Positions 1-64,000 of a DNA stretch of 64,000 nucleotides are shown piece by piece. This stretch comes from Rudanella paleaurantiibacter (GTDB taxonomy: Bacteria; Bacteroidota; Bacteroidia; Cytophagales; Spirosomataceae), in assembly GCF_009184635.1 (NCBI RefSeq), contig NZ_WELI01000005.1, positions 558,001 through 622,000 on the forward strand, written 5' to 3'. Within the stretch, counting starts at the first letter, position 1. Each line of letters begins with the position of its first letter. Below the pieces are notes generated by a model that worked only from the letters and a program-made list of their open reading frames with translations, made no database searches and had not been told where the DNA came from. The translations under genes were made by a program, and so were the position numbers.

Positions 1-1
1 C

Positions 2-1039
2 GGGCAAACCCCGACGCGCCCGGTGCGGTTGCGGTTCCAGCCCGGCGAGGTGGTACCCAGTGCCCTCGGCGGCAAGGCCACTCGCAAGCAGGTGGCTATT
101 TACTTTGCCGACTACCCTGCTTTACCGCCCATCAACGTGCTGATATACGTGCCCAACAACGCCCGCAAGGCAGCTCCGGCGTTTCTGAACCTGAATTTCT
201 GCGGCAACCACTGCATCAGCACTGAAGCCGACCTGCCCCTCTCCGACCGCTGGGTGGCGAGCACCGCCGACAATCACCGGGCTACCGAGAAAAGCCGGGG
301 GGCGCAGGCCCGGCGTTGGCCGCTTGATACAATTGTGGCACGGGGATACGCCATCGTGACGGCGTACTATGGCGATATTGAACCCGACCACCCGGCGGGC
401 TGGAAAACGGGTATCCGGTCGGTGCTGGGCGATACTACCCGCACCGACAATTGGGGGGCCATTGGAGCCTGGGCCTGGGGTATGAGCCGTATTCTCGACT
501 ACTTACAAACCGACCCGACCATCGACGCTAAACGGGTTATTGCTATGGGGCATTCCCGCATTGGCAAGGCGGCTCTGTGGGCGGCTGCTCAGGATAAACG
601 GTTTGTAGCGGCCATTTCCAACGAAGCCGGTGAGGGAGGGGCCTCACTTGCCCGGCGTACCTACGGCGAAACTGTGGGGCGGCTCAACTACGCCTTTCCG
701 CACTGGTTTGCGCGGCAGTACCGAAGCTACAACGAAAACGTACCGGCTCTGCCCGTCGACCAGCATATTCTGCTCAGTTTGATAGCCACCCGACCCCTGT
801 ACGTAGCCAGTGCGGAAGAAGACCGCTGGTCGGACCCACGCGGGGAGTTTTTGAGCGCCAAAGCTACTGAGCCTGTATATGGTTTGTACCGAAAAACGGG
901 CCTTGGGCCAGCAGAATACCCGGCAGTGAACACGAGCGTGGGCAAGAATGTGCGCTACCATGTACGTACCGGCCCGCACGATGTACAGCCATTCGACTGG
1001 TGGCAGTATCTGAATTTTGCCGATGCGTTGGTAAAGTGA
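2..1039 (+). CDS. Glucuronoyl esterase / acetyl xylan esterase-like hydrolase (CE15), 5' partial
   Basis: Alpha/beta hydrolase that by family would cleave the ester between lignin alcohols and 4-O-methylglucuronate on xylan. The nucleophile motif GHSRIGKAALWAA is present, followed by SNEAGEGGASL, LPVDQH, and the acidic segment YVASAEEDRWSDPRGEF; a late GPHDV supplies the likely catalytic His. The frame is open to the window edge with no convincing start: the first possible codon is a GTG at 23 inside conserved-looking sequence, so the N-terminus and signal peptide lie upstream. A GH10 xylanase lies 2.5 kb downstream, which fits xylan use, although the two are not in one operon. Confidence 0.85.
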   Translation, partial: GQTPTRPVRLRFQPGEVVPSALGGKATRKQVAIYFADYPALPPINVLIYVPNNARKAAPAFLNLNFCGNHCISTEADLPLSDRWVASTADNHRATEKSRGAQARRWPLDTIVARGYAIVTAYYGDIEPDHPAGWKTGIRSVLGDTTRTDNWGAIGAWAWGMSRILDYLQTDPTIDAKRVIAMGHSRIGKAALWAAAQDKRFVAAISNEAGEGGASLARRTYGETVGRLNYAFPHWFARQYRSYNENVPALPVDQHILLSLIATRPLYVASAEEDRWSDPRGEFLSAKATEPVYGLYRKTGLGPAEYPAVNTSVGKNVRYHVRTGPHDVQPFDWWQYLNFADALVK

Positions 1040-1079
1040 CAGGCATGGTTATCTTTGGGTAACTATCAACCATTTAGCC

Positions 1080-1940
1080 ATGAAAAAAGGGTTTCTCTCC
1101 CTATGTGCGGCCATTTTGTGCAGCACAAGCGCCATTGCTCAGGACAATTCACTGCTGTATGAGGTTACGGGTAACGGGCTTACTCAACCGTCGTACCTCT
1201 ACGGCACATTTCACCTGGTTTGCCCCAATGATCTGGTTCTGACCGAAGCCACTAAAAAAGCCGTTGCCGATACCAAGCAGCTGTATCTGGAAATTGACAT
1301 GGATGACCCCGCCCTGCAATCGTCTATGATGCGGAGTATGATGCTTACCGGCGGCAAAACCCTTAAAGACTACCTGCCTGCCGACGATTACACCCTGCTC
1401 GACAATCACCTGAAGGCCACTTCGGGTATGGGGCTGGCGCAGGTGGGTGGCCTGAAACCCATTGCTATTTACTCGTTTATGACCATGGGGGCGCTGGGTT
1501 GTCAACCCGCGTCGTACGATATGACGCTCATGCAGATGGCGGCTAACGACAAAAAAGAGATTCTCGGCCTGGAAAAACTGGAAGATCAGCTCGCCATTTT
1601 CGACAAAATCCCGATGGAAAAGCAGGTGACCATGCTGGCCGATATGGCCCGTAAACCGGGCGAGGTAAAAGCCGAACTGGATAAGCTGTTGGCGGCTTAC
1701 AAGAGTCAGGACCTGACGGCGATGATGAAGCAAATGAAGGAAAGTAAGTACGACGGCGGTCTCGACGATTTCGAAGCCGACCTACTCGATAAGCGTAACC
1801 AAAACTGGATTCCGGTGATCGAAAAAGCCGTGAAAGACAAACCGACGCTGTTTGCATTTGGAGCCGGTCACCTCGGGGGCGACAAGGGCGTAATCAATCT
1901 CCTCCGCCAGAAAGGCTATACCGTAAAAGGCATTCGGTAA
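1080..1940 (+). CDS. TraB/GumN family protein
   Basis: A 286-residue exported protein with an N-terminal signal peptide (MKKGFLSLCAAILC, cleavage after AIAQ near residue 21). The TraB/GumN signature is visible: QPSYLYGTFHLVC near residue 40 (GxxH), a central EILGLEKLEDQLAIFDKIP segment, and the C-terminal FAFGAGHLGGDKGVINLLR motif. Members are thought to be metal-dependent, Tiki-like peptidases, but the activity here is not shown. It starts 40 bases after the esterase stop and may be cotranscribed with it. A strong hairpin terminator lies about 140 bases downstream. Confidence 0.88.
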   Translation: MKKGFLSLCAAILCSTSAIAQDNSLLYEVTGNGLTQPSYLYGTFHLVCPNDLVLTEATKKAVADTKQLYLEIDMDDPALQSSMMRSMMLTGGKTLKDYLPADDYTLLDNHLKATSGMGLAQVGGLKPIAIYSFMTMGALGCQPASYDMTLMQMAANDKKEILGLEKLEDQLAIFDKIPMEKQVTMLADMARKPGEVKAELDKLLAAYKSQDLTAMMKQMKESKYDGGLDDFEADLLDKRNQNWIPVIEKAVKDKPTLFAFGAGHLGGDKGVINLLRQKGYTVKGIR

Positions 1941-1950
1941 CGGAGCCAAA

Positions 1951-2036
1951 TTAAATGTGTAATGAACAATGTATAATTAAAAGTCTGGCTACCAGCAGGC
2001 AACCCAATTATTCATTGTGCATTATACATTCACTTA
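1951..2036. repeat. Imperfect low-complexity palindrome, AATG/ATAAT arms
   Basis: The left arm (about 1955-1978) and right arm (about 2006-2032) are reverse complements with a 2-base gap and a few mismatches, built from AATGAACAATGTATAATT-type units. It lies between the TraB stop and a separate terminator. It resembles the palindrome at 48196-48240 in composition and is a member of the dispersed family described in the findings. Confidence 0.6.
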
Positions 2037-2077
2037 ATGGATTTGGGTTTCGAGTAATCTTGTAACACCACTATTCC

Positions 2078-2117
2078 ACAGCTGACATCTCGTTTGGAGA
2101 GATGTCAGCTGTTTTTT
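2078..2117 (+). terminator. Intrinsic terminator after the TraB-family gene
   Basis: A perfect 14-bp stem, ACAGCTGACATCTC at 2078-2091 against GAGATGTCAGCTGT at 2098-2111, is followed by a T tract (2110-2116). It sits between the convergent TraB and FtsX-type genes. Confidence 0.85.
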
Positions 2118-2149
2118 GTAGCAACTCCCTCAATCCGGCAGCCAGTCGC

Positions 2150-3412
2150 TTACTTTTTAAACACCAGCGCCCGAACCGGCTCGATCCGGTTGATAACCAG
2201 CGTGGGGAGCCAAAGCACAGCGGCAATGAGCACGAGGGTCGCCCCGTTGAGCAGGCCAATTACGCCCCAGTCCCACTGAATCGGGACGAAACTCATGAAG
2301 TAATTTTTGGGGTCGAGCGGAATGAGCTTGAAGTAATCCTGCACGAAACAGAAACCGAGCCCAACGGCATTGCCAATAAGCAGCCCCCAGCCCACCATGT
2401 TGAGCCCTACGTACAGAAACATGCGCCGAAGCAAGGTATTCTGACTCCCTAAAGCCTTCAAGAGCCCAATCATGGGGGTGCGTTCCATCATCAGCACCAG
2501 CAACACCGACACCATGTTGAAGCTGGCCACAAACAGAATCAGAATCAGAAACACGAGTGTATTCCGGTCGAGCAGCACCATCCAGTCGAACAGGGGGCCG
2601 TATTGCTCGGTGACTTTAAAAAGCCGGAAGTCGGGCGGAATCTGATCGAAAACAGTACGAAACGTAGCATCGAGCTGGTCGAAGTCGCGGACAAACAGCT
2701 CAAAACTGCCCACCATATCGGGTGTCCAGTTGTTGAGCCGCTGAATCAGCCGAAGGTCGCCCAACACAATTTGTTTATCGAACTCCTCCAGCCCAGTCAT
2801 GTAAATACCGACAACGGTCAGCTTACGCGGCCGGGGCTGACTACCGCCCAGAAAATACGTAATGACCGATTCACCTACCTTTAGCTTCAGCTGATCGGCC
2901 AGAAACTGACTCAACAAAATCTCGGTTGAGTAGCCGGCCGTTGTGTCGGGCGGCCCAGTCGCGGCCCGCGCCGAATCGGTACCAATAGCAGGCACCCGCC
3001 CCGCCACCAGCGACTGCTCAATGAGCTGCCAGTTATAATCAGGCCCTACCCCTTTGAGCACCACGCCCGCCAGTTCGTCGGGGGTTTTGAGAATCCCCGC
3101 CTTGAGTGCCACGGCCTGCACATGCGCTATGCCGGGGTTTGACTTTACCTCCCGAAAAAACCGGGTATTCGTCGAAATAGGGGCTTCTTCGTACGACTGA
3201 TTAGCCGTGAACTTGCTCACCTGAAGATGGGCGCCGAAAAGAAATATTTTGTCCTGAATGGTCTGCTTGAAGCCAAACAGCACAGCAAACGCCACAATCA
3301 TAACGGCCAGCCCCACGGCGATACTGGCAATACCGACTTTGGTAACGGTGGCCGAAAAACTTTCGATCGGAGCCTGCCGAATTCGACGGGCTAAAAAAAA
3401 CGGAACGTTCAA
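2150..3412 (-). CDS. FtsX-type ABC transporter permease (LolC/LolE or MacB-like)
   Basis: Inner-membrane permease of about 420 residues. It has one N-terminal membrane segment (VGIASIAVGLAVMIVAFAVL), a periplasmic region of about 230 residues, and three C-terminal membrane segments with the FtsX motif MMERTPMIGLLKALGSQ near residue 330. By family it works with a separate ATPase in lipoprotein release or mechanotransmission; no ATPase is nearby. I placed the start at a TTG (3412) giving LNVPFFLARRIRQ, because NxPFFxARR is the usual N-terminus of this Bacteroidota family. An ATG at 3457 would add 15 atypical residues. It is divergent from the xylanase gene. Confidence 0.82.
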   Translation of the reverse strand: MNVPFFLARRIRQAPIESFSATVTKVGIASIAVGLAVMIVAFAVLFGFKQTIQDKIFLFGAHLQVSKFTANQSYEEAPISTNTRFFREVKSNPGIAHVQAVALKAGILKTPDELAGVVLKGVGPDYNWQLIEQSLVAGRVPAIGTDSARAATGPPDTTAGYSTEILLSQFLADQLKLKVGESVITYFLGGSQPRPRKLTVVGIYMTGLEEFDKQIVLGDLRLIQRLNNWTPDMVGSFELFVRDFDQLDATFRTVFDQIPPDFRLFKVTEQYGPLFDWMVLLDRNTLVFLILILFVASFNMVSVLLVLMMERTPMIGLLKALGSQNTLLRRMFLYVGLNMVGWGLLIGNAVGLGFCFVQDYFKLIPLDPKNYFMSFVPIQWDWGVIGLLNGATLVLIAAVLWLPTLVINRIEPVRALVFKK

Positions 3413-3517
3413 GGATAAAATAGAGAGTAACGATAAACGGCTTCCAACCAATGCCAACCGCTATCCGAATAACCCGTTCGGAACCGGTTCGGTTGTTGCT
3501 GGCATAAAAGTAACGGA

Positions 3518-3546
3518 TTTGCCGTGAGCTCCCGCCAATAGGTTTC
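3518..3546 (+). promoter_or_regulatory. Bacteroidota-type promoter for the GH10 gene
   Basis: TTTG at 3518-3521, a 17-base spacer, then TAGGTTTC at 3539-3546 (7 of 8 to TAnnTTTG), 23 bases before the ATG. Predicted from consensus only. Confidence 0.5.
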
Positions 3547-3569
3547 AGGCGAAAACCGCTTTTAGGGAC

Positions 3570-4634
3570 ATGACACGCAACCTGCTTCTGTTTGCCATCC
3601 TGCTGATGGGTGGGTGCCGACAACCATCGGCCCAGCCCGGCACAACCCCCAACCCCACGCCCGTAACGTCCACGCTGCGCTCGGTGGCCTCGTTTCCAGT
3701 CGGTGCGGCTATCAACCCCAGCCTGCTGACGGGTAAACCCCTCTACCGCCAGACACTCGAAACGGAATTTAGTAGCATAACGTCTGAAAACCACCTTAAA
3801 ATGCGTCAAGTGCACCCCGAAAAAGATCGGTACGACTGGAGCGGGGGTAATACCATTGTCGATTTTGCCAATCAGACTGGCAAACGGATGCACGGCCATG
3901 CGCTTGTCTGGCATCAGTCGGTCCCCGACTGGGTTACTCAATTTAAGGGCGATTCACTGGCCTGGGAAAACCTCTTGCGCGACCATATCACAACGGTGGT
4001 GAAACAGTATAAAGGCAAAATTGCGTCCTGGGATGTGGTCAACGAAGCGTTTCTGGACGATGGCACCCTGCGTCCCACGCTCTGGCTTCAGAACCTCGGT
4101 CCCGGCTACATGGCCCGCAGTTTTCAATACGCCCGCCAGGCCGACCCTGCCGTGAAGCTATTTTATAACGAATACGGGCAGGAGTACAGTGCCAAAAAAC
4201 TGGCGGCCGTACTGGCTATGGTGGCCGATTTCCGTAAACGCAACATCCCGATTGATGGCGTGGGCCTCCAGATGCACACGAACATCGACCATCCTGACGC
4301 ACAGATTGAGAATGCGATCCGGCAAACGGCGGCTACGGGTCTGCTGGTCCATATCTCCGAACTCGACGTTCGGGTGAATCAGGCCAAAACCGCCAACTTC
4401 TCCCCGACCGATGCCCTCTGGCAACGGCAAAAAGCCAAATACCAGGCCATTGCCACGGCCTACCGCACAATTGTACCACCGGCGCAACAACACGGCATAA
4501 CCACCTGGAATGTGAGCGATGCCGATAGCTGGATTCCGAGTTTTTGCCAATGCAACGACTTCCCGCTGCCGTTCGACAAAGACTTCAAGAAGAAAGCGGC
4601 TTACGATGGCTTCCTGACCGGACTGAAACCGTAA
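3570..4634 (+). CDS. Endo-1,4-beta-xylanase, GH10, lipoprotein
   Basis: Secreted GH10 enzyme cleaving internal beta-1,4 xylosidic bonds with retention. A lipoprotein signal ends in the lipobox LMGGC (Cys16). Conserved blocks run in order: TSENHLKMRQVHP, HGHALVWHQSVPDWV, the acid/base motif WDVVNEAF (Glu159), NEYGQE, and the nucleophile motif HISELDVRV (Glu264), then TTWNVSDADSW. The length (354 residues) fits a single catalytic domain with no carbohydrate-binding module. It is probably anchored at the cell surface or periplasmic face of the outer membrane. It is divergent from the FtsX-type permease and monocistronic. Confidence 0.95.
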   Translation: MTRNLLLFAILLMGGCRQPSAQPGTTPNPTPVTSTLRSVASFPVGAAINPSLLTGKPLYRQTLETEFSSITSENHLKMRQVHPEKDRYDWSGGNTIVDFANQTGKRMHGHALVWHQSVPDWVTQFKGDSLAWENLLRDHITTVVKQYKGKIASWDVVNEAFLDDGTLRPTLWLQNLGPGYMARSFQYARQADPAVKLFYNEYGQEYSAKKLAAVLAMVADFRKRNIPIDGVGLQMHTNIDHPDAQIENAIRQTAATGLLVHISELDVRVNQAKTANFSPTDALWQRQKAKYQAIATAYRTIVPPAQQHGITTWNVSDADSWIPSFCQCNDFPLPFDKDFKKKAAYDGFLTGLKP

Positions 4635-4766
4635 TTACCCGGAACTGCCCTTGACAAGTAATTCTCAGGTGCAGTTACCGTTATTTGTGTATCCGCTTGT
4701 TTGCCCCCGATATTTGCGCCCCGGCTGCGTGCGTATAGCCAGCCGAGTCACGATTTTTATTCCACT

Positions 4767-5930
4767 ATGCGTTTTCTGTCCCTACTCCTGATTGCCTGCG
4801 CTTGCTTCACAGGCCCAACCTTTGCCCAGATCCAGACGGGTGCCGACCAAACCAACCTGTACGTACCATCGCTCAAGGGGAAGCGAATCGGTATGGTTGT
4901 GAACCACACGTCGGTTATCAAGCGGGCGGGCGGCTACACCCACCTCGTTGACAGCCTACAGGCACTCGGCCTCACGATCAAAACAATTTTTGCCCCCGAA
5001 CACGGCTTCCGGGGTCAGGCCAGCGCGGGCGAAAAAGTAGACAACAGCCGCGACGCCAAAACGGGTATCAGCATCGTATCGCTCTACGGCAAAAACTACA
5101 AACCGACTCCCGCCCAGCTCGACTCGCTCGATGTACTGCTGTTTGATATTCAGGATGTAGGCGCGCGGTTTTATACCTACATCAGCACCATGCACTACGC
5201 CATGGAAGCGGCCGCCGAAGCAGGTAAGCCGTTTATCGTACTCGACCGCCCCAACCCCAATGGGCACCTTGTTGATGGCCCCGTGCTCGACCCAGCCTTT
5301 AAATCATTTGTCGGGATGCACCCTATTCCGGTGGTGCACGGCCTCACTGTGGGCGAGCTGGCCGGTATGATCAACGGCGAAAAGTGGCTCGCGGGTGGCC
5401 GTCAGGTAAGCCTCACCGTGATTCCAGTTAAAAATTACACCCACGCTACGGCCTATGAGTTGCCCATTGCTCCGTCGCCCAATCTGCCCAATTTACAATC
5501 GATCCTGCTGTACCCGTCGATTTGCTTTTTCGAAGGTACGGTCGTCAGCGTTGGGCGGGGCACCGACAAGCAATTTCAGGTAATTGGCTCTCCCAACCCC
5601 AAAAATGGCCCGTTTCAGTTTACCCCCACCGATAAACCCGGTGCCGTAAACCCACCCAATGAAGGGCAGCTTTGCTACGGTCTCGATCTGACAAAGGTGA
5701 ACGCCCGCAAGCAGGGTTTCACGTTGAAATACGTGATCGACTTTTACGAAAAAGCCCCCGAAAAAGATAAGTTCTTTCTCAAGGGCAACTTTATCGATAA
5801 GCTGTACGGCTCCGACCAACTGCGCAAGCAACTAATTGCCGGAGTCAAAGAGTCGGCCATCCGCAAAAGCTGGGAGCCCGCCCTGAGCGGGTACAAGGCC
5901 AAACGCAAAGGGTATCTGTTGTACAAATAA
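4767..5930 (+). CDS. Exo-beta-N-acetylmuramidase NamZ-like (DUF1343, GH171)
   Basis: DUF1343 protein of about 387 residues with a signal peptide (MRFLSLLLIACACFTG, ending TFAQ). The ATG at 4767 is preferred over an upstream GTG/TTG-type start at 4701 because the signal peptide begins there. Conserved blocks are GMVVNHTS, FAPEHGFRGQASAGE, LFDIQDVGARFYTYISTM, LDRPNPNG and the diagnostic PSPNLPNL / FFEGTVVSVGRGTDKQFQ. Characterised relatives (B. subtilis NamZ/YbbC) release MurNAc from peptidoglycan fragments, so a wall-recycling role is likely. No MurNAc transporter or MurQ gene is adjacent. Confidence 0.88.
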   Translation: MRFLSLLLIACACFTGPTFAQIQTGADQTNLYVPSLKGKRIGMVVNHTSVIKRAGGYTHLVDSLQALGLTIKTIFAPEHGFRGQASAGEKVDNSRDAKTGISIVSLYGKNYKPTPAQLDSLDVLLFDIQDVGARFYTYISTMHYAMEAAAEAGKPFIVLDRPNPNGHLVDGPVLDPAFKSFVGMHPIPVVHGLTVGELAGMINGEKWLAGGRQVSLTVIPVKNYTHATAYELPIAPSPNLPNLQSILLYPSICFFEGTVVSVGRGTDKQFQVIGSPNPKNGPFQFTPTDKPGAVNPPNEGQLCYGLDLTKVNARKQGFTLKYVIDFYEKAPEKDKFFLKGNFIDKLYGSDQLRKQLIAGVKESAIRKSWEPALSGYKAKRKGYLLYK

Positions 5931-6018
5931 GGAGGAAAGGGAAAAAGGAGGAAGGGAGGAAAGGAATCATACGTAGCTGACTCCTTTTTCCCTTTCTCCT
6001 TTTTCTTTTTTCCTATTC
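5931..6018. repeat. Purine-rich/pyrimidine-rich palindrome between convergent genes
   Basis: The left arm is GGAGGAAAGG-type purine sequence starting the base after the DUF1343 stop (5928-5930). The right arm is its pyrimidine complement, running through the mqo stop (6013-6015) and into its last Glu codons. The loop is around 5971-5980. It probably acts as a bidirectional terminator. It is a member of the low-complexity palindrome family. Confidence 0.75.
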
Positions 6019-7515
6019 CTCCAACCCTAACACTTCGCTTGTTCGCTCACGGATTTGGCGTGTCAGTTCGGGATCTTTAGCGAGCGAACGACCGTAGCTC
6101 GGAATCATTTCCTTTATTTTCTGCTGGTTATCCTCCCGAATAATCCGGTCGGGAAAACAGCGGTTCAGCAAGTCGAGCATAATCGAGACGGCGGTAGAGG
6201 CTCCCGGCGAGGCCCCAAGCAAGGCAGCAATCGTTCCATCAGCCGCGCTTACAATCTCCGTTCCGAACTCCAGCACGCCCCCTTCTTCTTCGTCTTTTTT
6301 GATAACCTGCACCCGCTGCCCGGCTACTTCAAGTTCCCAATCCTGCATTTGAGCATTCGGGAAGTACTCGCGCAAGGCAAACAGCCGATCTTCGGGCGAC
6401 TGCATGACCTGCTGAATCAGGTAGCGCGTCAACGGAATATTGTGCAGACCGGCCATCAGCATCGGGGCCAGATTGGCCATCTGAATGGATTTGGGCAGGT
6501 CCAGGTACGAGCCATTTTTCAGAAACTTGGTCGAAAAACCGGCGTAAGGTCCAAACAACAATTCCCGCTTTCCATCGATCATGCGCGTATCCAGGTGCGG
6601 CACCGACATAGGCGGGGCGCCTACCGATGCTTTTCCGTAGACCTTGGCATCGTGCTGTTCGATAATCTCGCGGTTGGTACATTTGAGCCACTGCCCGCTT
6701 ACCGGGAAGCCACCGTACCCACGACCCTCCGGAATATCTGATTTTTCGAGGAGCCGCAGCGAGCCGCCCCCGGCTCCAATAAACACAAATTTAGCCTGCA
6801 CATCGCGCTCGCGGCCGGTTTCCAGATTCTCGACACGCACCTTCCAGCCGCCCATCGTTTTAGACCGCCACAACTCACGCACATCATGGTTAAAGTGCAT
6901 GGTGACGCCATCGAGTTGCATGAGCCGTTTGAACATATTGCGGGTAAGTGCCCCAAAGTTCACGTCGGTACCCATATCCATGCGGGTAGCAGCTACTGGC
7001 TCGGCCGGGTCGCGACCTTCCATCACGAGCGGAATCCAGTTCGCGATCGTTTGGGGGTCTTCGCTGTAGGCCATGCCATGAAATAAATGGCACTGCTGCA
7101 AAGCCTCAAACCGCCGACGCAGGTAATCGACATTTTCTTTCCCCCACACAAAGCTCATGTGCGGAATACTGCGGATAAAATCGGGGGCATCTTCCAGAAA
7201 CCCCTGTTCTACCAAATATGCCCAAAACTGTTTCGATACTTCAAACGACTCGGCAATCTTTACCGCCTTGTTCGTTTCAACCGTGCCATCTTCACGTTCG
7301 GGCGTGTAGTTCAGTTCACAAAAGGCTGAGTGTCCGGTCCCTGCGTTGTTCCAGGCATCGGAACTTTCAGCGGCCGCCCGGTCCAGCCGTTCGTAAATTT
7401 CGATGGTAATACTCGGTTGCAACTCCTTGAGTAACACACCCAGGGTTGCACTCATAATGCCCGCTCCGATCAGTACGACATCGGGGGTTGAAGCTGGTTG
7501 TTTTGGGGCAGCCAT
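6013..7515 (-). CDS. mqo: Malate:quinone oxidoreductase
   Basis: FAD-dependent peripheral membrane enzyme that oxidises malate to oxaloacetate and passes electrons to the quinone pool, bypassing NAD-malate dehydrogenase in the TCA cycle. It shows the FAD-binding motif VVLIGAGIMSATLG near the N-terminus, then SSDAWNNAGTGHSAFCELNYTPE, GAGGGSLRLLEKS and the C-terminal SPGASTAVSIMLDLL. I chose the ATG at 7515 (MAAPKQP); the frame extends 28 residues further upstream to 7599, but that segment is not conserved-looking. About 500 residues is normal. It is divergent from guaA. Confidence 0.93.
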   Translation of the reverse strand: MAAPKQPASTPDVVLIGAGIMSATLGVLLKELQPSITIEIYERLDRAAAESSDAWNNAGTGHSAFCELNYTPEREDGTVETNKAVKIAESFEVSKQFWAYLVEQGFLEDAPDFIRSIPHMSFVWGKENVDYLRRRFEALQQCHLFHGMAYSEDPQTIANWIPLVMEGRDPAEPVAATRMDMGTDVNFGALTRNMFKRLMQLDGVTMHFNHDVRELWRSKTMGGWKVRVENLETGRERDVQAKFVFIGAGGGSLRLLEKSDIPEGRGYGGFPVSGQWLKCTNREIIEQHDAKVYGKASVGAPPMSVPHLDTRMIDGKRELLFGPYAGFSTKFLKNGSYLDLPKSIQMANLAPMLMAGLHNIPLTRYLIQQVMQSPEDRLFALREYFPNAQMQDWELEVAGQRVQVIKKDEEEGGVLEFGTEIVSAADGTIAALLGASPGASTAVSIMLDLLNRCFPDRIIREDNQQKIKEMIPSYGRSLAKDPELTRQIRERTSEVLGLEE

Positions 7516-7627
7516 TCGCCTATTTTGATTTATTTCCGCAAGCGGTTCAGTAGCCTGATTATTCCGTTTATAACCATTCTTCTGCCGCTTTTGTAGCATA
7601 GGCTGTGATTTTTCTTCTAAAAGGCTC

Positions 7628-7635
7628 TATTTTTG
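7628..7635 (+). promoter_or_regulatory. -7 promoter element for guaA
   Basis: An exact TATTTTTG (TAnnTTTG) places transcription start near 7642, downstream of a TTG at 7633 but upstream of the ATG at 7654. It therefore supports the ATG as the guaA start. No clear -33 TTTG at ideal spacing. Confidence 0.5.
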
Positions 7636-7653
7636 CACCTTAGAAACCGAAGC

Positions 7654-9186
7654 ATGGTCACCGAGCAAATTCTTATTCTGGATTTCGGTTCGCAATACAC
7701 CCAACTCATCGCCCGACGGGTTCGCGAACTGAATGTCTATTGCGAAATCCATCCTTACAACAACATTCCCGCCATCACGCCCGACGTTAAAGGAATCATC
7801 CTGTCGGGTAGCCCGTGTTCGGTCCGCGATACCGACGCCCCGATGGTCGACCTGAGCCGGTTCCGGCAGCACTTCCCAGTATTGGGTGTGTGCTATGGCG
7901 CACAATTACTGGCCCAAACGAGCGGAGGAGAGGTAAAAGCCTCCAGTATTCGAGAGTACGGTCGGGCCAAACTGGGCACTGTAGAAACGACCAACCGACT
8001 GATGCAGGGCATTGACCCCCACTCACAGGTCTGGATGTCGCACGCCGATACGATCACGCAGGTTCCCGATTCGTTTCACATCATTGCCTCAACCGAAACG
8101 GTCCGCGTGGCCGCTTTTCAGGTCTCTGGCGAGGAAACGTACGGCATTCAGTTCCACCCCGAGGTGACGCACTCTCTACAGGGTAAGCAACTACTGCACA
8201 ACTTTGTGGTAGATGTGTGCGGCTGCAAACAGGACTGGACCGCCGACTCGTTTGTGGATAGCACCGTGGCCGATCTGAAAGCCAAACTGGGCAACGACAA
8301 AGTGGTGATGGCACTCTCTGGCGGGGTCGACTCGTCGGTGGCTGCCATGTTGGTACACCGTGCCATCGGGCAAAACCTGTACTGCATTTTTGTCGACAAC
8401 GGACTGCTCCGTAAAGACGAGTTTGCGAGTGTACTGGAAAGTTACCGCACGCTGGGTCTCAACATTAAGGGAGTCGACGCCAAAGAGCAGTTCTACACCG
8501 CTCTTGCCGGTCTCACCGATCCCGAAGCCAAACGGAAAGCTATTGGGAAGACGTTTATCGACGTTTTCGACCAGGAAGCTCATTTGCTGGAAGATGTTGT
8601 ATGGCTGGGACAGGGTACCATTTACCCCGACGTAATTGAGTCGGTTTCGGTCAAAGGCCCCTCTGCCACGATCAAATCGCACCATAACGTGGGTGGCCTC
8701 CCTGATTTCATGAAGCTGAAAGTAGTAGAGCCACTCAACACCTTGTTTAAAGACGAGGTACGGGCCGTGGGCCGTTCGTTGGGCCTGCCACAGAACATTC
8801 TGGGGCGTCACCCATTCCCCGGTCCGGGTTTGGCCATTCGGATTCTGGGTGATATCACGCCCGAGAAAGTGGCCATTCTGCAGGAAGTGGACTATCTGTT
8901 TATCGACGGTCTCCGCCGGTATGGCCTATACGACCAGGTTTGGCAAGCCGGTGCCATGTTGCTCCCGATTCAGTCGGTGGGTGTCATGGGCGATGAGCGT
9001 ACGTACGAGCGCGTAGTGGCTTTACGGGCCGTAACCAGCGTGGATGGTATGACCGCCGACTGGGCACACCTCCCGTACGAGTTTCTGGCCGACATCTCGA
9101 ACGAGATCATTAACCGGGTCAAAGGCGTCAACCGGGTTGTGTACGACATTTCGAGCAAACCACCAGCGACGATTGAGTGGGAGTAA
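7654..9186 (+). CDS. guaA: GMP synthase (glutamine-hydrolysing)
   Basis: Converts XMP, ATP and glutamine to GMP. The N-terminal class I amidotransferase has the catalytic Cys in [11 protein letters not shown] and the His/Glu in FHPEVTHS. The central ATP pyrophosphatase has the P-loop [14 protein letters not shown]. The C-terminal dimerisation domain ends [14 protein letters not shown], the typical GuaA terminus. It has 511 residues from the ATG at 7654; the longer TTG frame from 7633 would begin before the predicted transcription start. It converges on miaA across a palindrome. Confidence 0.97.
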
Positions 9187-9272
9187 TACGTAGTAAGTTG
9201 TAGGCAGTGGCAGTAAGCAGTAGCTGACGCAAGAGCACTGCCTACTGCTACTGCCTACTGCCACTACTTACA
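9187..9272. repeat. CAGTAGG-heptad palindrome between guaA and miaA
   Basis: Left arm units GTAGGCAGTGGCAGTAAGCAGTAG (about 9199-9223) pair with the right arm ACTGCCTACTGCTACTGCCTACTGCCACTACTTAC (about 9237-9271). The right arm crosses the miaA stop (9248-9250), so the last seven MiaA codons (VSSGSRQ) are repeat-derived. Closely related sequence recurs at 59576-59652. Confidence 0.75.
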
Positions 9273-10153
9273 AGAGAAGCAATTTTATCGACATCACCGG
9301 GAGCAAACCACTGGTAGTTAGCCCGATGCCTGAACCAGGTCAGTTGCCGTTTGGCGTAGCGCCGGGTATTGCGTTTGAGCAGAAATACCATTTCGTCGTA
9401 GTCGTACGCCCCATCGAAATAGCCGAATACTTCCTGATAGCCCACCGTACGTAACGCCAGATGATCCCGGTACGGCAGTAAGTTTCGGGCTTCGTCGACG
9501 AGCCCAGCCGCAAGCATGGCATCCATACGGGCGTCGATGCGGGCATATAACTCCTCACGGGGTCGGTCGAGCGCACAAAGCACGATCTCGAATGGGCGCG
9601 GGGCGGCCTGCTGCCGCCGAAACGACGAAAACGGCTGCCCGGTACCCAGGCAGACCTCCAAAGCCCGCACCACCCGTTGGGTATTTTGTAAATCGGCCTC
9701 AGCGGCATAGATTGGATCAAGTTCACGCAGTTCAGCTTGCAGGGGTTCGAGCCCCTCAGCCGCAACCCGAGCCATTAGCCTATCCCGGATGGTCGCGTCT
9801 ATTGGCGGAATATCATCGAGCCCAAAGCAAAGCGCATCGATATACAAACCCGTTCCACCCGTCAGGATAACCACATCGTGTTGGATGAAGAGCCTATCGA
9901 GTAGGGCCAGGCACTCGCGTTCGTAACGGCCCGCGCTGACAACCTCCTGAATCGAATGGGAATCGATAAAGTGATGCCGCACCCCGTCCATCTCAACAGG
10001 AGTAGGTTTGGCCGTTCCAATATTCAATTCGCGATATAGCTGCCGGGAGTCGGCCGATACGACGTCGGTTTGTAATTTTTTTGCCAGACGAACGCACAAA
10101 TCTGTTTTTCCGACAGCGGTGGGTCCGGCAATGACCAGCAACGTTTTTTTCAC
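9248..10153 (-). CDS. miaA: tRNA dimethylallyltransferase
   Basis: Transfers a dimethylallyl group from DMAPP to N6 of A37 in tRNAs reading UNN codons. It starts MKKTLLVIAGPTAVGKTDL with the P-loop GPTAVGKT, followed by SADSRQLYRELNIGTAKP, HHFIDSHS, ILTGGTGLYIDAL and the C-terminal RRYAKRQLTWFRHR. Its 301 residues match the family. The last residues, VSSGSRQ, come from the intergenic palindrome rather than a conserved C-terminus. Confidence 0.96.
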   Translation of the reverse strand: MKKTLLVIAGPTAVGKTDLCVRLAKKLQTDVVSADSRQLYRELNIGTAKPTPVEMDGVRHHFIDSHSIQEVVSAGRYERECLALLDRLFIQHDVVILTGGTGLYIDALCFGLDDIPPIDATIRDRLMARVAAEGLEPLQAELRELDPIYAAEADLQNTQRVVRALEVCLGTGQPFSSFRRQQAAPRPFEIVLCALDRPREELYARIDARMDAMLAAGLVDEARNLLPYRDHLALRTVGYQEVFGYFDGAYDYDEMVFLLKRNTRRYAKRQLTWFRHRANYQWFAPGDVDKIASLVSSGSRQ

Positions 10154-10333
10154 AAATAAATTACCTTTTCCGCAAAGGTACGGGCCGATTGGTTTATCTC
10201 TTCAAGCCGGGTCCGTTGGCCAGCAATTTGGCTATTCTACGAAACAATTTTCAATTAAATCTATATAGATTATAGGCACTAATTTACATACTCATCTGTT
10301 ATGGAGTCACGTCAGGGAAACACCAATAAATGC

Positions 10334-10504
10334 ATGAACAGTTTGACAATCATTGGATTACTAACTCTACTGTGTGGGTGTAGTAGTTCCACCACGAATG
10401 AGCAGAATCCGGCGGGCACTTCGTCGGCTCCTACCGAGCGAGTGATCGGCGACTCAGCACGTACACCTGTCCTGACAGATTCCGTAGCTACTGATATACG
10501 TTAA
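10334..10504 (+). CDS. Small putative lipoprotein, unknown function
   Basis: A 56-residue ORF from the ATG at 10334, with a lipoprotein signal (MNSLTIIGLLTLLCGCSSS, lipobox LLCGC) and a short Ser/Thr-rich remainder. A longer frame begins at 10301 but places 11 polar residues before the signal. I recognise no family. It lies in an AT-richer stretch (10150-11170), isolated between miaA and the HxlR gene, with no terminator seen. Confidence 0.5.
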   Translation: MNSLTIIGLLTLLCGCSSSTTNEQNPAGTSSAPTERVIGDSARTPVLTDSVATDIR

Positions 10505-10640
10505 TTCGAAATTAATCGACACCATTCACTTTATTCGGAGGTTTGCAATTCAATGATATAACATCTTTCATTGGTTAGGTTGTTTTGCGATTTTATGTGT
10601 TATTTATGCGTCCAAAGCACATAAAGTTGCATTTTACAGC

Positions 10641-10669
10641 TTGATATAACAATTGAGGATTTATATTTG
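10641..10669 (+). promoter_or_regulatory. Promoter of the HxlR regulator gene
   Basis: TTG at 10641-10643 and an exact TATATTTG at 10662-10669, with 18 bases between. It leaves a leader of about 80 bases before the ATG at 10756. Confidence 0.6.
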
Positions 10670-10755
10670 CTTATTCGCACAACCCCTTACAAATCAGTAA
10701 CTTACACACAAAAAAGTTAGTAAAAAAGATTTTTTAGGTGAATTGTCCAATTGAA

Positions 10756-11094
10756 ATGAAAGACAGTAATCGTGATGTGACTATGGCTGAACGGGATCAG
10801 CTGGTTCTGAGAAGAACACTTGATATTATCTGCGGGAAATGGCGACTTTTTATTCTGCTCAATCTTGGTGAACATACCCGGCGCTACGGCGAACTTCGGC
10901 GCATGATGCCCGACGTGAGTGAAAAGGTACTCATTCAAGAACTGAAATCACTGATTTCACTTGGAGTACTGGAGAAAGAGTCGTTTAGTGAGGTTCCCCC
11001 CCGTGTTGAATATCGGTTAACCACCAAAGGCCGCGGAATTCTGCCTCATCTGAATTCCCTGCACTTGATTGGAGCGCCTTTTATGGAAGACTGA
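10756..11094 (+). CDS. HxlR-family winged-helix transcriptional regulator
   Basis: A DNA-binding protein of about 112 residues. The HxlR signature runs from RTLDIICGKWRLFILLNLG through RRYGELRRMMPDVSEKVLIQELKSL to PPRVEYRLTTKGRGILPHL, a complete winged helix. The ATG at 10756 is chosen over a GTG at 10738. HxlR proteins often sense redox or electrophile stress through Cys, and here only the Cys in IICGKW is in the domain. No divergent oxidoreductase target is adjacent. A strong terminator follows directly, so the gene is monocistronic. Confidence 0.9.
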   Translation: MKDSNRDVTMAERDQLVLRRTLDIICGKWRLFILLNLGEHTRRYGELRRMMPDVSEKVLIQELKSLISLGVLEKESFSEVPPRVEYRLTTKGRGILPHLNSLHLIGAPFMED

Positions 11095-11128
11095 TACGGT
11101 TCAGTTATTCGCTTCAACTAAATTATAT

Positions 11129-11165
11129 GCGATGACGTTACTGATGTGTACGTCATCGCTTTTTT
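11129..11165 (+). terminator. Intrinsic terminator ending at the next gene's start codon
   Basis: Perfect 10-bp arms GCGATGACGT (11129-11138) and ACGTCATCGC (11150-11159), then six T (11160-11165). The next base begins the ATG of the PliI-like gene. Confidence 0.88.
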
Positions 11166-11747
11166 ATGCCCGTTATTCTGGTTTTAGTATTCACGATCGT
11201 TTTGTCTCTACTCCGCCCGCCCCTGCCGGAGCAGAGCCCGATTGTGTTTTCTAAGCAGTTGACGTTCAACATCTACAATTTCCAGATAACTGCGTCGGAT
11301 ACAGGAACAAGCGCCGAAGTAGCTATTCAGGCCCGGCGCGGAAGCCTCTTGCTCACCGCTTTTCGCTTACCCGTCGACGGTATTGTGGTGGGGGCCGATG
11401 TGGCTGATCTGGATAACAATCGATTTCCCGAAATCTATATTTATCTGCGCAGTACGGGTACCGGCTCGTTTGGTCAGGTAATCGGCTGGCAGTTTTTACC
11501 CGATCGGCGCGTCGATATTTTACCCACCGATTGGCCTATGCCGGCCGCAACGGGCTACATGGGACATGATAGCCTATGGACTGAATCGTATATCCTATGC
11601 CGTAAGTTTCCGGTCTATGCCTCGGGCGATGCCAATGCCTACCCGACAGGAGGAATACAAATGGTGCGTTACCGCCTAAAGTCTGCCGGACAGGTTTATG
11701 TCTTAGAGCCGGAGAAGAGTGACGCCAAAAAAGAACAAGGAGGCTAA
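11166..11747 (+). CDS. PliI-like (I-type lysozyme inhibitor family) protein
   Basis: A 193-residue protein with an N-terminal hydrophobic export/anchor segment (VILVLVFTIVLSLL). The PliI-like blocks are VVGADVADLDNNRFPEIYIYL, STGTGSFGQVIGW, ATGYMGHDSLW, and RKFPVY..GDANAYPTGGIQMVRYRL, which match my memory of Aeromonas PliI. By family it would bind and block lysozyme in the periplasm. The only in-frame start (ATG 11166) touches the T tract of a terminator, so expression needs read-through or a promoter I cannot see. The match is from recall, hence the moderate confidence. Confidence 0.62.
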   Translation: MPVILVLVFTIVLSLLRPPLPEQSPIVFSKQLTFNIYNFQITASDTGTSAEVAIQARRGSLLLTAFRLPVDGIVVGADVADLDNNRFPEIYIYLRSTGTGSFGQVIGWQFLPDRRVDILPTDWPMPAATGYMGHDSLWTESYILCRKFPVYASGDANAYPTGGIQMVRYRLKSAGQVYVLEPEKSDAKKEQGG

Positions 11748-11768
11748 CACCAAAGTCAACCTCCTTGT
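11735..11768. terminator. Weak hairpin at the end of the PliI-like gene
   Basis: Nine-bp arms ACAAGGAGG (11735-11743) and CCTCCTTGT (11760-11768) with a 16-base loop span the stop codon. There is no good T tract, so termination is uncertain. Confidence 0.4.
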
Positions 11769-11821
11769 CTGTACGGGCAATACACCGCCTGTACGGCATT
11801 TAGCCCAGGGTGTACTTCAGG

Positions 11822-12634
11822 CTAAAATGCCGCGTAACCGATTGTCAGGCTGGCAATACCCAAAAACCCCTTGATGTCGGCATTTTTGTAAACACCCCCA
11901 ACCGGTACCGCGTACCGAAGGTCTATGTCCATTCGGCGCGTGGGCGACACCCCCAACCCGAACTCAAGCGCATACGTAAAGTCTTTCACTTCCAGATCGG
12001 CGGCCTCAAATCGATTAAGCAGATTCGTTTGGCTCGTGGTGAGCGGAATATCCCGCTGCGGAAATCCAATCGTTTTGTTTTCATTCAACCGACCGCTCGT
12101 ATTCCGAATCGCCTGGGCATTGGTTACAAAGATAAAGTTAGGTCCAAAATAGGCCCGTACTTTATCGTTCAGCAAGCGACGGCCGAGCAGAATAGGCACA
12201 TTGACCGATTTCAGTGTCGACTCAGACGTGGCATTCAGCGTGGCATTAACCAGTCCGGGGGCTACACTGATCGGGAGCGCATTGACCAACGACGGGTTGG
12301 CATTCACATCGAGCGTGACATCAGCAATCTGCTTGAGCACAAACATATTGTAGGTCACCTCGGCCTGAATATACCCTTTCCGCATATTCTTCCGAGCCCA
12401 AACCCCGGCCGTATACCCGTAGCCAATACCGTTGTTGTTATTGGTGATTTCGGGAACCTGCACGTTGGCAATGGCCGTGGGCAAGGCTGGAATCACGGTA
12501 TAGCCATGAGTGGCGGTACCACCCACCTTCAGGCCGTATTGCATGCCCTTGAACAAACTGCCTGTGTTTTGCGACCAGGCCGCCGTCGAAACCAGCAACA
12601 AACCCGCTGCCAGCAGTTTTTTATGTGTATTCAT
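11822..12634 (-). CDS. Outer-membrane beta-barrel protein (PorT-like)
   Basis: A 270-residue protein with a signal peptide (MNTHKKLLAAGLLLVSTAAWS). The rest alternates polar and hydrophobic residues in barrel-type strands, such as YGLKVGGTATHGYTVI, YGYTAGVWARKNM and the C-terminal FGLGVSPTRRMDIDLRYAVPVGG, ending in Phe. This is typical of the small OMP_b-brl_2/PorT-like barrels of Bacteroidota. It follows the SGNH hydrolase gene by 62 bases on the same strand and is probably cotranscribed. Its function is unknown. Confidence 0.75.
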   Translation of the reverse strand: MNTHKKLLAAGLLLVSTAAWSQNTGSLFKGMQYGLKVGGTATHGYTVIPALPTAIANVQVPEITNNNNGIGYGYTAGVWARKNMRKGYIQAEVTYNMFVLKQIADVTLDVNANPSLVNALPISVAPGLVNATLNATSESTLKSVNVPILLGRRLLNDKVRAYFGPNFIFVTNAQAIRNTSGRLNENKTIGFPQRDIPLTTSQTNLLNRFEAADLEVKDFTYALEFGLGVSPTRRMDIDLRYAVPVGGVYKNADIKGFLGIASLTIGYAAF

Positions 12635-12696
12635 AAAGAAAGAGGTCTAAAAGATTCAGCAAGGAGGCCTACTTAACCAGACAGCCCCGGCCATAT

Positions 12697-14034
12697 TTAG
12701 GGCTGTAACAGCACCCGCCGGTACCGGCTCGCGTTCAGAGTCGGAATCGTTGCTTTGTATTTCGCGTTGATGGTATTGATAATGTCGTTGGCCGTCAGCG
12801 CGTAGCCAGCGGGAGTCAGGTGAACCCCATCGAGGCTGAAGATTCCGCCCTGCACAAACGTGGCATTGTATGTCACCCCGTTTTCGGTGATTCCTTGCTG
12901 GGCACGGGTAAGCAACACGCCGGGGTCCAGATACGCGATATTTTTGGCTTCGGCCCCCGTTTTCATAGTCTGGTTAAACGCAGCAATGCGTTGGTTGAGC
13001 AAAGCGACCTCTTCGGCGTCGAGCACAAACTGCGAGGGCAATGGGTTGGTAGCTGAGAGCCCGTAAGGCCCGCGACCCGTTCCTGCCGTGGTTGATCCGA
13101 TTTTGTTGTATTCACCCGAAATGTAGGGTTGCAGCAATAAGAGATCACCGGCCTTGGTAGCGCGCACCCCACCCGGTGCCGCCGGCGATTGAATCACCAG
13201 CGCTGTGATAGCCGGAGTACCCGGTGCCTGCTGCTGTACCGCTGCATTGACCTGCGCTAACAGTTGAGGCAATGTTACCGTGGTGAAAAAGGGCACCACC
13301 GAAACCGGCGGAATCCCAATGACTATACCCTTGCGGTTGTTTTCGGTTAGTTTGTTTAGAATGGCTGTGTAATTCGTATTGAAAACGGCCTCTTCAGTAA
13401 GTGCCGATACCCCACCCGACGTAGCGTACCCCAGCGCATCATTGTTTCCCAGCCAGCAGCTAAAAAACGTAGCCCCATTGAGGTTATCGCTTACGTATTG
13501 CAGATAGGTCGTCAGTGAATTGTCGGGGAGTAACCGCTCAAAAAATGCGTTGCCCTGCACGCTTCCGTAACCCGCCCGCTGAATGTCGGCCATCCGAATA
13601 CCCGGTACACCCAGGTTCTGGCTTGCTCCGTTGTACTTAGTCAGTAATAGTTGACCACTTGTCGTTTGCCCACCGCGGGCCGCCCCTGGCAACACAATGC
13701 CTGTTGTGGGGGTCAGGCTGGTCAGCTTCAGATAACCCGAACCGTTGGCCTGAGCCTCGCTAAACAAAGGTTGTACAAAGTCGCCCCCGCCTACGGTTTT
13801 AAACTGACCTGCCAGCAAGGCCGGATACGAGCTAAGCTGCCCTTCGCGGTACAAACCCCCATCCTGGTAGCCAGCCGTTAGCGAGTTTCCTACGGCAACG
13901 TACTTTGTAAAATCAGCTTCGCCCCGGCTTGGGGTAGGTAACCCGGCATTCGGATCAATATCGTTGGTACAAGCCGCTACCCCGAATAGAGTACCCAGTA
14001 CCAGCCCCCATCGTAACTGTTTGTTATTTACCAT
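12697..14034 (-). CDS. SGNH/GDSL hydrolase lipoprotein
   Basis: A lipoprotein esterase of about 445 residues. The start at 14034 gives MVNNKQLRWGLVLGTLFGVAAC, a lipoprotein signal; the frame is open to 14052. Block I is YVAVGNSLTAGY (a GNSLT variant of GDSL with the nucleophile Ser), block III is WLGNNDALGYA, and block V is LDGVHLTPAGYAL with the catalytic Asp and His. Substrate unknown, probably an acyl or acetyl ester. It forms a pair with the downstream barrel protein. Confidence 0.85.
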   Translation of the reverse strand: MVNNKQLRWGLVLGTLFGVAACTNDIDPNAGLPTPSRGEADFTKYVAVGNSLTAGYQDGGLYREGQLSSYPALLAGQFKTVGGGDFVQPLFSEAQANGSGYLKLTSLTPTTGIVLPGAARGGQTTSGQLLLTKYNGASQNLGVPGIRMADIQRAGYGSVQGNAFFERLLPDNSLTTYLQYVSDNLNGATFFSCWLGNNDALGYATSGGVSALTEEAVFNTNYTAILNKLTENNRKGIVIGIPPVSVVPFFTTVTLPQLLAQVNAAVQQQAPGTPAITALVIQSPAAPGGVRATKAGDLLLLQPYISGEYNKIGSTTAGTGRGPYGLSATNPLPSQFVLDAEEVALLNQRIAAFNQTMKTGAEAKNIAYLDPGVLLTRAQQGITENGVTYNATFVQGGIFSLDGVHLTPAGYALTANDIINTINAKYKATIPTLNASRYRRVLLQP

Positions 14035-14246
14035 CTTAAGTAAATTAAACAATGGAAAAATTATACTTTCATTTAAAATGAACGCAAAAGTACCCGATTC
14101 TGGGGTATCTGAATCGATTTTGTATAAATATTCAGATTAACAGAAAATTAATAAAACGATACGGATGAGCGTACGGGGTTGACTTTTAAAAGCGATTTCT
14201 GTTCTTTGCCCCGTTAACTCATGTTTCACATTAATCTATAAAAACG

Positions 14247-14720
14247 ATGGGTCTATTGAATTTTTTTAAAGGCGTTGGTGAGAAAATCTTCGGCAAAGAG
14301 CACGAAGCACCAGCCGCTGAGCCCGCCAAACAAGCTGAAGTTGAGCCCCTGAAAGCACAGGCGTTGCTCAACCACGTGAAGCAACTTGGCTTAGCCTACA
14401 ACAAACTGACGGTTAAAACCAAAGGCGATACGGTCATTCTGGAAGGGGAAGTTAAAACCCAGGAAGATGCCGAAAAGATTGCGTTGGCCGTAGGTAACGT
14501 AGAAGGCGTTCAAGTGGTAGACAATCAGCTGGAAGTTGCCGACCCAACCCCAGAAGCACGCTATTACACGGTTAAAGAAGGCGATTCGCTGTCAAAAATC
14601 TCGAAAGAGGTGTACGGTGACCCCATGAAATACGGCGTCATTTTCGAAGCTAACAAACCCATGCTCAAAGATCCTGACCTGATTTACCCAAATCAGGTAC
14701 TGCGGATTCCGCAATTGTAA
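14247..14720 (+). CDS. BON-LysM protein (YgaU/Kbp-like)
   Basis: A 157-residue protein without a signal peptide. A short amphipathic N-terminus (MGLLNFFKGVGEKIFG) leads into a BON domain around residues 35-95 (TVKTKGDTVILEGEVKTQEDAEKIALAV) and a C-terminal LysM motif (YYTVKEGDSLSKISKEVYGDPMKY...NPNQVLRIP pattern). The architecture matches E. coli Kbp (YgaU), a cytoplasmic potassium-binding protein induced by osmotic stress. The gene stands alone, facing the endonuclease gene across a palindrome. Confidence 0.87.
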   Translation: MGLLNFFKGVGEKIFGKEHEAPAAEPAKQAEVEPLKAQALLNHVKQLGLAYNKLTVKTKGDTVILEGEVKTQEDAEKIALAVGNVEGVQVVDNQLEVADPTPEARYYTVKEGDSLSKISKEVYGDPMKYGVIFEANKPMLKDPDLIYPNQVLRIPQL

Positions 14721-14798
14721 TAAAAGGAGAAGGGAGGAAAGGAAAAGGGATATTAACTCTCCCTTTCCTTCCTCCCTTCTCCTTTCTCCTTTCTCCCT
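14721..14798. repeat. Purine-rich palindrome between convergent stops
   Basis: The left arm, from about 14726, is GGAGAAGGGAGGAAAGG-type purine sequence; the right arm (about 14758-14797) is its pyrimidine complement. It starts at the YgaU-like stop (14718-14720) and reaches the endonuclease stop (14797-14799). It is the same class as 5931-6018 but not the same sequence. Confidence 0.75.
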
Positions 14799-15684
14799 AA
14801 TTCACTCCACCATCAATCCGGCTTTCGAGTATCTGCTGCAAATCAGCAGGCAGATTCGATAGGAAATCGTAGCCGGTACGTCGCTCCAGATCATCAATGC
14901 TGAGCGTGTACGCATACCAGGGTTTATCGGCGGCCGTTTGCCGGTTCGGAATATTTACCGCAATCACCCGGGTATTGCTGTTGACCCGTTGCAGATCGTT
15001 AGAACCCACGGGCAGCACAACAATTACTTTCCAGAGCGAAGCCGGCACGGTAATTTTACCATCGGCCAGTTTGCTTGCTTCCCCGTTACTTCCAGTACCT
15101 CCTGTACCCGTTGTTCCGGCAATAATGTATAGCTCATTGCTGCCGTTGAGCAGATTCCGGCAATAATCTTCGAGTTCTTTCCACACTTCGCGGTTATGAC
15201 GCGGAGCTTCTGGCACGATATTGGTCAGTAAAAACGTAGCGCTATTGTCCTCCACCGATCCGTCGCGGTCGTCGGAGGGGCAAAGGTGCCCACGGTCAAA
15301 GCCCGTATTGGTGTAATCGGCGGTCTGAATAACGGGCCAATCGCGCGGCAGGGTGGCATCGGCCCGAAAATCGTTACCCCGCCGAACGGTTCCTTTCCAG
15401 GCGGTACTCAGGTGCCAGCTTACCCAATTAGCAATACCTCGACGACGATTGTACGAGAGGGTATAAGCCGATTTGACCATGAGGTAGTTGTTGGGGTCGC
15501 CCACCGATGCCCCACTCGGATTGCCCATCGCCAGGTTATTGTCGCGGGTGGGTTGCGTGTTGTTGGTGGTAGACCCGCCGGGTTGCGGAATCATGGTTCG
15601 GCAACCCTGATTAAGACTTAACAGCAGTGCCGTTGCCAGAACTACACCGAAATGAGTTGAGTAACAAATTGCTTTTTTTAGCAT
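14797..15684 (-). CDS. DNA/RNA non-specific endonuclease (NUC1), lipoprotein
   Basis: A secreted beta-beta-alpha-metal nuclease of 295 residues. The N-terminus is a lipoprotein signal (LLLSLNQGC). The catalytic motif [12 protein letters not shown] holds the general-base His, and the metal-binding Asn lies in [19 protein letters not shown]. Upstream the family's [25 protein letters not shown] segment is present. By family it cleaves single- and double-stranded DNA and RNA with Mg. It may scavenge nucleotides or degrade extracellular DNA. It is divergent from the large TPR membrane protein gene. Confidence 0.92.
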
Positions 15685-15797
15685 CCTTTTTGAACTTTAC
15701 AGGGGTTAAACTGTGCCTCTACCTCAACAAGCGTTGAAATGCTTCACTCGCTCGTTGCATACTAATAGACTGAATACTCGTACTTTTTCCTTTTGTC

Positions 15798-18332
15798 ATG
15801 TCGAAAAAAAAGCAGCCTTCTTCGTCAAGACCTGCCCCTAACTCAACGCCGAACGCCCGCCCTACTCCACCCCCGCCTATTCGGGTTGGCGGTACGGCAG
15901 CAACGGCTCCACGCCCTCAGTCGACGTTTGTGAAGCCTACGCCCCCCAAAGCGGTGACTCCGTCGGAGCCGGAGGTTTCGTTGCCAATTCCAACCCGGCC
16001 CGTGGCCTGGTGGCCCCCGGTGGTGCTGGCGCTTGTCGGCTTCTTGCTCTACGTCAACACGTTCAATCACGGTTATGCCCTCGACGATATTGCGGCCATT
16101 AGCCAAAACTTATTCGTGAAGGCCGGTCTCAAGGGGATTCCCGATCTGCTCCGCACCGAATTCTGGCACTTCAGCAATATCTCACTCGGTTATTACCGTC
16201 CGCTTTCGCTCATCACGTTTGCCATTGAGCACGAATTTGCCGGTAGCAACTCCGGCCTGAATCACCAGATCAACACCATTCTGTACGCTATTATTGGTCT
16301 GGTGCTGGGTATGCTGTTGCAAAAATGGTTCGTACAGCCTGCCAAACAAACTGCCGATGGACTCACAACCGAGGGTTCACAGCCCAACCGAACGGGCCAA
16401 ATCATTACGGCTTTACTCATTGGTCTGATTTTCATAGCCCATCCGGTTCACACTGAGATTGTGGCCAACATCAAAGGGCGCGACGAAATTTTGAGCTTCC
16501 TGTTTATTTCGCTCATGTTGCTGTTCCACTGGCGCTACCTCGAAACCAACCGCTGGGGCTGGATCAAGCCCGATGCGCGGCTGGCAGCCGGGGCCGTAGT
16601 GAGCCTGATTGGCGGCCTGCTGGGTGGTTCACTGGTTTGGGGTATCATCGGAAAAGACAGTGTGAGCCTTCCTAATCAGATCGAAGCCGGGGTTAACCTG
16701 CTCGAAATTTTCCGCATTGCCGCAGCGGGCGTGCTGGGCAGCTTGCTGGTAACGGCGGGGCTGTCGGCACAGTACTCAAAGAAAGTTGGTAAGCAGGAAC
16801 TCTGGTGGAATAACCCCGAGCTTAACGCTAAACTCACCGGGGTAGCCCTGACAACCGTTGCCGCCGTGATTGGGGCCGTCTTCATGGCAAGTACGCGGGG
16901 AATTCCTGAGATTACAACGGGGAAAGCGATCTGGATTGGCCTCGGCGCGGCCACGGGTAGCCTGCTCGTAACAAGCTGGCTTGGGCTGGCCTGTGCGTCG
17001 CTCTACTTTGCCTTCCTCTCAAAAGAGTCATCTATTGTTAGTATCGCCTTTATCCCGGCCGCGCAGTACTTCTTTGCCCGACGCAATATCTGGCGGTCGC
17101 TGTTGAGTTTGTGGCCGTTCCTGATCGTAGCCGCCCTGTTCTTCTACCAGAAGCTACAGATGATTGGCACATTGAGCGGCAAACCACCTGTCGACTGGGC
17201 CAACTACCCCTACGCCATTGAGGGTACGCAGATACGGAGTACGTTCAAGTTCTTTGCGTATTACCTGAAACTGCTGTTCCTGCCCCACCCACTTGTGTAC
17301 GACTACTCGTACAACGTAATCCCCTCATCGAAAGGCACACAGACGATGCTCGTGGTGACGGGCCTGATTCTGATGCTTGGCCTTATTTACCTGACCATCA
17401 AAGGCTTCTTCCGCCGGACGGTCTGGGGCTTCGCCTTGTTCTGGTTCTTTGTAGCTATGGCACCGGGTCTGGGCTTTATCTGGATGCGGGGTGGTATCCT
17501 AGCCGAACGCTTCCTGTTTGCGGCCGTGCTGGGCTTCGCTATCGTGGTGGTCTGGGGCCTGCAACAGCTTTTTGCGAAAATACCGGCATTCTCGGCTACC
17601 CAGTCTGATGCGTCGGGGGCCGCTACCCCTCGGCCGGTGCTGGCTCAGTACGCTCCGCTGATTGCCTTGCTGACGGTGGTACTCGGGCTGTATTCGTTCA
17701 AGACCGTAACACGTAACGAAGACTGGAAAAACAACTTCGTGCTGTTTAACTCTGCCTTGCCGTACTCGCCCAGCAGCTGTCAGGTGCAACGGCACGTGGC
17801 TAACGAATGGATCGAAAAAGGGCTGAAAGACCGCTCAAAGGCCGACTCAATTGCCAACGCGACCAATGCCGCTGTGGTTAAACTAACCGATAATCAGAAG
17901 AGAGCCGACATGGTTAAAAAAGCGCAGGTGCTTATTGATACCAACGTGGCGGCCGCTAACAAGCACGGCCGGTGGGCACTCGATCACCTGAAAGAGGCCA
18001 CGCAGATTTACCCCGGTTTTGGTGAGGCTTATTTCTCTATGGCCTACGTGTTCCAGAAAATTATCCCGAACCGCGACTCGGCTGTGTATTATTACAAGCA
18101 GACGATCCGGGCGGCCAATGCCTACGCACCGGCCTACAACAACCTCGGGGTTATTTACCAAAACGAAGGCGGTGCTGACCGTCGGAAGCTGGAACTGGCC
18201 TCGTACTACTACAATAAGTCGATTGAGGTAAACCCGGCTTACATTGATGGTCGCAACAACCACGCAGCTTTGAAAAGAGCAACGGGTATCGATGTAAAAG
18301 TACTGCCCCAGCAAATTATCGATTCCTATTAA
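15798..18332 (+). CDS. TMTC-like polytopic membrane protein with TPR repeats
   Basis: An 844-residue inner-membrane protein. A Pro-rich cytoplasmic tail of about 75 residues is followed by about 12 membrane segments and a C-terminal TPR region (about residues 640-820). The first loop has the GT-C-like motif NTFNHGYALDDIAAI with a DD pair, then YYRPLSLITFAIEH, and later HPVHTEIVANIKGRDEILSFLF. Both are typical of TMTC-type protein O-mannosyltransferases and their bacterial relatives. Two extra hydrophobic blocks around residues 270-410 look like a lineage-specific insertion. A lipid-linked sugar transferase role is inferred; the acceptor is unknown. It is monocistronic, closed by a terminator. 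Confidence 0.75.
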   Translation: MSKKKQPSSSRPAPNSTPNARPTPPPPIRVGGTAATAPRPQSTFVKPTPPKAVTPSEPEVSLPIPTRPVAWWPPVVLALVGFLLYVNTFNHGYALDDIAAISQNLFVKAGLKGIPDLLRTEFWHFSNISLGYYRPLSLITFAIEHEFAGSNSGLNHQINTILYAIIGLVLGMLLQKWFVQPAKQTADGLTTEGSQPNRTGQIITALLIGLIFIAHPVHTEIVANIKGRDEILSFLFISLMLLFHWRYLETNRWGWIKPDARLAAGAVVSLIGGLLGGSLVWGIIGKDSVSLPNQIEAGVNLLEIFRIAAAGVLGSLLVTAGLSAQYSKKVGKQELWWNNPELNAKLTGVALTTVAAVIGAVFMASTRGIPEITTGKAIWIGLGAATGSLLVTSWLGLACASLYFAFLSKESSIVSIAFIPAAQYFFARRNIWRSLLSLWPFLIVAALFFYQKLQMIGTLSGKPPVDWANYPYAIEGTQIRSTFKFFAYYLKLLFLPHPLVYDYSYNVIPSSKGTQTMLVVTGLILMLGLIYLTIKGFFRRTVWGFALFWFFVAMAPGLGFIWMRGGILAERFLFAAVLGFAIVVVWGLQQLFAKIPAFSATQSDASGAATPRPVLAQYAPLIALLTVVLGLYSFKTVTRNEDWKNNFVLFNSALPYSPSSCQVQRHVANEWIEKGLKDRSKADSIANATNAAVVKLTDNQKRADMVKKAQVLIDTNVAAANKHGRWALDHLKEATQIYPGFGEAYFSMAYVFQKIIPNRDSAVYYYKQTIRAANAYAPAYNNLGVIYQNEGGADRRKLELASYYYNKSIEVNPAYIDGRNNHAALKRATGIDVKVLPQQIIDSY

Positions 18333-18368
18333 TACCGGCCTGATAGAATCAGCTACCGACCGACGTAA

Positions 18369-18404
18369 GCGGAGTCACTTTACAAAGTGGCTCCGCTTTT
18401 TTTG
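18369..18404 (+). terminator. Intrinsic terminator after the TMTC-like gene
   Basis: The stem AGCGGAGTCACTTT pairs with AAGTGGCTCCGCT (one G-T pair) around a short ACA loop and is followed by seven T. The remaining part of the 18333-18801 gap is AT-rich and shows no ORF or clear promoter. Confidence 0.88.
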
Positions 18405-18801
18405 TGAATGGTAAGACGAAATATTAAGCGTACTTGTAGAGATACAAATATAATTTTCCCGAGAACAGCCCATTTTGGGGCTTATCCATATAGGCCGCTC
18501 GCTCAAAAACGGGAAGTAGCAACGGGGGCTAATTCCCTCTAAAAGCCCCCCTCTCTGATAAAAAATATATCATAAAAAGTCACAAAATCAAATAAATGAA
18601 TATCAGTGATTTACCCTAAACAAATAAACTAAAATTTACATAAAATACCCATCGGCAAAAACAATAACTAATACAACCTTCCCTCCATAAGGTTACTAAA
18701 ACAATACAACAATCTATTTTTCTGAAGCGTTGGAGCAGTAACAGTTTGTCCGGCAACATCCGGCTTACTGGAGTAAACTATATAACAAAACCTCTCAACG
18801 T
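18405..18801. other. AT-rich intergenic stretch without a gene
   Basis: About 400 bases much richer in A and T than the surrounding genes, holding no ORF of note. It contains runs such as AAAAAATATATCATAAAAAG. A TTTG near 18743 precedes the fasciclin gene, but the expected TAnnTTTG is not convincing. It probably carries the fasciclin gene's promoter and leader. Confidence 0.5.
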
Positions 18802-19920
18802 ATGAATGTCAAACTTTCTGGTCGCCTGGTTCGCCAAGCCTTAGCGGCCGCTCTACTCAGCACAGCTCCTTTCTTATACAGCTGTAGCAATCAGGTCGTA
18901 GACCCCGCCCCAACAACGGGCACCACGGGTCCGGGTTCCGGTACCGTAACAACCCCTGGAACAGGTACAACTACCACACCAGGCACGGGTACAACCACTA
19001 CGCCGGGTACAGGCACAAGCACCACGCCGGGTACAGGCACAAGCACTACGCCGGGTACCGTATTCCCAACAGCTACGTACGTAAGCCAACAGGCTAATCT
19101 GAACTTTCTGGAGGCCGCTATCGCACGCGCCGGCTTGACCGATGAGGTTAACAAAGGTGGGCTTACGTTGTTTGCGCCATCGGACGAAGCATTCCGGGCA
19201 GCAGGATACGCCAGTGAGGCAGCCGTAAGTGCAGCGCCTGTAGCGGATCTGCAACGGATTCTCCGGTACCACATTGTCGGCTCTGTTATTGACCTTCCCG
19301 CGTTCCCAACGGCCGTTAATACGTCGTATCAGACGGCATTGGCCAACGCCCGGCTCACGGTTTACAAGGCAAGCGCTTCGGACATCAGTGTTAACTCCGC
19401 TAAGATTACCCAGGGCAACAACCCCACGGTGAGCAGCGTTGTGCACATCATTAATCGTGTATTGATGCCGCCAACGGCCAACGCTACCGATGTAGCTAAA
19501 GCAAACGCTAATTTGACATTCCTGGCAGTAGCCGCCGAGCGCGCAGGAACCTCGATTCAGACAATTCTGTCGGGCGATTCGCAGAACGGTGTAACCATCT
19601 TCGCCCCGACCAACGATGCATTTAAAGCTGCTGGTTTTGCCGATGAGGCTGCTATCCGGGCCGCTGACCCGAAACGTTTGGCCGACATTCTGTCGTACCA
19701 CGTTCTGAACTATCGCGCTTTTGCGCAGACCTTCCAGAACGGTGCTGACGTGGCTACCGCCAACGGAGCTACGGTTCGTTTCAACGTCAACAATGGTAAG
19801 GTTACTATTTTGGGTAAAGGCAATGGCAACAATGTTGCCAATATCGTAACGCCCGATCAGGTAGCTTCAAACGGAGTTATCCACGTGATCGACCGGCTGT
19901 TGTTGCCTACTAATCCGTAA
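18802..19920 (+). CDS. Fasciclin (FAS1) two-domain lipoprotein
   Basis: A 372-residue cell-surface adhesion-type protein. The N-terminal lipoprotein signal ends in FLYSC (Cys28). It is followed by a low-complexity linker of PGTGTTTT units (about residues 45-85) and two FAS1 domains. Domain 1 (about residues 95-230) has LTLFAPSDEAFRAAGY, ILRYHIVG and VHIINRVLMP. Domain 2 (about 235-370) has VTIFAPTNDAFKAAGF, ILSYHVLNY and GVIHVIDRLLLP. It is monocistronic between two strong terminators. The ligand is unknown. Confidence 0.94.
   Translation: MNVKLSGRLVRQALAAALLSTAPFLYSCSNQVVDPAPTTGTTGPGSGTVTTPGTGTTTTPGTGTTTTPGTGTSTTPGTGTSTTPGTVFPTATYVSQQANLNFLEAAIARAGLTDEVNKGGLTLFAPSDEAFRAAGYASEAAVSAAPVADLQRILRYHIVGSVIDLPAFPTAVNTSYQTALANARLTVYKASASDISVNSAKITQGNNPTVSSVVHIINRVLMPPTANATDVAKANANLTFLAVAAERAGTSIQTILSGDSQNGVTIFAPTNDAFKAAGFADEAAIRAADPKRLADILSYHVLNYRAFAQTFQNGADVATANGATVRFNVNNGKVTILGKGNGNNVANIVTPDQVASNGVIHVIDRLLLPTNP
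18958..19053 (+). repeat. Four tandem 24-bp repeats coding GTGTxTTP
   Basis: Units at 18958-18981, 18982-19005, 19006-19029 and 19030-19053 each encode Gly-Thr-Gly-Thr-Thr/Ser-Thr-Thr-Pro. The third and fourth copies differ from each other at only one codon. They form the flexible linker between the lipid anchor and the first FAS1 domain, and the array could vary in length. Confidence 0.85.
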
Positions 19921-19947
19921 GCAAATTCTCAATTAGGTAGGTAGTGG

Positions 19948-19983
19948 AAAAAGGCCCTGTTCACTTGAGCAGGGCCTTTTTTT
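19948..19983 (+). terminator. Terminator shared by fasciclin and methylmalonyl-CoA mutase genes
   Basis: AAAAAGGCCCTG (19949-19960 region) pairs with CAGGGCCTTTTT, giving A and T tracts on both sides, so it can work on both strands. It lies between the convergent genes. Confidence 0.9.
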
Positions 19984-22156
19984 AATGAGCTTCGGTCATT
20001 AATTCTTCCAGAATTTTCTGAGCCGCCACCGATATGATCGTGCCCGGCCCGAATACTCCTTTCACGCCCGCATCGTACAGATACTGGTAATCAGCCGGTG
20101 GAATAACCCCTCCGGCAATCACCAGAATATCCGAACGGCCAATGGCCCGTAGTTCGTCGATCAGCTGAGGAACCAATGTTTTGTGCCCAGCCGCCAGGCT
20201 CGATACGCCCACGATATGTACATCATTCTCAGCGGCTTGCCGGGCCACTTCAGCAGGTGTCTGGAACAAAGGCCCCATATCGACGTCAAACCCTAAATCG
20301 GCAAAACTCGTAGCAATCACCTTGGCCCCCCGATCGTGCCCATCCTGCCCCATTTTGGCAATCAGGATACGGGGCCGCCGACCATCGAGTTCGGCAAACT
20401 GATTGGCCATTTGCCGGGCAGCCGCAAAATTTTCATCATCCGACACTTCGGCAGAGTACACGCCCGATACGGCCCGAATTGTGGCTTTATGCCGACCAAA
20501 TGCTTTCTCCATGGCATCCGAAATTTCGCCCAATGTAGCCCGGTGCCGGGCAGCCTCCACGGCCAATGCGAGTAGGTTTGAGCTCATTGACCCTCCCTCT
20601 AGCGGGGAGGGGCCGGGGGTGGGGTTCTTCGCAGCCTCATACAACCGGTCCAATGCTTCGTTTACCTTCAGTTCATCCCGCGTGGCTTTAACCTGCTTAA
20701 GTCGGGCAATCTGACTCTCCCGAACCGCCTGATTGTCTACTTCGAGCAACTCAATCTCGGTTTCCGATTGGGTTTGATACCGGTTTACCCCCACAATCAC
20801 GTCTTTGCCCCCGTCTATGCGCGCCTGCTTACGAGCGGCAGCTTCCTCGATCCGAAGTTTAGGCAGGCCCGTTTCGATAGCTTTAGTCATGCCCCCCAGC
20901 TGTTCAACCTCCTCAATAAGCGCCCAGGCTTTTTGGACAAGCTCGTGCGTGAGCGTTTCAACGTAGTACGAACCACCCCAGGGGTCAACAGCGCGGGTTA
21001 TGTCGGTCTCGTGTTGCAGGTAAAGTTGGGTATTGCGGGCAATGCGGGCCGAAAAGTCGGTGGGCAGCGCAATAGCTTCATCGAGCGAGTTGGTATGCAA
21101 ACTCTGGGTTCCGCCAAAGGCTGCGGCCAACGCTTCGATGGTTGTCCGGGCCACGTTGTTGAACGGGTCCTGCTCGGTCAGGCTATACCCCGACGTTTGG
21201 CAGTGAGTCCGCAATGCCAGCGACTTTTTATTCTTCGGGTCGAACGATTGCACAATCCGGGCCCACAGCAACCGGGCCGCCCGCATCTTGGCAATTTCCA
21301 TGAAATGATTCATGCCGATTCCCCAGAAAAACGACAGCCGGGGCGCAAAATCGTCGATACCCATACCCGCAGCCAGCCCGGTCCGAATGTACTCAAGGCC
21401 ATCGGCGAGCGTGTAAGCCAGCTCAATATGCGCTGGGGCCCCAGCCTCGTGCATGTGGTAGCCGCTGATACTGATTGAGTTGAACCGGGGCATATGGCGG
21501 CTCGTAAAGGCGAAAATATCGCCCACAATCCGCATCGATGGCTCAGGCGGGTAGATGTAGGTGTTACGTACCATGAACTCTTTCAGAATGTCGTTCTGAA
21601 TCGTACCCGACAGTTTTTCGGAAGATACGCCCTGTTCCTCAGCGGCCACGATATAAAACGCCATGACCGGAATGACGGCCCCGTTCATGGTCATCGACAC
21701 CGACATCTGATCGAGCGGAATCTGATCGAACAGAATCTTCATGTCCTCCACGGTATCAATGGCTACGCCCGCTTTACCAACGTCGCCCACCACGCGCTGA
21801 TGATCGGAGTCGTAACCCCGGTGCGTAGCCAGGTCAAACGCAACCGACAGCCCTTTTTGCCCGGCTGCGAGGTTGCGCCGATAAAACGCGTTGGAGGCTT
21901 CGGCCGTGGAGAAACCCGCGTACTGCCGAACAGTCCAGGGCTGACGTACGTACATACTACTGTATGGCCCACGCAGAAAAGGAGGAATACCGGCCACATA
22001 ATCCAGATGATCGGTCGGGGCGAGGTCGGCCGCTGTAAACCGGGGTTTGAGCTTGATTCCTTCAGCCGTGGTTACCGGTGCCGTCTGCGAAGCTGCTAAC
22101 TGTGTTGCTTCGGGGGTTGAAACCGGTAGTTGTATTGATGAAAAATGGGGACGCAT
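19982..22156 (-). CDS. scpA: Methylmalonyl-CoA mutase, large (catalytic) subunit
   Basis: Adenosylcobalamin enzyme interconverting methylmalonyl-CoA and succinyl-CoA. It has 724 residues. The TIM barrel includes [34 protein letters not shown] and [16 protein letters not shown]. The C-terminal cobalamin domain has [15 protein letters not shown] with the axial His, then GVSSLAAGH. Between them, near residues 510-523, the insert [13 protein letters not shown] interrupts the otherwise normal [11 protein letters not shown] linker; it is encoded by a REP-like DNA element. The gene begins 34 bases after a serine hydrolase gene on the same strand. Its small-subunit partner is 4 kb away. Confidence 0.96.
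20588..20628. repeat. REP-like GC palindrome inside the mutase gene
   Basis: CCCTCCC (20591-20597) pairs with GGGAGGG (20605-20611), followed by a G-rich tail GGCCGGGGGTGGGG. It reads in frame as [10 protein letters not shown], a string I recall as a common read-through of repetitive GC palindromes in bacterial genomes. It sits in the linker between catalytic and cobalamin domains. Confidence 0.72.
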
Positions 22157-22190
22157 GGTACAAAAAATACGTTTCGTACATTGAAAACTT

Positions 22191-23342
22191 CTACTTCGTA
22201 ACGGCTGCCAGTACCCGCTTGATCAGCTCGTTGGGCGAGCCATTGTGCCAACGCCAGACCACGACCAAATCATGCTCCGGATCGACCCAGATGGTGTTCT
22301 GACCGGCGCCCAGTGCGGCAAAGCTCGAAGCGGGGGCATCGGGCCAGGCCTTTTGTTCCGTATTGAGCCACCAAAGATACCCGTAATCGGGACCAACGGG
22401 GCCGCGCGTGGTGGCCTGTTTCACCCAATCGGCAGACACAATCTGTCGGTCGTTCCAGCGCCCCTGCCGGAGCATCAGATAGCCAAAACGAGCTTCATCG
22501 CGGGTATTGATCCAAAGGCCACCACCCCACCGGGTACCACCACTCACCGACGGCATCGACCGCCCCTCAACCGTGGCTACGGCGTTCGGGTACGGAATAT
22601 ACTGCCAGGTATCGGATGCCCCAATAGGATTCATGATTTCATCCCGAAAAACCTCAGGAATAGGTTTCTTCCAGATTCGTAAGAGCGAGAGTGCAAATCG
22701 GTTGATGCGCACATCGTTGTATTCGTAGAAGGTGCCGGGCTTTTGCAGGCTGCGGGGTTTACGCTCGCCTTTCCCAAACGCTTCTTTCCCGACAAAATCG
22801 GCATTTTTACCCCACAAATCGCCTTCCCACTCGCTTGTCTGCCGCACGTGATGCTCCCACGTAACCTGACTATTCTGAGCCGACTCGTAACCGCCATCCT
22901 GAATGCGTTGCCGCACAGGTTCGTCGATACGGCCAATTAGCTTACGGTCGAGCGTGATACCCAATACCGTGGAGAGCACACTTTTAGCTACGCTATACGT
23001 AGGGTCGGCCCGGCGGGTATCTCCCCATTCAGCCACAATGTAGCCGCGCCGGAGCACAATACCGTTAGTAGCCGCCCGGCTGGTGGGCATAGGACCAAGC
23101 AACTTCCCGAAAATCTCCTCCTGCGTTGAAAAGTCGGGGGCCATCTGCGTGGTTTCCTGTGTCTTGGCCCAGGCAACAGCCTCGGCTAACTTGGCGGCAT
23201 CCATACCAACCTGTTCAGGTTTACGGGTTGCCCAGGCATCGCCTTTGGCTGGGAAATAAGTCGCATCAGATGCTGACGGTCGCTGACAGGCCGTGCTGAA
23301 GGCGAGCAGAATGAAGAGACAGGGCCCGTAAAGGAATTTCAT
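22191..23342 (-). CDS. Serine hydrolase, class C beta-lactamase family
   Basis: A 383-residue secreted penicillin-binding-protein-like hydrolase with a lipoprotein signal ([19 protein letters not shown]). The SxxK nucleophile motif is [10 protein letters not shown], the YxN motif is YEYNDVRIN, and the later VVWRWHNGS region stands where the KTG-like third motif is expected. [22 protein letters not shown] is typical of the family. Actual substrate unknown: beta-lactamase, D-amino peptidase or esterase activity are all possible. It precedes scpA by 34 bases on the same strand, an unusual pairing. Confidence 0.88.
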
Positions 23343-23493
23343 AGAGTGACGGGAGTTGATGAATTACGGTTACGGCAACGAATATCGGGAATCGGCCCGA
23401 AGCTCGCCCTACCCCTTCGCTATTTTTACAATCAACCTGCTTTAACGAATCAACTTACAGACTATCCTTATTCAGATTATTTCTAAACAACTC

Positions 23494-23524
23494 TTGCATG
23501 AACGCGTTTCACCCTATACTTTTG
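23494..23524 (+). promoter_or_regulatory. Promoter of the TonB-dependent receptor gene
   Basis: TTG at 23494-23496 and an exact TACTTTTG at 23517-23524, spaced by 20 bases. The start codon at 23550 lies 25 bases on. Confidence 0.65.
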
Positions 23525-23549
23525 CACTGTTTAAAATGAGTCTAAAGAA

Positions 23550-26066
23550 ATGCAACTCCGTCAGACAGCACTCCTATATATCTCTTTTTTATCATTAGCT
23601 TCATACACCACGTCATCCGCACTGGCCCACTCAGCAGCTATCCCGGCCATTTTTGCCGATGACAATGAAGGGCCAGTTCTAACGGGCGGTCTTCAGGGCC
23701 AGATTCGTGACCAAAACGGCGAACCGGCAGCGGGTCTGACCATCCAGCTGAAAGGTACTGTGCGGGCCCTGAGCACTGACGCCAATGGCAATTTTGACTT
23801 TCGCAGCCTGCCAACCGGCACGTACACCTTGGTTGCTTCGGGCGTGGGGATTCAGCCGTTAGAGCAGAAAGTGGAAGTTCGCCGGGCTGAAACAACGACG
23901 CTGACTCTCACCGTTCAGGAAAGCATACTGCAACTGGCCGAGGTTCAGATTCGGGCGGCAAAAGGCCTGCGCGAGCGCGAAACCCTTCCCGAAATTAGCA
24001 CAACGGCGATCTACGCCGGTAAGAAATCAGAAGTAGTCAATCTGGCCGCTCTGGATGCCAACCTGGTGACCAACAACAGTCGGCAGGTGTTCAGCAAAAC
24101 ACCGGGCGTGATGGTCTGGGAAAGCGACGGCTCAGGTATGCAGGTAGGCGTATCGGTACGTGGACTTAGCCCCAACCGCTCGTGGGAGTTCAACGTGCGC
24201 CAGAACGGGATCGACATTAGTTCTGATCCGTTTGGCTACCCCGAAGCGTACTACAACCCACCGATGCAAGCCGTGGAGCGCATCGAACTGGTGCGGGGTG
24301 GAGCATCGTTGCAGTACGGACCACAGTTTGGCGGCTTACTCAACTACGTGCTGAAGCCAGCCGCGCAGGATAAACCTTTCAGTTTCGAAACCCAGCAGAC
24401 CGTTGGCAGCTACGGCTTATTCTCGACCTACAATCGGGTGAGTGGCACCTCGGGGCGTTTGCAATACAACGCCTACGTAGATTACCGCCGGGCCGACGGA
24501 TGGCGTCAGAATAGCCGCTACGGCATATTCAACGGGTTCGCGTCTATTTCGTACGCCGTGACGAATAAACTCCGGCTGGGCTTTGAAGTGTCACAACTAT
24601 ACAACGAGAGCCAGCAACCGGGCGGCCTCACCGACGCTCAGTTTGCGCAGGACGCCCGCCAAAGCAGCCGCGCCCGCAACTGGTTTAGCACCCCCTGGAC
24701 CGTGCCAACACTCAAAGCCGAATACGCCATCAGCGACAATACCCGGCTCACAGCTACCCTGCACGGGTTGGTGGGCCAGCGCAACAGCATCGGCTTTACG
24801 TCGGCCATTACCACACCCGATGCCCCTGATGCAACAGGTCAAATGGCCAACCGCCAAATCGACCGTGACCACTACAAAAACTGGGGTGGCGAGGTACGGC
24901 TCGTAAGCCGGTATAACTGGCTCGGGCAGCAACATGCACTCGCAACCGGCGTGAAGTACTTCAACGGGCACACCCACCGCACGCAGCAGGGTCGTGGTGA
25001 CCGGGGGAGTGATTTCAACCTCGACCTGCAAACCGAACTGTTTCCGCGCGACCTGAGCCTGCGTGTGACCAACGTGGCGGCCTTTGCCGAATCGATGTTC
25101 CGCCTGAACAAGCGTTGGACGGTTACACCCGGCCTGCGGCTCGAATCGCTCCAGAACGACATCAGCGGCCGGTTAAGCTTTGCCGCCAACGGCTCCGAAA
25201 ATCGCGTGTCACAGCAGAGCAGCCGCCAGTTTTTGCTGGCCGGTATTGGTACTGAATTTAAGCTGGCTCAGGATATCAGCCTGTATGCCAACGCTTCACA
25301 GGCCTACCGCCCGGTCCTGTTCTCTGACCTGACGCCAGCCGCCGTAACCGATTTTGTGGTTGACCCGAACCTGCGCGATGCCCGCGGCTACTCGGTCGAT
25401 GCCGGGGTGCGGGGTAAGTTTCGGAACTACCTCAACTTCGATGTGAGCTATTACTTTGTGAATTACAACGACCGGATTGGTACCCTATCGCTCGTGAACG
25501 AAGCCGGGCGTACCTACCAGTTCCGTACCAACATTGGCCGGAGCGTAAGCCGGGGCGTAGAAGCCTACGTGGAGTTTGATCCGATTGTAGCCCTGGCAGG
25601 CCGGTCGGCAGTGGGTTACCTGAGCCTGTTTACTTCGCTTGGCTTTACGGACGCCCGGTACCGCAACCTGCGCACCACGAGTGTGAGCAACGGGCAGGTG
25701 AACGAAACCAACCTCCGCGACCGCTTCGTTGAAAATGCCCCCGAGTTTATCGGCCGTTTTGGTGCTAACTACTCGTACCGGGGCTTTACGCTGACGGCGC
25801 TGATGAACCGCGTAGGCAAAGCGTATAGCGACGCCAACAACACGGTTAATGCATCGGCAAACGCCCAAACCGGTCTGATTCCGGCGTATAGGGTGTTTGA
25901 CCTGTCGGCCTCCCTCAACCTGAAAAAGCGTTACACGGTTCGGGCGGGGGTTAACAACCTTACCGACGAGCGTTACTTTACCCGCCGGGCGGGTGGTTAT
26001 CCCGGTCCGGGTCTGTTACCAGCCGATGGCCGCACGGCGTATCTGTCAGTCGGGCTGAAACTATAA
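23550..26066 (+). CDS. TonB-dependent receptor, FecA-like
   Basis: An 838-residue outer-membrane transporter with a signal peptide. A carboxypeptidase-like regulatory domain covers about residues 45-135 (GQIRDQNGEPAAGLTIQLKG...FDFRSLPTGTYTL). The plug has SRQVFSKTPGVMVWESDG, VSVRGLSPNRSWEFNVRQNG and ERIELVRGGASLQYGPQFGG. A 22-strand-type barrel ends LSVGLKL. The plug pattern resembles FecA-type Fe(III)-dicitrate receptors. The substrate is not provable here; its place between two cobalamin-dependent mutase genes makes cobalamin an alternative to weigh. A strong terminator follows. Confidence 0.9.
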   Translation: MQLRQTALLYISFLSLASYTTSSALAHSAAIPAIFADDNEGPVLTGGLQGQIRDQNGEPAAGLTIQLKGTVRALSTDANGNFDFRSLPTGTYTLVASGVGIQPLEQKVEVRRAETTTLTLTVQESILQLAEVQIRAAKGLRERETLPEISTTAIYAGKKSEVVNLAALDANLVTNNSRQVFSKTPGVMVWESDGSGMQVGVSVRGLSPNRSWEFNVRQNGIDISSDPFGYPEAYYNPPMQAVERIELVRGGASLQYGPQFGGLLNYVLKPAAQDKPFSFETQQTVGSYGLFSTYNRVSGTSGRLQYNAYVDYRRADGWRQNSRYGIFNGFASISYAVTNKLRLGFEVSQLYNESQQPGGLTDAQFAQDARQSSRARNWFSTPWTVPTLKAEYAISDNTRLTATLHGLVGQRNSIGFTSAITTPDAPDATGQMANRQIDRDHYKNWGGEVRLVSRYNWLGQQHALATGVKYFNGHTHRTQQGRGDRGSDFNLDLQTELFPRDLSLRVTNVAAFAESMFRLNKRWTVTPGLRLESLQNDISGRLSFAANGSENRVSQQSSRQFLLAGIGTEFKLAQDISLYANASQAYRPVLFSDLTPAAVTDFVVDPNLRDARGYSVDAGVRGKFRNYLNFDVSYYFVNYNDRIGTLSLVNEAGRTYQFRTNIGRSVSRGVEAYVEFDPIVALAGRSAVGYLSLFTSLGFTDARYRNLRTTSVSNGQVNETNLRDRFVENAPEFIGRFGANYSYRGFTLTALMNRVGKAYSDANNTVNASANAQTGLIPAYRVFDLSASLNLKKRYTVRAGVNNLTDERYFTRRAGGYPGPGLLPADGRTAYLSVGLKL

Positions 26067-26136
26067 CAGTCCGAAAGCGTCAGACGGACTATCGTCAATC
26101 AGTACTTTCTCTTTCCTCGTTTAACTCATCGATTAC

Positions 26137-26182
26137 CCAAAACGCCGAAAGGGGAGCATGTGCTCCCCTTTCGGCGTTTTGG
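26137..26182. terminator. Bidirectional terminator, 22-bp perfect stem
   Basis: Arms 26137-26158 and 26161-26182 are perfect reverse complements around a TG loop, with AAAACGCC and GGCGTTTT outer ends. It lies between the convergent receptor and small-subunit mutase genes. Confidence 0.92.
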
Positions 26183-26194
26183 TATCAAGATTAC

Positions 26195-27532
26195 TTACTC
26201 AAACGATTCGGCCAATCGGCGCACCGGCAAGCCTTCTCCCGAAGGTTGAGCAACAACCGGTTTATCAGCCTGCACACCCTCATCGAACCGGAATTTGTTG
26301 ACACCTACCAGCACCTTTCCTTGTACCACGGCCTGGACACGGGCGGCATACCCCGCGTCGATTTCGGTTTTGACCCAGTCGGTCGCTTTGGCGAGCCCTC
26401 CTTTAGCTTCCACGTCCAGAAACAATTGCCAGGCAGCTTCCGTCAGTTGGTGCGTGAGGGTTTCAATATAATAACTACCGGCTGCAGGGTCGGCTACCCG
26501 GTTGAAATAGCTTTCTTCGGTCAGCAGCAACGACACATTTCGGGCAATCCGCTGCCCAAACGCATCGGAAGAGCTGGTCAGGGCATTGAAAGGCCGAACG
26601 GTGAGCAAATCGCAACCGCCCACGGTGGCCGACATAGCTTCGGTAGTAGCCCGGAGCAGGTTCGTGTACGGCGTTGCCGTTGATTCATAAAATGCGGAGG
26701 TTTGCGCATGGATGAATGCCGGAACCGAGATACCGTATCCTGCCCCAAAACGCGCCCACAATACGCGCAAGGCCCGTAGTTTGGCAATTTCCAGAAAATA
26801 GCTGGTACCGACCGCTACCGACAATATGGTTTTTGGGCCGAGTTGCTCGGGGGTTAGCCCCTGTTCGGTGAGCGGGTCGTAGGTATCAGTCAGACGGGCC
26901 AGCAAAAACGCAAGCTCCTGAACAGCGGTTGCCCCGGCATTGTGAAAATCGTGGCCAGAAACGCACACCGTTCTGAATTGGGGCGAATCGGCCGAGAGCC
27001 GGGTGGCCTGGGCCGTAGTCTCGTCCGGTTTGCTCAGAAGCCCCCCTTTGAGCTGATATGGCGCTACGGTGCGCAGGGCGTTGAGTAGATCAGCGGCTGA
27101 GTCAGTGGTATCAAAAAACAGGGGTGTTTCACTTAGTTTAATGCCGTTCAGCAACCGGCTCAGTTGGCTCGTGTCGGCTATGGCCGCCCCCTCAGCCCGG
27201 CCCGATGCCAAAATAAGCGCATCGGCTCCACTACTCACTTGCTCGGTAATGGCCTTGTTATCGACTTTCGTATCGCCGGTCAGGTGGTACACGGGCGTAT
27301 TGAGCCAGCCCGGCTCGGCCTTTTGCACGGCCTGCACGGTTTGCCAGGGCACATCGGTCAGTTGGTCGCGGGTATAGAACGGTTCAACGACAAACCCCTC
27401 GGCCGATGCCGACGTTTCGACACGCCACCGAAGCGTTTCGTAAGCATTCGGATCTTTGAGGTCTTTGCCAACCTGCGCGATCCAGTCGGCTTGTGAACTA
27501 CCCGGAAAAAGCGCGTTGCTTGGTGGGTTCAT
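26195..27532 (-). CDS. mutA: Methylmalonyl-CoA mutase, small subunit
   Basis: Non-catalytic partner of the adenosylcobalamin mutase. The start at 27532 gives MNPPSNALFPGSSQADW; the frame continues 37 residues upstream, past a good promoter, so it is not used. It shows the degenerate barrel: SGADALILASG, QFRTVCVSGHDFHNAGATAVQELAF, and AGSYYIETLTHQLTEAAW. At 445 residues it is shorter than the roughly 620-residue Propionibacterium subunit, lacking the degenerate cobalamin domain; I believe this short form is normal in Bacteroidota. It is separated from scpA by two unrelated genes. Confidence 0.9.
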   Translation of the reverse strand: MNPPSNALFPGSSQADWIAQVGKDLKDPNAYETLRWRVETSASAEGFVVEPFYTRDQLTDVPWQTVQAVQKAEPGWLNTPVYHLTGDTKVDNKAITEQVSSGADALILASGRAEGAAIADTSQLSRLLNGIKLSETPLFFDTTDSAADLLNALRTVAPYQLKGGLLSKPDETTAQATRLSADSPQFRTVCVSGHDFHNAGATAVQELAFLLARLTDTYDPLTEQGLTPEQLGPKTILSVAVGTSYFLEIAKLRALRVLWARFGAGYGISVPAFIHAQTSAFYESTATPYTNLLRATTEAMSATVGGCDLLTVRPFNALTSSSDAFGQRIARNVSLLLTEESYFNRVADPAAGSYYIETLTHQLTEAAWQLFLDVEAKGGLAKATDWVKTEIDAGYAARVQAVVQGKVLVGVNKFRFDEGVQADKPVVAQPSGEGLPVRRLAESFE

Positions 27533-27555
27533 ACCAGACTTAGTTTGTTTGTTTG

Positions 27556-27586
27556 TAAAAGTAGCAGATCGAATTTGGGCCACCAA
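27556..27586 (-). promoter_or_regulatory. Promoter of the mutA gene
   Basis: Minus-strand TACTTTTA (27563-27556) with a TTTTG about 20 bases upstream, 24 bases before the ATG at 27532. The -7 is one base off consensus. Confidence 0.55.
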
Positions 27587-27726
27587 AACTGACCGGCAAC
27601 TCGAAAGTCTGTCCTGTTTTTGTACTATTTCAAGGTCTTTCAAAATTAGATTGACAAGCGACCCGGAAACACTGTATTTTCGTCAATAGAAAGCCATCAC
27701 GGGCATCGGGCCAAGGGGTTTTTTAC

Positions 27727-27734
27727 TACTTTTG
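27727..27734 (+). promoter_or_regulatory. -7 promoter element for dnaA
   Basis: Exact TACTTTTG, about 45 bases before the dnaA start. No matching -33 element is clear. Confidence 0.5.
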
Positions 27735-27779
27735 TCTCCCTTTTTAGGAAACACCCACTGATTAAGTCAAAGTTTACCC

Positions 27780-29213
27780 GTGAACGTAGCCATACAGACA
27801 GGAATGCAGCGCGAAGTGACGATGGTATGGAACCGATGCCTACAGGTAATCCGCGAGATTGTACCTGAGCAAAGTTTTAATACCTGGTTTGAGCCGATTA
27901 TTCCACTTCGTTTGCAAGGCAATGTTCTGACCATTCAGGTACCCAGCCAGTTTTTCTACGAATGGCTGGAGGAAAACTTCGTGCACGCCCTGCGCCGGGC
28001 CCTCGATGCCAGCATTGGCCGCGATGGGCAATTGGAGTACAGCATTATTGTGGATCAGGGCAACGAACGTAACCGCCCCCTTGCGGTGCAAATGCCCACC
28101 ACCAAGTCGCCCCAAAACGCCAAACCCGACAACGTTAACCCCGACATTCTGCGGAGCCCGTTTCAGCTGAAAAATCTGGACTCGATGGATCTGGATTCGT
28201 ATCTGAACCCGACCTACGCGTTTGATAATTACGTAGAGGGCGACTGTAACCGACTGGCCCGTTCGGCGGGATTTGCGGTGGCTCAGCGGCCGGGCGTTAC
28301 GGCGTTCAACCCGCTGATGATTTACGGCGGAGTGGGTCTCGGCAAAACGCACCTTGTGCAGGCCATTGGTAACTACATCAAGAATAATTATGGGGATAAA
28401 TTTGTCCTGTACGTCACCTCGGAAAAGTTTACCAATCAGTTTCTGAACGCGATCAAAACGGACACCCTGCGCGATTTTACGCAGTTCTACATGCAGGTAG
28501 ATGTGCTGGTGATCGATGACGTGCAGTTTCTCCAGAAGAAAGAAAAAACGCAGGAGATCTTCTTCCACATCTTCAATCACCTGCACCAGTCGGGGAAGCA
28601 GATCATTCTGACCTCCGATCGGGCTCCCCGGAATCTCGACGGCCTCGAAGACCGTCTGTTGTCGCGCTTTAAATGGGGCCTCACGGCTGATCTGCAAACG
28701 CCCGATCTGGAAACCCGGATTGCCATTATGCAGAAAAAGCTACAGGCTGAGGGCGTTTATATCGACGATAATGTGATCGAGTACCTGGCCCACAGCATTA
28801 ACACCAACGTGCGCGAGCTGGAGGGGGTGATTGTGTCGCTGATGGCGCAGGCTTCGCTCACACGCCGGGAAATTGACCTCGATCTGGCCAAACAGACCCT
28901 CCGTAACATTGTGGTCGACTCCGACAAGGAGGTGACCATCGACACGGTGCAGGAAATGGTTGCCGAATTTTTCAACGTGACCGTCGCCGACCTTAAAGCC
29001 AAGAGCCGCAAGCGTGAACTGGTGTACCCCCGGCAGGTGGCCATGTACATTGCTAAAGAAAAAACCGACCTCTCGCTCAAGTCAATTGGGTATCATTTTG
29101 GCGGCCGCGACCACAGCACCGTGATTCACGCGATTCAGACCATCAACGATCTGATGACCGAAAAGCCCGAAACCCGCGACGCGGTGACCAAGCTGAGGAG
29201 CTATTTCAAGTAA
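27780..29213 (+). CDS. dnaA: Chromosomal replication initiator DnaA
   Basis: Binds DnaA boxes and opens the origin. Domain I starts VWNRCLQVIREIVPEQSFNTWFEP. Domain III has the P-loop GGVGLGKTHL, Walker B VLVIDDVQFL and TSDRAPRNLDGLEDRLLSRFKWG. Domain IV carries the box-recognition motif GGRDHSTVIHA. It has 477 residues from a GTG at 27780; an ATG at 27804 (MQREV) is an alternative. The gene has neither dnaN nor recF beside it, and I saw no cluster of TTATCCACA boxes, so the origin is probably not here. Confidence 0.97.
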   Translation: MNVAIQTGMQREVTMVWNRCLQVIREIVPEQSFNTWFEPIIPLRLQGNVLTIQVPSQFFYEWLEENFVHALRRALDASIGRDGQLEYSIIVDQGNERNRPLAVQMPTTKSPQNAKPDNVNPDILRSPFQLKNLDSMDLDSYLNPTYAFDNYVEGDCNRLARSAGFAVAQRPGVTAFNPLMIYGGVGLGKTHLVQAIGNYIKNNYGDKFVLYVTSEKFTNQFLNAIKTDTLRDFTQFYMQVDVLVIDDVQFLQKKEKTQEIFFHIFNHLHQSGKQIILTSDRAPRNLDGLEDRLLSRFKWGLTADLQTPDLETRIAIMQKKLQAEGVYIDDNVIEYLAHSINTNVRELEGVIVSLMAQASLTRREIDLDLAKQTLRNIVVDSDKEVTIDTVQEMVAEFFNVTVADLKAKSRKRELVYPRQVAMYIAKEKTDLSLKSIGYHFGGRDHSTVIHAIQTINDLMTEKPETRDAVTKLRSYFK

Positions 29214-29299
29214 GGGGGACTTACTGTCTTTGCGTTGCCCGCGGCCATTCCGGTGAGAAAATACCATGCCCGCGCTTACTTACGCGAAAAGGTAAACCG

Positions 29300-30289
29300 T
29301 TGAAGCGCACCCCACGTATTGTTCGCACCCAAAGAGCCGACGTTACGGATACGTACTGGAACCACTGTGTGGATGGCTCGGCATCCGGTTCCTTTTACGG
29401 GTACAGCTGGTATCTCGACGCTGTCACGAGCTTGCCAGGCTGGAAATGGGAAGGCCTCATTTTGCGCACTGAATCAGGTGCATACGCGGCCGTTATGCCC
29501 GTTCCGTTGCGCCGGAAATACGGCTTCTGGGTAGTTCACCAACCCCTTTTTTGCCAGTTCCTGAGCATTTACGGGCCACAGATAACAACGCCTATTGCCG
29601 ATCAGTTTGCGCGGGTATTATTGACCGAATACCGCTACGGTTCTATCCTGCATCTGCAACTACCCGTGGCCACACCGGGCTTTACGGAGGGTCCGTTTCT
29701 GGTTCAGGAGTACCATACACACCTGCTACCCCTGCAACACCCCTACCCTCATTTGTACCAGCAATACGCTCCTGATACCCGCCGACACCTGCGCCGGGCA
29801 AAAGCTGCCAACTGGACCGTAGAGACGTCAACTGACCTGACACCTTTGCTAAATTTATTCAAAGCACACCATGCGGGTACCATTCCGGGCGGTGTGGCAG
29901 AGTGGGCGTACGATGGGCTCAACAATGTGGTACAGGCACTTCAGAAACATGGTATGGTTACGCTTCGGTATGCCAGCCGCGACGGTAAGCCCGAAGCAGG
30001 CGTTTTGTTTGCACATACCGGCAACCGGGTGGTGTACCTGTTTAATGCCGCTTCGGCAGTGGGCCGAAAACACCACGCCCGAACCATCCTGATCGATCAA
30101 TGGATACAGGAGACATCCGGGCGAAGAGTATATGTATTCGATTTTGAAAGCTCCGAAAAGAGGTCAATAGCGCGTTTTTATAAGAAATTCGGCACGGTAC
30201 CCTCGGGTTATTTGGTCCTGCGCTGGAATCAGATGCCGAAGCTTTTCCGGGGCATCTTAGCGCTAAAAAACTGGCTCTTGCGGCTTTAA
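29300..30289 (+). CDS. FemAB/GNAT-like acyltransferase-fold protein
   Basis: A 329-residue cytoplasmic protein. The N-terminal half has SFYGYSWYLDAVTSLPGWKWEGLIL and PVPLRRKYGFWVVHQPLFCQFLSIYG. The C-terminal half has RRHLRRAKAANW, VVQALQKHGMVTLRYASRDGKPEAGVLFAH and VYVFDFESSEKRSIARFYKKFG. This is the pattern of FemAB/BioF2-like GNAT proteins that move aminoacyl or acyl groups. The donor and acceptor are unknown. No ATG is in frame near the start, so a TTG at 29300 is used; a later GTG is possible. It follows dnaA by 86 bases. Confidence 0.7.
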   Translation: MKRTPRIVRTQRADVTDTYWNHCVDGSASGSFYGYSWYLDAVTSLPGWKWEGLILRTESGAYAAVMPVPLRRKYGFWVVHQPLFCQFLSIYGPQITTPIADQFARVLLTEYRYGSILHLQLPVATPGFTEGPFLVQEYHTHLLPLQHPYPHLYQQYAPDTRRHLRRAKAANWTVETSTDLTPLLNLFKAHHAGTIPGGVAEWAYDGLNNVVQALQKHGMVTLRYASRDGKPEAGVLFAHTGNRVVYLFNAASAVGRKHHARTILIDQWIQETSGRRVYVFDFESSEKRSIARFYKKFGTVPSGYLVLRWNQMPKLFRGILALKNWLLRL

Positions 30290-30299
30290 CGAGCCAGTT
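30269..30299 (+). terminator. Hairpin across the stop of the FemAB-like gene
   Basis: Nine-bp perfect arms AACTGGCTC (30269-30277) and GAGCCAGTT (30291-30299) with the stop codon in the loop region. No T tract follows, so termination is only possible. Confidence 0.4.
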
Positions 30300-30309
30300 A
30301 GGGCGTTAA

Positions 30310-30488
30310 TTAACGTGAGTTAGGCTCAAGCTGAATGTAAATACTTGCCTGGTAAGTGATTGCTTACGCGTAGGGCTTCGACAGGCTCAGCCTGACGGTA
30401 AACTTGAGAGTATTGGCTCAGGCCGGGCCGCGTTCGGCTGAGCCTGTCGAAGCCCTACGCGCCAGCCATTTTTCATAATTCACGTTAA
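30310..30488. repeat. Composite REP-like palindrome
   Basis: Inner arms of 25 perfect bases (30368-30392 and 30436-30460) contain GGGCTTCGACAGGCTCAGCC and its complement. Outer arms TTAACGTGAGTT (30310-30321) and AATTCACGTTAA (30477-30488) match at 11 of 12. The element ends two bases before the DUF3108 stop. The core string is one I recall as widely dispersed in bacterial chromosomes. Confidence 0.85.
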
Positions 30489-30489
30489 A

Positions 30490-31293
30490 TCAGTGAAACT
30501 TGGGCGGTTGCTTCAGACCATCGAACCGCTTGATGTCCATATCGAGCGAACCAATCGCCAACTCGACCTCTACCTTCATGGGTACTTTATTGGCGTCGTC
30601 TGACACCCAGATTTTGATTGACTCTTCGTCCTTAAAAAAGCCATTGGCGGGCATTACCGGATTCAGCCGAATGACGTTGATCTTACCAAACTTGGTCTTA
30701 ATAGTCTCTTTACCCCGGTACCGGACCTTGAAGTTGTACACGGTTTCATCATAAAAGGCCGGCACTTCGACAATTTGCCCAACGGGCATCCGGTTAAAGT
30801 CGATGGTGCGCAGAAAATAGTAACTACTCACAACATCGTGTACATTATCGGGCACTTTGAATATATCTCGCTCGGTACGTTCCTCGGCCTTCACGGTATT
30901 GGAAAAGTGGTTGAACGTAACGTTCTCTTCTTTCCGATACCGGTTTTCCTGAATATTACTGTAAAAACGCTGCGGCAAAATAGCGGCCGTATCGATGTAT
31001 GAGCGCCAGGTATCGCGTACCCGAGTCACCAGATCGAACGCACCAATCGTACGGCCTTTCACGTCGACCTTGTAACAAGCCCGATCATTCACCTTGTAAA
31101 GGCCCGGCGCCACGTCTACCACGGCTTCGGCCGCATTGACAAAGCCATAATGAACTCGGTATTCGATATGTTCGCCCGGCCCAAAGCTGTTATTGACCAC
31201 ACGCCGGTAGGTGTTCAGGTTGCCATCGTACGCGTTCACGAACCCAAACGCAACCACAGCGGCCAAACTTATCCCTGCCAATACCTTCTTCAT
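30490..31293 (-). CDS. DUF3108 domain protein
   Basis: A 267-residue exported protein with a signal peptide (MKKVLAGISLAAVVAFGFVNA). The DUF3108 features are FGPGEHIEYRVHYGFVNAAEAVVDV, DTWRSYIDTAAILPQRF, DVVSSYYFLRTIDF and KIWVSDDANKVPMKVEVELAIGSL. The function of the family is not established; proteins of this type are periplasmic and possibly lipid- or polysaccharide-associated. It stands alone downstream of the aminopeptidase gene on the same strand, with 79 bases between them. Confidence 0.85.
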   Translation of the reverse strand: MKKVLAGISLAAVVAFGFVNAYDGNLNTYRRVVNNSFGPGEHIEYRVHYGFVNAAEAVVDVAPGLYKVNDRACYKVDVKGRTIGAFDLVTRVRDTWRSYIDTAAILPQRFYSNIQENRYRKEENVTFNHFSNTVKAEERTERDIFKVPDNVHDVVSSYYFLRTIDFNRMPVGQIVEVPAFYDETVYNFKVRYRGKETIKTKFGKINVIRLNPVMPANGFFKDEESIKIWVSDDANKVPMKVEVELAIGSLDMDIKRFDGLKQPPKFH

Positions 31294-31372
31294 AATCTTC
31301 CGTTTTCTGTCTGTCAGTTTGCAGTTTGTTCAGCAATAACACGGAAAACCACAAACTGTAAACGATAACTTT

Positions 31373-32401
31373 TTAAAGTGACGGGTACGTTTGCTTCAGA
31401 TACGACAGATAACGCCCGAAATTACTCCCAAACTGTTGCTCAAACTCCTGCCGGAACCGATTTTGCTGTTTTCGATACGTAAGGTATCCAACAAAATACG
31501 CATTGTTCGGTAGGTTTAGTTTGCTCCATCTCCGCTTTCTTCTAAGCGGTTGCTTGCTGAGGGTGTCAACCGACTGGACAATCTCCCCAATCATTGCCCA
31601 CTTCCGTTCTTCTTTGACCTCTATCGGCGTAGCAGGTTTAAACGACCGGTATAAACTATCCAATTTTCTGGCTCCCCGCAGTACGTGTTCATCATACCGG
31701 TCAGAGAATGCCTTCGACTCCAGGTACTCGGTGTACTCTCGGCTGTTGCGGCCGTATCGATGCGCTAAAAACCGTAACGCACCGTACTCGCCCACAAAAT
31801 CGGCCAAATTTTCATTGTACTCCAAACTATTCTTTACAAACAGCGTGCCGTGTGTAAGCTCATGAATAATCAACTCGGCCAGGCTACCGGGATCGCGCTC
31901 GGTCATGCTCGACAAGATCGGATCTTTTAAAAATCCTAATGTCGACCAGGCCGAAACCTCTCCCACTCGCGTATCATAACCGCTCCGTTTCAACTGGGTA
32001 ACCGCCGAGTCGGCGCGCGCTCGTTCAAAAAATCCTTTGTACGAAAACGTACCCAAAATCGGGAAAGACCATTCTTTTGCCTTTAAGTCATACGGTGGTG
32101 CGGCCGTAATAACCCACAGAATCGGCTTGCCTCCCTGATCGTAATAGGTTGAATAGCTTTCCGACGGATTCAGACCAACCGAATCGAATGCAAAACGCTT
32201 GATTTCTTGTATAAGTTCTATTTTCCGCTTCACCGAATCGGGTACAGTGGGGTTAGCCAATACCGTTTCGACAGGCTCTGTATTGGCAATAATACGGAGC
32301 TGCCCCCGGGCCTGCATCCAGCCGTAGCTTACCAGTTCGTGCTGCCAGATACCTAAACCCAGCAGAACCGCGAGGGCAATGATTCCTATTTTTTTGACCA
32401 T
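31373..32401 (-). CDS. Putative metallo-aminopeptidase (PF10023 family)
   Basis: A 342-residue protein with one N-terminal membrane anchor or signal (IGIIALAVLLGLGIW). The zinc motif is LIIHELTHGTLF, followed by NENLADFVGEYGA, which supplies a further acidic ligand. GEVSAWSTLGFLKDPI is also typical. It belongs to the putative aminopeptidase family related to COG4324. It is likely exported to the periplasm or held in the membrane; its substrate is unknown. A -7 box lies just upstream. Confidence 0.86.
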   Translation of the reverse strand: MVKKIGIIALAVLLGLGIWQHELVSYGWMQARGQLRIIANTEPVETVLANPTVPDSVKRKIELIQEIKRFAFDSVGLNPSESYSTYYDQGGKPILWVITAAPPYDLKAKEWSFPILGTFSYKGFFERARADSAVTQLKRSGYDTRVGEVSAWSTLGFLKDPILSSMTERDPGSLAELIIHELTHGTLFVKNSLEYNENLADFVGEYGALRFLAHRYGRNSREYTEYLESKAFSDRYDEHVLRGARKLDSLYRSFKPATPIEVKEERKWAMIGEIVQSVDTLSKQPLRRKRRWSKLNLPNNAYFVGYLTYRKQQNRFRQEFEQQFGSNFGRYLSYLKQTYPSL

Positions 32402-32420
32402 TTACGTGGAAATAGATACC

Positions 32421-32428
32421 CAAAAGTA
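32421..32428 (-). promoter_or_regulatory. -7 element for the aminopeptidase gene
   Basis: Exact TACTTTTG on the minus strand, 20 bases before the ATG and directly after the rhodanese terminator. Confidence 0.5.
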
Positions 32429-32435
32429 AACGAAA

Positions 32436-32481
32436 ACGCGGATGATTTCAGGCTCTATGCAAGTCCTGGCATCATCCGCGT
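32436..32481 (-). terminator. Terminator of the rhodanese gene
   Basis: Perfect 11-bp arms ACGCGGATGAT (32436-32446) and ATCATCCGCGT (32471-32481). Read on the minus strand the stem is followed by TTTTCG. Confidence 0.7.
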
Positions 32482-32507
32482 ACGTGTGTTTTTTTCTGAA
32501 GGAAACT

Positions 32508-32798
32508 CTATTTACGGTACTCCAAAATGCCCCCAACCAGGTTGCGAACATTCGTGAAACCGTTTTCTTCGAGCAGCTGCTGTGCCCGTGCACTCCGGGC
32601 ACCCGAACGGCAATGTACAATCACTTCTTCGTCCTGCAATCCATCGAGTTCGTCCATCCGAAAAGGCAATTCACCCAGCGGAATCAGGGTTGCCCCGATG
32701 TTATCCTGCTCGTATTCGTTAGGCTCCCGAACGTCGAACAGGTTCAGTTTCTCGCCTTTTTCGAGCCGCCCTTTCAACTCCTGAACGGTAATATCCAT
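32508..32798 (-). CDS. Rhodanese-like domain protein
   Basis: A single-domain 96-residue cytoplasmic sulfurtransferase. The active-site loop is VHCRSGARSA with the catalytic Cys; the start LFDVREPNEYEQDNIGA and end GFTNVRNLVGGILEY are the usual rhodanese borders. It probably carries persulfide sulfur in thiosulfate or sulfur-relay chemistry. It is transcribed alone, between the T9SS protein gene and a terminator. Confidence 0.92.
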   Translation of the reverse strand: MDITVQELKGRLEKGEKLNLFDVREPNEYEQDNIGATLIPLGELPFRMDELDGLQDEEVIVHCRSGARSARAQQLLEENGFTNVRNLVGGILEYRK

Positions 32799-32861
32799 AG
32801 TGGTACTGGTTTAAGTTGGGCTATTTAGATTTAGATAGTCGGCTAAACTCTGCGGAAAGTA

Positions 32862-34745
32862 TTACTGGGTAACTACCACCCGCTGCACGTTAGTTCGTTG
32901 CCCGTCCGACAGTCGGAACAGGTACAGACCCGTGGGCAAGTTACGCAACTCGGCCGATTTCTGCCCTCCTGCTGGCACAATATCCTGCACGAACCGCCCA
33001 CTCAGGTCGTACACTTGAATTCGGTTGAGCCGGGCATCGTCCCATTGAATAAGGCCCGTTGTTGGATTCGGATAAACTTGCAGAGCCGGCCGATTTTCAT
33101 CGCCGGGAGTTCCGGTCACAACAGGGGTTAGCTCACCCCCCATAACCGCCCGTAGCATTAACGCACCCTGAATACCCCGCCCCGACGGGCCAGACAGGTT
33201 TCCTTCCCATTGCGCACCGGGGGCATTGCGGTAAAAAATCTGGTTACCAAACGGGCTATTTTTATCAATTCCCATACGCACCAGGGCGTTACTCTCGCTG
33301 CTGATTTGCTGCCAGCCCACGTAAATTGTGTCTCTAACCGGCACGCCCCGATCGAAGTTAAAGGCCACGAATCCGTTGCGGCTGGGGGCGTTCTGAATGG
33401 CAAATCCCTGCGTTTTCAGCTCGCGGCCCGGCCGGCCATTACTGTTTTCGTAGACGGTGACAATAAACCGCTGATTGGTCTGATCAATACCAAACGGCAC
33501 CATTGATGCCAATACACCGGTCATCACATCAGGCTTGTTGAGCACAAACCGAACGGCCACCCGTTCGAGTCGGCCAATCTGCACAGCGTACTCGGCCGTA
33601 CCATCGTCGTAGGCGTAGTAATTGTCCAAAACCGTAACTGACGAGATCGTATCATTCCGCCGGAGGTTGACCGTCGGGATAGAGGGGTTCTGATCGTCGG
33701 TGGTCAGAAAATCGAACTTATGCCGAAGTACCACCCGTTTGGCACTTTCTGCACCCGTTACAGGTGTCAGCCGAACGGACTTCCGTTGCGACGCCAATGA
33801 TGGGACCAAATCAGGTGACGTCTGCTGAAACGTCTGTACTACCCGGCCCGTAACCAGATCAGTATTGGTAAACCGGAACGAGGTAAAGTTGAACAGGTTG
33901 AACTGATTGGTAATGTCGGTGCTAAGCGAATCGGCGGTTTCGGCGGCCGGATTCACCAGATACTGAGTCAACGGCATGGCCGTATATCGTTTCAGAAACG
34001 AGGGACCAATAGCCTGCCGGGTTGTGATATCTTTAATGAACCGGTCGGTGTTGGAACGCCCTTTGTTCAGAAACAGGTAGTCGATACTCCAGCTATCATA
34101 CGGCCCCGACTGCCGCCCGAACGAGCGGAACCGGAACTGAAATGCCCCGTGCAGAAACCGGGCATCCCGAATGGGGACAAATGCCTGCGGAAAGTTTAAG
34201 TTTGGCTGCCCTCCTACCCGAAACCAGACCGTTTCCCAAACCCGGTTCGCGTTGAGGAACTCCAGCTTGAGCGAATCGCCGGGAACGGTGGTTCCGCCCC
34301 CCAGATCGGGCAAATCGCCCAGACCCTGAACCTGCCAGAAAAAACTCAGATACACCGAGTCGCGAGGGGCCAGGCCGGCGAGGTTGATGGGTTGTGATGT
34401 GAGCGTATCCGTGTACCCCTGCGCCAGCACGTTGCTCAGCTCATAGGGTTGTCCATTGGCCCGGAGCCCATCAAACGTAGCCACGTTGACCGATGGCTGG
34501 TTAATCGGCATGGTGTTATTGATGTACACCCCACTGCCCGGCACCCACAGGCGCGGGTCGGGCTGGCCACCTACCGGAATGGTCGAAAAATCATCAAAAA
34601 ACGGAATGGCTAATGCCCCCCCCGACTGCGCTCGACCGCTCAGGGCAAGCAGCATCAGGCCTAAACAAACAAAGAAACCTCGCCCACCCCGCAAAGGGCC
34701 GGCAAGGTTTCGGAATATCGATAATACGATAGATGTCAACTGCAT
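32862..34745 (-). CDS. T9SS type A sorting-domain protein, unknown function
   Basis: A large secreted protein of about 627 residues. The signal peptide is GFFVCLGLMLLALSGRAQ after a 25-residue basic extension. The middle is beta-rich, with FDDFSTIPVGGQPDPRLW and NFTSFRFTNTDLVTGRV; no enzyme motif is visible. The C-terminus LQVYPNPTTGLIQWDDARLNRIQVYDLSGR is a classic T9SS type A domain, so it is exported through the Por machinery and anchored on the surface. The ATG at 34745 lies two bases after the PASTA gene stop, so they are translationally coupled. Confidence 0.85.
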   Translation of the reverse strand: MQLTSIVLSIFRNLAGPLRGGRGFFVCLGLMLLALSGRAQSGGALAIPFFDDFSTIPVGGQPDPRLWVPGSGVYINNTMPINQPSVNVATFDGLRANGQPYELSNVLAQGYTDTLTSQPINLAGLAPRDSVYLSFFWQVQGLGDLPDLGGGTTVPGDSLKLEFLNANRVWETVWFRVGGQPNLNFPQAFVPIRDARFLHGAFQFRFRSFGRQSGPYDSWSIDYLFLNKGRSNTDRFIKDITTRQAIGPSFLKRYTAMPLTQYLVNPAAETADSLSTDITNQFNLFNFTSFRFTNTDLVTGRVVQTFQQTSPDLVPSLASQRKSVRLTPVTGAESAKRVVLRHKFDFLTTDDQNPSIPTVNLRRNDTISSVTVLDNYYAYDDGTAEYAVQIGRLERVAVRFVLNKPDVMTGVLASMVPFGIDQTNQRFIVTVYENSNGRPGRELKTQGFAIQNAPSRNGFVAFNFDRGVPVRDTIYVGWQQISSESNALVRMGIDKNSPFGNQIFYRNAPGAQWEGNLSGPSGRGIQGALMLRAVMGGELTPVVTGTPGDENRPALQVYPNPTTGLIQWDDARLNRIQVYDLSGRFVQDIVPAGGQKSAELRNLPTGLYLFRLSDGQRTNVQRVVVTQ

Positions 34746-34747
34746 AC

Positions 34748-35530
34748 CTACGGTGTGTCCTCTTGTTCGACCGGCCCCACGACCCAAAGGTCAACCGTTT
34801 CACCAACCCGAATTCGTTCTCCCCGGTTGGCTTCGGGTCGCTGCCGCACAATGGTGCCAACTTCTTTTTCGGGATCGTCAACGGAAATAATCGTGCCAAT
34901 TTGCAGGTCAGACCCGCGAATCAGGGCCTTTGCCTCATCGAGGGGCATACCAACAACGTCGGGAACGCTAAAAATTGTATTACCCAACCCATCCCCAATA
35001 TGCAGGTCAATTTTTGACCCTTTGGCGATGGGAGTGCCGGGGGCCACTTCGCGCCCGTTGAAAAACTGTTTGAGTACCGAATTTTTGGCTACATCGGGCA
35101 CGTAGGTTTTCTGACCAACCTCAAGCCCCACCGACCGCAGCGACAGCTCGGCACTACGGAACGTCAGATCCGTCAGCTTGGGCATCGGAATTGTTGGGGC
35201 CGTTTGTTTAATGAGGGTGATGTAGATTTTGCGGCCCTCCTTCACTTTGGCCCCGGCTTTAGGATATTGACCATACACCGTGAGCGGCTCAGCACCGGCC
35301 ACAAACGTACAGTCGCTCACCTCATACCGCAACTCACGGTCATCGAGATACGACTCCAGTTCGTCGAGGCTCATCCGCGACAGATCGGGCACTGTAATGG
35401 CCTGCCCATGATTGGTAGAATAAGGCAGGTACACAAAGAAAAAGCCTAAAAACAGGACGATGAACAGGGCAGCGATAATGCCAATATGAATCAGCAGGTC
35501 GGATTTATTACTGGTGCTGATTTTAGTCAT
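34748..35530 (-). CDS. Membrane-anchored PASTA-domain protein
   Basis: A 260-residue protein with a short cytoplasmic tail, one membrane segment (residues about 13-35, IGIIAALFIVLFLGFFFVYL) and three extracytoplasmic PASTA repeats: VPDLSRMSLDELESYL, MPKLTDLTFRSAELSL and VPDVVGMPLDEAKALI. PASTA modules bind peptidoglycan stem or muropeptide fragments. There is no kinase domain, which is the normal layout in Bacteroidota. It is coupled to the T9SS protein and lies downstream of riboflavin synthase. Confidence 0.9.
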   Translation of the reverse strand: MTKISTSNKSDLLIHIGIIAALFIVLFLGFFFVYLPYSTNHGQAITVPDLSRMSLDELESYLDDRELRYEVSDCTFVAGAEPLTVYGQYPKAGAKVKEGRKIYITLIKQTAPTIPMPKLTDLTFRSAELSLRSVGLEVGQKTYVPDVAKNSVLKQFFNGREVAPGTPIAKGSKIDLHIGDGLGNTIFSVPDVVGMPLDEAKALIRGSDLQIGTIISVDDPEKEVGTIVRQRPEANRGERIRVGETVDLWVVGPVEQEDTP

Positions 35531-35648
35531 TCGGTAGGGTGATTACGGGTTTGTAGTGATGGAAGGGTTAGCTTCTGACGTCCGACGCCGGGCAGGCAAT
35601 CGTACCCCTTTAACTCCAAAGTACACAAATTTAGTGTTACACCCCGGC

Positions 35649-36242
35649 TCACCGATACCCGGCCAACATTTTTTTAATGTACTTCCCAACGATATCGAAC
35701 TCCAGATTAACCCGGTCGCCAGCCCGCAGATCGCGGAAGGTGGTATGTTCGAAGGTGTAGGGGATGATGGTGACGCGGAAGGAATTCGCTTCGGAGTTAA
35801 ACACCGTCAGGCTCACCCCATTGATGCAGATAGACCCTTTTTCGACGGTTACGTTTCCGTTATCGTCGGCATCGTATTCAAAATCGAACAGCCAGCTCCC
35901 ATCCATATCCTGTACGTTGGTACACCGCCCCACCTGATCCACATGCCCCTGCACAATGTGGCCGTCGAAACGGCCGTTGGCGGGCATGCACCGCTCCAGA
36001 TTGACCCGATGACCAACCTGCAAACCGCCCAGATTGGTTTTTTTGAGGGTTTCGTCGACGGCCGTCACGGTGTAGGCGTCTCCGCTTACGCTCGTTACCG
36101 TCAGGCAAACGCCATTGTGACTGACACTCTGATCAACTTTCAACTCGTGGGTGAGCGACGACTCAATAGTGAAGGTGAGGTTGGTTCCCTCAGCCTGAAT
36201 AGCGGCAACGCGGCCGGTAGTTTCTACAATTCCCGTAAACAT
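35649..36242 (-). CDS. ribE: Riboflavin synthase, alpha subunit
   Basis: Dismutates two 6,7-dimethyl-8-ribityllumazine molecules to riboflavin. It has 197 residues made of two homologous lumazine-binding halves: MFTGIVETTGRVAAI...SHNGVCLTV (1-95) and FDGHIVQGHVDQVG...CINGVSLTV (96-190). The MFTGIVE start is diagnostic. Other rib genes are not adjacent. It is 118 bases upstream of the PASTA gene on the same strand. Confidence 0.97.
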   Translation of the reverse strand: MFTGIVETTGRVAAIQAEGTNLTFTIESSLTHELKVDQSVSHNGVCLTVTSVSGDAYTVTAVDETLKKTNLGGLQVGHRVNLERCMPANGRFDGHIVQGHVDQVGRCTNVQDMDGSWLFDFEYDADDNGNVTVEKGSICINGVSLTVFNSEANSFRVTIIPYTFEHTTFRDLRAGDRVNLEFDIVGKYIKKMLAGYR

Positions 36243-36262
36243 AAGTGAGTGTACAGTGTTTT

Positions 36263-37060
36263 TTATGCCTTCTGCCTCGATTCGTTCTCCTCTTTTTTTA
36301 ACACCATGAACAGCGAACTACCAAACGGGGTTCGGGGCAGCACCGTCTCTTCGGTCCGCACCAGTGCGTAAAACAAGGTATTCAACCAGTTAGGGGGCAA
36401 ATAAACATCGGAATGCGGCTGCTCGGCCGATTGCCAGCCCCGGCGCAACTGCCAATTTTGCCACTGCCGAACGGCCAGAATCAGGGGCGACAGCAACAGG
36501 CTCCAATAGGTCGTATACCGGGTATGCAGCCGGGAGCCGGGCAACAGCCGTTCGATATCAGCCTGCACAAACCGGCGGGTGCTACCCACCGCGAGGTCGT
36601 GCGACCCCCGAAATACATCGAACGCGTTGTTGTTAGTCACCAGCAAACCACCGGGTTTCACCCGCCGGGCCAGCTCACTAATGAGTTTACCCAGTTGTTC
36701 GTCGTTGAAATAGCAAAACACATCATCGCAGACCACCACATCGAAGGCTTCGGTCGAGGTTTCGGGTTGCCAGCCATCCAGGTAAAGCAGGTTTAACTGC
36801 TCTACGCGCAGACCGCGCTCGTGACAAAACGCCACCGCATCGGCCGACCCATCGAGACCCTGGGTCTGGGTGTAGCCCCGCTCGCGCAGATAGCTGAGTA
36901 AACCTCCCGTACCGCAACCGGCATCGAGAATTCGGAGGTCGTTCCGGGTTCCGTAGCGTTTCTGAATGGCGGCCAGCACGCGTCCGTGCAGGATTCGATA
37001 CCACCAGAGCTGCTGCTCCACCCGAAACATTTTTTCGTATTCAGCTTTCTTATCAAACAT
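36263..37060 (-). CDS. Class I SAM-dependent methyltransferase
   Basis: A Rossmann methyltransferase of about 265 residues. Motif I is LRILDAGCGTGGLLSYL, motif II AFDVVVCDDVFCYF, and the later VKPGGLLVTNNNAFDVF. MFDKKAEYEKMFRVEQQLWWYRILH is the N-terminus from the ATG at 37060; a TTG at 37072 overlapping the previous stop is possible. It is the last gene of a four-gene operon with a GT2 enzyme and amino-sugar enzymes, so sugar or lipid-glycan methylation is likely. Its acceptor is unknown. Confidence 0.85.
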   Translation of the reverse strand: MFDKKAEYEKMFRVEQQLWWYRILHGRVLAAIQKRYGTRNDLRILDAGCGTGGLLSYLRERGYTQTQGLDGSADAVAFCHERGLRVEQLNLLYLDGWQPETSTEAFDVVVCDDVFCYFNDEQLGKLISELARRVKPGGLLVTNNNAFDVFRGSHDLAVGSTRRFVQADIERLLPGSRLHTRYTTYWSLLLSPLILAVRQWQNWQLRRGWQSAEQPHSDVYLPPNWLNTLFYALVRTEETVLPRTPFGSSLFMVLKKEENESRQKA

Positions 37061-37068
37061 GGTTGTGT

Positions 37069-37998
37069 TCAACTAAGTCCGTTTGCTCCCTCTTTTTCCT
37101 TCACCACAAACGGTTTAAGCCCACTTTGGGCTAAAAACAACTTCCCCAGATACTCGCTCATCACGGCCAGAAATACCATTTGTAGCCCCGTAAGCAACAG
37201 TACCACCCAGGCGACCACTACCCAGCCCGATACCAAAAACCACTGTAGGCTGCTTCCGAGCAACAACACCAGCCCTAACAACAGGCTCAGGCCAAATAAC
37301 CCCAGCCCCAACCCGGCAAACAACCGGAGGGGTACCGTCGAAAAGCCAAACAGTACATTCAGAAACAAGGCCACCAGCTTACTCAGGGTGTAATTGGATG
37401 CCCCCGACTGACGCGGATGATGCGGCACCTCCACACTTGTTACGTTGCGCGTGACCCGAAAAATCAACGCATCGATGTACGGAAATGGCCCGGTATAACT
37501 CACTATTTCCTGCACAACCGGCCGATTAATCAGCTTAAAACTCGACAGGTACAGCGACTTAGGTTTGTCGAGCAGGTAGGTAGTCAGGTAATTGAGCAAG
37601 CTGCTACCCACGTTCCGAAACCAAGCGTGTTTTTTCTGGGCGTACCGGCTGTACACCACGTCGAAATGGCCCGACTGTGCCCTTTCGAGCAGGGTCAAAA
37701 TGGCCTCGGGCGGATTCTGAAAGTCATCATCAATCAGCACGGCGTAATCGCCTTTGGCATAGGTGAGTCCGCACAATACAGCGTTGAACTCCCCAAAATT
37801 CCGCCGAAGCGACAGCCCCTGCACGTTGTTGTACCGATCGGCCAGCCGGTACACAACAGCCTCCGAATTGTCGCGGCTCCCATCGTTTACCAGTACGACC
37901 TCAAACGAAATCGCCGACAGACAATCCTGTAATTTTTCGACCAGCGGCTCCAGTGTTTCCTGACTGTTATAAACCGGAATAACTACGGATAATGTCAT
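37069..37998 (-). CDS. GT2 glycosyltransferase, DPM1/ArnC-like, with two membrane segments
   Basis: A 309-residue enzyme with an N-terminal GT-A domain: SVVIPVYNSQETLEPLVEKL, VLVNDGSRDNS, and YAVLIDDDFQNPPEAI (the DxD-type motif). Two C-terminal membrane helices are around residues 225-290. Relatives transfer sugars to undecaprenyl or dolichyl phosphate. It ends 3 bases from the previous and overlaps the next frame, so it is in one operon with the aminotransferase and isomerase. Confidence 0.9.
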   Translation of the reverse strand: MTLSVVIPVYNSQETLEPLVEKLQDCLSAISFEVVLVNDGSRDNSEAVVYRLADRYNNVQGLSLRRNFGEFNAVLCGLTYAKGDYAVLIDDDFQNPPEAILTLLERAQSGHFDVVYSRYAQKKHAWFRNVGSSLLNYLTTYLLDKPKSLYLSSFKLINRPVVQEIVSYTGPFPYIDALIFRVTRNVTSVEVPHHPRQSGASNYTLSKLVALFLNVLFGFSTVPLRLFAGLGLGLFGLSLLLGLVLLLGSSLQWFLVSGWVVVAWVVLLLTGLQMVFLAVMSEYLGKLFLAQSGLKPFVVKEKEGANGLS

Positions 37999-38001
37999 GG
38001 T

Positions 38002-39099
38002 TTAGGCGAAAGAAGGCATTTGGTTGATAGCCCGAACAACCTGCTCTACTTCTTCGTCAGTGAGCGTTGGGTTGAGCGGCAAACTAACAACTTCACGGTG
38101 CAACTGATCGGCAACGGGCAGCGAGAGGTGGGCCAGGTGCGCGTAGGCTTGCTGACGATGGGGCGGAATGGGATAATGAACGTCGGTTTGTATGCCCTCT
38201 TCGAGCAGGTACGCCCGCATGGCCTCCCGATTAGGGTGCCGCACCACAAACAAGTGCCAGCAGTCGTCGGCAAGCCGGTCAGCGGGGGGTAAAACCAAAT
38301 CGGGATGCGTAATTCTGGTTAGATAATACGAGGCTATCTCCCGACGACGGGCATTGTCTGCGTCGAGAAAGTCGAGCTTACCCAGCAAAATAGCGGCCTG
38401 CATCTCATCGAGTCGCGAGTTATGGCCCGGCAAATCGTTCACGTATTTGCGTCCTGAGCCATAGTTTCGCCAATACCGCAGTTGCTCTGCCAGTTGGTCG
38501 TCGTCTGTTGTGATGGCCCCGGCATCGCCCAGGGCACCGAGATTTTTGGTCGGATAGAAGCTAAACCCAGCTGCGTGACCCAACGTACCAGCCATTTGGC
38601 CTTCGTAGCGGGCACCGTGTGCCTGTGCTGCATCTTCGAGCACCTTGAGCCCATAGCGGCTGGCTACCGCCCGGATACCTGCCATGTCGCAACACCGGCC
38701 GTACAGATGCACGGGCAAAATGGCGCGGGTTCGGTCGGTAATGGCAGCTTCGAGCCGATTGGGGTCAAGGTTGTACGTGCGTGGATCAGGTTCCACCAGC
38801 ACGGGTCGGAGCCCGGCCTGTGTAACCGCCAGTAGTGAGGCAATGTAGGCATTGGAAGCCACGAGCACTTCGCTATCAGGCGGAAACGCCCAGGCCTTGA
38901 GTGTCAGCGTAAGGGCTTCGAGCCCATTGGCTACCCCAATGCAGTGCTTAGCCCCTGTATAACGGGCAAACGCCTGCTCAAAAGCGGTTCCTTCTGCACC
39001 CAGAATGTACCAGCCCGATAAAGCAACCCGTGAAGTAGCAGAAAGTATAGTTTCCCGATAGCGCTCGTTTAAACGTTTCAGATCCAGAAATGAAATCAT
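38002..39099 (-). CDS. DegT/DnrJ/EryC1/StrS sugar aminotransferase (FdtB-like)
   Basis: PLP-dependent transaminase that aminates a nucleotide keto-sugar. It starts MISFLDLKRLNERYRETI. The cofactor region is LEDAAQAHGARYEG, with the Schiff-base Lys in FYPTKNLGALGDAG, and NSRLDEMQAAIL follows. Its start codon overlaps the stop of the upstream isomerase by four bases (ATGA), so together they probably make a 3-amino-3,6-dideoxyhexose such as dTDP-Fuc3N or Qui3N. The product is inferred from the neighbour. Confidence 0.92.
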   Translation of the reverse strand: MISFLDLKRLNERYRETILSATSRVALSGWYILGAEGTAFEQAFARYTGAKHCIGVANGLEALTLTLKAWAFPPDSEVLVASNAYIASLLAVTQAGLRPVLVEPDPRTYNLDPNRLEAAITDRTRAILPVHLYGRCCDMAGIRAVASRYGLKVLEDAAQAHGARYEGQMAGTLGHAAGFSFYPTKNLGALGDAGAITTDDDQLAEQLRYWRNYGSGRKYVNDLPGHNSRLDEMQAAILLGKLDFLDADNARRREIASYYLTRITHPDLVLPPADRLADDCWHLFVVRHPNREAMRAYLLEEGIQTDVHYPIPPHRQQAYAHLAHLSLPVADQLHREVVSLPLNPTLTDEEVEQVVRAINQMPSFA

Positions 39100-39488
39100 G
39101 CAGGCACAGCAGCAAAACGCGAAGTCGGATACGGCTCGGCGATGTAATCGGCCTGATCGTACGGTTGGTTAGCGACAACAAGCAGTATGGCATCGTCGGA
39201 AAAATGATCCATCAGGTGCCAATCCTGAGGTTCCAGCACCAAACACTGATCGGGGCTGTCGAGATAATGAAATTTTTCGACCTGTCCATCATGCGAGTAC
39301 ACACGGCAGCTTCCGGCAAGGCAAACCAGCGCCCCCCAGGTTTTCACGTGCCGGTGTCCGGCCCGTTGTGCGTTGCCTGCACTATAGATGTAGAACACAC
39401 GTTGGATGGTTCCGGGCAGCACATTCTCGAGGATCGTTAAATTTCCTTTTTCCGAAGAAAAGGTCTTAAGTTGATGGAGTTTTGCCAT
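39096..39488 (-). CDS. dTDP-4-oxo-6-deoxyglucose 3,4-isomerase-like protein (FdtA/WxcM family)
   Basis: A cupin of 130 residues that would isomerise the 4-keto sugar to the 3-keto form before transamination. The metal/catalytic pattern is RAGHRHVKTWGALVCLAGSCRV (paired His), preceded by RVFYIY and followed by LVLEPQDWHLMDHF. The ATG at 39488 (MAKLH) is preferred over a TTG at 39497. It is the first gene of the amino-sugar operon. RmlA/RmlB, needed to make its substrate, are not in the window. Confidence 0.88.
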   Translation of the reverse strand: MAKLHQLKTFSSEKGNLTILENVLPGTIQRVFYIYSAGNAQRAGHRHVKTWGALVCLAGSCRVYSHDGQVEKFHYLDSPDQCLVLEPQDWHLMDHFSDDAILLVVANQPYDQADYIAEPYPTSRFAAVPA

Positions 39489-39526
39489 GTTTACCAATCA
39501 TAGGGGTTATTATCAAGCTCGTTGGA

Positions 39527-39534
39527 CAAATTTA
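39527..39534 (-). promoter_or_regulatory. -7 element for the amino-sugar operon
   Basis: Exact TAAATTTG on the minus strand, 39 bases before the isomerase ATG. No clear -33. Confidence 0.45.
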
Positions 39535-39584
39535 TCCGATATTTACTTAAAATTTAACCCCAGTCCCTCAATTCCAATTTGCGC

Positions 39585-40226
39585 ATGAAATTTCCTACCG
39601 TGTTACGACTCAGCGTAATAGCAGTTTTGGCCGCAATCGCTTACTTTTTATTAAAACCAATATTGTTCAACGGTGACAATTCGAGCGCAAGCGGGTCAGT
39701 TAACGTAGCAGAATGGAACAAAGAGCTTACAAAAAGCCGGGAAAATAAAGATGAATTTTTTCGGACCGATAAAGAGTCTCCTCTGGAAGACAAAGCCTCT
39801 TTTAAGGGATTACTCTACTTTCCGGGCAATATTGAATACCGGGTTGAGGCCAGATTCGAACCTTTTGCCGACAAAACGCAACGCATTGTGATTCCCCTCT
39901 CTGATGGTTCGGAGGAAGTGTACGAGCAATCGGGGCACGCTGTGTTCAAGCTCCAGGGCGAGGTATGCCGGCTGCTGATTGTGAAACAGGGCGAAACGTA
40001 TTCCATTTTATTCAAGGATGCGACCTCGGGCAAAACTACCTACGGCGGTGGCCGGTACATCGACTTGAAGGAAAGTGCGTTTCAGGGCAATGCGGTAACC
40101 ATTGATTTCAACACCGCCTATCATCCTTACTGCGTCTACAACCACACATATGCCTGCCCGCTCCCACCCGCCGAAAACACCTTGCCGGTAGCGGTTGAAG
40201 CCGGCGAAAAACTCCCGGCCCAATAA
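39585..40226 (+). CDS. DUF1684 protein
   Basis: A 213-residue protein with an N-terminal signal or anchor (LRLSVIAVLAAIAYFLL). The family's end is clear: TYGGGRYIDL, DFNTAYHPYCVYNHTYACPLPPAENTL and VEAGEK. The family is unknown in function but probably binds a ligand at the conserved Asn/Tyr/Cys cluster. The ATG at 39585 is used instead of the TTG at 39579. It is monocistronic and ends at a good hairpin. Confidence 0.9.
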   Translation: MKFPTVLRLSVIAVLAAIAYFLLKPILFNGDNSSASGSVNVAEWNKELTKSRENKDEFFRTDKESPLEDKASFKGLLYFPGNIEYRVEARFEPFADKTQRIVIPLSDGSEEVYEQSGHAVFKLQGEVCRLLIVKQGETYSILFKDATSGKTTYGGGRYIDLKESAFQGNAVTIDFNTAYHPYCVYNHTYACPLPPAENTLPVAVEAGEKLPAQ

Positions 40227-40238
40227 GAAACACAATAC

Positions 40239-40283
40239 TGAGGTATTGGGGCTTGTCAGGTCTATGCCGGCCCCAATACCTCA
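40239..40283. terminator. Hairpin between DUF1684 and the surface protein gene
   Basis: Perfect 14-bp arms TGAGGTATTGGGGC (40239-40252) and GCCCCAATACCTCA (40270-40283) between convergent genes. There is no long T tract on either side. Confidence 0.65.
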
Positions 40284-40308
40284 TCCATTCCCTCCTTTCC
40301 TTCAACAG

Positions 40309-42921
40309 CTACTGCCCGGTTCCTGCCTGCACACAACTTGCGGTGTAAACCGAGGTAGCCGTGGGCACTACGTCGATAAACGATACCCCACGAGCACCCG
40401 TACTCCAGACCACCTCCTCGCCCGTTGGGCAGGCCGAGGCCGTTAATCGTACACTTTGGCCGGGGCAAATGGTCATCGTACTGGCGGTTATACGAATTGG
40501 AGCCAGCACCTGAAACTGGACAACAGGGCTATACACGTTTGCGCCGTACCGAATCCGAAGCGAATAGTTGGTCGACGCACTGAGCGAGCTGGGTATCGTG
40601 AATACAAGTTGTGTTGCATGGCTGCTCACAGCAGACACCGAAACTGGCGTTACGAAGCCTTCACCCGTCGGTACAATCTCGACCGTGTAACTACCCGCCG
40701 GGTCGAAAGCACATCCCCCACTCACGGATGCATACGTCAGCGTGACCGATTGCCCGGCCACCACGAGCGTCGCACTCTGCCCCGGTGCTGCAGCAAATGC
40801 AGGGTCTTGTAACATCGCGAACGCAATAGCCTGTACGGGTTGGACCGATCGACCATCATGCACAAGCAGTGTCGCCGAAAGCGGCCCAACTGCCCCTGTA
40901 CTTACCGATGCGCTAAATGGAACAGCACTAAGCCCTGTTCCTGATACAACACCGCCTGTACTGGCGGTCAGCGTGTAGCTATACTGCGGGCTACTTGTGC
41001 CAATAGTTGCTGTGAACGTAGCCACTCCATTGGCACAAACGGTTCCATTCCCAATGGCTGGCCCCGTAATGGTCGGAGGGGTGGCTAATACGCTTATCAC
41101 TACCCCACCAGACACCGAACGAGCCCCACCACTCCCGGTATTTCCCTGGTCATTGACAGTGATAGACACCGAGGCAACACCAATGTAGTTCGCCGTTAGC
41201 CTGAAGGTTAAGCCATTGAGTGCGTTATTGATACTGGCCAACGTTCCGGTGAAGATCATGGCAGCATCGGCTGTTCCATCACCAGCCGAAAACGTCAATC
41301 CATTGAGGGTTGCCAGTGAGAACGTCCCCTGGCTACTGTTCATGGTCATCTGCATAGCGCCACTGCCCACATCTTCATCATCGACCCGAATCAGTTGACT
41401 ATTGCTGAATACCAGCAAGCCGTTTTCCTGCACAGTAAGGGTATTGGGCCGGGTTAGTACCGGGGCATCATTCACGGGGGTAACGGTCACAGCAACACTC
41501 GCCGAATTTGTGCAGCCATTCCCGTCTGTACCAGTAACACTATACGTCTGTGTAGTAGTCGCCAGAAACTGAGCGGAACCGCCGGCAATCGAGTTGGCAG
41601 GCACATTGGGGGAAAAGGTATAGGACAAAGCCCCACCGGCTACCAACGTCAGCGACTGGTCTTCGGCAATGGTTGCGCCCGGCAGGGCTACCAATGTCAC
41701 ATTGAGGCTACTTACTGTAACATTGACCGTACCAGACGCCGTTTCGCCCGGGATGTTTCCAACCGTCAACGAAACGGTACGAACCCCGGTGGCAGCCCCA
41801 ACATTGATTGACTGCCCGAAGGCCAACGTGTTCGAAACACCAGTCACAGATGTCCCTCCGCTAATGCTCAGGGTAAAGTTGTACGGGGCACTCAGTCCCG
41901 ATACGTTGGCGGTTACGGTAATGGCCTTGTTTGGGCACACGCCCACGGTAGGCACTTGCAAATTGACCAATGAAACGGGCGGTGCCGAGGTGTAGACCGA
42001 CCCAACGGACCCCACGGTCACAAATCGACCTCCGCCATAGGCAACGCCATACAGAGTCGGCAATCCCCCCGAACCAATACTCCGGCTTGTCCAACCGCCC
42101 GTCAGCGTAGTACTCGTGTACAGCAGCCCATCCGAGCCAACCACTACATAGGTGCCAGCCCCTTCTGTTATGTCCCAAAACTGAGCGCTGGGTACCGTCA
42201 GGGGCGTACTGAAATTGATACCATCGGCCGAAGTCTGTACAAATGCATTGAACAGACTAATTACCCGCCCAACCAGTACGAACGACTCATTGAGAATGGC
42301 ATTCGGAAAAACCAATCCTCCATTCGTTGGGAACTGCTGCCAGTTGACTGCATCGAACGATTCATACCGAAGCAGGGTCGTACCATTATCACCGTAAATA
42401 ATGTAGCGCCCACCCACGAACCCCACAACATCGAGCGATACGCCAGGGTAAGGGAAAGCCTGACGGGCCCAGATTGGCGAAGACCGATACACAAACCCTT
42501 GGTTATCGGTGGCCACAAACTGATTGTTACCAAAGGCAACTTTAAGCAATCGGGCACTGGGTGTCGTGGCAAAAGACACACTGGAGAGCGTAAAACCAGT
42601 ACCCGATGACGATTCCATGATGACCACCCCCTGACTATTTCGTCCCACGGCGACAAACCGGTTGTTACCATACGCTACCGCCAACAACTCGATAGATTGA
42701 TCGGCCAGTAGCGAAACCGTCCAGTTAACCCCATCGGTCGACCGGGCCGTAACCCCCGCACCTACCGCGACAAACACCCCATCTCCGTACACAACATCCC
42801 GAAAATTATTGGTTGTCCCCGACGACCGGGCGGTCCACGTTTGTTGCGCCCATACCGGCACCAAAAGGGCACACCATACTAACACAGACAATATACCTTT
42901 TCGTAAGGTAGAGTTCTCCAT
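40309..42921 (-). CDS. Large secreted repeat protein with BNR-like and cadherin/Ig-like domains
   Basis: An exported protein of about 870 residues from the ATG at 42921 (MENSTLRKGILSVLVWCALLV). The N-terminal 330 residues contain repeated VVYGDGVFVAVG / VAYGNNRFVAVG blocks, like BNR or beta-propeller sheets. The middle has Ig-like segments and a cadherin-like stretch, APVLTRPNTLTVQENG... The C-terminus has SYTVEIVPTGEGFVTPVSVS, YGANVYSPVVQFQV and VVWSTGARGVSFIDVVPTATS, then stops. This end is homologous to the collar-operon protein at 51521. No standard T9SS PNP motif is visible; the surface role is inferred. Confidence 0.75.
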   Translation of the reverse strand: MENSTLRKGILSVLVWCALLVPVWAQQTWTARSSGTTNNFRDVVYGDGVFVAVGAGVTARSTDGVNWTVSLLADQSIELLAVAYGNNRFVAVGRNSQGVVIMESSSGTGFTLSSVSFATTPSARLLKVAFGNNQFVATDNQGFVYRSSPIWARQAFPYPGVSLDVVGFVGGRYIIYGDNGTTLLRYESFDAVNWQQFPTNGGLVFPNAILNESFVLVGRVISLFNAFVQTSADGINFSTPLTVPSAQFWDITEGAGTYVVVGSDGLLYTSTTLTGGWTSRSIGSGGLPTLYGVAYGGGRFVTVGSVGSVYTSAPPVSLVNLQVPTVGVCPNKAITVTANVSGLSAPYNFTLSISGGTSVTGVSNTLAFGQSINVGAATGVRTVSLTVGNIPGETASGTVNVTVSSLNVTLVALPGATIAEDQSLTLVAGGALSYTFSPNVPANSIAGGSAQFLATTTQTYSVTGTDGNGCTNSASVAVTVTPVNDAPVLTRPNTLTVQENGLLVFSNSQLIRVDDEDVGSGAMQMTMNSSQGTFSLATLNGLTFSAGDGTADAAMIFTGTLASINNALNGLTFRLTANYIGVASVSITVNDQGNTGSGGARSVSGGVVISVLATPPTITGPAIGNGTVCANGVATFTATIGTSSPQYSYTLTASTGGVVSGTGLSAVPFSASVSTGAVGPLSATLLVHDGRSVQPVQAIAFAMLQDPAFAAAPGQSATLVVAGQSVTLTYASVSGGCAFDPAGSYTVEIVPTGEGFVTPVSVSAVSSHATQLVFTIPSSLSASTNYSLRIRYGANVYSPVVQFQVLAPIRITASTMTICPGQSVRLTASACPTGEEVVWSTGARGVSFIDVVPTATSVYTASCVQAGTGQ

Positions 42922-43057
42922 AAAAATCAGATTTGTGTAACTCTCGAAGTATAGTAAAATACCCAATACTGGGAGAAATTATCCTGACATACGGTTAGTT
43001 TTTCCCATCACAGACCGTTCGGGCAACTGCTTTCTTCCCACTTTCGCCCCTTCTTCC

Positions 43058-43065
43058 TACTTTTG
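43058..43065 (+). promoter_or_regulatory. -7 element for the pheT operon
   Basis: Exact TACTTTTG, giving a start of transcription near 43072. The TTG at 43070 would lie upstream of it, so the ATG at 43088 is favoured. Confidence 0.5.
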
Positions 43066-43087
43066 CATTTTGCCCCCAAAAGAGCGC

Positions 43088-45577
43088 ATGACTATATCGT
43101 ATAAATGGTTGCAGCAGTTCATCGAACTGACTGAAGACCCCGAGCAGGTTGGCAAAATGCTGACCAGTACGGGTCTGGAAGTAGAAGGAATTGAACGAGT
43201 CGAAGCCGTCAAAGGTGGTCTGGAAGGCGTAGTGATTGGTGAAGTGCTCACCTGCGAGCGTCACCCCGACGCCGATAAACTAAGTCTGACTACGGTTGAC
43301 GCAGGCACTGGCACTCCCCTCAACATTGTGTGCGGAGCGCCCAATGTGGCGGCTGGTCAGCGGGTGGTAGTGGCCCTCGTAGGGGCTACGCTGTACCCAA
43401 CTAACCCCAATGGTGGCCCGGCCGAGCCTCTCACCATCAAGAAAGCCAAAATCAGAGGAGCAGCATCGGAAGGGATGATCTGTGCCGAGGACGAAATCGG
43501 TCTGGGTCATTCGCATGCCGGTATTCTGGTGCTCGACACGGATGTGCCCAACGGTACGCCCGCGGCCGAGTACTTTAAGCTTCAGCCCGATTATCAGATC
43601 GAAATTGGCCTGACGCCCAACCGAATCGATGCGGCCTCGCACATGGGTGTGGCCCGTGACCTGCACGCCCTCACCGGACGTTCTATCACGCTCCCATCCG
43701 TAGATGCATTCCGGGTCGATTCAACTGATTTCCCCCTCGATGTGCAGGTTGAAGCTACGGAGGCCTGCCCCCGTTACGCTGGTCTGACCATCAGCGGCCT
43801 GACTGTCCAGGAATCGCCCGACTGGCTGAAGCAGCGTCTGTTGAGCATCGGCCTGACGCCGATCAACAACGTGGTCGATGTGACCAACTTTGTTTGCCAC
43901 GATCTGGGTCAACCCCTCCATGCCTTCGATGCCGATCAGATTGAAGGCGGTAAGGTGGTTGTAAAAACGCTGCCCGAAGGGACTCCGTTTGTTACCCTCG
44001 ATGGCACCGAGCGCCAGCTGAAAGCCACCGATCTGATGATCTGCAACGGCAACCCCAACCCCGCCGAGGCCGGGATGTGCATTGCCGGGGTATTTGGCGG
44101 TAAGAAATCAGGCGTGAGCGAGCAGACAACCCGAATTTTTCTCGAATCAGCCCATTTCAGCGCGGCATCGGTTCGGCAGACGGTGCAGCACCACGACCTT
44201 CGCACCGATGCTTCGTTCCGGTTTGAGCGAGGTACCGATCCCAACCTACCGGTGTACGCCCTTCAGCGGGCGGCCCTGCTCATACAGGAGGTAGCCGGCG
44301 GGCAGATCAGCTCCGACATCGTCGATATTTACCCAACGCCCGTAGCGCCGTTCCGGGTGCCGGTTCGGTACCGTAACATCGACCGGTTGATCGGTATTCA
44401 GATTGACCGGGCCGAAATTGCCCGGATTCTGAACGCCCTCGACATTCAACTCGATGAAGTTGTGAGCGAGCCCGCCCCCAACGCCGGGTTTATAGCCGTT
44501 GTGCCCCCCTACCGGGTTGATGTGACGCGCGAAGCCGACGTGATTGAAGAAATTTTGCGGATCTATGGCGTCGATAATGTACCGCTCTCGGCTACTCTCC
44601 GCGCCGATTCTCTGTCTGAGTTCCCGACTATCGACGTCAATCAGCTTCAGGGACGGATTGGTGAAATACTGGCGGGCAATGGTTTTTACGAGATCATGTC
44701 GCTTTCGCTCACCCGCCCGGCCTATCACGATGCTATCCGATCGGCCCTACCCGGCGCCGACGTGACGTTGCTGAACCCACTCAGCGACGAGCTGTCGGTA
44801 ATGCGGCAGACTCTGCTCTTTTCGGCGCTCGAAGCCATGGTGTATAACCTGAACCGGCGGCAGAAAGACCTTGCGTTTTTTGAGTTCGGGAAGGTGTACC
44901 ACCAGAAAGAAACCACCGACCCACAAACGGGCGCAGCGGGCCGCAAGTACGTAGAAACCATGCGGCTGAGCCTGGCCATGGTGGGCAACCGACAGGCCGA
45001 AAGCTGGCAGCAAAAAACGCAGCCGGTTACGTTTCATGATCTGGCAGCCGCTGTGCAGCGGGTACTGAGCAGCCTGCGTGTGCGGTCGTTCGATAGTCAG
45101 CCAACCGATTCCCCCCTGTTCCAGTACGGGCTTACATACAGCGTGAACAAGAAACCCGTTGTGAGCCTGGGCCTGGTGAATCCCAAACTGACAAAGCTTG
45201 TCGATCTGAAACAGCCGGTATTTTATGCCGACTTTGACTGGCAGGCCCTGATGAAAGCGTATAGCGGCAAAGCCAAGTACGAAGAGGTGCCCCGTTTCCC
45301 CGATGTTCGGCGCGACCTGTCCCTTGTGCTCGACAAAGCCGTTACGTTTGATCAGATCAGCAAACTGGCGCATCAGACCGAGCGGAAACTGCTGCGGTCG
45401 GTGGGCGTATTCGACGTGTACGAGGGCGAGAACCTAGGTGCTGGCAAAAAATCGTACTCGGTTAGCTTCACGCTGCAAGATCCTACCCAAACGCTCAACG
45501 ATGCGGTCATCGACAAAACGATGCAACGGCTTATGGGCGCTTTTGAGCGGGATCTGGGCGCTGTAATCCGGAAGTAA
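43088..45577 (+). CDS. pheT: Phenylalanine-tRNA ligase, beta subunit
   Basis: Charges tRNA-Phe with PheS. It has about 829 residues and opens MTISYKWLQQFIEL. A tRNA-binding EMAP domain is near 40-155 (VGEVLTCERHPDADKLSLTTVD). The B3/4 and B5 domains contain TNFVCHDLGQPLHAFDADQI and CIAGVFGGKKSGVSEQTTRIFLESAHF. The C-terminal FDX-ACB domain (about 735-829) has FPDVRRDLSLVLDK. The length is typical of Bacteroidota PheT. It leads a cluster with a coiled-coil protein, zapA, 6S RNA and rny. Confidence 0.96.
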   Translation: MTISYKWLQQFIELTEDPEQVGKMLTSTGLEVEGIERVEAVKGGLEGVVIGEVLTCERHPDADKLSLTTVDAGTGTPLNIVCGAPNVAAGQRVVVALVGATLYPTNPNGGPAEPLTIKKAKIRGAASEGMICAEDEIGLGHSHAGILVLDTDVPNGTPAAEYFKLQPDYQIEIGLTPNRIDAASHMGVARDLHALTGRSITLPSVDAFRVDSTDFPLDVQVEATEACPRYAGLTISGLTVQESPDWLKQRLLSIGLTPINNVVDVTNFVCHDLGQPLHAFDADQIEGGKVVVKTLPEGTPFVTLDGTERQLKATDLMICNGNPNPAEAGMCIAGVFGGKKSGVSEQTTRIFLESAHFSAASVRQTVQHHDLRTDASFRFERGTDPNLPVYALQRAALLIQEVAGGQISSDIVDIYPTPVAPFRVPVRYRNIDRLIGIQIDRAEIARILNALDIQLDEVVSEPAPNAGFIAVVPPYRVDVTREADVIEEILRIYGVDNVPLSATLRADSLSEFPTIDVNQLQGRIGEILAGNGFYEIMSLSLTRPAYHDAIRSALPGADVTLLNPLSDELSVMRQTLLFSALEAMVYNLNRRQKDLAFFEFGKVYHQKETTDPQTGAAGRKYVETMRLSLAMVGNRQAESWQQKTQPVTFHDLAAAVQRVLSSLRVRSFDSQPTDSPLFQYGLTYSVNKKPVVSLGLVNPKLTKLVDLKQPVFYADFDWQALMKAYSGKAKYEEVPRFPDVRRDLSLVLDKAVTFDQISKLAHQTERKLLRSVGVFDVYEGENLGAGKKSYSVSFTLQDPTQTLNDAVIDKTMQRLMGAFERDLGAVIRK

Positions 45578-45637
45578 GTTGCCTTAAAGGAGCTGGGCTA
45601 GTGCCTGGCTCTCATTACCGATCCACCCCGGAGTCTC

Positions 45638-45976
45638 ATGCATACTGAAGCGCAACTCAAACTTCTTTTCGACCGGTTGGAGCAAAAGATCACGTATCTA
45701 CAGGATCATGCGAACCAACTGACTGTTCTTGTCGACCAGCTCGAACACGAAAAGAAAAGCCTTCAGAGTACGATTCAGGAACAACGGAACAGGATAAAAG
45801 AGTTAGAGAAAAAACCGGTAAGTGATAAACAAACCTTTACAAAATCAGCAAAAATTGGTAAGATTGTGAAGGATAATCTGGCCCCTACAGCCGATCACAC
45901 CGAACTTAAACGAAAACTCGACGAGTACATTCGGGAAATTGAGCAACTAATTGCCCACTTGAGTACTTTGTCATAA
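45638..45976 (+). CDS. Coiled-coil protein, ZapB-like
   Basis: A 112-residue cytoplasmic protein made of two coiled-coil stretches (about 8-55, with KKSLQSTIQEQRNRIKELE, and 88-108), joined by a basic linker. It has no membrane segment. It occupies the place between pheT and zapA where Bacteroidota often carry a coiled-coil protein, which suggests a cell-division partner of ZapA. That role is inferred from position and length, not from a signature. Confidence 0.6.
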   Translation: MHTEAQLKLLFDRLEQKITYLQDHANQLTVLVDQLEHEKKSLQSTIQEQRNRIKELEKKPVSDKQTFTKSAKIGKIVKDNLAPTADHTELKRKLDEYIREIEQLIAHLSTLS

Positions 45977-46048
45977 ACCAGAAAAGGCCCTGCCCGGTAC
46001 ACGCCCCTGCGCTCAGGAACGACGCCGTAGACAACGCCTGTAAAAGCG

Positions 46049-46339
46049 ATGGAAGACCGTTTATCTATCCGCATCAAAGTTGCCGACAGAGAACTCAGGT
46101 TGAAATCGCAACCTGAAGAAGAATACTTTGTCCGTCAGGCTGCCGCCATGATCGCGGAACGAATCGATTTCTACCGGGCGAATGGATGGCATGATAATCA
46201 GGAGATTCTGAGCATGATTGCAATCGATTGCATCGTGGCCCGCTTGAAGGGCGATGAACAGGTGCAGCGTATGCAACGCATGGTATTTGACAAAATTACT
46301 CAGTTAGACCAGTCTATTTCACTGAATCTAACCCCCTAA
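46049..46339 (+). CDS. zapA: Cell division protein ZapA
   Basis: Small FtsZ-ring stabiliser of 96 residues. It has the ZapA pattern LSIRIKVADRELRLKSQPEEEYFVRQAAAMIAERI, then EILSMIAIDCIVARL, and a C-terminal coiled coil. It binds FtsZ protofilaments and promotes bundling. It lies just before the 6S RNA candidate. Confidence 0.9.
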   Translation: MEDRLSIRIKVADRELRLKSQPEEEYFVRQAAAMIAERIDFYRANGWHDNQEILSMIAIDCIVARLKGDEQVQRMQRMVFDKITQLDQSISLNLTP

Positions 46340-46344
46340 TGTCT

Positions 46345-46545
46345 TTAATCTGATCAGCAAGTCGGCTCTGCCCTAAACCCCGTAGCCGATGCCCGTACAA
46401 ATACAGGCAAAACGCATCTGACAGATTACCTCGTTGTTGGTGAGCCATACACAAACCGACCGGGCGTGCAGTGCGCCCGGATTTTCCGCTGGTCTGGCTC
46501 ACTTTTTGTTCGGAAGCGGCTGTATCGGACCCGGTTGATGCAATT
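46345..46545 (+). ncRNA. ssrS: 6S RNA candidate
   Basis: Between zapA and rny. CCCCGTAGCCGATG (46378-46391) and GTTGGTGAGC (46436-46445) correspond, in order and at similar spacing, to the CCCCTGAGCCGAT and GTTGGTGAGC strings I recall in E. coli 6S. Between them lies a short hairpin GCCCGT...ACAGGC. Apical pairing is GTGAGCCA with TGGCTCAC around a CCGGGCG/CGCCCGG stem, and a partial closing stem is possible. It would bind RNA polymerase with the housekeeping sigma factor and dampen transcription in stationary phase. Ends are approximate. Confidence 0.65.
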
Positions 46546-46570
46546 TTTCAACCTTAACGATATAGATCGT

Positions 46571-48181
46571 ATGGAGACTTCATTGTGGGTGACCCTACTA
46601 ACCGATATAGTAGCCGTTGCCATTGGTGCGTTTGCCGGCTTTAAAATGGCGAGTCGGGAAAACAATAGAAAAGCGGCCGAAGCACAGTCGCAGGCCGATG
46701 TTATTCTGAAGAACGCAGAAATGCAGGCCGAGTCAATTAAGAAAGACCGGATTCTGGAGGCCAAAGAGAAATACCTCAAGCTCAAAACCGAGTTTGAAGA
46801 AGAGACAAACCGGAAGCGGCAGATTCTGACGCAAAACGAAGGCAAACTGCGGCAACGTGAGCAGGAAATTAACCAGATGCAGCAGGCTGCTCGCCAGAAA
46901 GAAAGCGAACTGAACAACCAACGCAACTCGCTCGAACAGCAACGGAACAGCCTCGATCAGCAACGGAATCACCTCAACCAACAGCTCGAAACCGCCAAGC
47001 GGAAGCAGGAAGAGGCCGAAAAAATGTTGAGCGAGCAGGTTGAGCAACTGGAAAAAATTGCCAACCTGACCGCCGAACAAGCCCGCGAGCAACTCATCAG
47101 CACGCTCAAGGCCGAGGCCGAGTCGCGCGCGTCGAGCTACATCAAGAATATTGTTGAAGAAGCGAAGCTGACGGCTACCAAAGAGGCCAAGAAAGTGGTG
47201 ATCGAGACCATTCAGCGCACCGCTACCGAGCACGCTATCGAAAACTGTGTGTCGGTTTTCAACATTGAATCCGACGACATCAAAGGCAAAGTAATCGGGC
47301 GCGAAGGGCGTAATATCCGGGCTCTCGAAGCCGCAACGGGCGTCGAAATCATTGTTGACGATACGCCGGAAGCCATCATTATTTCGGGCTTCGACCCGGT
47401 TCGGCGCGAGATTGCCCGGTTGTCGCTACACCGGCTCGTGCAGGACGGTCGGATTCACCCGGCGCGTATCGAAGAAATTGTGGCCAAAACCCGCAAGAAC
47501 ATCGAGGACGAGATCATCGAAATCGGTGAGCGGACGGTGATTGACCTCGGTATCCACGGTCTTCACCCCGAACTGATCAAGATGGTGGGTCGGATGCGTT
47601 TCCGGTCATCATACGGGCAAAACCTGTTGCAACACTCACGCGAGGTAGCCAAACTTTGCGCTACGATGGCCGCTGAGCTGGGCCTGAATGCCAAATTGGC
47701 CAAACGGGCTGGTCTGCTCCACGATATTGGCAAAGTATGGCCCGAAGAAGCCGAACTACCGCACGCTATTCTGGGCATGGAGCTGGCCAAGAAATACAAA
47801 GAGAACGCCGAGGTTTGCAACGCGATTGGGGCTCACCACGATGAAATCGAAATGACGAGCATGCTTTCACCGATTATCCAGGTTTGCGACGCCATTTCGG
47901 GCTCGCGGCCGGGTGCCCGTCGGGAGATGATGGAATCGTACATCAAGCGCCTGAAAGAACTGGAAGAGCTGGCTCAGAACTTCCCCGGTGTGCAGAAATG
48001 CTACGCGATTCAGGCTGGCCGCGAACTGCGGGTGATGGTCGATGCGGAGCGCGTAAGCGACGAGCGGGCCGGTGCTCTTTCGTTTGATATTTCGCAGAAA
48101 ATTGAGAAAGAGATGCAGTACCCCGGTCAGATCAAAGTGACTGTTATTCGGGAAATGCGCTCGGTAGCCTACGCGAAGTAA
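46571..48181 (+). CDS. rny: Ribonuclease Y
   Basis: Membrane-anchored endoribonuclease that starts mRNA decay. It has about 536 residues from the ATG at 46571 ([10 protein letters not shown]); upstream frame from 46466 overlaps the 6S RNA candidate. Its parts in order are an N-terminal membrane helix ([11 protein letters not shown]), a long coiled coil (about 30-200, very Gln/Glu-rich), a KH domain ([24 protein letters not shown]) and an HD domain with [10 protein letters not shown] and GAHHDEIE. Located right after 6S RNA, as in other Bacteroidota from memory. Confidence 0.95.
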
Positions 48182-48195
48182 GCTAATCCCATTTG

Positions 48196-48240
48196 AATGG
48201 ATAATGAATAATGGTCTCCGACCCATATTCATTATCCATT
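48196..48240. repeat. Perfect AATGGATAATGAATA palindrome
   Basis: The 15-base arms at 48196-48210 and 48226-48240 are perfect reverse complements, with a 15-base loop and TTTTCT after. It lies 14 bases past the rny stop and 22 bases before the DUF4230 start. It probably terminates rny transcription and is a member of the palindrome family. Confidence 0.85.
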
Positions 48241-48261
48241 TTTCTATTCTACATTGGTGTC

Positions 48262-48915
48262 ATGGATTTTCTAAATACGCTTCTCCTTCTTTTGGTCGGC
48301 AGTGGGGCCGGGTATGCCATTGCCAACTCCATGCGCGCCAAAACCGATGTAGGCGATGCCCGCCGGGAATCGGTTGTGCTGCTCGAACGAATCGAGAAAG
48401 TATTCAAGGTGGTCATGGCCGAGGGCTATTTCTCGGAGATTTATAACTATCAGGACCAGAAGAAAATCCTGTATGTGCTCAACGACCCGAAAAAGGCCAT
48501 GATTATTGCCAAATCGAAAGTATTGGTTGGCTTTGATTTCCAGAAAGTCCGATTCTATCAGCCCGACCCGGAGCAGAAAAAGTTGATGATTGAGTCGTTT
48601 CCAGAGCCCGAAGTACTGTCGATTGATACCGACTATAAGTTCTATGACATTCAGTCGGGTTTTCTGAATCAGTTCAATAGCGAAGATTACACCAAGATTC
48701 TCGACGACGCCAAACAGGCTATGCAAAGCCGGGCCCTGCAAAGCGACTTGCCTCGTATTGCTACCAATCAGATTCAGTACATGATATACCAGCTGGCGGG
48801 CAGTATGGGCTGGGAACTGCAACTTTCGCCCGATGAGCAGTTTAAAATAGAAGCCATCCAAAAGCGGTACGATGACCTCGACGCCAGCCCGAAAACACTC
48901 GGGCCGAGCGAATGA
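48262..48915 (+). CDS. DUF4230 membrane-anchored protein
   Basis: A 217-residue protein of the DUF4230 family from the ATG at 48262 (MDFLNTLLLLLVGSGAGYAI), with one N-terminal membrane helix and the family's ILYVLNDPKKAMIIAKSKVLVGFDFQKVRFY block. An upstream alternative start at 48211 would fuse repeat sequence onto the protein. The function of the family is unknown. It overlaps the frame of the next gene's possible start by 4 bases. Confidence 0.85.
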   Translation: MDFLNTLLLLLVGSGAGYAIANSMRAKTDVGDARRESVVLLERIEKVFKVVMAEGYFSEIYNYQDQKKILYVLNDPKKAMIIAKSKVLVGFDFQKVRFYQPDPEQKKLMIESFPEPEVLSIDTDYKFYDIQSGFLNQFNSEDYTKILDDAKQAMQSRALQSDLPRIATNQIQYMIYQLAGSMGWELQLSPDEQFKIEAIQKRYDDLDASPKTLGPSE

Positions 48916-48938
48916 AATCATCCGCGCGTTGTCGACCC

Positions 48939-50939
48939 ATGAAGCAACTGTTTACCCTCCTTTTCGTTTTAGGGTCGTACCTGACCGCCCTTGCCCAACT
49001 AACCGAAGGCATCGATGCCTGTCAGAGCACTAAAGTCCGCTACTTTGGCAAGTGGTTTGCCGATGCCCAGGCCCGGCAGGCTTCGGTGGCCGATTACCAA
49101 TCGGGAGCAGCCTACCCCGGCGATCCCACCATCGACATAACCTACTACGGGCTGGCGTTGCGCCTGACCCATACCCCCGCTTACCTCAACGGGGCCGCCA
49201 CCCTCTCACTCAAAGCCACGACGGCCAATCTGGGTCAGTTTTTTCTGGATCTCAGCCCACAACACCGCGTTGACTCAGTGAAATCGGGTGGGCAAAAACT
49301 GGCTTTCACCCGCACCACCGACCGGGTACAGATTTCGCTGCCACAACCGCTATCGGTGGGGCAATCCCTTACGCTTACCGTTTATTATCAGGGCAATCCG
49401 GCCAGCCTGAATGGGTTTGGCTCCTTTGCGTTTGCCACCCACGGCCCAACCAATGCACCCGTTATCTGGACATTGAGCGAGCCTTACGGAGCCAAAGACT
49501 GGTTTCCGTGCAAAGACACCCCAGCCGACAAAGCCGATTCGTCGGCCGTTTCGATTACGGCGGCTCGTCAATTTGTGTCAGTCTCAAACGGCCGACTGGT
49601 GAGCACGACCGAAAATCCCGACAGTACCCGGACGTACCACTGGCGAAACAGCTACCCCATTGCTCAGTACCTGATTTCGCTGGCAATGACCAACTACGAA
49701 CGGTACGACACACCGTTTGCGACCAACGGGCAAACCATGCCGGTGACCCACTACATTTACCCGGAAACGTTGCCGTCGATCCGACCTAATCTGGACGTAA
49801 CCCCTCGTATGCTGGCGCTTTTCAGCGACCTGTTTGGCCCCTACCCTTTTTTGCGCGAAAAGTACGGACACGCGCAATTTGGCTGGGGGGGCGGTATGGA
49901 ACACCAAACGATTTCGTCGATGGGAGGCTGGACATCCAGTCTGATTGCGCACGAACTGGCTCACCAATGGTTTGGCGATAAAATCACCTGCCGCGACTGG
50001 CAGAATATCTGGCTCAACGAGGGATTTGCTTCGTATGCCGAGGCCTTGTACGCCCAATCGGCAACGGGCCAGGCCGCTTACACGGCTACCATGAACACAT
50101 TTATGAGCCGTGCCCGCAACGCAACCGGCACCCTCTACGTGCAGAACATCGACAACGTAAATACCATTTTCGATAGCAACCGCAGTTATGCCAAAGGGGC
50201 TACGGTACTGCATATGTTACGCGGAGTACTGGGCGATGCCGCTTTTTTCAAAGCTATCCGGGCCTATGCCGCCGATCCAACAGTGGCGTATGGCACGGCT
50301 GTAACGGAAGATCTACAACGTATTGTCGAGACCTCTTCGGGCAGGAAATTAGATTACTTTTTCAGGCAGTGGGTATATGGAGAGGGGCATCCGGCCTATA
50401 CCGTTGCCTGGTCGAACAGCCCACAGGCCAACAGTTCAGGGGTTCGGGTGCGTATTCAGCAGGCACCGCGCTCATCGAGCCCCGGCTCGTTTACTATGCC
50501 CGTTCAGTTGCGGGTTCAATCGTCGGCCGGCGACACCCTGTTAACCGTATTTAACGATCAGGCCGACCAGTATTTTACGTTGCCCGCCAAGGGAACCCCT
50601 ACCGGCGTGGTTCTCGACCCCGACAATTGGATTCTGAAAACCGTTACTTCTACTACACTGGTAACGGGCAATGAGCCCTCTGCCGAAAGCACGCTGGTGG
50701 TATTTCCCAACCCTGCTTCCGACCAACTTTCCATCCGGTTTACGGCTCCCCAGGCCGGGCGGGCGAGCATCCACCTATACTCAAGCCTGGGCCAATCGGT
50801 TTTACAATTTACCAGTGTACCTGTACGGGCGGGCGAGCAAACCCTGTCGGTTCCCCTGGGGCATACTCCACCCGGCCGTTACGTACTAACGCTCGAAACG
50901 CCGACCGGTCGACAATCAACCGCGGTCTGGATTCGGTAA
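48939..50939 (+). CDS. M1 family metallopeptidase with T9SS type A sorting domain
   Basis: A secreted aminopeptidase-like zinc enzyme of about 666 residues; the start at 48939 gives MKQLFTLLFVLGSYLTALAQ, while the frame extends to 48912. The zinc site is HELAHQWFGDKITCRDWQNIWLNEGF (HExxH with Glu 18 residues later). The usual GxMEN peptide-binding motif reads GGMEHQ here. The C-terminus LVVFPNPASDQLSIRFTAPQAGRASIHLY is a T9SS domain, so it is surface-bound or released. Confidence 0.92.
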   Translation: MKQLFTLLFVLGSYLTALAQLTEGIDACQSTKVRYFGKWFADAQARQASVADYQSGAAYPGDPTIDITYYGLALRLTHTPAYLNGAATLSLKATTANLGQFFLDLSPQHRVDSVKSGGQKLAFTRTTDRVQISLPQPLSVGQSLTLTVYYQGNPASLNGFGSFAFATHGPTNAPVIWTLSEPYGAKDWFPCKDTPADKADSSAVSITAARQFVSVSNGRLVSTTENPDSTRTYHWRNSYPIAQYLISLAMTNYERYDTPFATNGQTMPVTHYIYPETLPSIRPNLDVTPRMLALFSDLFGPYPFLREKYGHAQFGWGGGMEHQTISSMGGWTSSLIAHELAHQWFGDKITCRDWQNIWLNEGFASYAEALYAQSATGQAAYTATMNTFMSRARNATGTLYVQNIDNVNTIFDSNRSYAKGATVLHMLRGVLGDAAFFKAIRAYAADPTVAYGTAVTEDLQRIVETSSGRKLDYFFRQWVYGEGHPAYTVAWSNSPQANSSGVRVRIQQAPRSSSPGSFTMPVQLRVQSSAGDTLLTVFNDQADQYFTLPAKGTPTGVVLDPDNWILKTVTSTTLVTGNEPSAESTLVVFPNPASDQLSIRFTAPQAGRASIHLYSSLGQSVLQFTSVPVRAGEQTLSVPLGHTPPGRYVLTLETPTGRQSTAVWIR

Positions 50940-50983
50940 GATGTTGGGCATACGAGTTCGTTCGGATTCACCAGCCCGCCCAT

Positions 50984-51397
50984 TCAGCTCGTTTTCTCCT
51001 GAAGTCCAACCACGTCTTCAAATAAAGGCGCGTACGTATCAGGCAGAGTCAGCCTAAGCTTATGAATCTCGCCCGCTGTCACCAGTTGTCCGAGCAACTT
51101 CATAAACGTCAGTGTGTAATGCTGTCCCTGCTCGTCGACAACTCCGGCGCGGTCGGCTACCCGCTCGTAAAACTCAGATAAGGAAAAGCGTTGGCCCTGG
51201 TCGCGATCTTCCGGTTTGATTTCTTTGATCACATCGGCCAGAGGAGCGGGCAACTGCGACGCTAGCTTATCGGCCGCATTACCCGCCATATGGTCGGTGA
51301 GTGTGTGCAGAAAAGCCCGGCTTATATTCATTACCTCATCCTGCGTTTGTACGCCCAGTTGCTCCTTCGCTACGTGCAAAAAATCATTATACTGCAT
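50984..51397 (-). CDS. DUF2267 domain protein
   Basis: A 137-residue soluble protein. The family pattern is MQYNDFLHVAKEQLG near the start, SRAFLHTLTDHMAGNAADKLASQLPAPLADVI, and FSLSEFYERVADRAGV later, with two similar halves. The function is unknown. It converges on the M1 peptidase gene and is upstream, on the same strand, of the Ig-like protein terminator. Confidence 0.88.
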   Translation of the reverse strand: MQYNDFLHVAKEQLGVQTQDEVMNISRAFLHTLTDHMAGNAADKLASQLPAPLADVIKEIKPEDRDQGQRFSLSEFYERVADRAGVVDEQGQHYTLTFMKLLGQLVTAGEIHKLRLTLPDTYAPLFEDVVGLQEKTS

Positions 51398-51469
51398 AAC
51401 GTCGATATAGTTAGTTCTTATAGTACAACCCCACTTTTACCGGTTGGTTTATGCTTTTTACGCAAAACA

Positions 51470-51501
51470 AAACGCCAGCACCCCACAGGGCACTGGCGTT
51501 T
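51470..51501 (-). terminator. Terminator of the collar operon
   Basis: Nine-bp arms AAACGCCAG (51470-51478) and CTGGCGTTT (51493-51501). On the minus strand the stem is followed by TTTTGTTTTGCG, just past the Ig-like protein stop at 51521. Confidence 0.75.
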
Positions 51502-51520
51502 GTACAGATACGAGCAGCAT

Positions 51521-54436
51521 TTATCGACCGCCCGGCGCCCCCAATAAACGCCGGTTTTCGGCTGGAGAAGCTAATCCAAGTGGTTTACCGACCGCACCTG
51601 GCTTAGCCAGCCCAGATGCCGCCGGTGTAGCAACACGTGCTGCACCTGACGGCATTACACACGAGGCTGAGATAGTAGTGGTGGCGGTCAAGCTCACAAT
51701 AATAAAGGGGGCCTGCTCACCCGTCGACCAAACGACAACGTTGGGACTTGGACATCCACTGGCTGTAAGCTGAATGGTCTGGCCAACGCAAGCGGTCGTT
51801 TGTGAAGCCGTGATCGACAAGCTACTCACCGTAAACGACGAACTAGCCGGGCTGTACACCGAGCCGTTATAAATCACCTTCAGGCGATACCCCGCCGACG
51901 ATACCAGGGCGGCAGGAATGGTAAACGTTAGGCTACTGGCGGTACTGCTGGAGGGCGTAACGGTGGTTGAGTTGACTCCAAAAACACCGTTTCCGTCCGA
52001 AACCTCCACCGTAAAGGCCGTTGGGTTTACGAAACTACACGCAGCCGGTGCGTACGTTACTACAAACGGCAAGCCCGGCCCAGTACTGGTAGAAACCAAT
52101 GTAGGGGCTGCCGCAAACGCAATGGCGGTTACACTCACACTCACCGATCCTGTAACGGAGCAGCCCGACGCATTATCGGTCACGGTATAACTGTACACTT
52201 TGCGACCATTAGCCGTCAGGGTATTCAGTGTACCAGGTATAGTTACAGAAGCCGTATTGTGGGCCGGAGAAGGCACATTTGCCGTCCATTGGGCAGCCCC
52301 ACTCCCTGTCGTTTCCACCCAATTATACGACAGTCCGTCTACCCCACCCGTGGCAGTTACCCCCACTGTAAAGGGTTGCTCCGCACAAACAAGTGCGGGC
52401 GTAACCGACGTAGCCGAGATGGCCGGCGTCAGGGTATTTTGCGTGACCGAAGTCGTTTGCAAAGTCGTACACCCATTGGGCCCTGTTACCGTTACCGAGT
52501 AGGTACCGGGACTCGAAATAACCCGGGTATTAACCGTCGACTGGGTTCCCAACACGCCCGAAGGCCCCCGGAAACTATACACCACATCGGCGGTAGTGCT
52601 CCCCGCCGTCATCGTTACGGACGGGATAGCACAAGTCAGAACGGTGCTACTCGCCAAGAGGGTAACGGTTTGAGGAGGTACCAAATCAGGAAGTACCGTA
52701 TTGGCGGCAACGCTCGTACAACCGTTGGTATTTGACGTAATCACCACCGAGTAAATTCCGGGCGTATTCACGATCCGGATATTGCCCGACCCTGCAACCA
52801 CTCCCCCGGCATTGCGGAACTGATACCCAAAGGAGCCCGTGGTGGAAGTACTGGCCGTGAGGGTAGCCGAGCCGGTACAAGATACCACACCGTCTACCGC
52901 CAATAACGGATCTGCCGGCGGGGTCTGGTCGAGCAGAACAGTGGTAGATGCCGTACTGGTACAGGTATTTGGTGCCGTAGCGGTTACCGAATACAGACCA
53001 GGCGCGGACGTTGTGAATACCCGGATGTTGTTGGCAACCCCAATGGGGCCCGTGGGGCCGGTGTATGCAAACGTGGTCGATGGCGTAGTTGTACTGGCCG
53101 TGAGAGATACGCTCAGAGCCGTACAGGTGATGGGACCACTGGGTGTGAGAGCCAAAGCCTGGGGCGGATCGTTGACGGTGAGCAAGGCCGTCAGCGATGT
53201 TACCGACGAGGGTTCGGTGGGCTCCATGGCAATGCACCGGTACCGGGTATTGTGCAGCCCCGACGCACTGAGTACCGTCAGGGTTTGTGAGGTTACCCCG
53301 CTATACACGGTCCCGTCGGTCAGGTCGGTCCAGGAAGTTCCATTGGGAGACACTTGCCATTTGTACGTTTGTGCATTCTGCGACGTGATAGCAAACTGGG
53401 TCTGCTGATACGAGCATATCGTCCGGCTTTGGGGTTGCGCCGTAATTTTCACCTGCAATACCGTGAACACACAGGCATTGGGCATGGTAAAACCAGTCGG
53501 AATCGCCGATTGAGGGCAATCGAGATTGGGGTTGGGCTGATAGATAAAGCCATCACAGCCTCCACCCGTTGGGTACGTCCAACGGAGAGCGGTTGGGTTA
53601 TTGCCGGTGGCACGGGCATAAACCGACTGCCGCAACTGTTTCGGAAAACCCAATGTAATGTTGCCTGGATTGGCACAATCGTACTTGGCAAGGTTGTACA
53701 GGAAGTTAAAGAAATAGACGTTATCGGGTGGATCGGGTACCGACAGCTCAAAGGCCGAATTACCCATTACCAACGTCGATGGCAGCGTTGAGCTGCTCGA
53801 ATTGGGAGGGGAGCTATCAAAGAGTGTACTGTTCCAGCCGCCTTCGCCCCGAATCAACACCCCCGTCAGAACGGTTGGGTTAGGTGCCCGTGGCGATGCT
53901 GCCTGGTAGGCAAAAATCTGATCGGGAGACCCATCCGAAAGATCCATATAATAGGTATCGGTACAGGGAGGCTGTGAATTAGTAGCCAGAAGGGCGGCTG
54001 TTTCAACACCGGCTGCTGTACCGAGCGAAGCCGACGGGCTGTACTTACACCGAATGGCGATTTGGGTACCGGCCGCTACGCTCACGGAGGTTGTCCATGA
54101 AATTATACCATCATTGGTACCACCCGAACCGGTTCCGTTATTGGCCGGGCTGGCTACCCGGCGGCTCTGAAAACCGCCCCCACTAACCCACCCATAATCG
54201 GTGAAATATATAACCGTACCCGCTGCCAGATCCTTCAGTGGTATAAACACAAACTGATCGTTTACACTGCTACCATTACACTTGTCGTCCGACGAGTTGT
54301 AGGCAGTAATCATGACATCGCCAACGCCCAGAACGTTGGTTGGGGCCGGAATTGTCTGGGCACGGATGCCCCTAAGCCCCGCCCATATGCAGAGCAGGCC
54401 GGTTATCAGAAGAAAGCGGTAGCGGATTGTTGTCAT
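51521..54436 (-). CDS. Giant Ig-like surface protein of the collar operon
   Basis: A 971-residue exported protein with a signal peptide (MTTIRYRFLLITGLLCIWAGL). The first 300 residues contain VLGVGDVMITAYNSSDDKCNG, AGTVIYFTDYGWV and GTQIAIRCKYS, resembling surface modules near nucleases and lamin-tail-like domains. After this come several Ig-like units with CTSTAS and NGCT patterns. The end repeats the WSTGEQ module of the protein at 40309, then a 40-residue Ala/Gly/Pro tail. It is the last gene of an operon with three collar proteins and a binding-protein fold. Its ligand is unknown. Confidence 0.78.
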   Translation of the reverse strand: MTTIRYRFLLITGLLCIWAGLRGIRAQTIPAPTNVLGVGDVMITAYNSSDDKCNGSSVNDQFVFIPLKDLAAGTVIYFTDYGWVSGGGFQSRRVASPANNGTGSGGTNDGIISWTTSVSVAAGTQIAIRCKYSPSASLGTAAGVETAALLATNSQPPCTDTYYMDLSDGSPDQIFAYQAASPRAPNPTVLTGVLIRGEGGWNSTLFDSSPPNSSSSTLPSTLVMGNSAFELSVPDPPDNVYFFNFLYNLAKYDCANPGNITLGFPKQLRQSVYARATGNNPTALRWTYPTGGGCDGFIYQPNPNLDCPQSAIPTGFTMPNACVFTVLQVKITAQPQSRTICSYQQTQFAITSQNAQTYKWQVSPNGTSWTDLTDGTVYSGVTSQTLTVLSASGLHNTRYRCIAMEPTEPSSVTSLTALLTVNDPPQALALTPSGPITCTALSVSLTASTTTPSTTFAYTGPTGPIGVANNIRVFTTSAPGLYSVTATAPNTCTSTASTTVLLDQTPPADPLLAVDGVVSCTGSATLTASTSTTGSFGYQFRNAGGVVAGSGNIRIVNTPGIYSVVITSNTNGCTSVAANTVLPDLVPPQTVTLLASSTVLTCAIPSVTMTAGSTTADVVYSFRGPSGVLGTQSTVNTRVISSPGTYSVTVTGPNGCTTLQTTSVTQNTLTPAISATSVTPALVCAEQPFTVGVTATGGVDGLSYNWVETTGSGAAQWTANVPSPAHNTASVTIPGTLNTLTANGRKVYSYTVTDNASGCSVTGSVSVSVTAIAFAAAPTLVSTSTGPGLPFVVTYAPAACSFVNPTAFTVEVSDGNGVFGVNSTTVTPSSSTASSLTFTIPAALVSSAGYRLKVIYNGSVYSPASSSFTVSSLSITASQTTACVGQTIQLTASGCPSPNVVVWSTGEQAPFIIVSLTATTTISASCVMPSGAARVATPAASGLAKPGAVGKPLGLASPAENRRLLGAPGGR

Positions 54437-54461
54437 AGTCTGAAGGAAAGGCGTGACGGTC

Positions 54462-55604
54462 TCATATGCAGAGGTAAATGTTGTTCCAGCCGGTATGCTG
54501 CCCCACAGGCGGCTCCGCCAGAAACATAGCCCGATCCTGCTGCCAGTCGGGCTCTTCGGTTAGGTTAGCGAGTTGGGTGTACTCTGCTTCGGTACCGGCC
54601 AGAGTAGCCCTGTATTGCGGCCCGAATGAGTAGCGCGTTTCGGGGTCGAACGTTACAGCCCCCCGCGGCCCGGTAAAGGTATATTGGGCAAGTGCCGACG
54701 CGTGTTCAGCACCTGGGTAGCCCGTTTGCCGGAGTAACCCGTCGTAAAATGTTAGAATCAAACCGGCCTCATAGCCCAGCAACGATAGCAGATTTGCCTG
54801 CCGCCCTCGCTGTTGCATAGCCCCTATAAACGCTGCATTCTCGGGCGTATCCAGTTGCAGTGACCAGGGCGTATGACCTTGGGCCTCCAAACCTGTGTAA
54901 GGCACATTGCGCAACATGGTTTCTTCCAGTAGCATGGGCCCCAACCAAAGCGGCAAACGCCCCGGCAGCGTTGGGTAAGCCTGCAAAAACTGACTTGCCA
55001 TATCGCCTGCATACAAGGCGACCACGGCCTGTCCCTCACCAGATTGCATGCCAGCCACCAGCGCATCAAATGTGACCTCCTGCGGCTTGTGCGAGCTCAC
55101 GAAGTACTGCACCATATGCCCGCCATTAGGTACAACTCCCTGCGATAAGGCATACCCCTGTAAGTACCCCGCATCATAAAACGAACAAGCCTGTATAACT
55201 CCTTTCTGCCCATTCTGAACGGCTTTTCGGGCGGTGAGCCGGGTACTCAGGCAAAACTGCAGCGAGTGAAATAAGACCGCCGGGTGGCGAGGTAAATCCA
55301 GAAAAAATTCACCCAGTGTTTCGAGCACAAGCAGCAACCGATTGGCCCCGGCCACCAGCGGAACGATGGTTTCAACGGTTCGCCGGTTCATCAGACTCAC
55401 GATAATATCGACACCATCCTGAAGCAAAAGCTTCTGAGTTTTATCGCGTAGTTGTTCAGTATCGAGGCCAAGCCCGATGTTCTCAATCACCAGTGTCACC
55501 TCAGCCAGCCCATTACTGGCAAACCCGGCCCGTATGCCTTCTACCACATCGAATGCCAACGACGGGTAAAGCGACGAGTGCGGTATCAAAACGCCAAGTT
55601 TCAT
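54462..55604 (-). CDS. Periplasmic-binding-protein-fold protein without a signal peptide
   Basis: A 380-residue protein starting MKLGVLIPHSSLYPSLAFDVVEGIRAGFASNG, the pattern of type I periplasmic binding proteins for branched amino acids (Peripla_BP_6). VSLMNRRTVETIVPLV and VVALYAGDMASQFLQAY fit the two lobes. There is no signal peptide or membrane segment, so by sequence it stays in the cytoplasm, and no permease or ATPase gene is nearby. The ATG at 55604 is chosen over a TTG at 55613. It lies 9 bases after the collar gene before it. Confidence 0.75.
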   Translation of the reverse strand: MKLGVLIPHSSLYPSLAFDVVEGIRAGFASNGLAEVTLVIENIGLGLDTEQLRDKTQKLLLQDGVDIIVSLMNRRTVETIVPLVAGANRLLLVLETLGEFFLDLPRHPAVLFHSLQFCLSTRLTARKAVQNGQKGVIQACSFYDAGYLQGYALSQGVVPNGGHMVQYFVSSHKPQEVTFDALVAGMQSGEGQAVVALYAGDMASQFLQAYPTLPGRLPLWLGPMLLEETMLRNVPYTGLEAQGHTPWSLQLDTPENAAFIGAMQQRGRQANLLSLLGYEAGLILTFYDGLLRQTGYPGAEHASALAQYTFTGPRGAVTFDPETRYSFGPQYRATLAGTEAEYTQLANLTEEPDWQQDRAMFLAEPPVGQHTGWNNIYLCI

Positions 55605-55613
55605 GGGCAGCAA

Positions 55614-56138
55614 TTAGTTTTGGGTTGGGTACACTCCCTGCAAGGCAATTACGAAATTGATGACGGTGTAGGGCTGCATGGTGGTAAAGGGTTGCCCCCC
55701 CCCGGCCGATCCGGTATTTGACAGGGTTGACCCAACAGCCAGATTCACATCAGCATTAGGCCCATAGCTGCCCGTAGTGGTTGCCGCCGGAAACGCACCG
55801 GTCGGATTGTTGGTTGTTCCTGGCCCGGTATTGCAGGGGGGCCTAAAGGTTAAATCATGCGTATGGGCTGGCAGATTACTGATATTGAGCGTAGCCGTAG
55901 TTGCTCCCGTCACCTGACCGAGAATAAAGTTGTCGCCCCAATGCATGGGAAGCCGACCCCGCAAGTCGGGCAACGCAAAGTTTACCCGTCCATCCCCACC
56001 GTAGGTAGTTCCCAAAAGAGAAAATAGAGCCTGATTCTGATTGATCGGCAAAATCTGACCATTACACTGTGCCCAACCTTGTGGCGCATAATTAAATGCG
56101 ACCATACTGATTGAGGCTAAAAAAGGATTATCATTCAT
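55614..56138 (-). CDS. Phage tail collar-domain protein (MdpB-like), copy 3
   Basis: A 174-residue protein. The collar domain block is APQGWAQCNGQILPINQNQALF then YGGDGRVNFALPDLRGRLPMHWG, followed by NLPAHTHDL and an Ala/Gly/Thr/Asn-rich middle, ending TMQPYTVINFVIALQGVYPT. It has no signal peptide. It is the third of three tandem paralogues and is followed without space by the binding-protein gene. In phages the collar domain forms the tail fibre or short tail tip; its role here is unknown. Confidence 0.88.
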   Translation of the reverse strand: MNDNPFLASISMVAFNYAPQGWAQCNGQILPINQNQALFSLLGTTYGGDGRVNFALPDLRGRLPMHWGDNFILGQVTGATTATLNISNLPAHTHDLTFRPPCNTGPGTTNNPTGAFPAATTTGSYGPNADVNLAVGSTLSNTGSAGGGQPFTTMQPYTVINFVIALQGVYPTQN

Positions 56139-56150
56139 AACAGGTTCCGG

Positions 56151-56702
56151 TTAACCTCTGGGAGGGAAAACGCCTTGCAGAGCGATGCAGAACGTTAACG
56201 TCAGCGAGGGTTGCATGATTGAAAAAGGGGCATTGATTCCACCGGCATACCCTACCTGAAGCGTGTAGGGGGCCATGCTACCATTTGACGTGGCCGCATA
56301 CCGATTATCAGTGCCTGTTTGGGCAGGGGCCCGCCCGGCTGGCGATGCGCTATTGCCTAAATCGGTTGTTGCCAACTGTGTCAACGACACCGCATCGGCA
56401 GCTGAATGACCATGGGGCGTGATCTGAGCTGGGATAAGCGTTTCGACTTGAGCCCCACCTTCTTGTCCTATAAAGAACTGAGAAAGCCCGGGGCCTTGCC
56501 CCTGATGTATAGGTACCCTGCCCTGCAGGTCGGGTAGCGCAAACGTCGACTTACCATCGCCCCCATAGAAAGTACCCAATAGAGAGAACAGGGCCGTATT
56601 CTGAGAAATAGGTAAAATCTGGCCATTACAAAGGGCCCATCCTGTAGGGGCAAAATTACTGGCGGTAATACCAATCTCAGCAACGAACGAAGTGATATCC
56701 AT
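56151..56702 (-). CDS. Phage tail collar-domain protein (MdpB-like), copy 2
   Basis: A 183-residue paralogue. Its shared framework is APTGWALCNGQILPISQNTALFSLLG, YGGDGKSTFALPDLQGRVPIHQG, TPHGHSAA, and the C-terminal IMQPSLTLTFCIALQGVFPP. The central loop is longer and different from the other copies, where receptor specificity would lie if it binds one. Twelve bases separate it from the third copy. Confidence 0.88.
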   Translation of the reverse strand: MDITSFVAEIGITASNFAPTGWALCNGQILPISQNTALFSLLGTFYGGDGKSTFALPDLQGRVPIHQGQGPGLSQFFIGQEGGAQVETLIPAQITPHGHSAADAVSLTQLATTDLGNSASPAGRAPAQTGTDNRYAATSNGSMAPYTLQVGYAGGINAPFSIMQPSLTLTFCIALQGVFPPRG

Positions 56703-56712
56703 AAGGAGAAAG

Positions 56713-57261
56713 TTAGGATTGCTGGGGATACTGTCCGTAAAGCGAAATTATAAAACTAACCGTCAGGTAGGGTTGCATAATATTGACCGGGAGGTTTCCT
56801 CCATCCTGGTTAGGACCGGTCTGAATTGCCGTATTGTTCCCGATGTTTGCCATATTGGCTGTATTGGCCGTAGGGCTTCGGTAGAACGCTTTTCGACCTG
56901 AACCAGCGTAGTAATTACCCTGCGGACTCCCCGAGATACCAGCACTACTTGATGCAATAGGCTGATACGTGTACGGATGGGTATGGGGCGGAATATTATT
57001 CAGGCTAAGCACAACCTCTGTCCGCCCACCTTGCTCCCCTATTGTATAGGTTACTCCGTTGCGGGTACCCATATGCATAGGAACCCGCCCTCGTAAATCG
57101 GGCAAAGCAAAAGTCTCCTGTCCATCCCCCCCGTAGGTAGTACCAATCAGTATAAAGAGTGCGTCGTTCTCTGCAATCGGTATCAGTTGTCCATCGCAGA
57201 AGGCCCAGCCTACGGGTGGAAATGAACCGGCAAACAGACGAATTTCACCGATATATGGCAT
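56713..57261 (-). CDS. Phage tail collar-domain protein (MdpB-like), copy 1
   Basis: A 182-residue paralogue, first of the triplet. It starts MPYIGEIRLFAGSFPPVGWAFCDGQLIPIAENDALF and continues YGGDGQETFALPDLRGRVPMHMG, IPPHTHPYTYQ and MQPYLTVSFIISLYGQYP. The repeated spacing of conserved Trp/Gly/Asp/Pro/His residues in all three copies shows they arose by duplication and kept the fold. Ten bases separate it from the second copy. Confidence 0.88.
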   Translation of the reverse strand: MPYIGEIRLFAGSFPPVGWAFCDGQLIPIAENDALFILIGTTYGGDGQETFALPDLRGRVPMHMGTRNGVTYTIGEQGGRTEVVLSLNNIPPHTHPYTYQPIASSSAGISGSPQGNYYAGSGRKAFYRSPTANTANMANIGNNTAIQTGPNQDGGNLPVNIMQPYLTVSFIISLYGQYPQQS

Positions 57262-57348
57262 ACGAAAAAATAAGTTTGTAGTGGTTAGCGAACGAATGTG
57301 TAGGCGTCTGAGGGCGTGGGCTCAGTGTAAAAAAAGGTCAATAAGCCG

Positions 57349-57900
57349 TTAAACGAGTGAATTCGGTAGCACTGGATATCCCGGTGTTTCGGTATCGGTG
57401 CCCAACAATGATTTACCCCGGAAATCGACGCAGCTTAATACCTTGAAATGATCGGTCAGGGTAAGTACTCCTTTATCGCCGAAGATTTGAAGCTGGTGCG
57501 AAGTATTGCCCGGTACAGAGCCGTGTAACGCCTGACCTCGCCAATGGACCAACGTACCAGCCAGTTGAAACGAAACGGCCTGCGAACCCATCACTGGTTC
57601 GGGCATGGCTGGTAATGACGGCACCGGCTGACCGAGCAACGTGCTTACAGCCTGCAAGCCCTGCTGCAGACGATTCTGTAAATAAGCGGTTGAGTCTTGT
57701 TCGGGGCAGAACGGGTAGAGCTCCGTTACCCAGATTTGTTGCGGCTGCCCAATTCCCTGGGCTGTCAGAAGCGACTTAGCGAACAAATGACTGTTTACTG
57801 ACGCAGGCACGGTAGCCCCTATCGAATCGACGATAGGTAGCATAGAAGCTGCCGACAGCCCTACTGAGAGCTGTTTTACAAATTGCCGACGATTAGGCAT
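57349..57900 (-). CDS. Tat-signal protein, unknown; possible Gfo/Idh/MocA remnant
   Basis: A 183-residue protein with a twin-arginine signal NRRQFVKQLSVGLSAASM (RRxFxK), so it would be exported folded. The rest has no confident family. QLQIFGDKGVLTLTDHFKVL resembles the C-terminal domain of Gfo/Idh/MocA oxidoreductases, but the NAD-binding domain is absent. It is first in the collar operon, directly after the operon promoter and 87 bases before the first collar gene. It could be a degraded or repurposed oxidoreductase. Confidence 0.55.
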   Translation of the reverse strand: MPNRRQFVKQLSVGLSAASMLPIVDSIGATVPASVNSHLFAKSLLTAQGIGQPQQIWVTELYPFCPEQDSTAYLQNRLQQGLQAVSTLLGQPVPSLPAMPEPVMGSQAVSFQLAGTLVHWRGQALHGSVPGNTSHQLQIFGDKGVLTLTDHFKVLSCVDFRGKSLLGTDTETPGYPVLPNSLV

Positions 57901-57964
57901 AGAATGGTGGTAGGGTTCAGGATAGATCCGCGAAATTGATACGATCTATTTTATTAACCGGTTA

Positions 57965-57994
57965 CAAATCTATCATACACGATATAATATCAAA
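57965..57994 (-). promoter_or_regulatory. Promoter of the collar operon
   Basis: On the minus strand TTTG (57994-57991), an 18-base spacer, then exact TAGATTTG (57972-57965). The first ATG (57900) is 64 bases on. This is the best -33/-7 pair in the window. Confidence 0.72.
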
Positions 57995-58100
57995 GTATTG
58001 TCAGTCCTTATCTTTTGCTTACCAAAAAGTAAAAATTAACCTAAAGCTCCAGAAATGGCACAAGAGTCAATTCAATTTCTGATAATTGGTCACTTTATCT

Positions 58101-59024
58101 TTACAACATGGCTGCCCCAAATACCCCGGCGCTATCGCCCAGTTTGGGCCGTAAAATAGGCGTCCGAACTACCCCGTTGTTAAAAATATACTTTTTAATC
58201 CGTTCGGTCCCTTCAGTATACAGTTCATCGACGTTACCGACTCCCCCGCCGAGCACAATCGCGTCGGGGTCGAGCACATTGATAATGGTTGAGATAGACC
58301 GACCGTAGTATTCCAGCATCCGTTCGAACGTTTGGGTCGCTACGGGGTCAATGCCTTGCCGATGACGCTCAATGATTTCTTTCATCTTGCGTTCCTCCCC
58401 GCATTGCTCGTAATAAAACCGCTGCAAAGCCGGTCCAGAAAGCACCTGCTCATTGCAACCGCGCTTACCACAATAGCAATCGTAGCCGTTTTCTTCGAGG
58501 ATATTGTGCCCCCACTCGCCCCCAATTCCGTGTAAGCCACCCAGTACCATCGGCTTGCTGTCGGCACTTGTCTTGAACACAACTCCTCCGCCGACACCCG
58601 TACCCATAATCACCCCAAACACGCACCGAAAGTCGGGCATAACCTCCGGCACAATGCCCATAGTTGCTTCGGCCAGGGCGAAACAGTTGGCATCATTGGC
58701 GACGGTAATAGGAACAGCCAGCCGCCGGGCCAAATCCTGCACCATCGGTTTGCCGTTGAGCACCGTGGTATTGCAGTTTTTCATCGTGTTGGTGGTAGGG
58801 TCATTCGTACCGGGGGTACCAAAGCCAATGTGTTCGGGCTGATACCCCGTTTCGACACGCAGAATATCGACCAAAAGCTCAATCCGGCTCAGAATATGGT
58901 CGTACCCCTTATGGGCTTCGGTATCAATTCGTTTCCGAAGAACAATAGCGTCGGGCGATGGGCTCGAAAGGACCACCCCTTCGATTTTGGTTCCTCCCAG
59001 GTCAATACCCCAATAAGTCTGCAT
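58101..59024 (-). CDS. ROK-family sugar kinase
   Basis: A 307-residue cytoplasmic kinase. The ATP site is GIDLGGTKIEGVVL, and GFGTPGTNDP, VANDANCFALAEA and GTGVGGGVVF follow. The zinc motif CYCGKRGCNE and the EQVLSGPAL segment mark ROK kinases. It likely phosphorylates glucose, fructose or N-acetylhexosamine. The lack of a helix-turn-helix excludes a ROK repressor. It is divergent from the peroxiredoxin gene. Confidence 0.93.
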   Translation of the reverse strand: MQTYWGIDLGGTKIEGVVLSSPSPDAIVLRKRIDTEAHKGYDHILSRIELLVDILRVETGYQPEHIGFGTPGTNDPTTNTMKNCNTTVLNGKPMVQDLARRLAVPITVANDANCFALAEATMGIVPEVMPDFRCVFGVIMGTGVGGGVVFKTSADSKPMVLGGLHGIGGEWGHNILEENGYDCYCGKRGCNEQVLSGPALQRFYYEQCGEERKMKEIIERHRQGIDPVATQTFERMLEYYGRSISTIINVLDPDAIVLGGGVGNVDELYTEGTERIKKYIFNNGVVRTPILRPKLGDSAGVFGAAML

Positions 59025-59081
59025 AGCGTATCGTATCGATTTAGGCGTTGCGAAATAAGCAATTTTTTAGCCCTCCGGCTA

Positions 59082-59089
59082 TACCTTTG
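59082..59089 (+). promoter_or_regulatory. -7 element for the peroxiredoxin gene
   Basis: Exact TACCTTTG, 27 bases before the ATG at 59117. No clear -33. Confidence 0.5.
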
Positions 59090-59116
59090 CCAACAAACTA
59101 AAAATGCAACCCACTT

Positions 59117-59578
59117 ATGGTAGGCCAAACAGCCCCCTCATTTACGTTATTTAACTCCGATAAAAAAGAGGTATCTCTTCAGGACTACACCGGCAAGAAT
59201 GTAGTTCTCCTGTTCTTTCCGCTCGCTTTTACCAGCGTTTGCACTGCCGAGCTCTGCGAACTTCGCGACAACATTGCCACGTACCAGAACCTCAATGCCG
59301 AGATTCTGGCCGTTTCGGTCGATTCGCCGTTCACCCTGGCCCGGTTCAAAGAGGAGCAGAACCTGCCGTTCCCCCTTCTTTCTGACTTTAACAAAGAGGT
59401 TTCGGCTGCGTACGGAAGCCTTTACGACACGTTTGTGTTCGGCATGAAAGGGGTAAGCAAGCGGTCCGCTTTCGTAATTGACAAAAACGGCACTATACAA
59501 CACGCTGAGGTACTCGAAAACGCGGGCGAAGTGCCCAGCTTCGAGGCCGTACGCGAAACGTTAAACACCTTACAGTAA
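59117..59578 (+). CDS. Peroxiredoxin (AhpE/Bcp-like)
   Basis: A 153-residue thiol peroxidase reducing H2O2 or organic hydroperoxides. The active-site segment is FFPLAFTSVCTAELCELRD, with the peroxidatic Cys in TSVC and a second Cys five residues later. Earlier VGQTAPSFTLFNSDKKEVSL is the usual N-terminus. The LSDFNKEVSAAYG and SKRSAFVIDKNGTIQHAEV segments fit the AhpC/TSA fold. Its stop codon starts the palindrome that leads into the next gene. Confidence 0.92.
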   Translation: MVGQTAPSFTLFNSDKKEVSLQDYTGKNVVLLFFPLAFTSVCTAELCELRDNIATYQNLNAEILAVSVDSPFTLARFKEEQNLPFPLLSDFNKEVSAAYGSLYDTFVFGMKGVSKRSAFVIDKNGTIQHAEVLENAGEVPSFEAVRETLNTLQ

Positions 59579-59652
59579 GCAGTGGCAGTAGGCAGTAGGC
59601 AGTGAATGATACTGCCTACTGCCTACTGCTCACTGCCTACTGCCACTGCTTA
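59576..59652. repeat. Stop-to-start CAGTAGG palindrome
   Basis: The 20-base arms run from the T of the peroxiredoxin stop (59576) to the A of the methyltransferase ATG (59652). They are perfect reverse complements for TAAGCAGTGGCAGTAGGCAG; further CAGTAGG heptads fill the middle. The whole intergenic region is the palindrome. Confidence 0.88.
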
Positions 59653-60419
59653 TGTCCTGGTACCAAACTTTTTTTCACGGCTTGCCCCAACAAGCCTGGC
59701 AGGCCGCCCAGACCGATGAGCAAAACCAGCTCGATCTGGAGATGATTGTAGAAACCCTGTCGTTTGGCCCCGACGACCGGGTGCTCGACGTGTTTTGTGG
59801 CTACGGCCGACACACGCTGCCCCTCGCCCGCATGGGTGCCCAGATGACCGCTGTCGATATTTCGGAGGAATACATAACAGCTCTGAAAGCGGCCGCTAAA
59901 ACCGAGAAACTCGACGTCCGCGCTATTCAGGCCGACTTCCTGACTACCCCGGCCCTGGCCGATGATACCGAGACCTTCGACGCTGCGTATTGCCTGGGCA
60001 ACAGTTTTTGCTTTTTCCCTTACCCCGATATGCTCGCGTTCCTGCAGCGCATTGCCCACCTGCTGCGGCCGGGCGGGCGACTACTGGTGCATTCGAGCAT
60101 GGTGGCCGAAGTGGTGCTTCCTGATTTTCAGGAGCGTAACTGGATGCCCGTTGGCGACGACATGACGGTACTGGTCGAAAACCAATACGAACCACTGGAG
60201 GGCAGCATCCATCAGCAACTCACGTATTTAAAGACCCATACCGACGGTTCGGTAGAGTCGGTGCAGCGCACGGCAGTGTATTACGTGTACACCCTCGCCC
60301 AGCTTTCGCGGTTGCTGTCTCAGGTTGGCCTAACGGTCGAAGCGGTGTACGGAACCGTTCATTTAGAACCCTTTATGGTAGGCGATGAGGGGGCCTGGAT
60401 TGTAGCCGAGAAAGCCTGA
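59652..60419 (+). CDS. Class I SAM-dependent methyltransferase
   Basis: A 255-residue Rossmann methyltransferase. Motif I is DRVLDVFCGYGRHTLPLARMG, motif II GAQMTAVDISEEYI, and the post-I region has FDAAYCLGNSFCFF, then LRPGGRLLVHSSM. Substrate unknown; small-molecule methylation is likely. Its start codon is the last base pair of the palindrome shared with the peroxiredoxin gene, so a normal leader is absent and it is probably translated from read-through RNA. Confidence 0.88.
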   Translation: MSWYQTFFHGLPQQAWQAAQTDEQNQLDLEMIVETLSFGPDDRVLDVFCGYGRHTLPLARMGAQMTAVDISEEYITALKAAAKTEKLDVRAIQADFLTTPALADDTETFDAAYCLGNSFCFFPYPDMLAFLQRIAHLLRPGGRLLVHSSMVAEVVLPDFQERNWMPVGDDMTVLVENQYEPLEGSIHQQLTYLKTHTDGSVESVQRTAVYYVYTLAQLSRLLSQVGLTVEAVYGTVHLEPFMVGDEGAWIVAEKA

Positions 60420-60601
60420 AATCTGGGTCATACACATCCGTATTTTCACTCATAAAGATGCCCTTTATGACAGCTTTCCGGCCCATACTTTACGCTGGAA
60501 TCTCTGTTCATTTTTAGGCTATTTTATGGAAAGTGAGGCAGAAAAAAAGCAATTGATTGTACTTTTTTAATAATTATTGCATTGTGTGTGGTTGTAAAAA
60601 C
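60420..60601. other. AT-rich gap before the TetR promoter
   Basis: About 180 bases after the methyltransferase stop. It shows no ORF or stem with a T tract; TTTTTTAATAATTATTGC gives the AT-rich character. The TetR promoter and operator follow directly. Confidence 0.4.
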
Positions 60602-60629
60602 TTAAACTGGTAACTTTCAGCCAGTTTAA
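60592..60629 (+). promoter_or_regulatory. TetR promoter with overlapping operator
   Basis: TTAAACTGG (60602-60610) and CCAGTTTAA (60621-60629) are perfect 9-bp inverted repeats. The 10 bases between contain the -7-like TAACTTTC (60611-60618), with TTG at 60592-60594. A repressor bound there would block its own promoter. Confidence 0.65.
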
Positions 60630-60658
60630 CACCGTTAACTGAGCTATACGGATCTTGT

Positions 60659-61252
60659 ATGGAAGTTCTGGAACGCAAGCAGCGCAACCGCGAACAAACC
60701 CGTTCGGGCATTGTTTCGACGGCCAAAGACATTGCCCGCCGGGAAGGGTGGCAAGCGGTTTCCATTCGCAAAATAGCGGACGCAATAGAATACAGTGCCC
60801 CCATCGTTTACGAATACTTCGACAGTAAGGATGTGCTGCTCGATGAAATTCGGCAGGAAGGGTTTCGGCATTTGCGGAATGAGTATGAACGGATTACCAA
60901 ACTGTACCGGGACCCCGAAAAACGATTGTATGAGATCTCGATGGTACAGTGGGAGTTTGCCGTAAAGCAACCCGAAATCTATCAGGTCATGTACAACCTC
61001 AACGGCGCGTTCTGTGCCTTGCCCGTACACGAAGGGCAGGAGACGCAGGCCGTATCGTCGCTCGTGCAAGACATTATCTTCTCGTTTATTCCCAAATCGA
61101 AGGAGAGTATTCGACGCCTATATTTTGAATGGTGGTCGATTTCGCACGGAATGATTACCCTGGCCATGATGCTCAAGGGACAGCAATCGGTCGAACAGTC
61201 ACAGCAGGTGTATCAGGAAGCGATGCGCCGGTTTGCCCGCAGTCTGAAATAA
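60659..61252 (+). CDS. TetR/AcrR-family regulator
   Basis: A 197-residue repressor-type protein. The helix-turn-helix near residues 15-62 reads IVSTAKDIARREGWQAVSIRKIADAIEYSAPIVYEYFDSKDVLL, a standard TetR start. The C-terminal ligand domain is all helical, from YEISMVQWEFAVKQPEIYQVMYN to SIRRLYFEWWSISHGMITLAMM. It likely represses itself and the adjoining DsbA-like gene through the operator upstream. The effector is unknown. Confidence 0.93.
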   Translation: MEVLERKQRNREQTRSGIVSTAKDIARREGWQAVSIRKIADAIEYSAPIVYEYFDSKDVLLDEIRQEGFRHLRNEYERITKLYRDPEKRLYEISMVQWEFAVKQPEIYQVMYNLNGAFCALPVHEGQETQAVSSLVQDIIFSFIPKSKESIRRLYFEWWSISHGMITLAMMLKGQQSVEQSQQVYQEAMRRFARSLK

Positions 61253-61888
61253 ATGGCAAAGCCTACTCTTCTTTACGTGTACGACGCCCTCTGCGGCTGG
61301 TGCTACGGTTTTAGCCCCGTTATTCGGCAACTGCACGACCGTTACGGCGATCAGATCGATTTCACGGTGCTGAGTGGTGGCATGATTACAGGGAACCGGA
61401 TTGGGCCACTCCGCCAAATGCGTACCTACATTCAGGGGGCCTACAAAACCGTTGAAGAACGTACGGGAATCCGGTTTGGTGATGGATACCTCAATGGACT
61501 GCTGCTCGATGATGACTACATCTCGGACTCCACGAAGCCCGGCGCGGCCATGACGCTGTTTAAAGCTATTTTGCCCGAACGCGCTATCCAGTTTGCCGCC
61601 GATCTGCAACGAGCTCACCATTTCGACGGCATGGACTTAAACGTGGACGCCAACTATGGCCCATTGGTGGAGCCTTACGGTATCGACCCGGAGGAATTTG
61701 TGGCCCATATTGGCGACGAGGCCATTCGTCAGCAGACCGAGCAGGAGTTTGGTTTAGTAGCGAGCTACGGTATCAACGGGTTTCCATCGGTGATTGTAGG
61801 CAATGGCGATCAGTTGTACCTCGTAGCACGGGGGTATCTTCCCTATGAAGCCTTAGAAGCCAACGTACTTCGGGCCATAAACAGCTAA
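61253..61888 (+). CDS. DsbA-family thioredoxin-fold protein (FrnE-like)
   Basis: A 211-residue protein with the active-site motif ALCGWCYGFSPV near residue 12, a CxxC thiol pair of the DsbA/FrnE type, and a cis-Pro in GFPSVIVG. There is no signal peptide, so it is cytoplasmic. It probably works as a disulfide isomerase or oxidoreductase in redox stress. Its ATG follows the TetR stop without a gap, so it is in the same operon and very likely its target. Confidence 0.88.
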   Translation: MAKPTLLYVYDALCGWCYGFSPVIRQLHDRYGDQIDFTVLSGGMITGNRIGPLRQMRTYIQGAYKTVEERTGIRFGDGYLNGLLLDDDYISDSTKPGAAMTLFKAILPERAIQFAADLQRAHHFDGMDLNVDANYGPLVEPYGIDPEEFVAHIGDEAIRQQTEQEFGLVASYGINGFPSVIVGNGDQLYLVARGYLPYEALEANVLRAINS

Positions 61889-61910
61889 AAATGGGGCAAA
61901 CGGGTTGCCC

Positions 61911-62735
61911 CTACTCCACTTCTTTCGTCCGTACTTCAATCTGACTCTGGTGGTACACCAGTGAATAGGGCTCTACACTGTTCGTAAGCCACACGTTACC
62001 GCCAATAACCGAATCGTGACCCACCACGGTTTTGCCTCCCAATATGGTGGCGTTGGCGTAAATCACCACGTTATCTTCAATGGTCGGGTGCCGTTTTTTC
62101 TGGGCCATATTCTTCGCTACATGCGTTGCGCCCAGCGTGACACCCTGATACACCTTCACGTTCTCGCCAATCACGGTGGTTTCACCAATCACGACCCCCG
62201 TGCCGTGATCAATAAAAAACGAGCGCCCAATCCGGGCTCCGGGGTGAATATCAATACCCGTTTGCCCGTGAGCATATTCGGTTAGCATCCGCGGGAGCAA
62301 GGGTACATTGAGCCGCAACAAGGCGTGCGCAAACCGGTACACGGCAATCGCGTAAAACCCCGGATATACGGCGATCACCTCTTCAAACCCTTTTGAAGCC
62401 GGGTCGTTGTCGGCAATGGCGCGGGCATCGTACAGCAAATCATCGTAAATAGATCGGAGCTGTTCAAAAAACAACATCGACAATTCTTCGGGAGCCTGGT
62501 GCAGGTGCCCGGAAAGTGGCCGCATCAGACACACCAACTGGTCATTGAGCTGAGCGTACGTGCGGCTTACATCCTGCGTAGCCGACTGGCAATCCTGCGT
62601 GACCGGAAACAGGAACCGCATCAACTGATCGATGAACCGACCCGCGTCGGGCCGCGACGGTAGCCGATACCGAAACAAATCCCGTTGCTGACGGAGGTAC
62701 TCAAGCAGATCGTTGGTTTGGTCAGAAGTTGTCAT
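61911..62735 (-). CDS. cysE: Serine O-acetyltransferase
   Basis: Makes O-acetylserine for cysteine synthesis. It has about 274 residues from the ATG at 62735; the frame starts at 62789. A helical N-terminal domain is followed by a left-handed beta helix with hexapeptide repeats: [46 protein letters not shown], and [17 protein letters not shown]. The [11 protein letters not shown] motif holds the active-site His and Asp. No cysK is near. It has no strong terminator before the convergent DsbA-like gene. Confidence 0.94.
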
Positions 62736-62872
62736 GCTGTGACAAGAATAGTGGATTCGCTGCCCCGTACTGAGGAACATTCCCAACACCTTATGGGGCG
62801 GTAACGCGGTTTATGGGGGCAGCTGTTCCGTTGATTGGTAGGTTTTTGGGGCGATTAGCGGTATTCTGTGAC

Positions 62873-62900
62873 TTTGTTAACAGTAATGGCTTCACTTTTG
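62873..62900 (+). promoter_or_regulatory. Promoter of the sugar dehydrogenase gene
   Basis: TTTG at 62873-62876 and CACTTTTG at 62893-62900 (7 of 8), spacer 16 bases, 43 bases before the ATG. The spacer is at the short edge. Confidence 0.45.
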
Positions 62901-62942
62901 CCTTGCCACACCGGTAAAAATACGGAGAAGTCCAACAAAGTC

Positions 62943-64000
62943 ATGATTTATAAAGCCATATCCACATTGTTTCTGTCACTGGCAGCTACAGCGGGCGTTT
63001 CGTCGCTGATTGCCACGGCCTGCGGTGGATCTGGGTCGTCCGAAGATTCACAACCGACTCAGGCCGCAGTCGTTTCGACGCCAGCCCCTGCGGCCAAAGC
63101 CGCGCCTGTTGAGGCCGTTAACGCCTTTCCCAAACTGACCTTCGAGCAACCCGTTGAATTTACGCACGCAAATGACGGCACCAATCGGGTCTTCGTAGTA
63201 GAACAGGAAGGCCGAATCCGCCAATTTGATAATAACGCGGGCGTAGCGTCTGCCGACACCTACCTCGACATCAAAAACCGGGTAACCTCAGGTGGCGAAA
63301 TGGGCCTGCTGGGCCTTGCGTTTCATCCGCAGTTTGCGAAAAACGGCTATTTCTACGTCAACTATACGAAGAATAACCCCCGCGAAACGGTGATCAGTCG
63401 GTTTAAGGCGGCATCCGCCAAAGCCCCGTCCGTAGACCCGGCTACCGAAACCGTTTTGCTGAAGTTCAAGCAGCCCTACTCAAATCATAACGGGGGCAAG
63501 GTGCTGTTTGGACCCGATGGGTACTTGTACATTGCCACCGGCGATGGTGGCAGCGGGGGCGACCCACAAAACAACGGGCAAAATCGGCAGTCGTATCTGG
63601 GCAAGATTCTGCGCATCGACGTGAATGCCGCCGACAAAGGCAACTATGGGATTCCGAAAGACAACCCCTTTGTCGACGATGCGCAGAATGCACTACCCGA
63701 AATTTACGCGTACGGGTTGCGTAACCCCTGGCGCATCAGTTTTGATGGGCAGGGGCGGCTCTGGGCAGGCGATGTAGGTCAGAACAAGCTCGAAGAAATC
63801 GATATTATCCGAAAGGGCGGCAACTACGGGTGGCGCATCAAGGAAGGCCAATCGACCTACAACCGGGAGGGAAACAGCACCACGGCCGTGATTGGCCCCA
63901 TCTGGCAATACAGCCACGACAACGGCGATGTATCGGTAACGGGCGGGCAAGTGTACCGGGGTAAGGCCCACGATGCGCTGATCGGCAAATACATTTACGC
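62943..64000 (+). CDS. PQQ-dependent sugar dehydrogenase-like protein, lipoprotein, 3' partial
   Basis: An oxidoreductase of the glucose/sorbosone dehydrogenase family, truncated by the window end. The lipoprotein signal is MIYKAISTLFLSLAATAG...ATAC. The beta-propeller motifs include EQEGRIRQFD, GGEMGLLGLAFHPQFAKNG, SNHNGGKVLFGPDGYLYIATGDGG, LGKILRIDV and YGLRNPWRISFD, which are the PQQ/Ca-binding patches of the family. The substrate may be a sugar or aldose; electrons would go to the periplasmic quinone chain. No stop lies within the window. Confidence 0.9.
   Translation, partial: MIYKAISTLFLSLAATAGVSSLIATACGGSGSSEDSQPTQAAVVSTPAPAAKAAPVEAVNAFPKLTFEQPVEFTHANDGTNRVFVVEQEGRIRQFDNNAGVASADTYLDIKNRVTSGGEMGLLGLAFHPQFAKNGYFYVNYTKNNPRETVISRFKAASAKAPSVDPATETVLLKFKQPYSNHNGGKVLFGPDGYLYIATGDGGSGGDPQNNGQNRQSYLGKILRIDVNAADKGNYGIPKDNPFVDDAQNALPEIYAYGLRNPWRISFDGQGRLWAGDVGQNKLEEIDIIRKGGNYGWRIKEGQSTYNREGNSTTAVIGPIWQYSHDNGDVSVTGGQVYRGKAHDALIGKYIY

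Follow-up and report, generated by a model that had tools for sequence, protein, structure and literature searches.

The window, that is, the whole 64-kb stretch of DNA that we analysed, contains at 51521-57900 on its minus strand six co-directional ORFs that we tentatively read as a domesticated phage-tail-tip recognition module, the parts of which would be exported folded on a Tat-signal partner, with a giant surface protein as counterpart. This reading starts from observations on gene content, co-occurrence, class structure, folds and conserved motifs. The features of the operon are the following.

57965-57994, minus strand: promoter-like element TTTG-N18-TAGATTTG (exact pattern match)
57349-57900, minus strand: Tat-signal protein, 183 aa (MPNRRQFVKQL...), with an RR motif
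56713-57261, minus strand: collar protein C1, class alpha (Pfam Collar E 2.1e-28; class HMM margin +44 bits)
56977-56985, minus strand: HxH of C1 (His93, His95), invariant in 26 rows, proposed to correspond to the Zn site of T4 gp12
56151-56702, minus strand: collar protein C2, class beta (Pfam Collar E 2.9e-26; class HMM margin +41 bits)
56406-56414, minus strand: HxH of C2 (His97, His99; motif, alignment)
55614-56138, minus strand: collar protein C3, class gamma (Pfam Collar E 4.6e-28; class HMM margin +40 bits)
55857-55865, minus strand: HxH of C3 (His92, His94; motif, alignment)
54462-55604, minus strand: leaderless protein of type I PBP fold, 380 aa from ATG (Peripla_BP_6 E 2.1e-19); the ORF list starts it at TTG 55613
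54465-54494, minus strand: C-terminal tail of the PBP with W-x-N-x-Y-x-C (motif, alignment)
51521-54436, minus strand: exported repeat protein, 971 aa (ORF, Pfam)
53354-54361, minus strand: N-terminal domain of this giant, residues 26-361 (iterated HMM)
51470-51501, minus strand: terminator-like hairpin of 14 pairs with a T-rich tail (sequence scan)

All six ORFs were found in the window ORF list where the preliminary description had put them. The likely start of the binding protein (PBP) is the ATG at 55604; counted from there, the intergenic gaps in gene order are 87, 10, 12, 9 and 25 bases, the same 9-87 range as first given, and the fourth gap is 0 when the TTG is used. The flanking signals first described stand as sequences but with less weight. 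The pattern TTTG-N16-21-TANNTTTG occurs once in the 64-kb window, at 57965-57994 on the minus strand, and its form TTTG-N18-TAGATTTG is what we take to be the Bacteroidota-type promoter consensus, but 1.16 such matches are expected per window by chance. A scan for sigma-70-type promoters gave no excess (6 matches versus 6.3 in shuffles). Likewise, the hairpin and its T-rich tail do lie at the operon end, but terminator-like sites are not in excess across the region (5 versus 7.9 expected). Compared with L013, a copy from the same genus, the six genes gave dN/dS values of 0.065-0.168 at dS of 0.9-2.2, which are rough because dS is near saturation; by this comparison of sequences all six genes are under purifying selection. 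None of the six proteins scored above an NCBIfam cut-off.

C1, C2 and C3 score 98.5, 91.6 and 97.4 bits against PF07484, for which the Pfam cut-off is 24, which bears out the three tandem phage tail collar proteins of the preliminary description. C1 is related over its full length to minor tail proteins of phages (35.7% identity over 93% for the best match), and the window collars match PHROG tail families. Judged by sequence profiles, the three are old, conserved and distinct classes in the lineage of the window. Of the 17 held-out loci with three collars, several of which are close relatives, 10 have one each of alpha, beta and gamma, in three gene orders; the pattern is absent from the other seven (L038, L062, L065, L067, L068, L070 and L071). 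In the collar tree, from which L050 was omitted, C1 of L033 does not group with class alpha, and the Flavobacterium loci have one to three collar copies that are mostly recent duplicates. The number of collars in PBP loci is likewise 1, 2 or 3. The heterotrimer proposed earlier therefore survives in part. Three distinct classes in the window's lineage are what a heterotrimer predicts, whereas the varying collar number and the 7/17 triplets off the pattern rule out an obligatory heterotrimer everywhere. A precedent comes from the virophage DSLV2, for which the accessible part of PMC12724248 describes three consecutive collar-domain proteins that co-purify as a 1:1:1 heterotrimer and bind Synechococcus cells. 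With this precedent raising the odds, a hetero-oligomer of the collars is probable in the window's lineage.

Each window collar carries an HxH motif, as each chain of a gp12-like metal-bound trimeric tip would; according to the available text of PMC3004832, the Zn of gp12 is held by His445 and His447 from each chain. HxH is present in 133 of 135 distinct collars (a tally that excludes 13 repeated rows) and lies 45 or 50 residues behind a GGxG motif in 123 of the 133. The equivalence with His445/His447 is one of motif and rough position, as the gp12 alignment ends before HxH. The collar profile matches 8kec through HxH, the C-terminal match alone being not significant (E 17).

The fourth partner has the type I fold of ABC-transporter solute-binding proteins, and as first described it is leaderless: the Peripla_BP_6 match begins at residue 3, and a signal peptide was found neither on the window PBP nor on nearly all relatives. 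Its AF2 model (pLDDT 90.7) matches in the PDB solute-binding proteins and AmiC (1qnl, 1pea), and in being leaderless it resembles the AmiC-like cytosolic receptors. Unlike these proteins, it has a conserved W-x-N-x-[YF]-x-C tail, and no permease gene adjoins it, the neighbours being a collar gene and the surface protein gene. An ordinary ABC-transport binding protein is ruled out by the missing signal peptide and permease. W373 and N375 of the tail are invariant and Y377 and C379 are at least 90% conserved in a 29-row alignment, which leaves out L059 and L065, both with the tail motif. Altogether 30 of 32 PBPs carry the motif, and in both PBPs of L079 the Cys of the tail is missing. Residues 371-380 are poorly ordered in the model (mean pLDDT 52).

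How tightly are these genes held together? When the PBP alone was used as query on genome contigs, 28 loci were recovered and 28/28 had a collar directly upstream; 28 is a lower bound, because the contig scan works by short patterns. With the window and relatives added, there are 31 distinct PBP loci, of which 30 have collars and one, L034, has a PBP standing alone. A large exported protein follows downstream in 27/30 PBP-collar loci by filter, and lies within five genes downstream in 53/62 collar loci versus 31/167 background genes, where five of the 53 are contig-cut ORFs below 500 aa allowed by a rule that was not applied to the background. The operon of PBP type is rare, occurring in 8 of the 222 genomes of the window's family, 108 of which have collar genes, and the same arrangement recurs in many, scattered Bacteroidota genera. 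The co-occurrence of collars, PBP and giant, on the absence of which the earlier proposal would have fallen, is thus far above background. Five loci (L053, L054, L055, L072, L080) repeat L033, L035, L036, L037 and L038; they were dropped from the Tat, class, downstream-protein, dN/dS, giant-domain and motif counts and retained in the 28-locus count and in a 148-row set. The ORF picker used a plain length criterion and so missed some Tat ORFs and some collars (the latter recovered in the class test). L034 and L043 are outside the 62 loci since the picker gave no collar ORF there; the L043 collar was among those recovered.

The giant is also linked to the PBP by its N-terminal domain: the iterated HMM gave 16 proteins that have it, each from one of the 31 PBP loci, and none from 33 other fetched loci. 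Its Ig-like character, as first described, is clear in the L035 relative (Ig_7, 6e-21) but the match is below threshold in the window copy. Pfam found no type IX (T9SS) C-terminal sorting domain in the window giant, and the copy in L013 ends in the same way. Among four relatives' giants scanned, that of L022, which is not a PBP locus, is above the Por_Secre_tail cut-off and those of L035 and L041 are below it. This likens the giants to T9SS-secreted Bacteroidota adhesins, from which the window giant differs in lacking such a domain and the giants in general in being paired with collar genes.

The leading protein has the RR motif and hydrophobic stretch of a Tat substrate by our script filter, with R4, R5 and F7 invariant in 10 rows. 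Its AF2 model (pLDDT 73) matched 13 PDB chains at E<=1e-3 with TM of 0.39-0.51, described as oxidoreductases or a dehydrogenase and including GFOR (1rye); most of the 13 entries we take to be of the Gfo/Idh/MocA family. The N-terminal Rossmann NAD(P) domain is absent, the protein being 183 aa including the signal and without a Pfam match. On the model, it is a truncated protein with the C-terminal alpha/beta domain of Gfo/Idh/MocA oxidoreductases, and it is probably no enzyme. Its Tat signal and, as far as the fold of the C-terminal part can be inferred, its domain liken it to Tat-signal Gfo/Idh/MocA oxidoreductases, from which the missing NAD(P) domain sets it apart. A profile of this protein run on the 222 genomes gave strong matches at collar loci only (10/10). 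Four of 13 weak matches were inspected: three resemble what we read as full-length Tat-signal Gfo/Idh/MocA proteins and one, sensor kinase-like, is a chance match.

Tat-signal ORFs are enriched beside collars in general, with 31 of 311 collar neighbours versus 6 of 584 other ORFs (Fisher 5e-10, a value that overstates independence because the loci share descent). Such an ORF is present in 36/62 collar loci, 30 of them by filter and six (L031, L035, L037, L040, L075, L076) by eye under a looser, unblinded rule that was not extended to the background, and in 20/31 PBP loci; none was found in the Chitinophagaceae-type PBP loci L068, L070, L071 and L073. Compared behind the signal, 35 of these ORFs, the 369-aa one of L050 not among them, fall into eight sequence groups. 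Export signals also occur on other proteins of such loci. The Maribellus locus L079 has a PBP with a Tat-like signal beside a collar (Pfam TAT_signal below cut-off), the DUF6916 proteins of L018 and L029 have Tat-like signals, and the collars of L050 and L052 have Sec-like ones. TatC and SprA are encoded in the genome.

Export and function of the operon products we infer as follows. Still in the cytoplasm, the alpha, beta and gamma collars would fold together as an intertwined trimer that resembles the head of gp12 from T4, every chain contributing its HxH to a single axial metal ion, as homology, the motif and the virophage precedent suggest. Because the collars have no signal peptide and would be folded before export, we propose that they and the leaderless PBP cross the inner membrane by hitchhiking on the Tat-signal partner, which in the window would be the truncated Gfo/Idh/MocA-type protein. 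The giant may be exported separately via Sec, with type IX sorting probable in relatives; its N-terminal domain would pair with the PBP, for which the flexible W-x-N-x-Y-x-C tail is a likely docking peptide. Seated on the giant, the collar trimer could be the tip that recognises a glycan or a cell surface, making the operon product an adhesin or receptor. The earlier suggestion that the collars are sensed by the surface protein found no support.

Could the PBP instead stay inside the cell, bind a small ligand and control or assist collar folding, with the Tat gene an unrelated neighbour? AmiC remains inside the cell, and its place among the closest folds of the PBP, together with the lack of a signal peptide in the window and nearly all relatives, would suit such a cytosolic sensor or chaperone. 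We consider it unlikely, as no AmiR-like regulator is seen in the window operon or among the named neighbours in relatives, a PBP homologue carries a Tat-like signal at the collar locus L079, and the PBP co-occurs with a domain that belongs to an exported protein. Neighbouring enzymes raise another thought, that they formylate, acetylate, hydroxylate or sulfate, ahead of display, a substrate which the collars and the PBP build or present. In 16/31 PBP loci the gene right behind the PBP encodes an Fmt-like formyltransferase (Formyl_trans_N 1e-20 in the one member scanned), many type-B triplets are followed by GNAT and DUF6916 genes, and matches to Asp/Asn hydroxylase, APS kinase, 2OG-oxygenase and, weakly, sulfotransferase recur beside some loci. 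The window operon, however, has none of these genes and several of them are divergently transcribed, which leaves a modified surface coat quite unlikely.

The phage kinship of C1 and the PHROG matches would also fit tips released to mask or occupy surface receptors and so block phage adsorption. Such a decoy has no need of a close tie to a PBP and a giant exported protein and is improbable in our view. A PADLOC search of eight proteins gave no match, which likewise speaks against the decoy and on which ground a defence system was rejected. Collar genes are, in our impression, usually taken as phage debris, and collar domains are indeed tail-fibre parts. That the operon is what remains of a prophage, a tailocin or an extracellular injection system is nevertheless very improbable, and we rejected a prophage or tailocin origin: apart from the collars, no phage gene, including those for tail tube, sheath, baseplate, capsid and lysis, was found in the six operon ORFs and 12 other window ORFs scanned (two flanking, ROK and DUF2267, and ten others), in agreement with the preliminary description; no PBP relative was confirmed among viral contigs; and the six genes are under purifying selection in an arrangement shared across many genera.

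Among known systems, the domesticated module that we favour comes closest to the DSLV2 tail, in that both have three consecutive PF07484 genes of different classes, with the 1:1:1 complex known for DSLV2 and predicted here. The DSLV2 collars sit on a virus capsid, and the available part of that report mentions neither a PBP nor a Tat partner nor a giant surface protein of bacteria, whereas the operon consists of chromosomal bacterial genes. T4 gp12 and collar-type tips (PDB 1OCY, 8KEC) share the collar domain, but the operon collars are stand-alone proteins of about 180 aa without fibre shaft or phage genes. We take such stand-alone collars to be those of COG4675, "microcystin-dependent protein". 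COG4675 proteins appear in soil metaproteomes with Pedobacter among the listed organisms, and the accessible text gives no role and mentions no link to a PBP, Tat partner or giant (PMC5579227). Collar paralogues of Solibacter show signs of positive selection, according to the available part of PMC3174227. For export, PaoABC offers the precedent of ternary Tat hitchhiking in what is accessible of PMC4273604; the proteins are unrelated, and the proposed likeness is that one Tat signal would export leaderless partners. Our searches of the literature on collars and DUF6916, in which subscription titles are thinly covered, turned up no account that links collar genes of bacteria to a PBP, a Tat partner or a giant. 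New here are the collar classes, the recurrence of Tat partners beside collars, the conserved end of the PBP, the giant's domain that goes with the PBP and the truncated Gfo/Idh/MocA lead gene, the last four of which the preliminary description did not have.

It is possible, though rather doubtful, that these parts make up a new bacterial surface organelle, in which tail-tip hetero-oligomers without any phage tail are Tat-exported folded, along with the leaderless PBP, on interchangeable partners and docked by the PBP tail on a giant of their own. Direct handles on the model are HxH, the tail of the PBP and residues 26-361 of the giant. Taken together, the results suggest that phage recognition parts have been turned into the bacteria's own surface machinery. 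If so, the virophage heterotrimer would have a bacterial counterpart, fibre tips folded in advance would be a new type of Tat cargo, many "tail fibre" annotations would get a testable role, and collar genes would be working surface parts of Bacteroidota.

The six open reading frames placed by the preliminary description at 51521-57900 on the minus strand were confirmed at those positions by the ORF list and a Pfam scan. Flanked by a ROK gene on one side and a DUF2267 gene on the other, they are transcribed in the order Tat-signal protein (183 aa), three collar proteins, C1 (182 aa), C2 (183 aa) and C3 (174 aa), a leaderless type I periplasmic-binding-protein fold (PBP; 380 aa counted from the ATG) and a 971-aa exported protein (the giant protein), with intergenic gaps of 0-87 bases. 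At the operon end, where the preliminary description placed a terminator, lies a hairpin of 14 pairs followed by a T-rich tail. The proposed promoter is the sole match in the window to the Bacteroidota-type consensus, for which 1.16 matches are expected by chance. Against the same-genus copy (L013; L numbers denote the collar or PBP loci compared), the six genes gave dN/dS values of 0.065-0.168 and the two flanking genes 0.019 and 0.040, with dS near saturation. The genome holding the window (G000, 6.7 Mb) has six collar genes at three sites, and the collars of the other two sites (L014 and L015) are likewise followed by a giant exported protein.

The PBP type is rare, and collar genes as such are common: a Collar domain occurs in 108 of 222 family genomes and a PBP relative in 8 of 222, seven of these eight being at a collar locus with the PBP as query and L034 being the exception. 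With the Tat protein as query, seven matches were obtained in six genomes, all seven adjoining collar genes. Its profile placed all ten strong matches at collar loci and 13 weaker matches elsewhere (four inspected). Scanning 84,980 species genomes for patterns from the PBP alignment yielded 28 loci, a lower bound, 27 of them with a Bacteroidota label, from genera that include Spirosoma, Fibrella, Flavobacterium, Niastella, Pseudobacter, Chitinophaga, Taibaiella, Algibacter, Lutibacter, Aureisphaera, Maribellus and Emticicia. A collar gene lies immediately upstream of the PBP, at a distance of at most 119 bases, in 28/28. The remaining locus (L069) is labelled as a Limnohabitans MAG, a betaproteobacterial bin; since its collar clusters with Flavobacterium in the tree, it is probably a misbinned contig. 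None of the PBP relatives sought in viral contigs was confirmed. The conserved co-occurrence of PBP and collars, which the preliminary description had put forward for checking, was found in 30 of 31 distinct PBP loci, and the gene set is almost certainly a conserved functional unit. At L034, the sole such case among the 31, the PBP (7744-8874(+)) stands alone with no adjoining collar.

C1-C3 match PF07484 in Pfam and PHROG tail families, and C1 reaches up to 35.7% identity to phage minor tail proteins over 93% of its length. The match of the collar profile to T4 gp12 is confined to the collar, and that to the 8kec long tail fibre extends through a His-x-His pair (HxH), which is present in 133 of 135 distinct collars and spaced 45 or 50 residues behind a GGxG motif in 123. 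The two collars without HxH are Sec-signal proteins of L050 (7929-8609(-) and 8740-9495(-)); their C-terminal framework (QPY...GIFPSR) precedes the collar domain, and they look as if circularly permuted. According to PMC3004832, His445 and His447 from each gp12 chain hold one axial Zn; by analogy, the collars of the operon may bind metal.

In the tree, built from 132 collars, C1, C2 and C3 fell into three groups (SH-aLRT 87, 86 and 97), each including members of the type-B triplets, the other collar triplets of the family, whose collars are followed by GNAT and DUF6916 genes; L033 has a first collar that was left unplaced. The DUF6916 proteins carry a Tat-like signal at L018 (10340-10717(+)) and L029 (5877-6278(-)) and are leaderless at other collar triplets. 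Class HMMs for alpha (C1), beta (C2) and gamma (C3), trained solely on 11 type-B triplets and run on all loci, assigned exactly one of each to 10 of the 17 other three-collar loci (window, L013, L017, L018, L019, L029, L033, L035, L036 and L073), against 6 in 27 expected for classes drawn at random. Several of the ten loci are closely related, and the margin is narrow in two cases (5 and 12 bits). Three orders occur among the ten, alpha-beta-gamma, gamma-alpha-beta and gamma-beta-alpha, and keeping one of each class while the order is shuffled is what an obligate hetero-oligomer predicts. The pattern is absent from the other seven (L038, L062, L065, L067, L068, L070 and L071), which belong to Flavobacteriia, Chitinophagaceae and an Emticicia MAG. 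In virophage DSLV2, three collar-domain proteins encoded one after another form a 1:1:1 heterotrimer that binds Synechococcus cells (PMC12724248). Because of the class pattern and this precedent, the heterotrimer proposed by the preliminary description gains support in the window's lineage, where a hetero-oligomer is likely, but not across all loci.

The PBP model (pLDDT 90.7) is closest to Rhodopseudomonas solute-binding proteins for aromatic acids, with AmiC slightly further down. Seven positions are invariant in a 29-row alignment, including W373 and N375, and Y377 and C379 are conserved in at least 90%. W373-C379 fall within the final eight residues, where the mean pLDDT is 52. The W-x-N-x-[YF]-x-C tail recurs in 30 of 32 PBPs, both Maribellus PBPs being without the Cys. 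Conservation of the motif although the tail is poorly ordered suggests a docking or processing peptide.

A large exported protein is encoded within five genes downstream of 53/62 collar loci, five of these calls being contig-cut ORFs under 500 aa, too short for the background rule, versus 31/167 background genes, and of 27 of the 30 PBP loci with a collar. Among the nine loci without one, L020 and L031 are flanked by a giant gene on the opposite strand, L022, L026, L036, L048 and L069 have an ORF above 500 aa rejected by the crude signal filter, and L032 and L066 have no clear candidate. Run on the fetched loci, an HMM of residues 26-361 of the window's giant recovered 9 proteins initially; iteration raised this to 16, every one in a PBP locus (16 of 31), with none in the 33 fetched loci without a PBP. 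The top match in L038 is internal rather than N-terminal, and Flavobacterium giants have an N-terminus that reads differently. Four giants of relatives were scanned with Pfam: L022 scored above the cut-off of a type IX secretion (T9SS) sorting domain and L035 and L041 below it. The Pfam scan gave no T9SS domain in the window's giant; by reading, none is seen in it or in the same-genus giants of L013 and L015, which like it end in a short Ala/Pro/Arg-rich tail (window 51521-51700(-)). Two other proteins in the window were noted:

40309-42966(-), 885-aa protein with a cadherin-like domain, resembling the giant and unlinked to collars
32862-34787(-), 641-aa protein whose T9SS sorting domain scores above cut-off

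The window shares the order Tat-collar-collar-collar-PBP-giant with L013, L033, L035 and L036 (together genus codes g1, g10 and g33); L038 has the same order, but its Tat protein is of unrelated sequence. PBP loci carry one, two or three collars. An Fmt-like formyltransferase directly follows the PBP in 16/31 (L056-L071; one member domain-scanned), a second amine-acylating enzyme besides the GNAT of type-B triplets. Another type of collar locus (L014 and L039-L042) has a Tat protein, a leucine-rich-repeat protein, one or two collars and a giant. At L017, L033, L037, L038, L039 and L041 (neighbour-gene clusters c5, c6, c9, c10, c12 and c20), Asp/Asn hydroxylase, APS kinase, 2OG oxygenase and weak sulfotransferase matches recur near collars, as do PhyH-like genes (by reading) beside them and a short HEAGH-motif protein with no Pfam match.

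The leading gene has no Pfam match. The AF2 model of its product (pLDDT 73, poor in the signal region) resembles oxidoreductases, with 13 PDB chains at E<=1e-3 and TM 0.39-0.51, including glucose-fructose oxidoreductase 1rye. Of the four weak profile matches inspected, three are ORFs of about 450 aa with a Tat signal that read as full-length Gfo/Idh/MocA proteins, the match lying near the C-terminal half; the fourth looks like a sensor kinase hit by chance. We conclude that the leading gene encodes a truncated Gfo/Idh/MocA-type C-terminal domain without the cofactor domain, and probably not an enzyme.

By the signal filter, Tat-signal ORFs account for 31/311 co-directional ORFs up to four genes away from a collar cluster versus 6/584 others (Fisher 5e-10), and occur in 30/62 collar loci, or 36/62 when six are added by eye under a looser rule. 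Cut behind the signal, 35 of them fell into eight sequence groups, the largest being a second type (n=15) and the window's type (n=10). One of two scanned members of the second type matches Dioxygenase_C at 1e-8 and the other has no match, and the smaller groups mostly lack a Pfam match. The Tat signal is retained while the attached sequence varies. Elsewhere, components bear signals of their own: a PBP in Maribellus (L079), DUF6916 (L018 and L029) and collars (L050 and L052). Together, Tat ORFs near collars and signal-bearing components suggest an extracytoplasmic location, which we hold with good confidence, and Tat hitchhiking, which we propose only tentatively. Such hitchhiking is known for the PaoABC heterotrimer (PMC4273604). 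Counting against it, a Tat ORF was not found in 11/31 PBP loci, of which L058, L059 and L067 are cut by contig ends and L034 is collarless.

The families of most parts are already known, and so are collar heterotrimers, from a virophage. In the portions of the literature consulted, bacterial collar genes combined with a PBP, a Tat partner and a giant protein were not found. The reading that we favour, though with reserve, is a surface recognition module: phage-derived collar tips would be its recognition parts, would fold first and be exported on the Tat partner, and would then be displayed together with the giant protein. The role of an adhesin or receptor has about an even chance of being correct.
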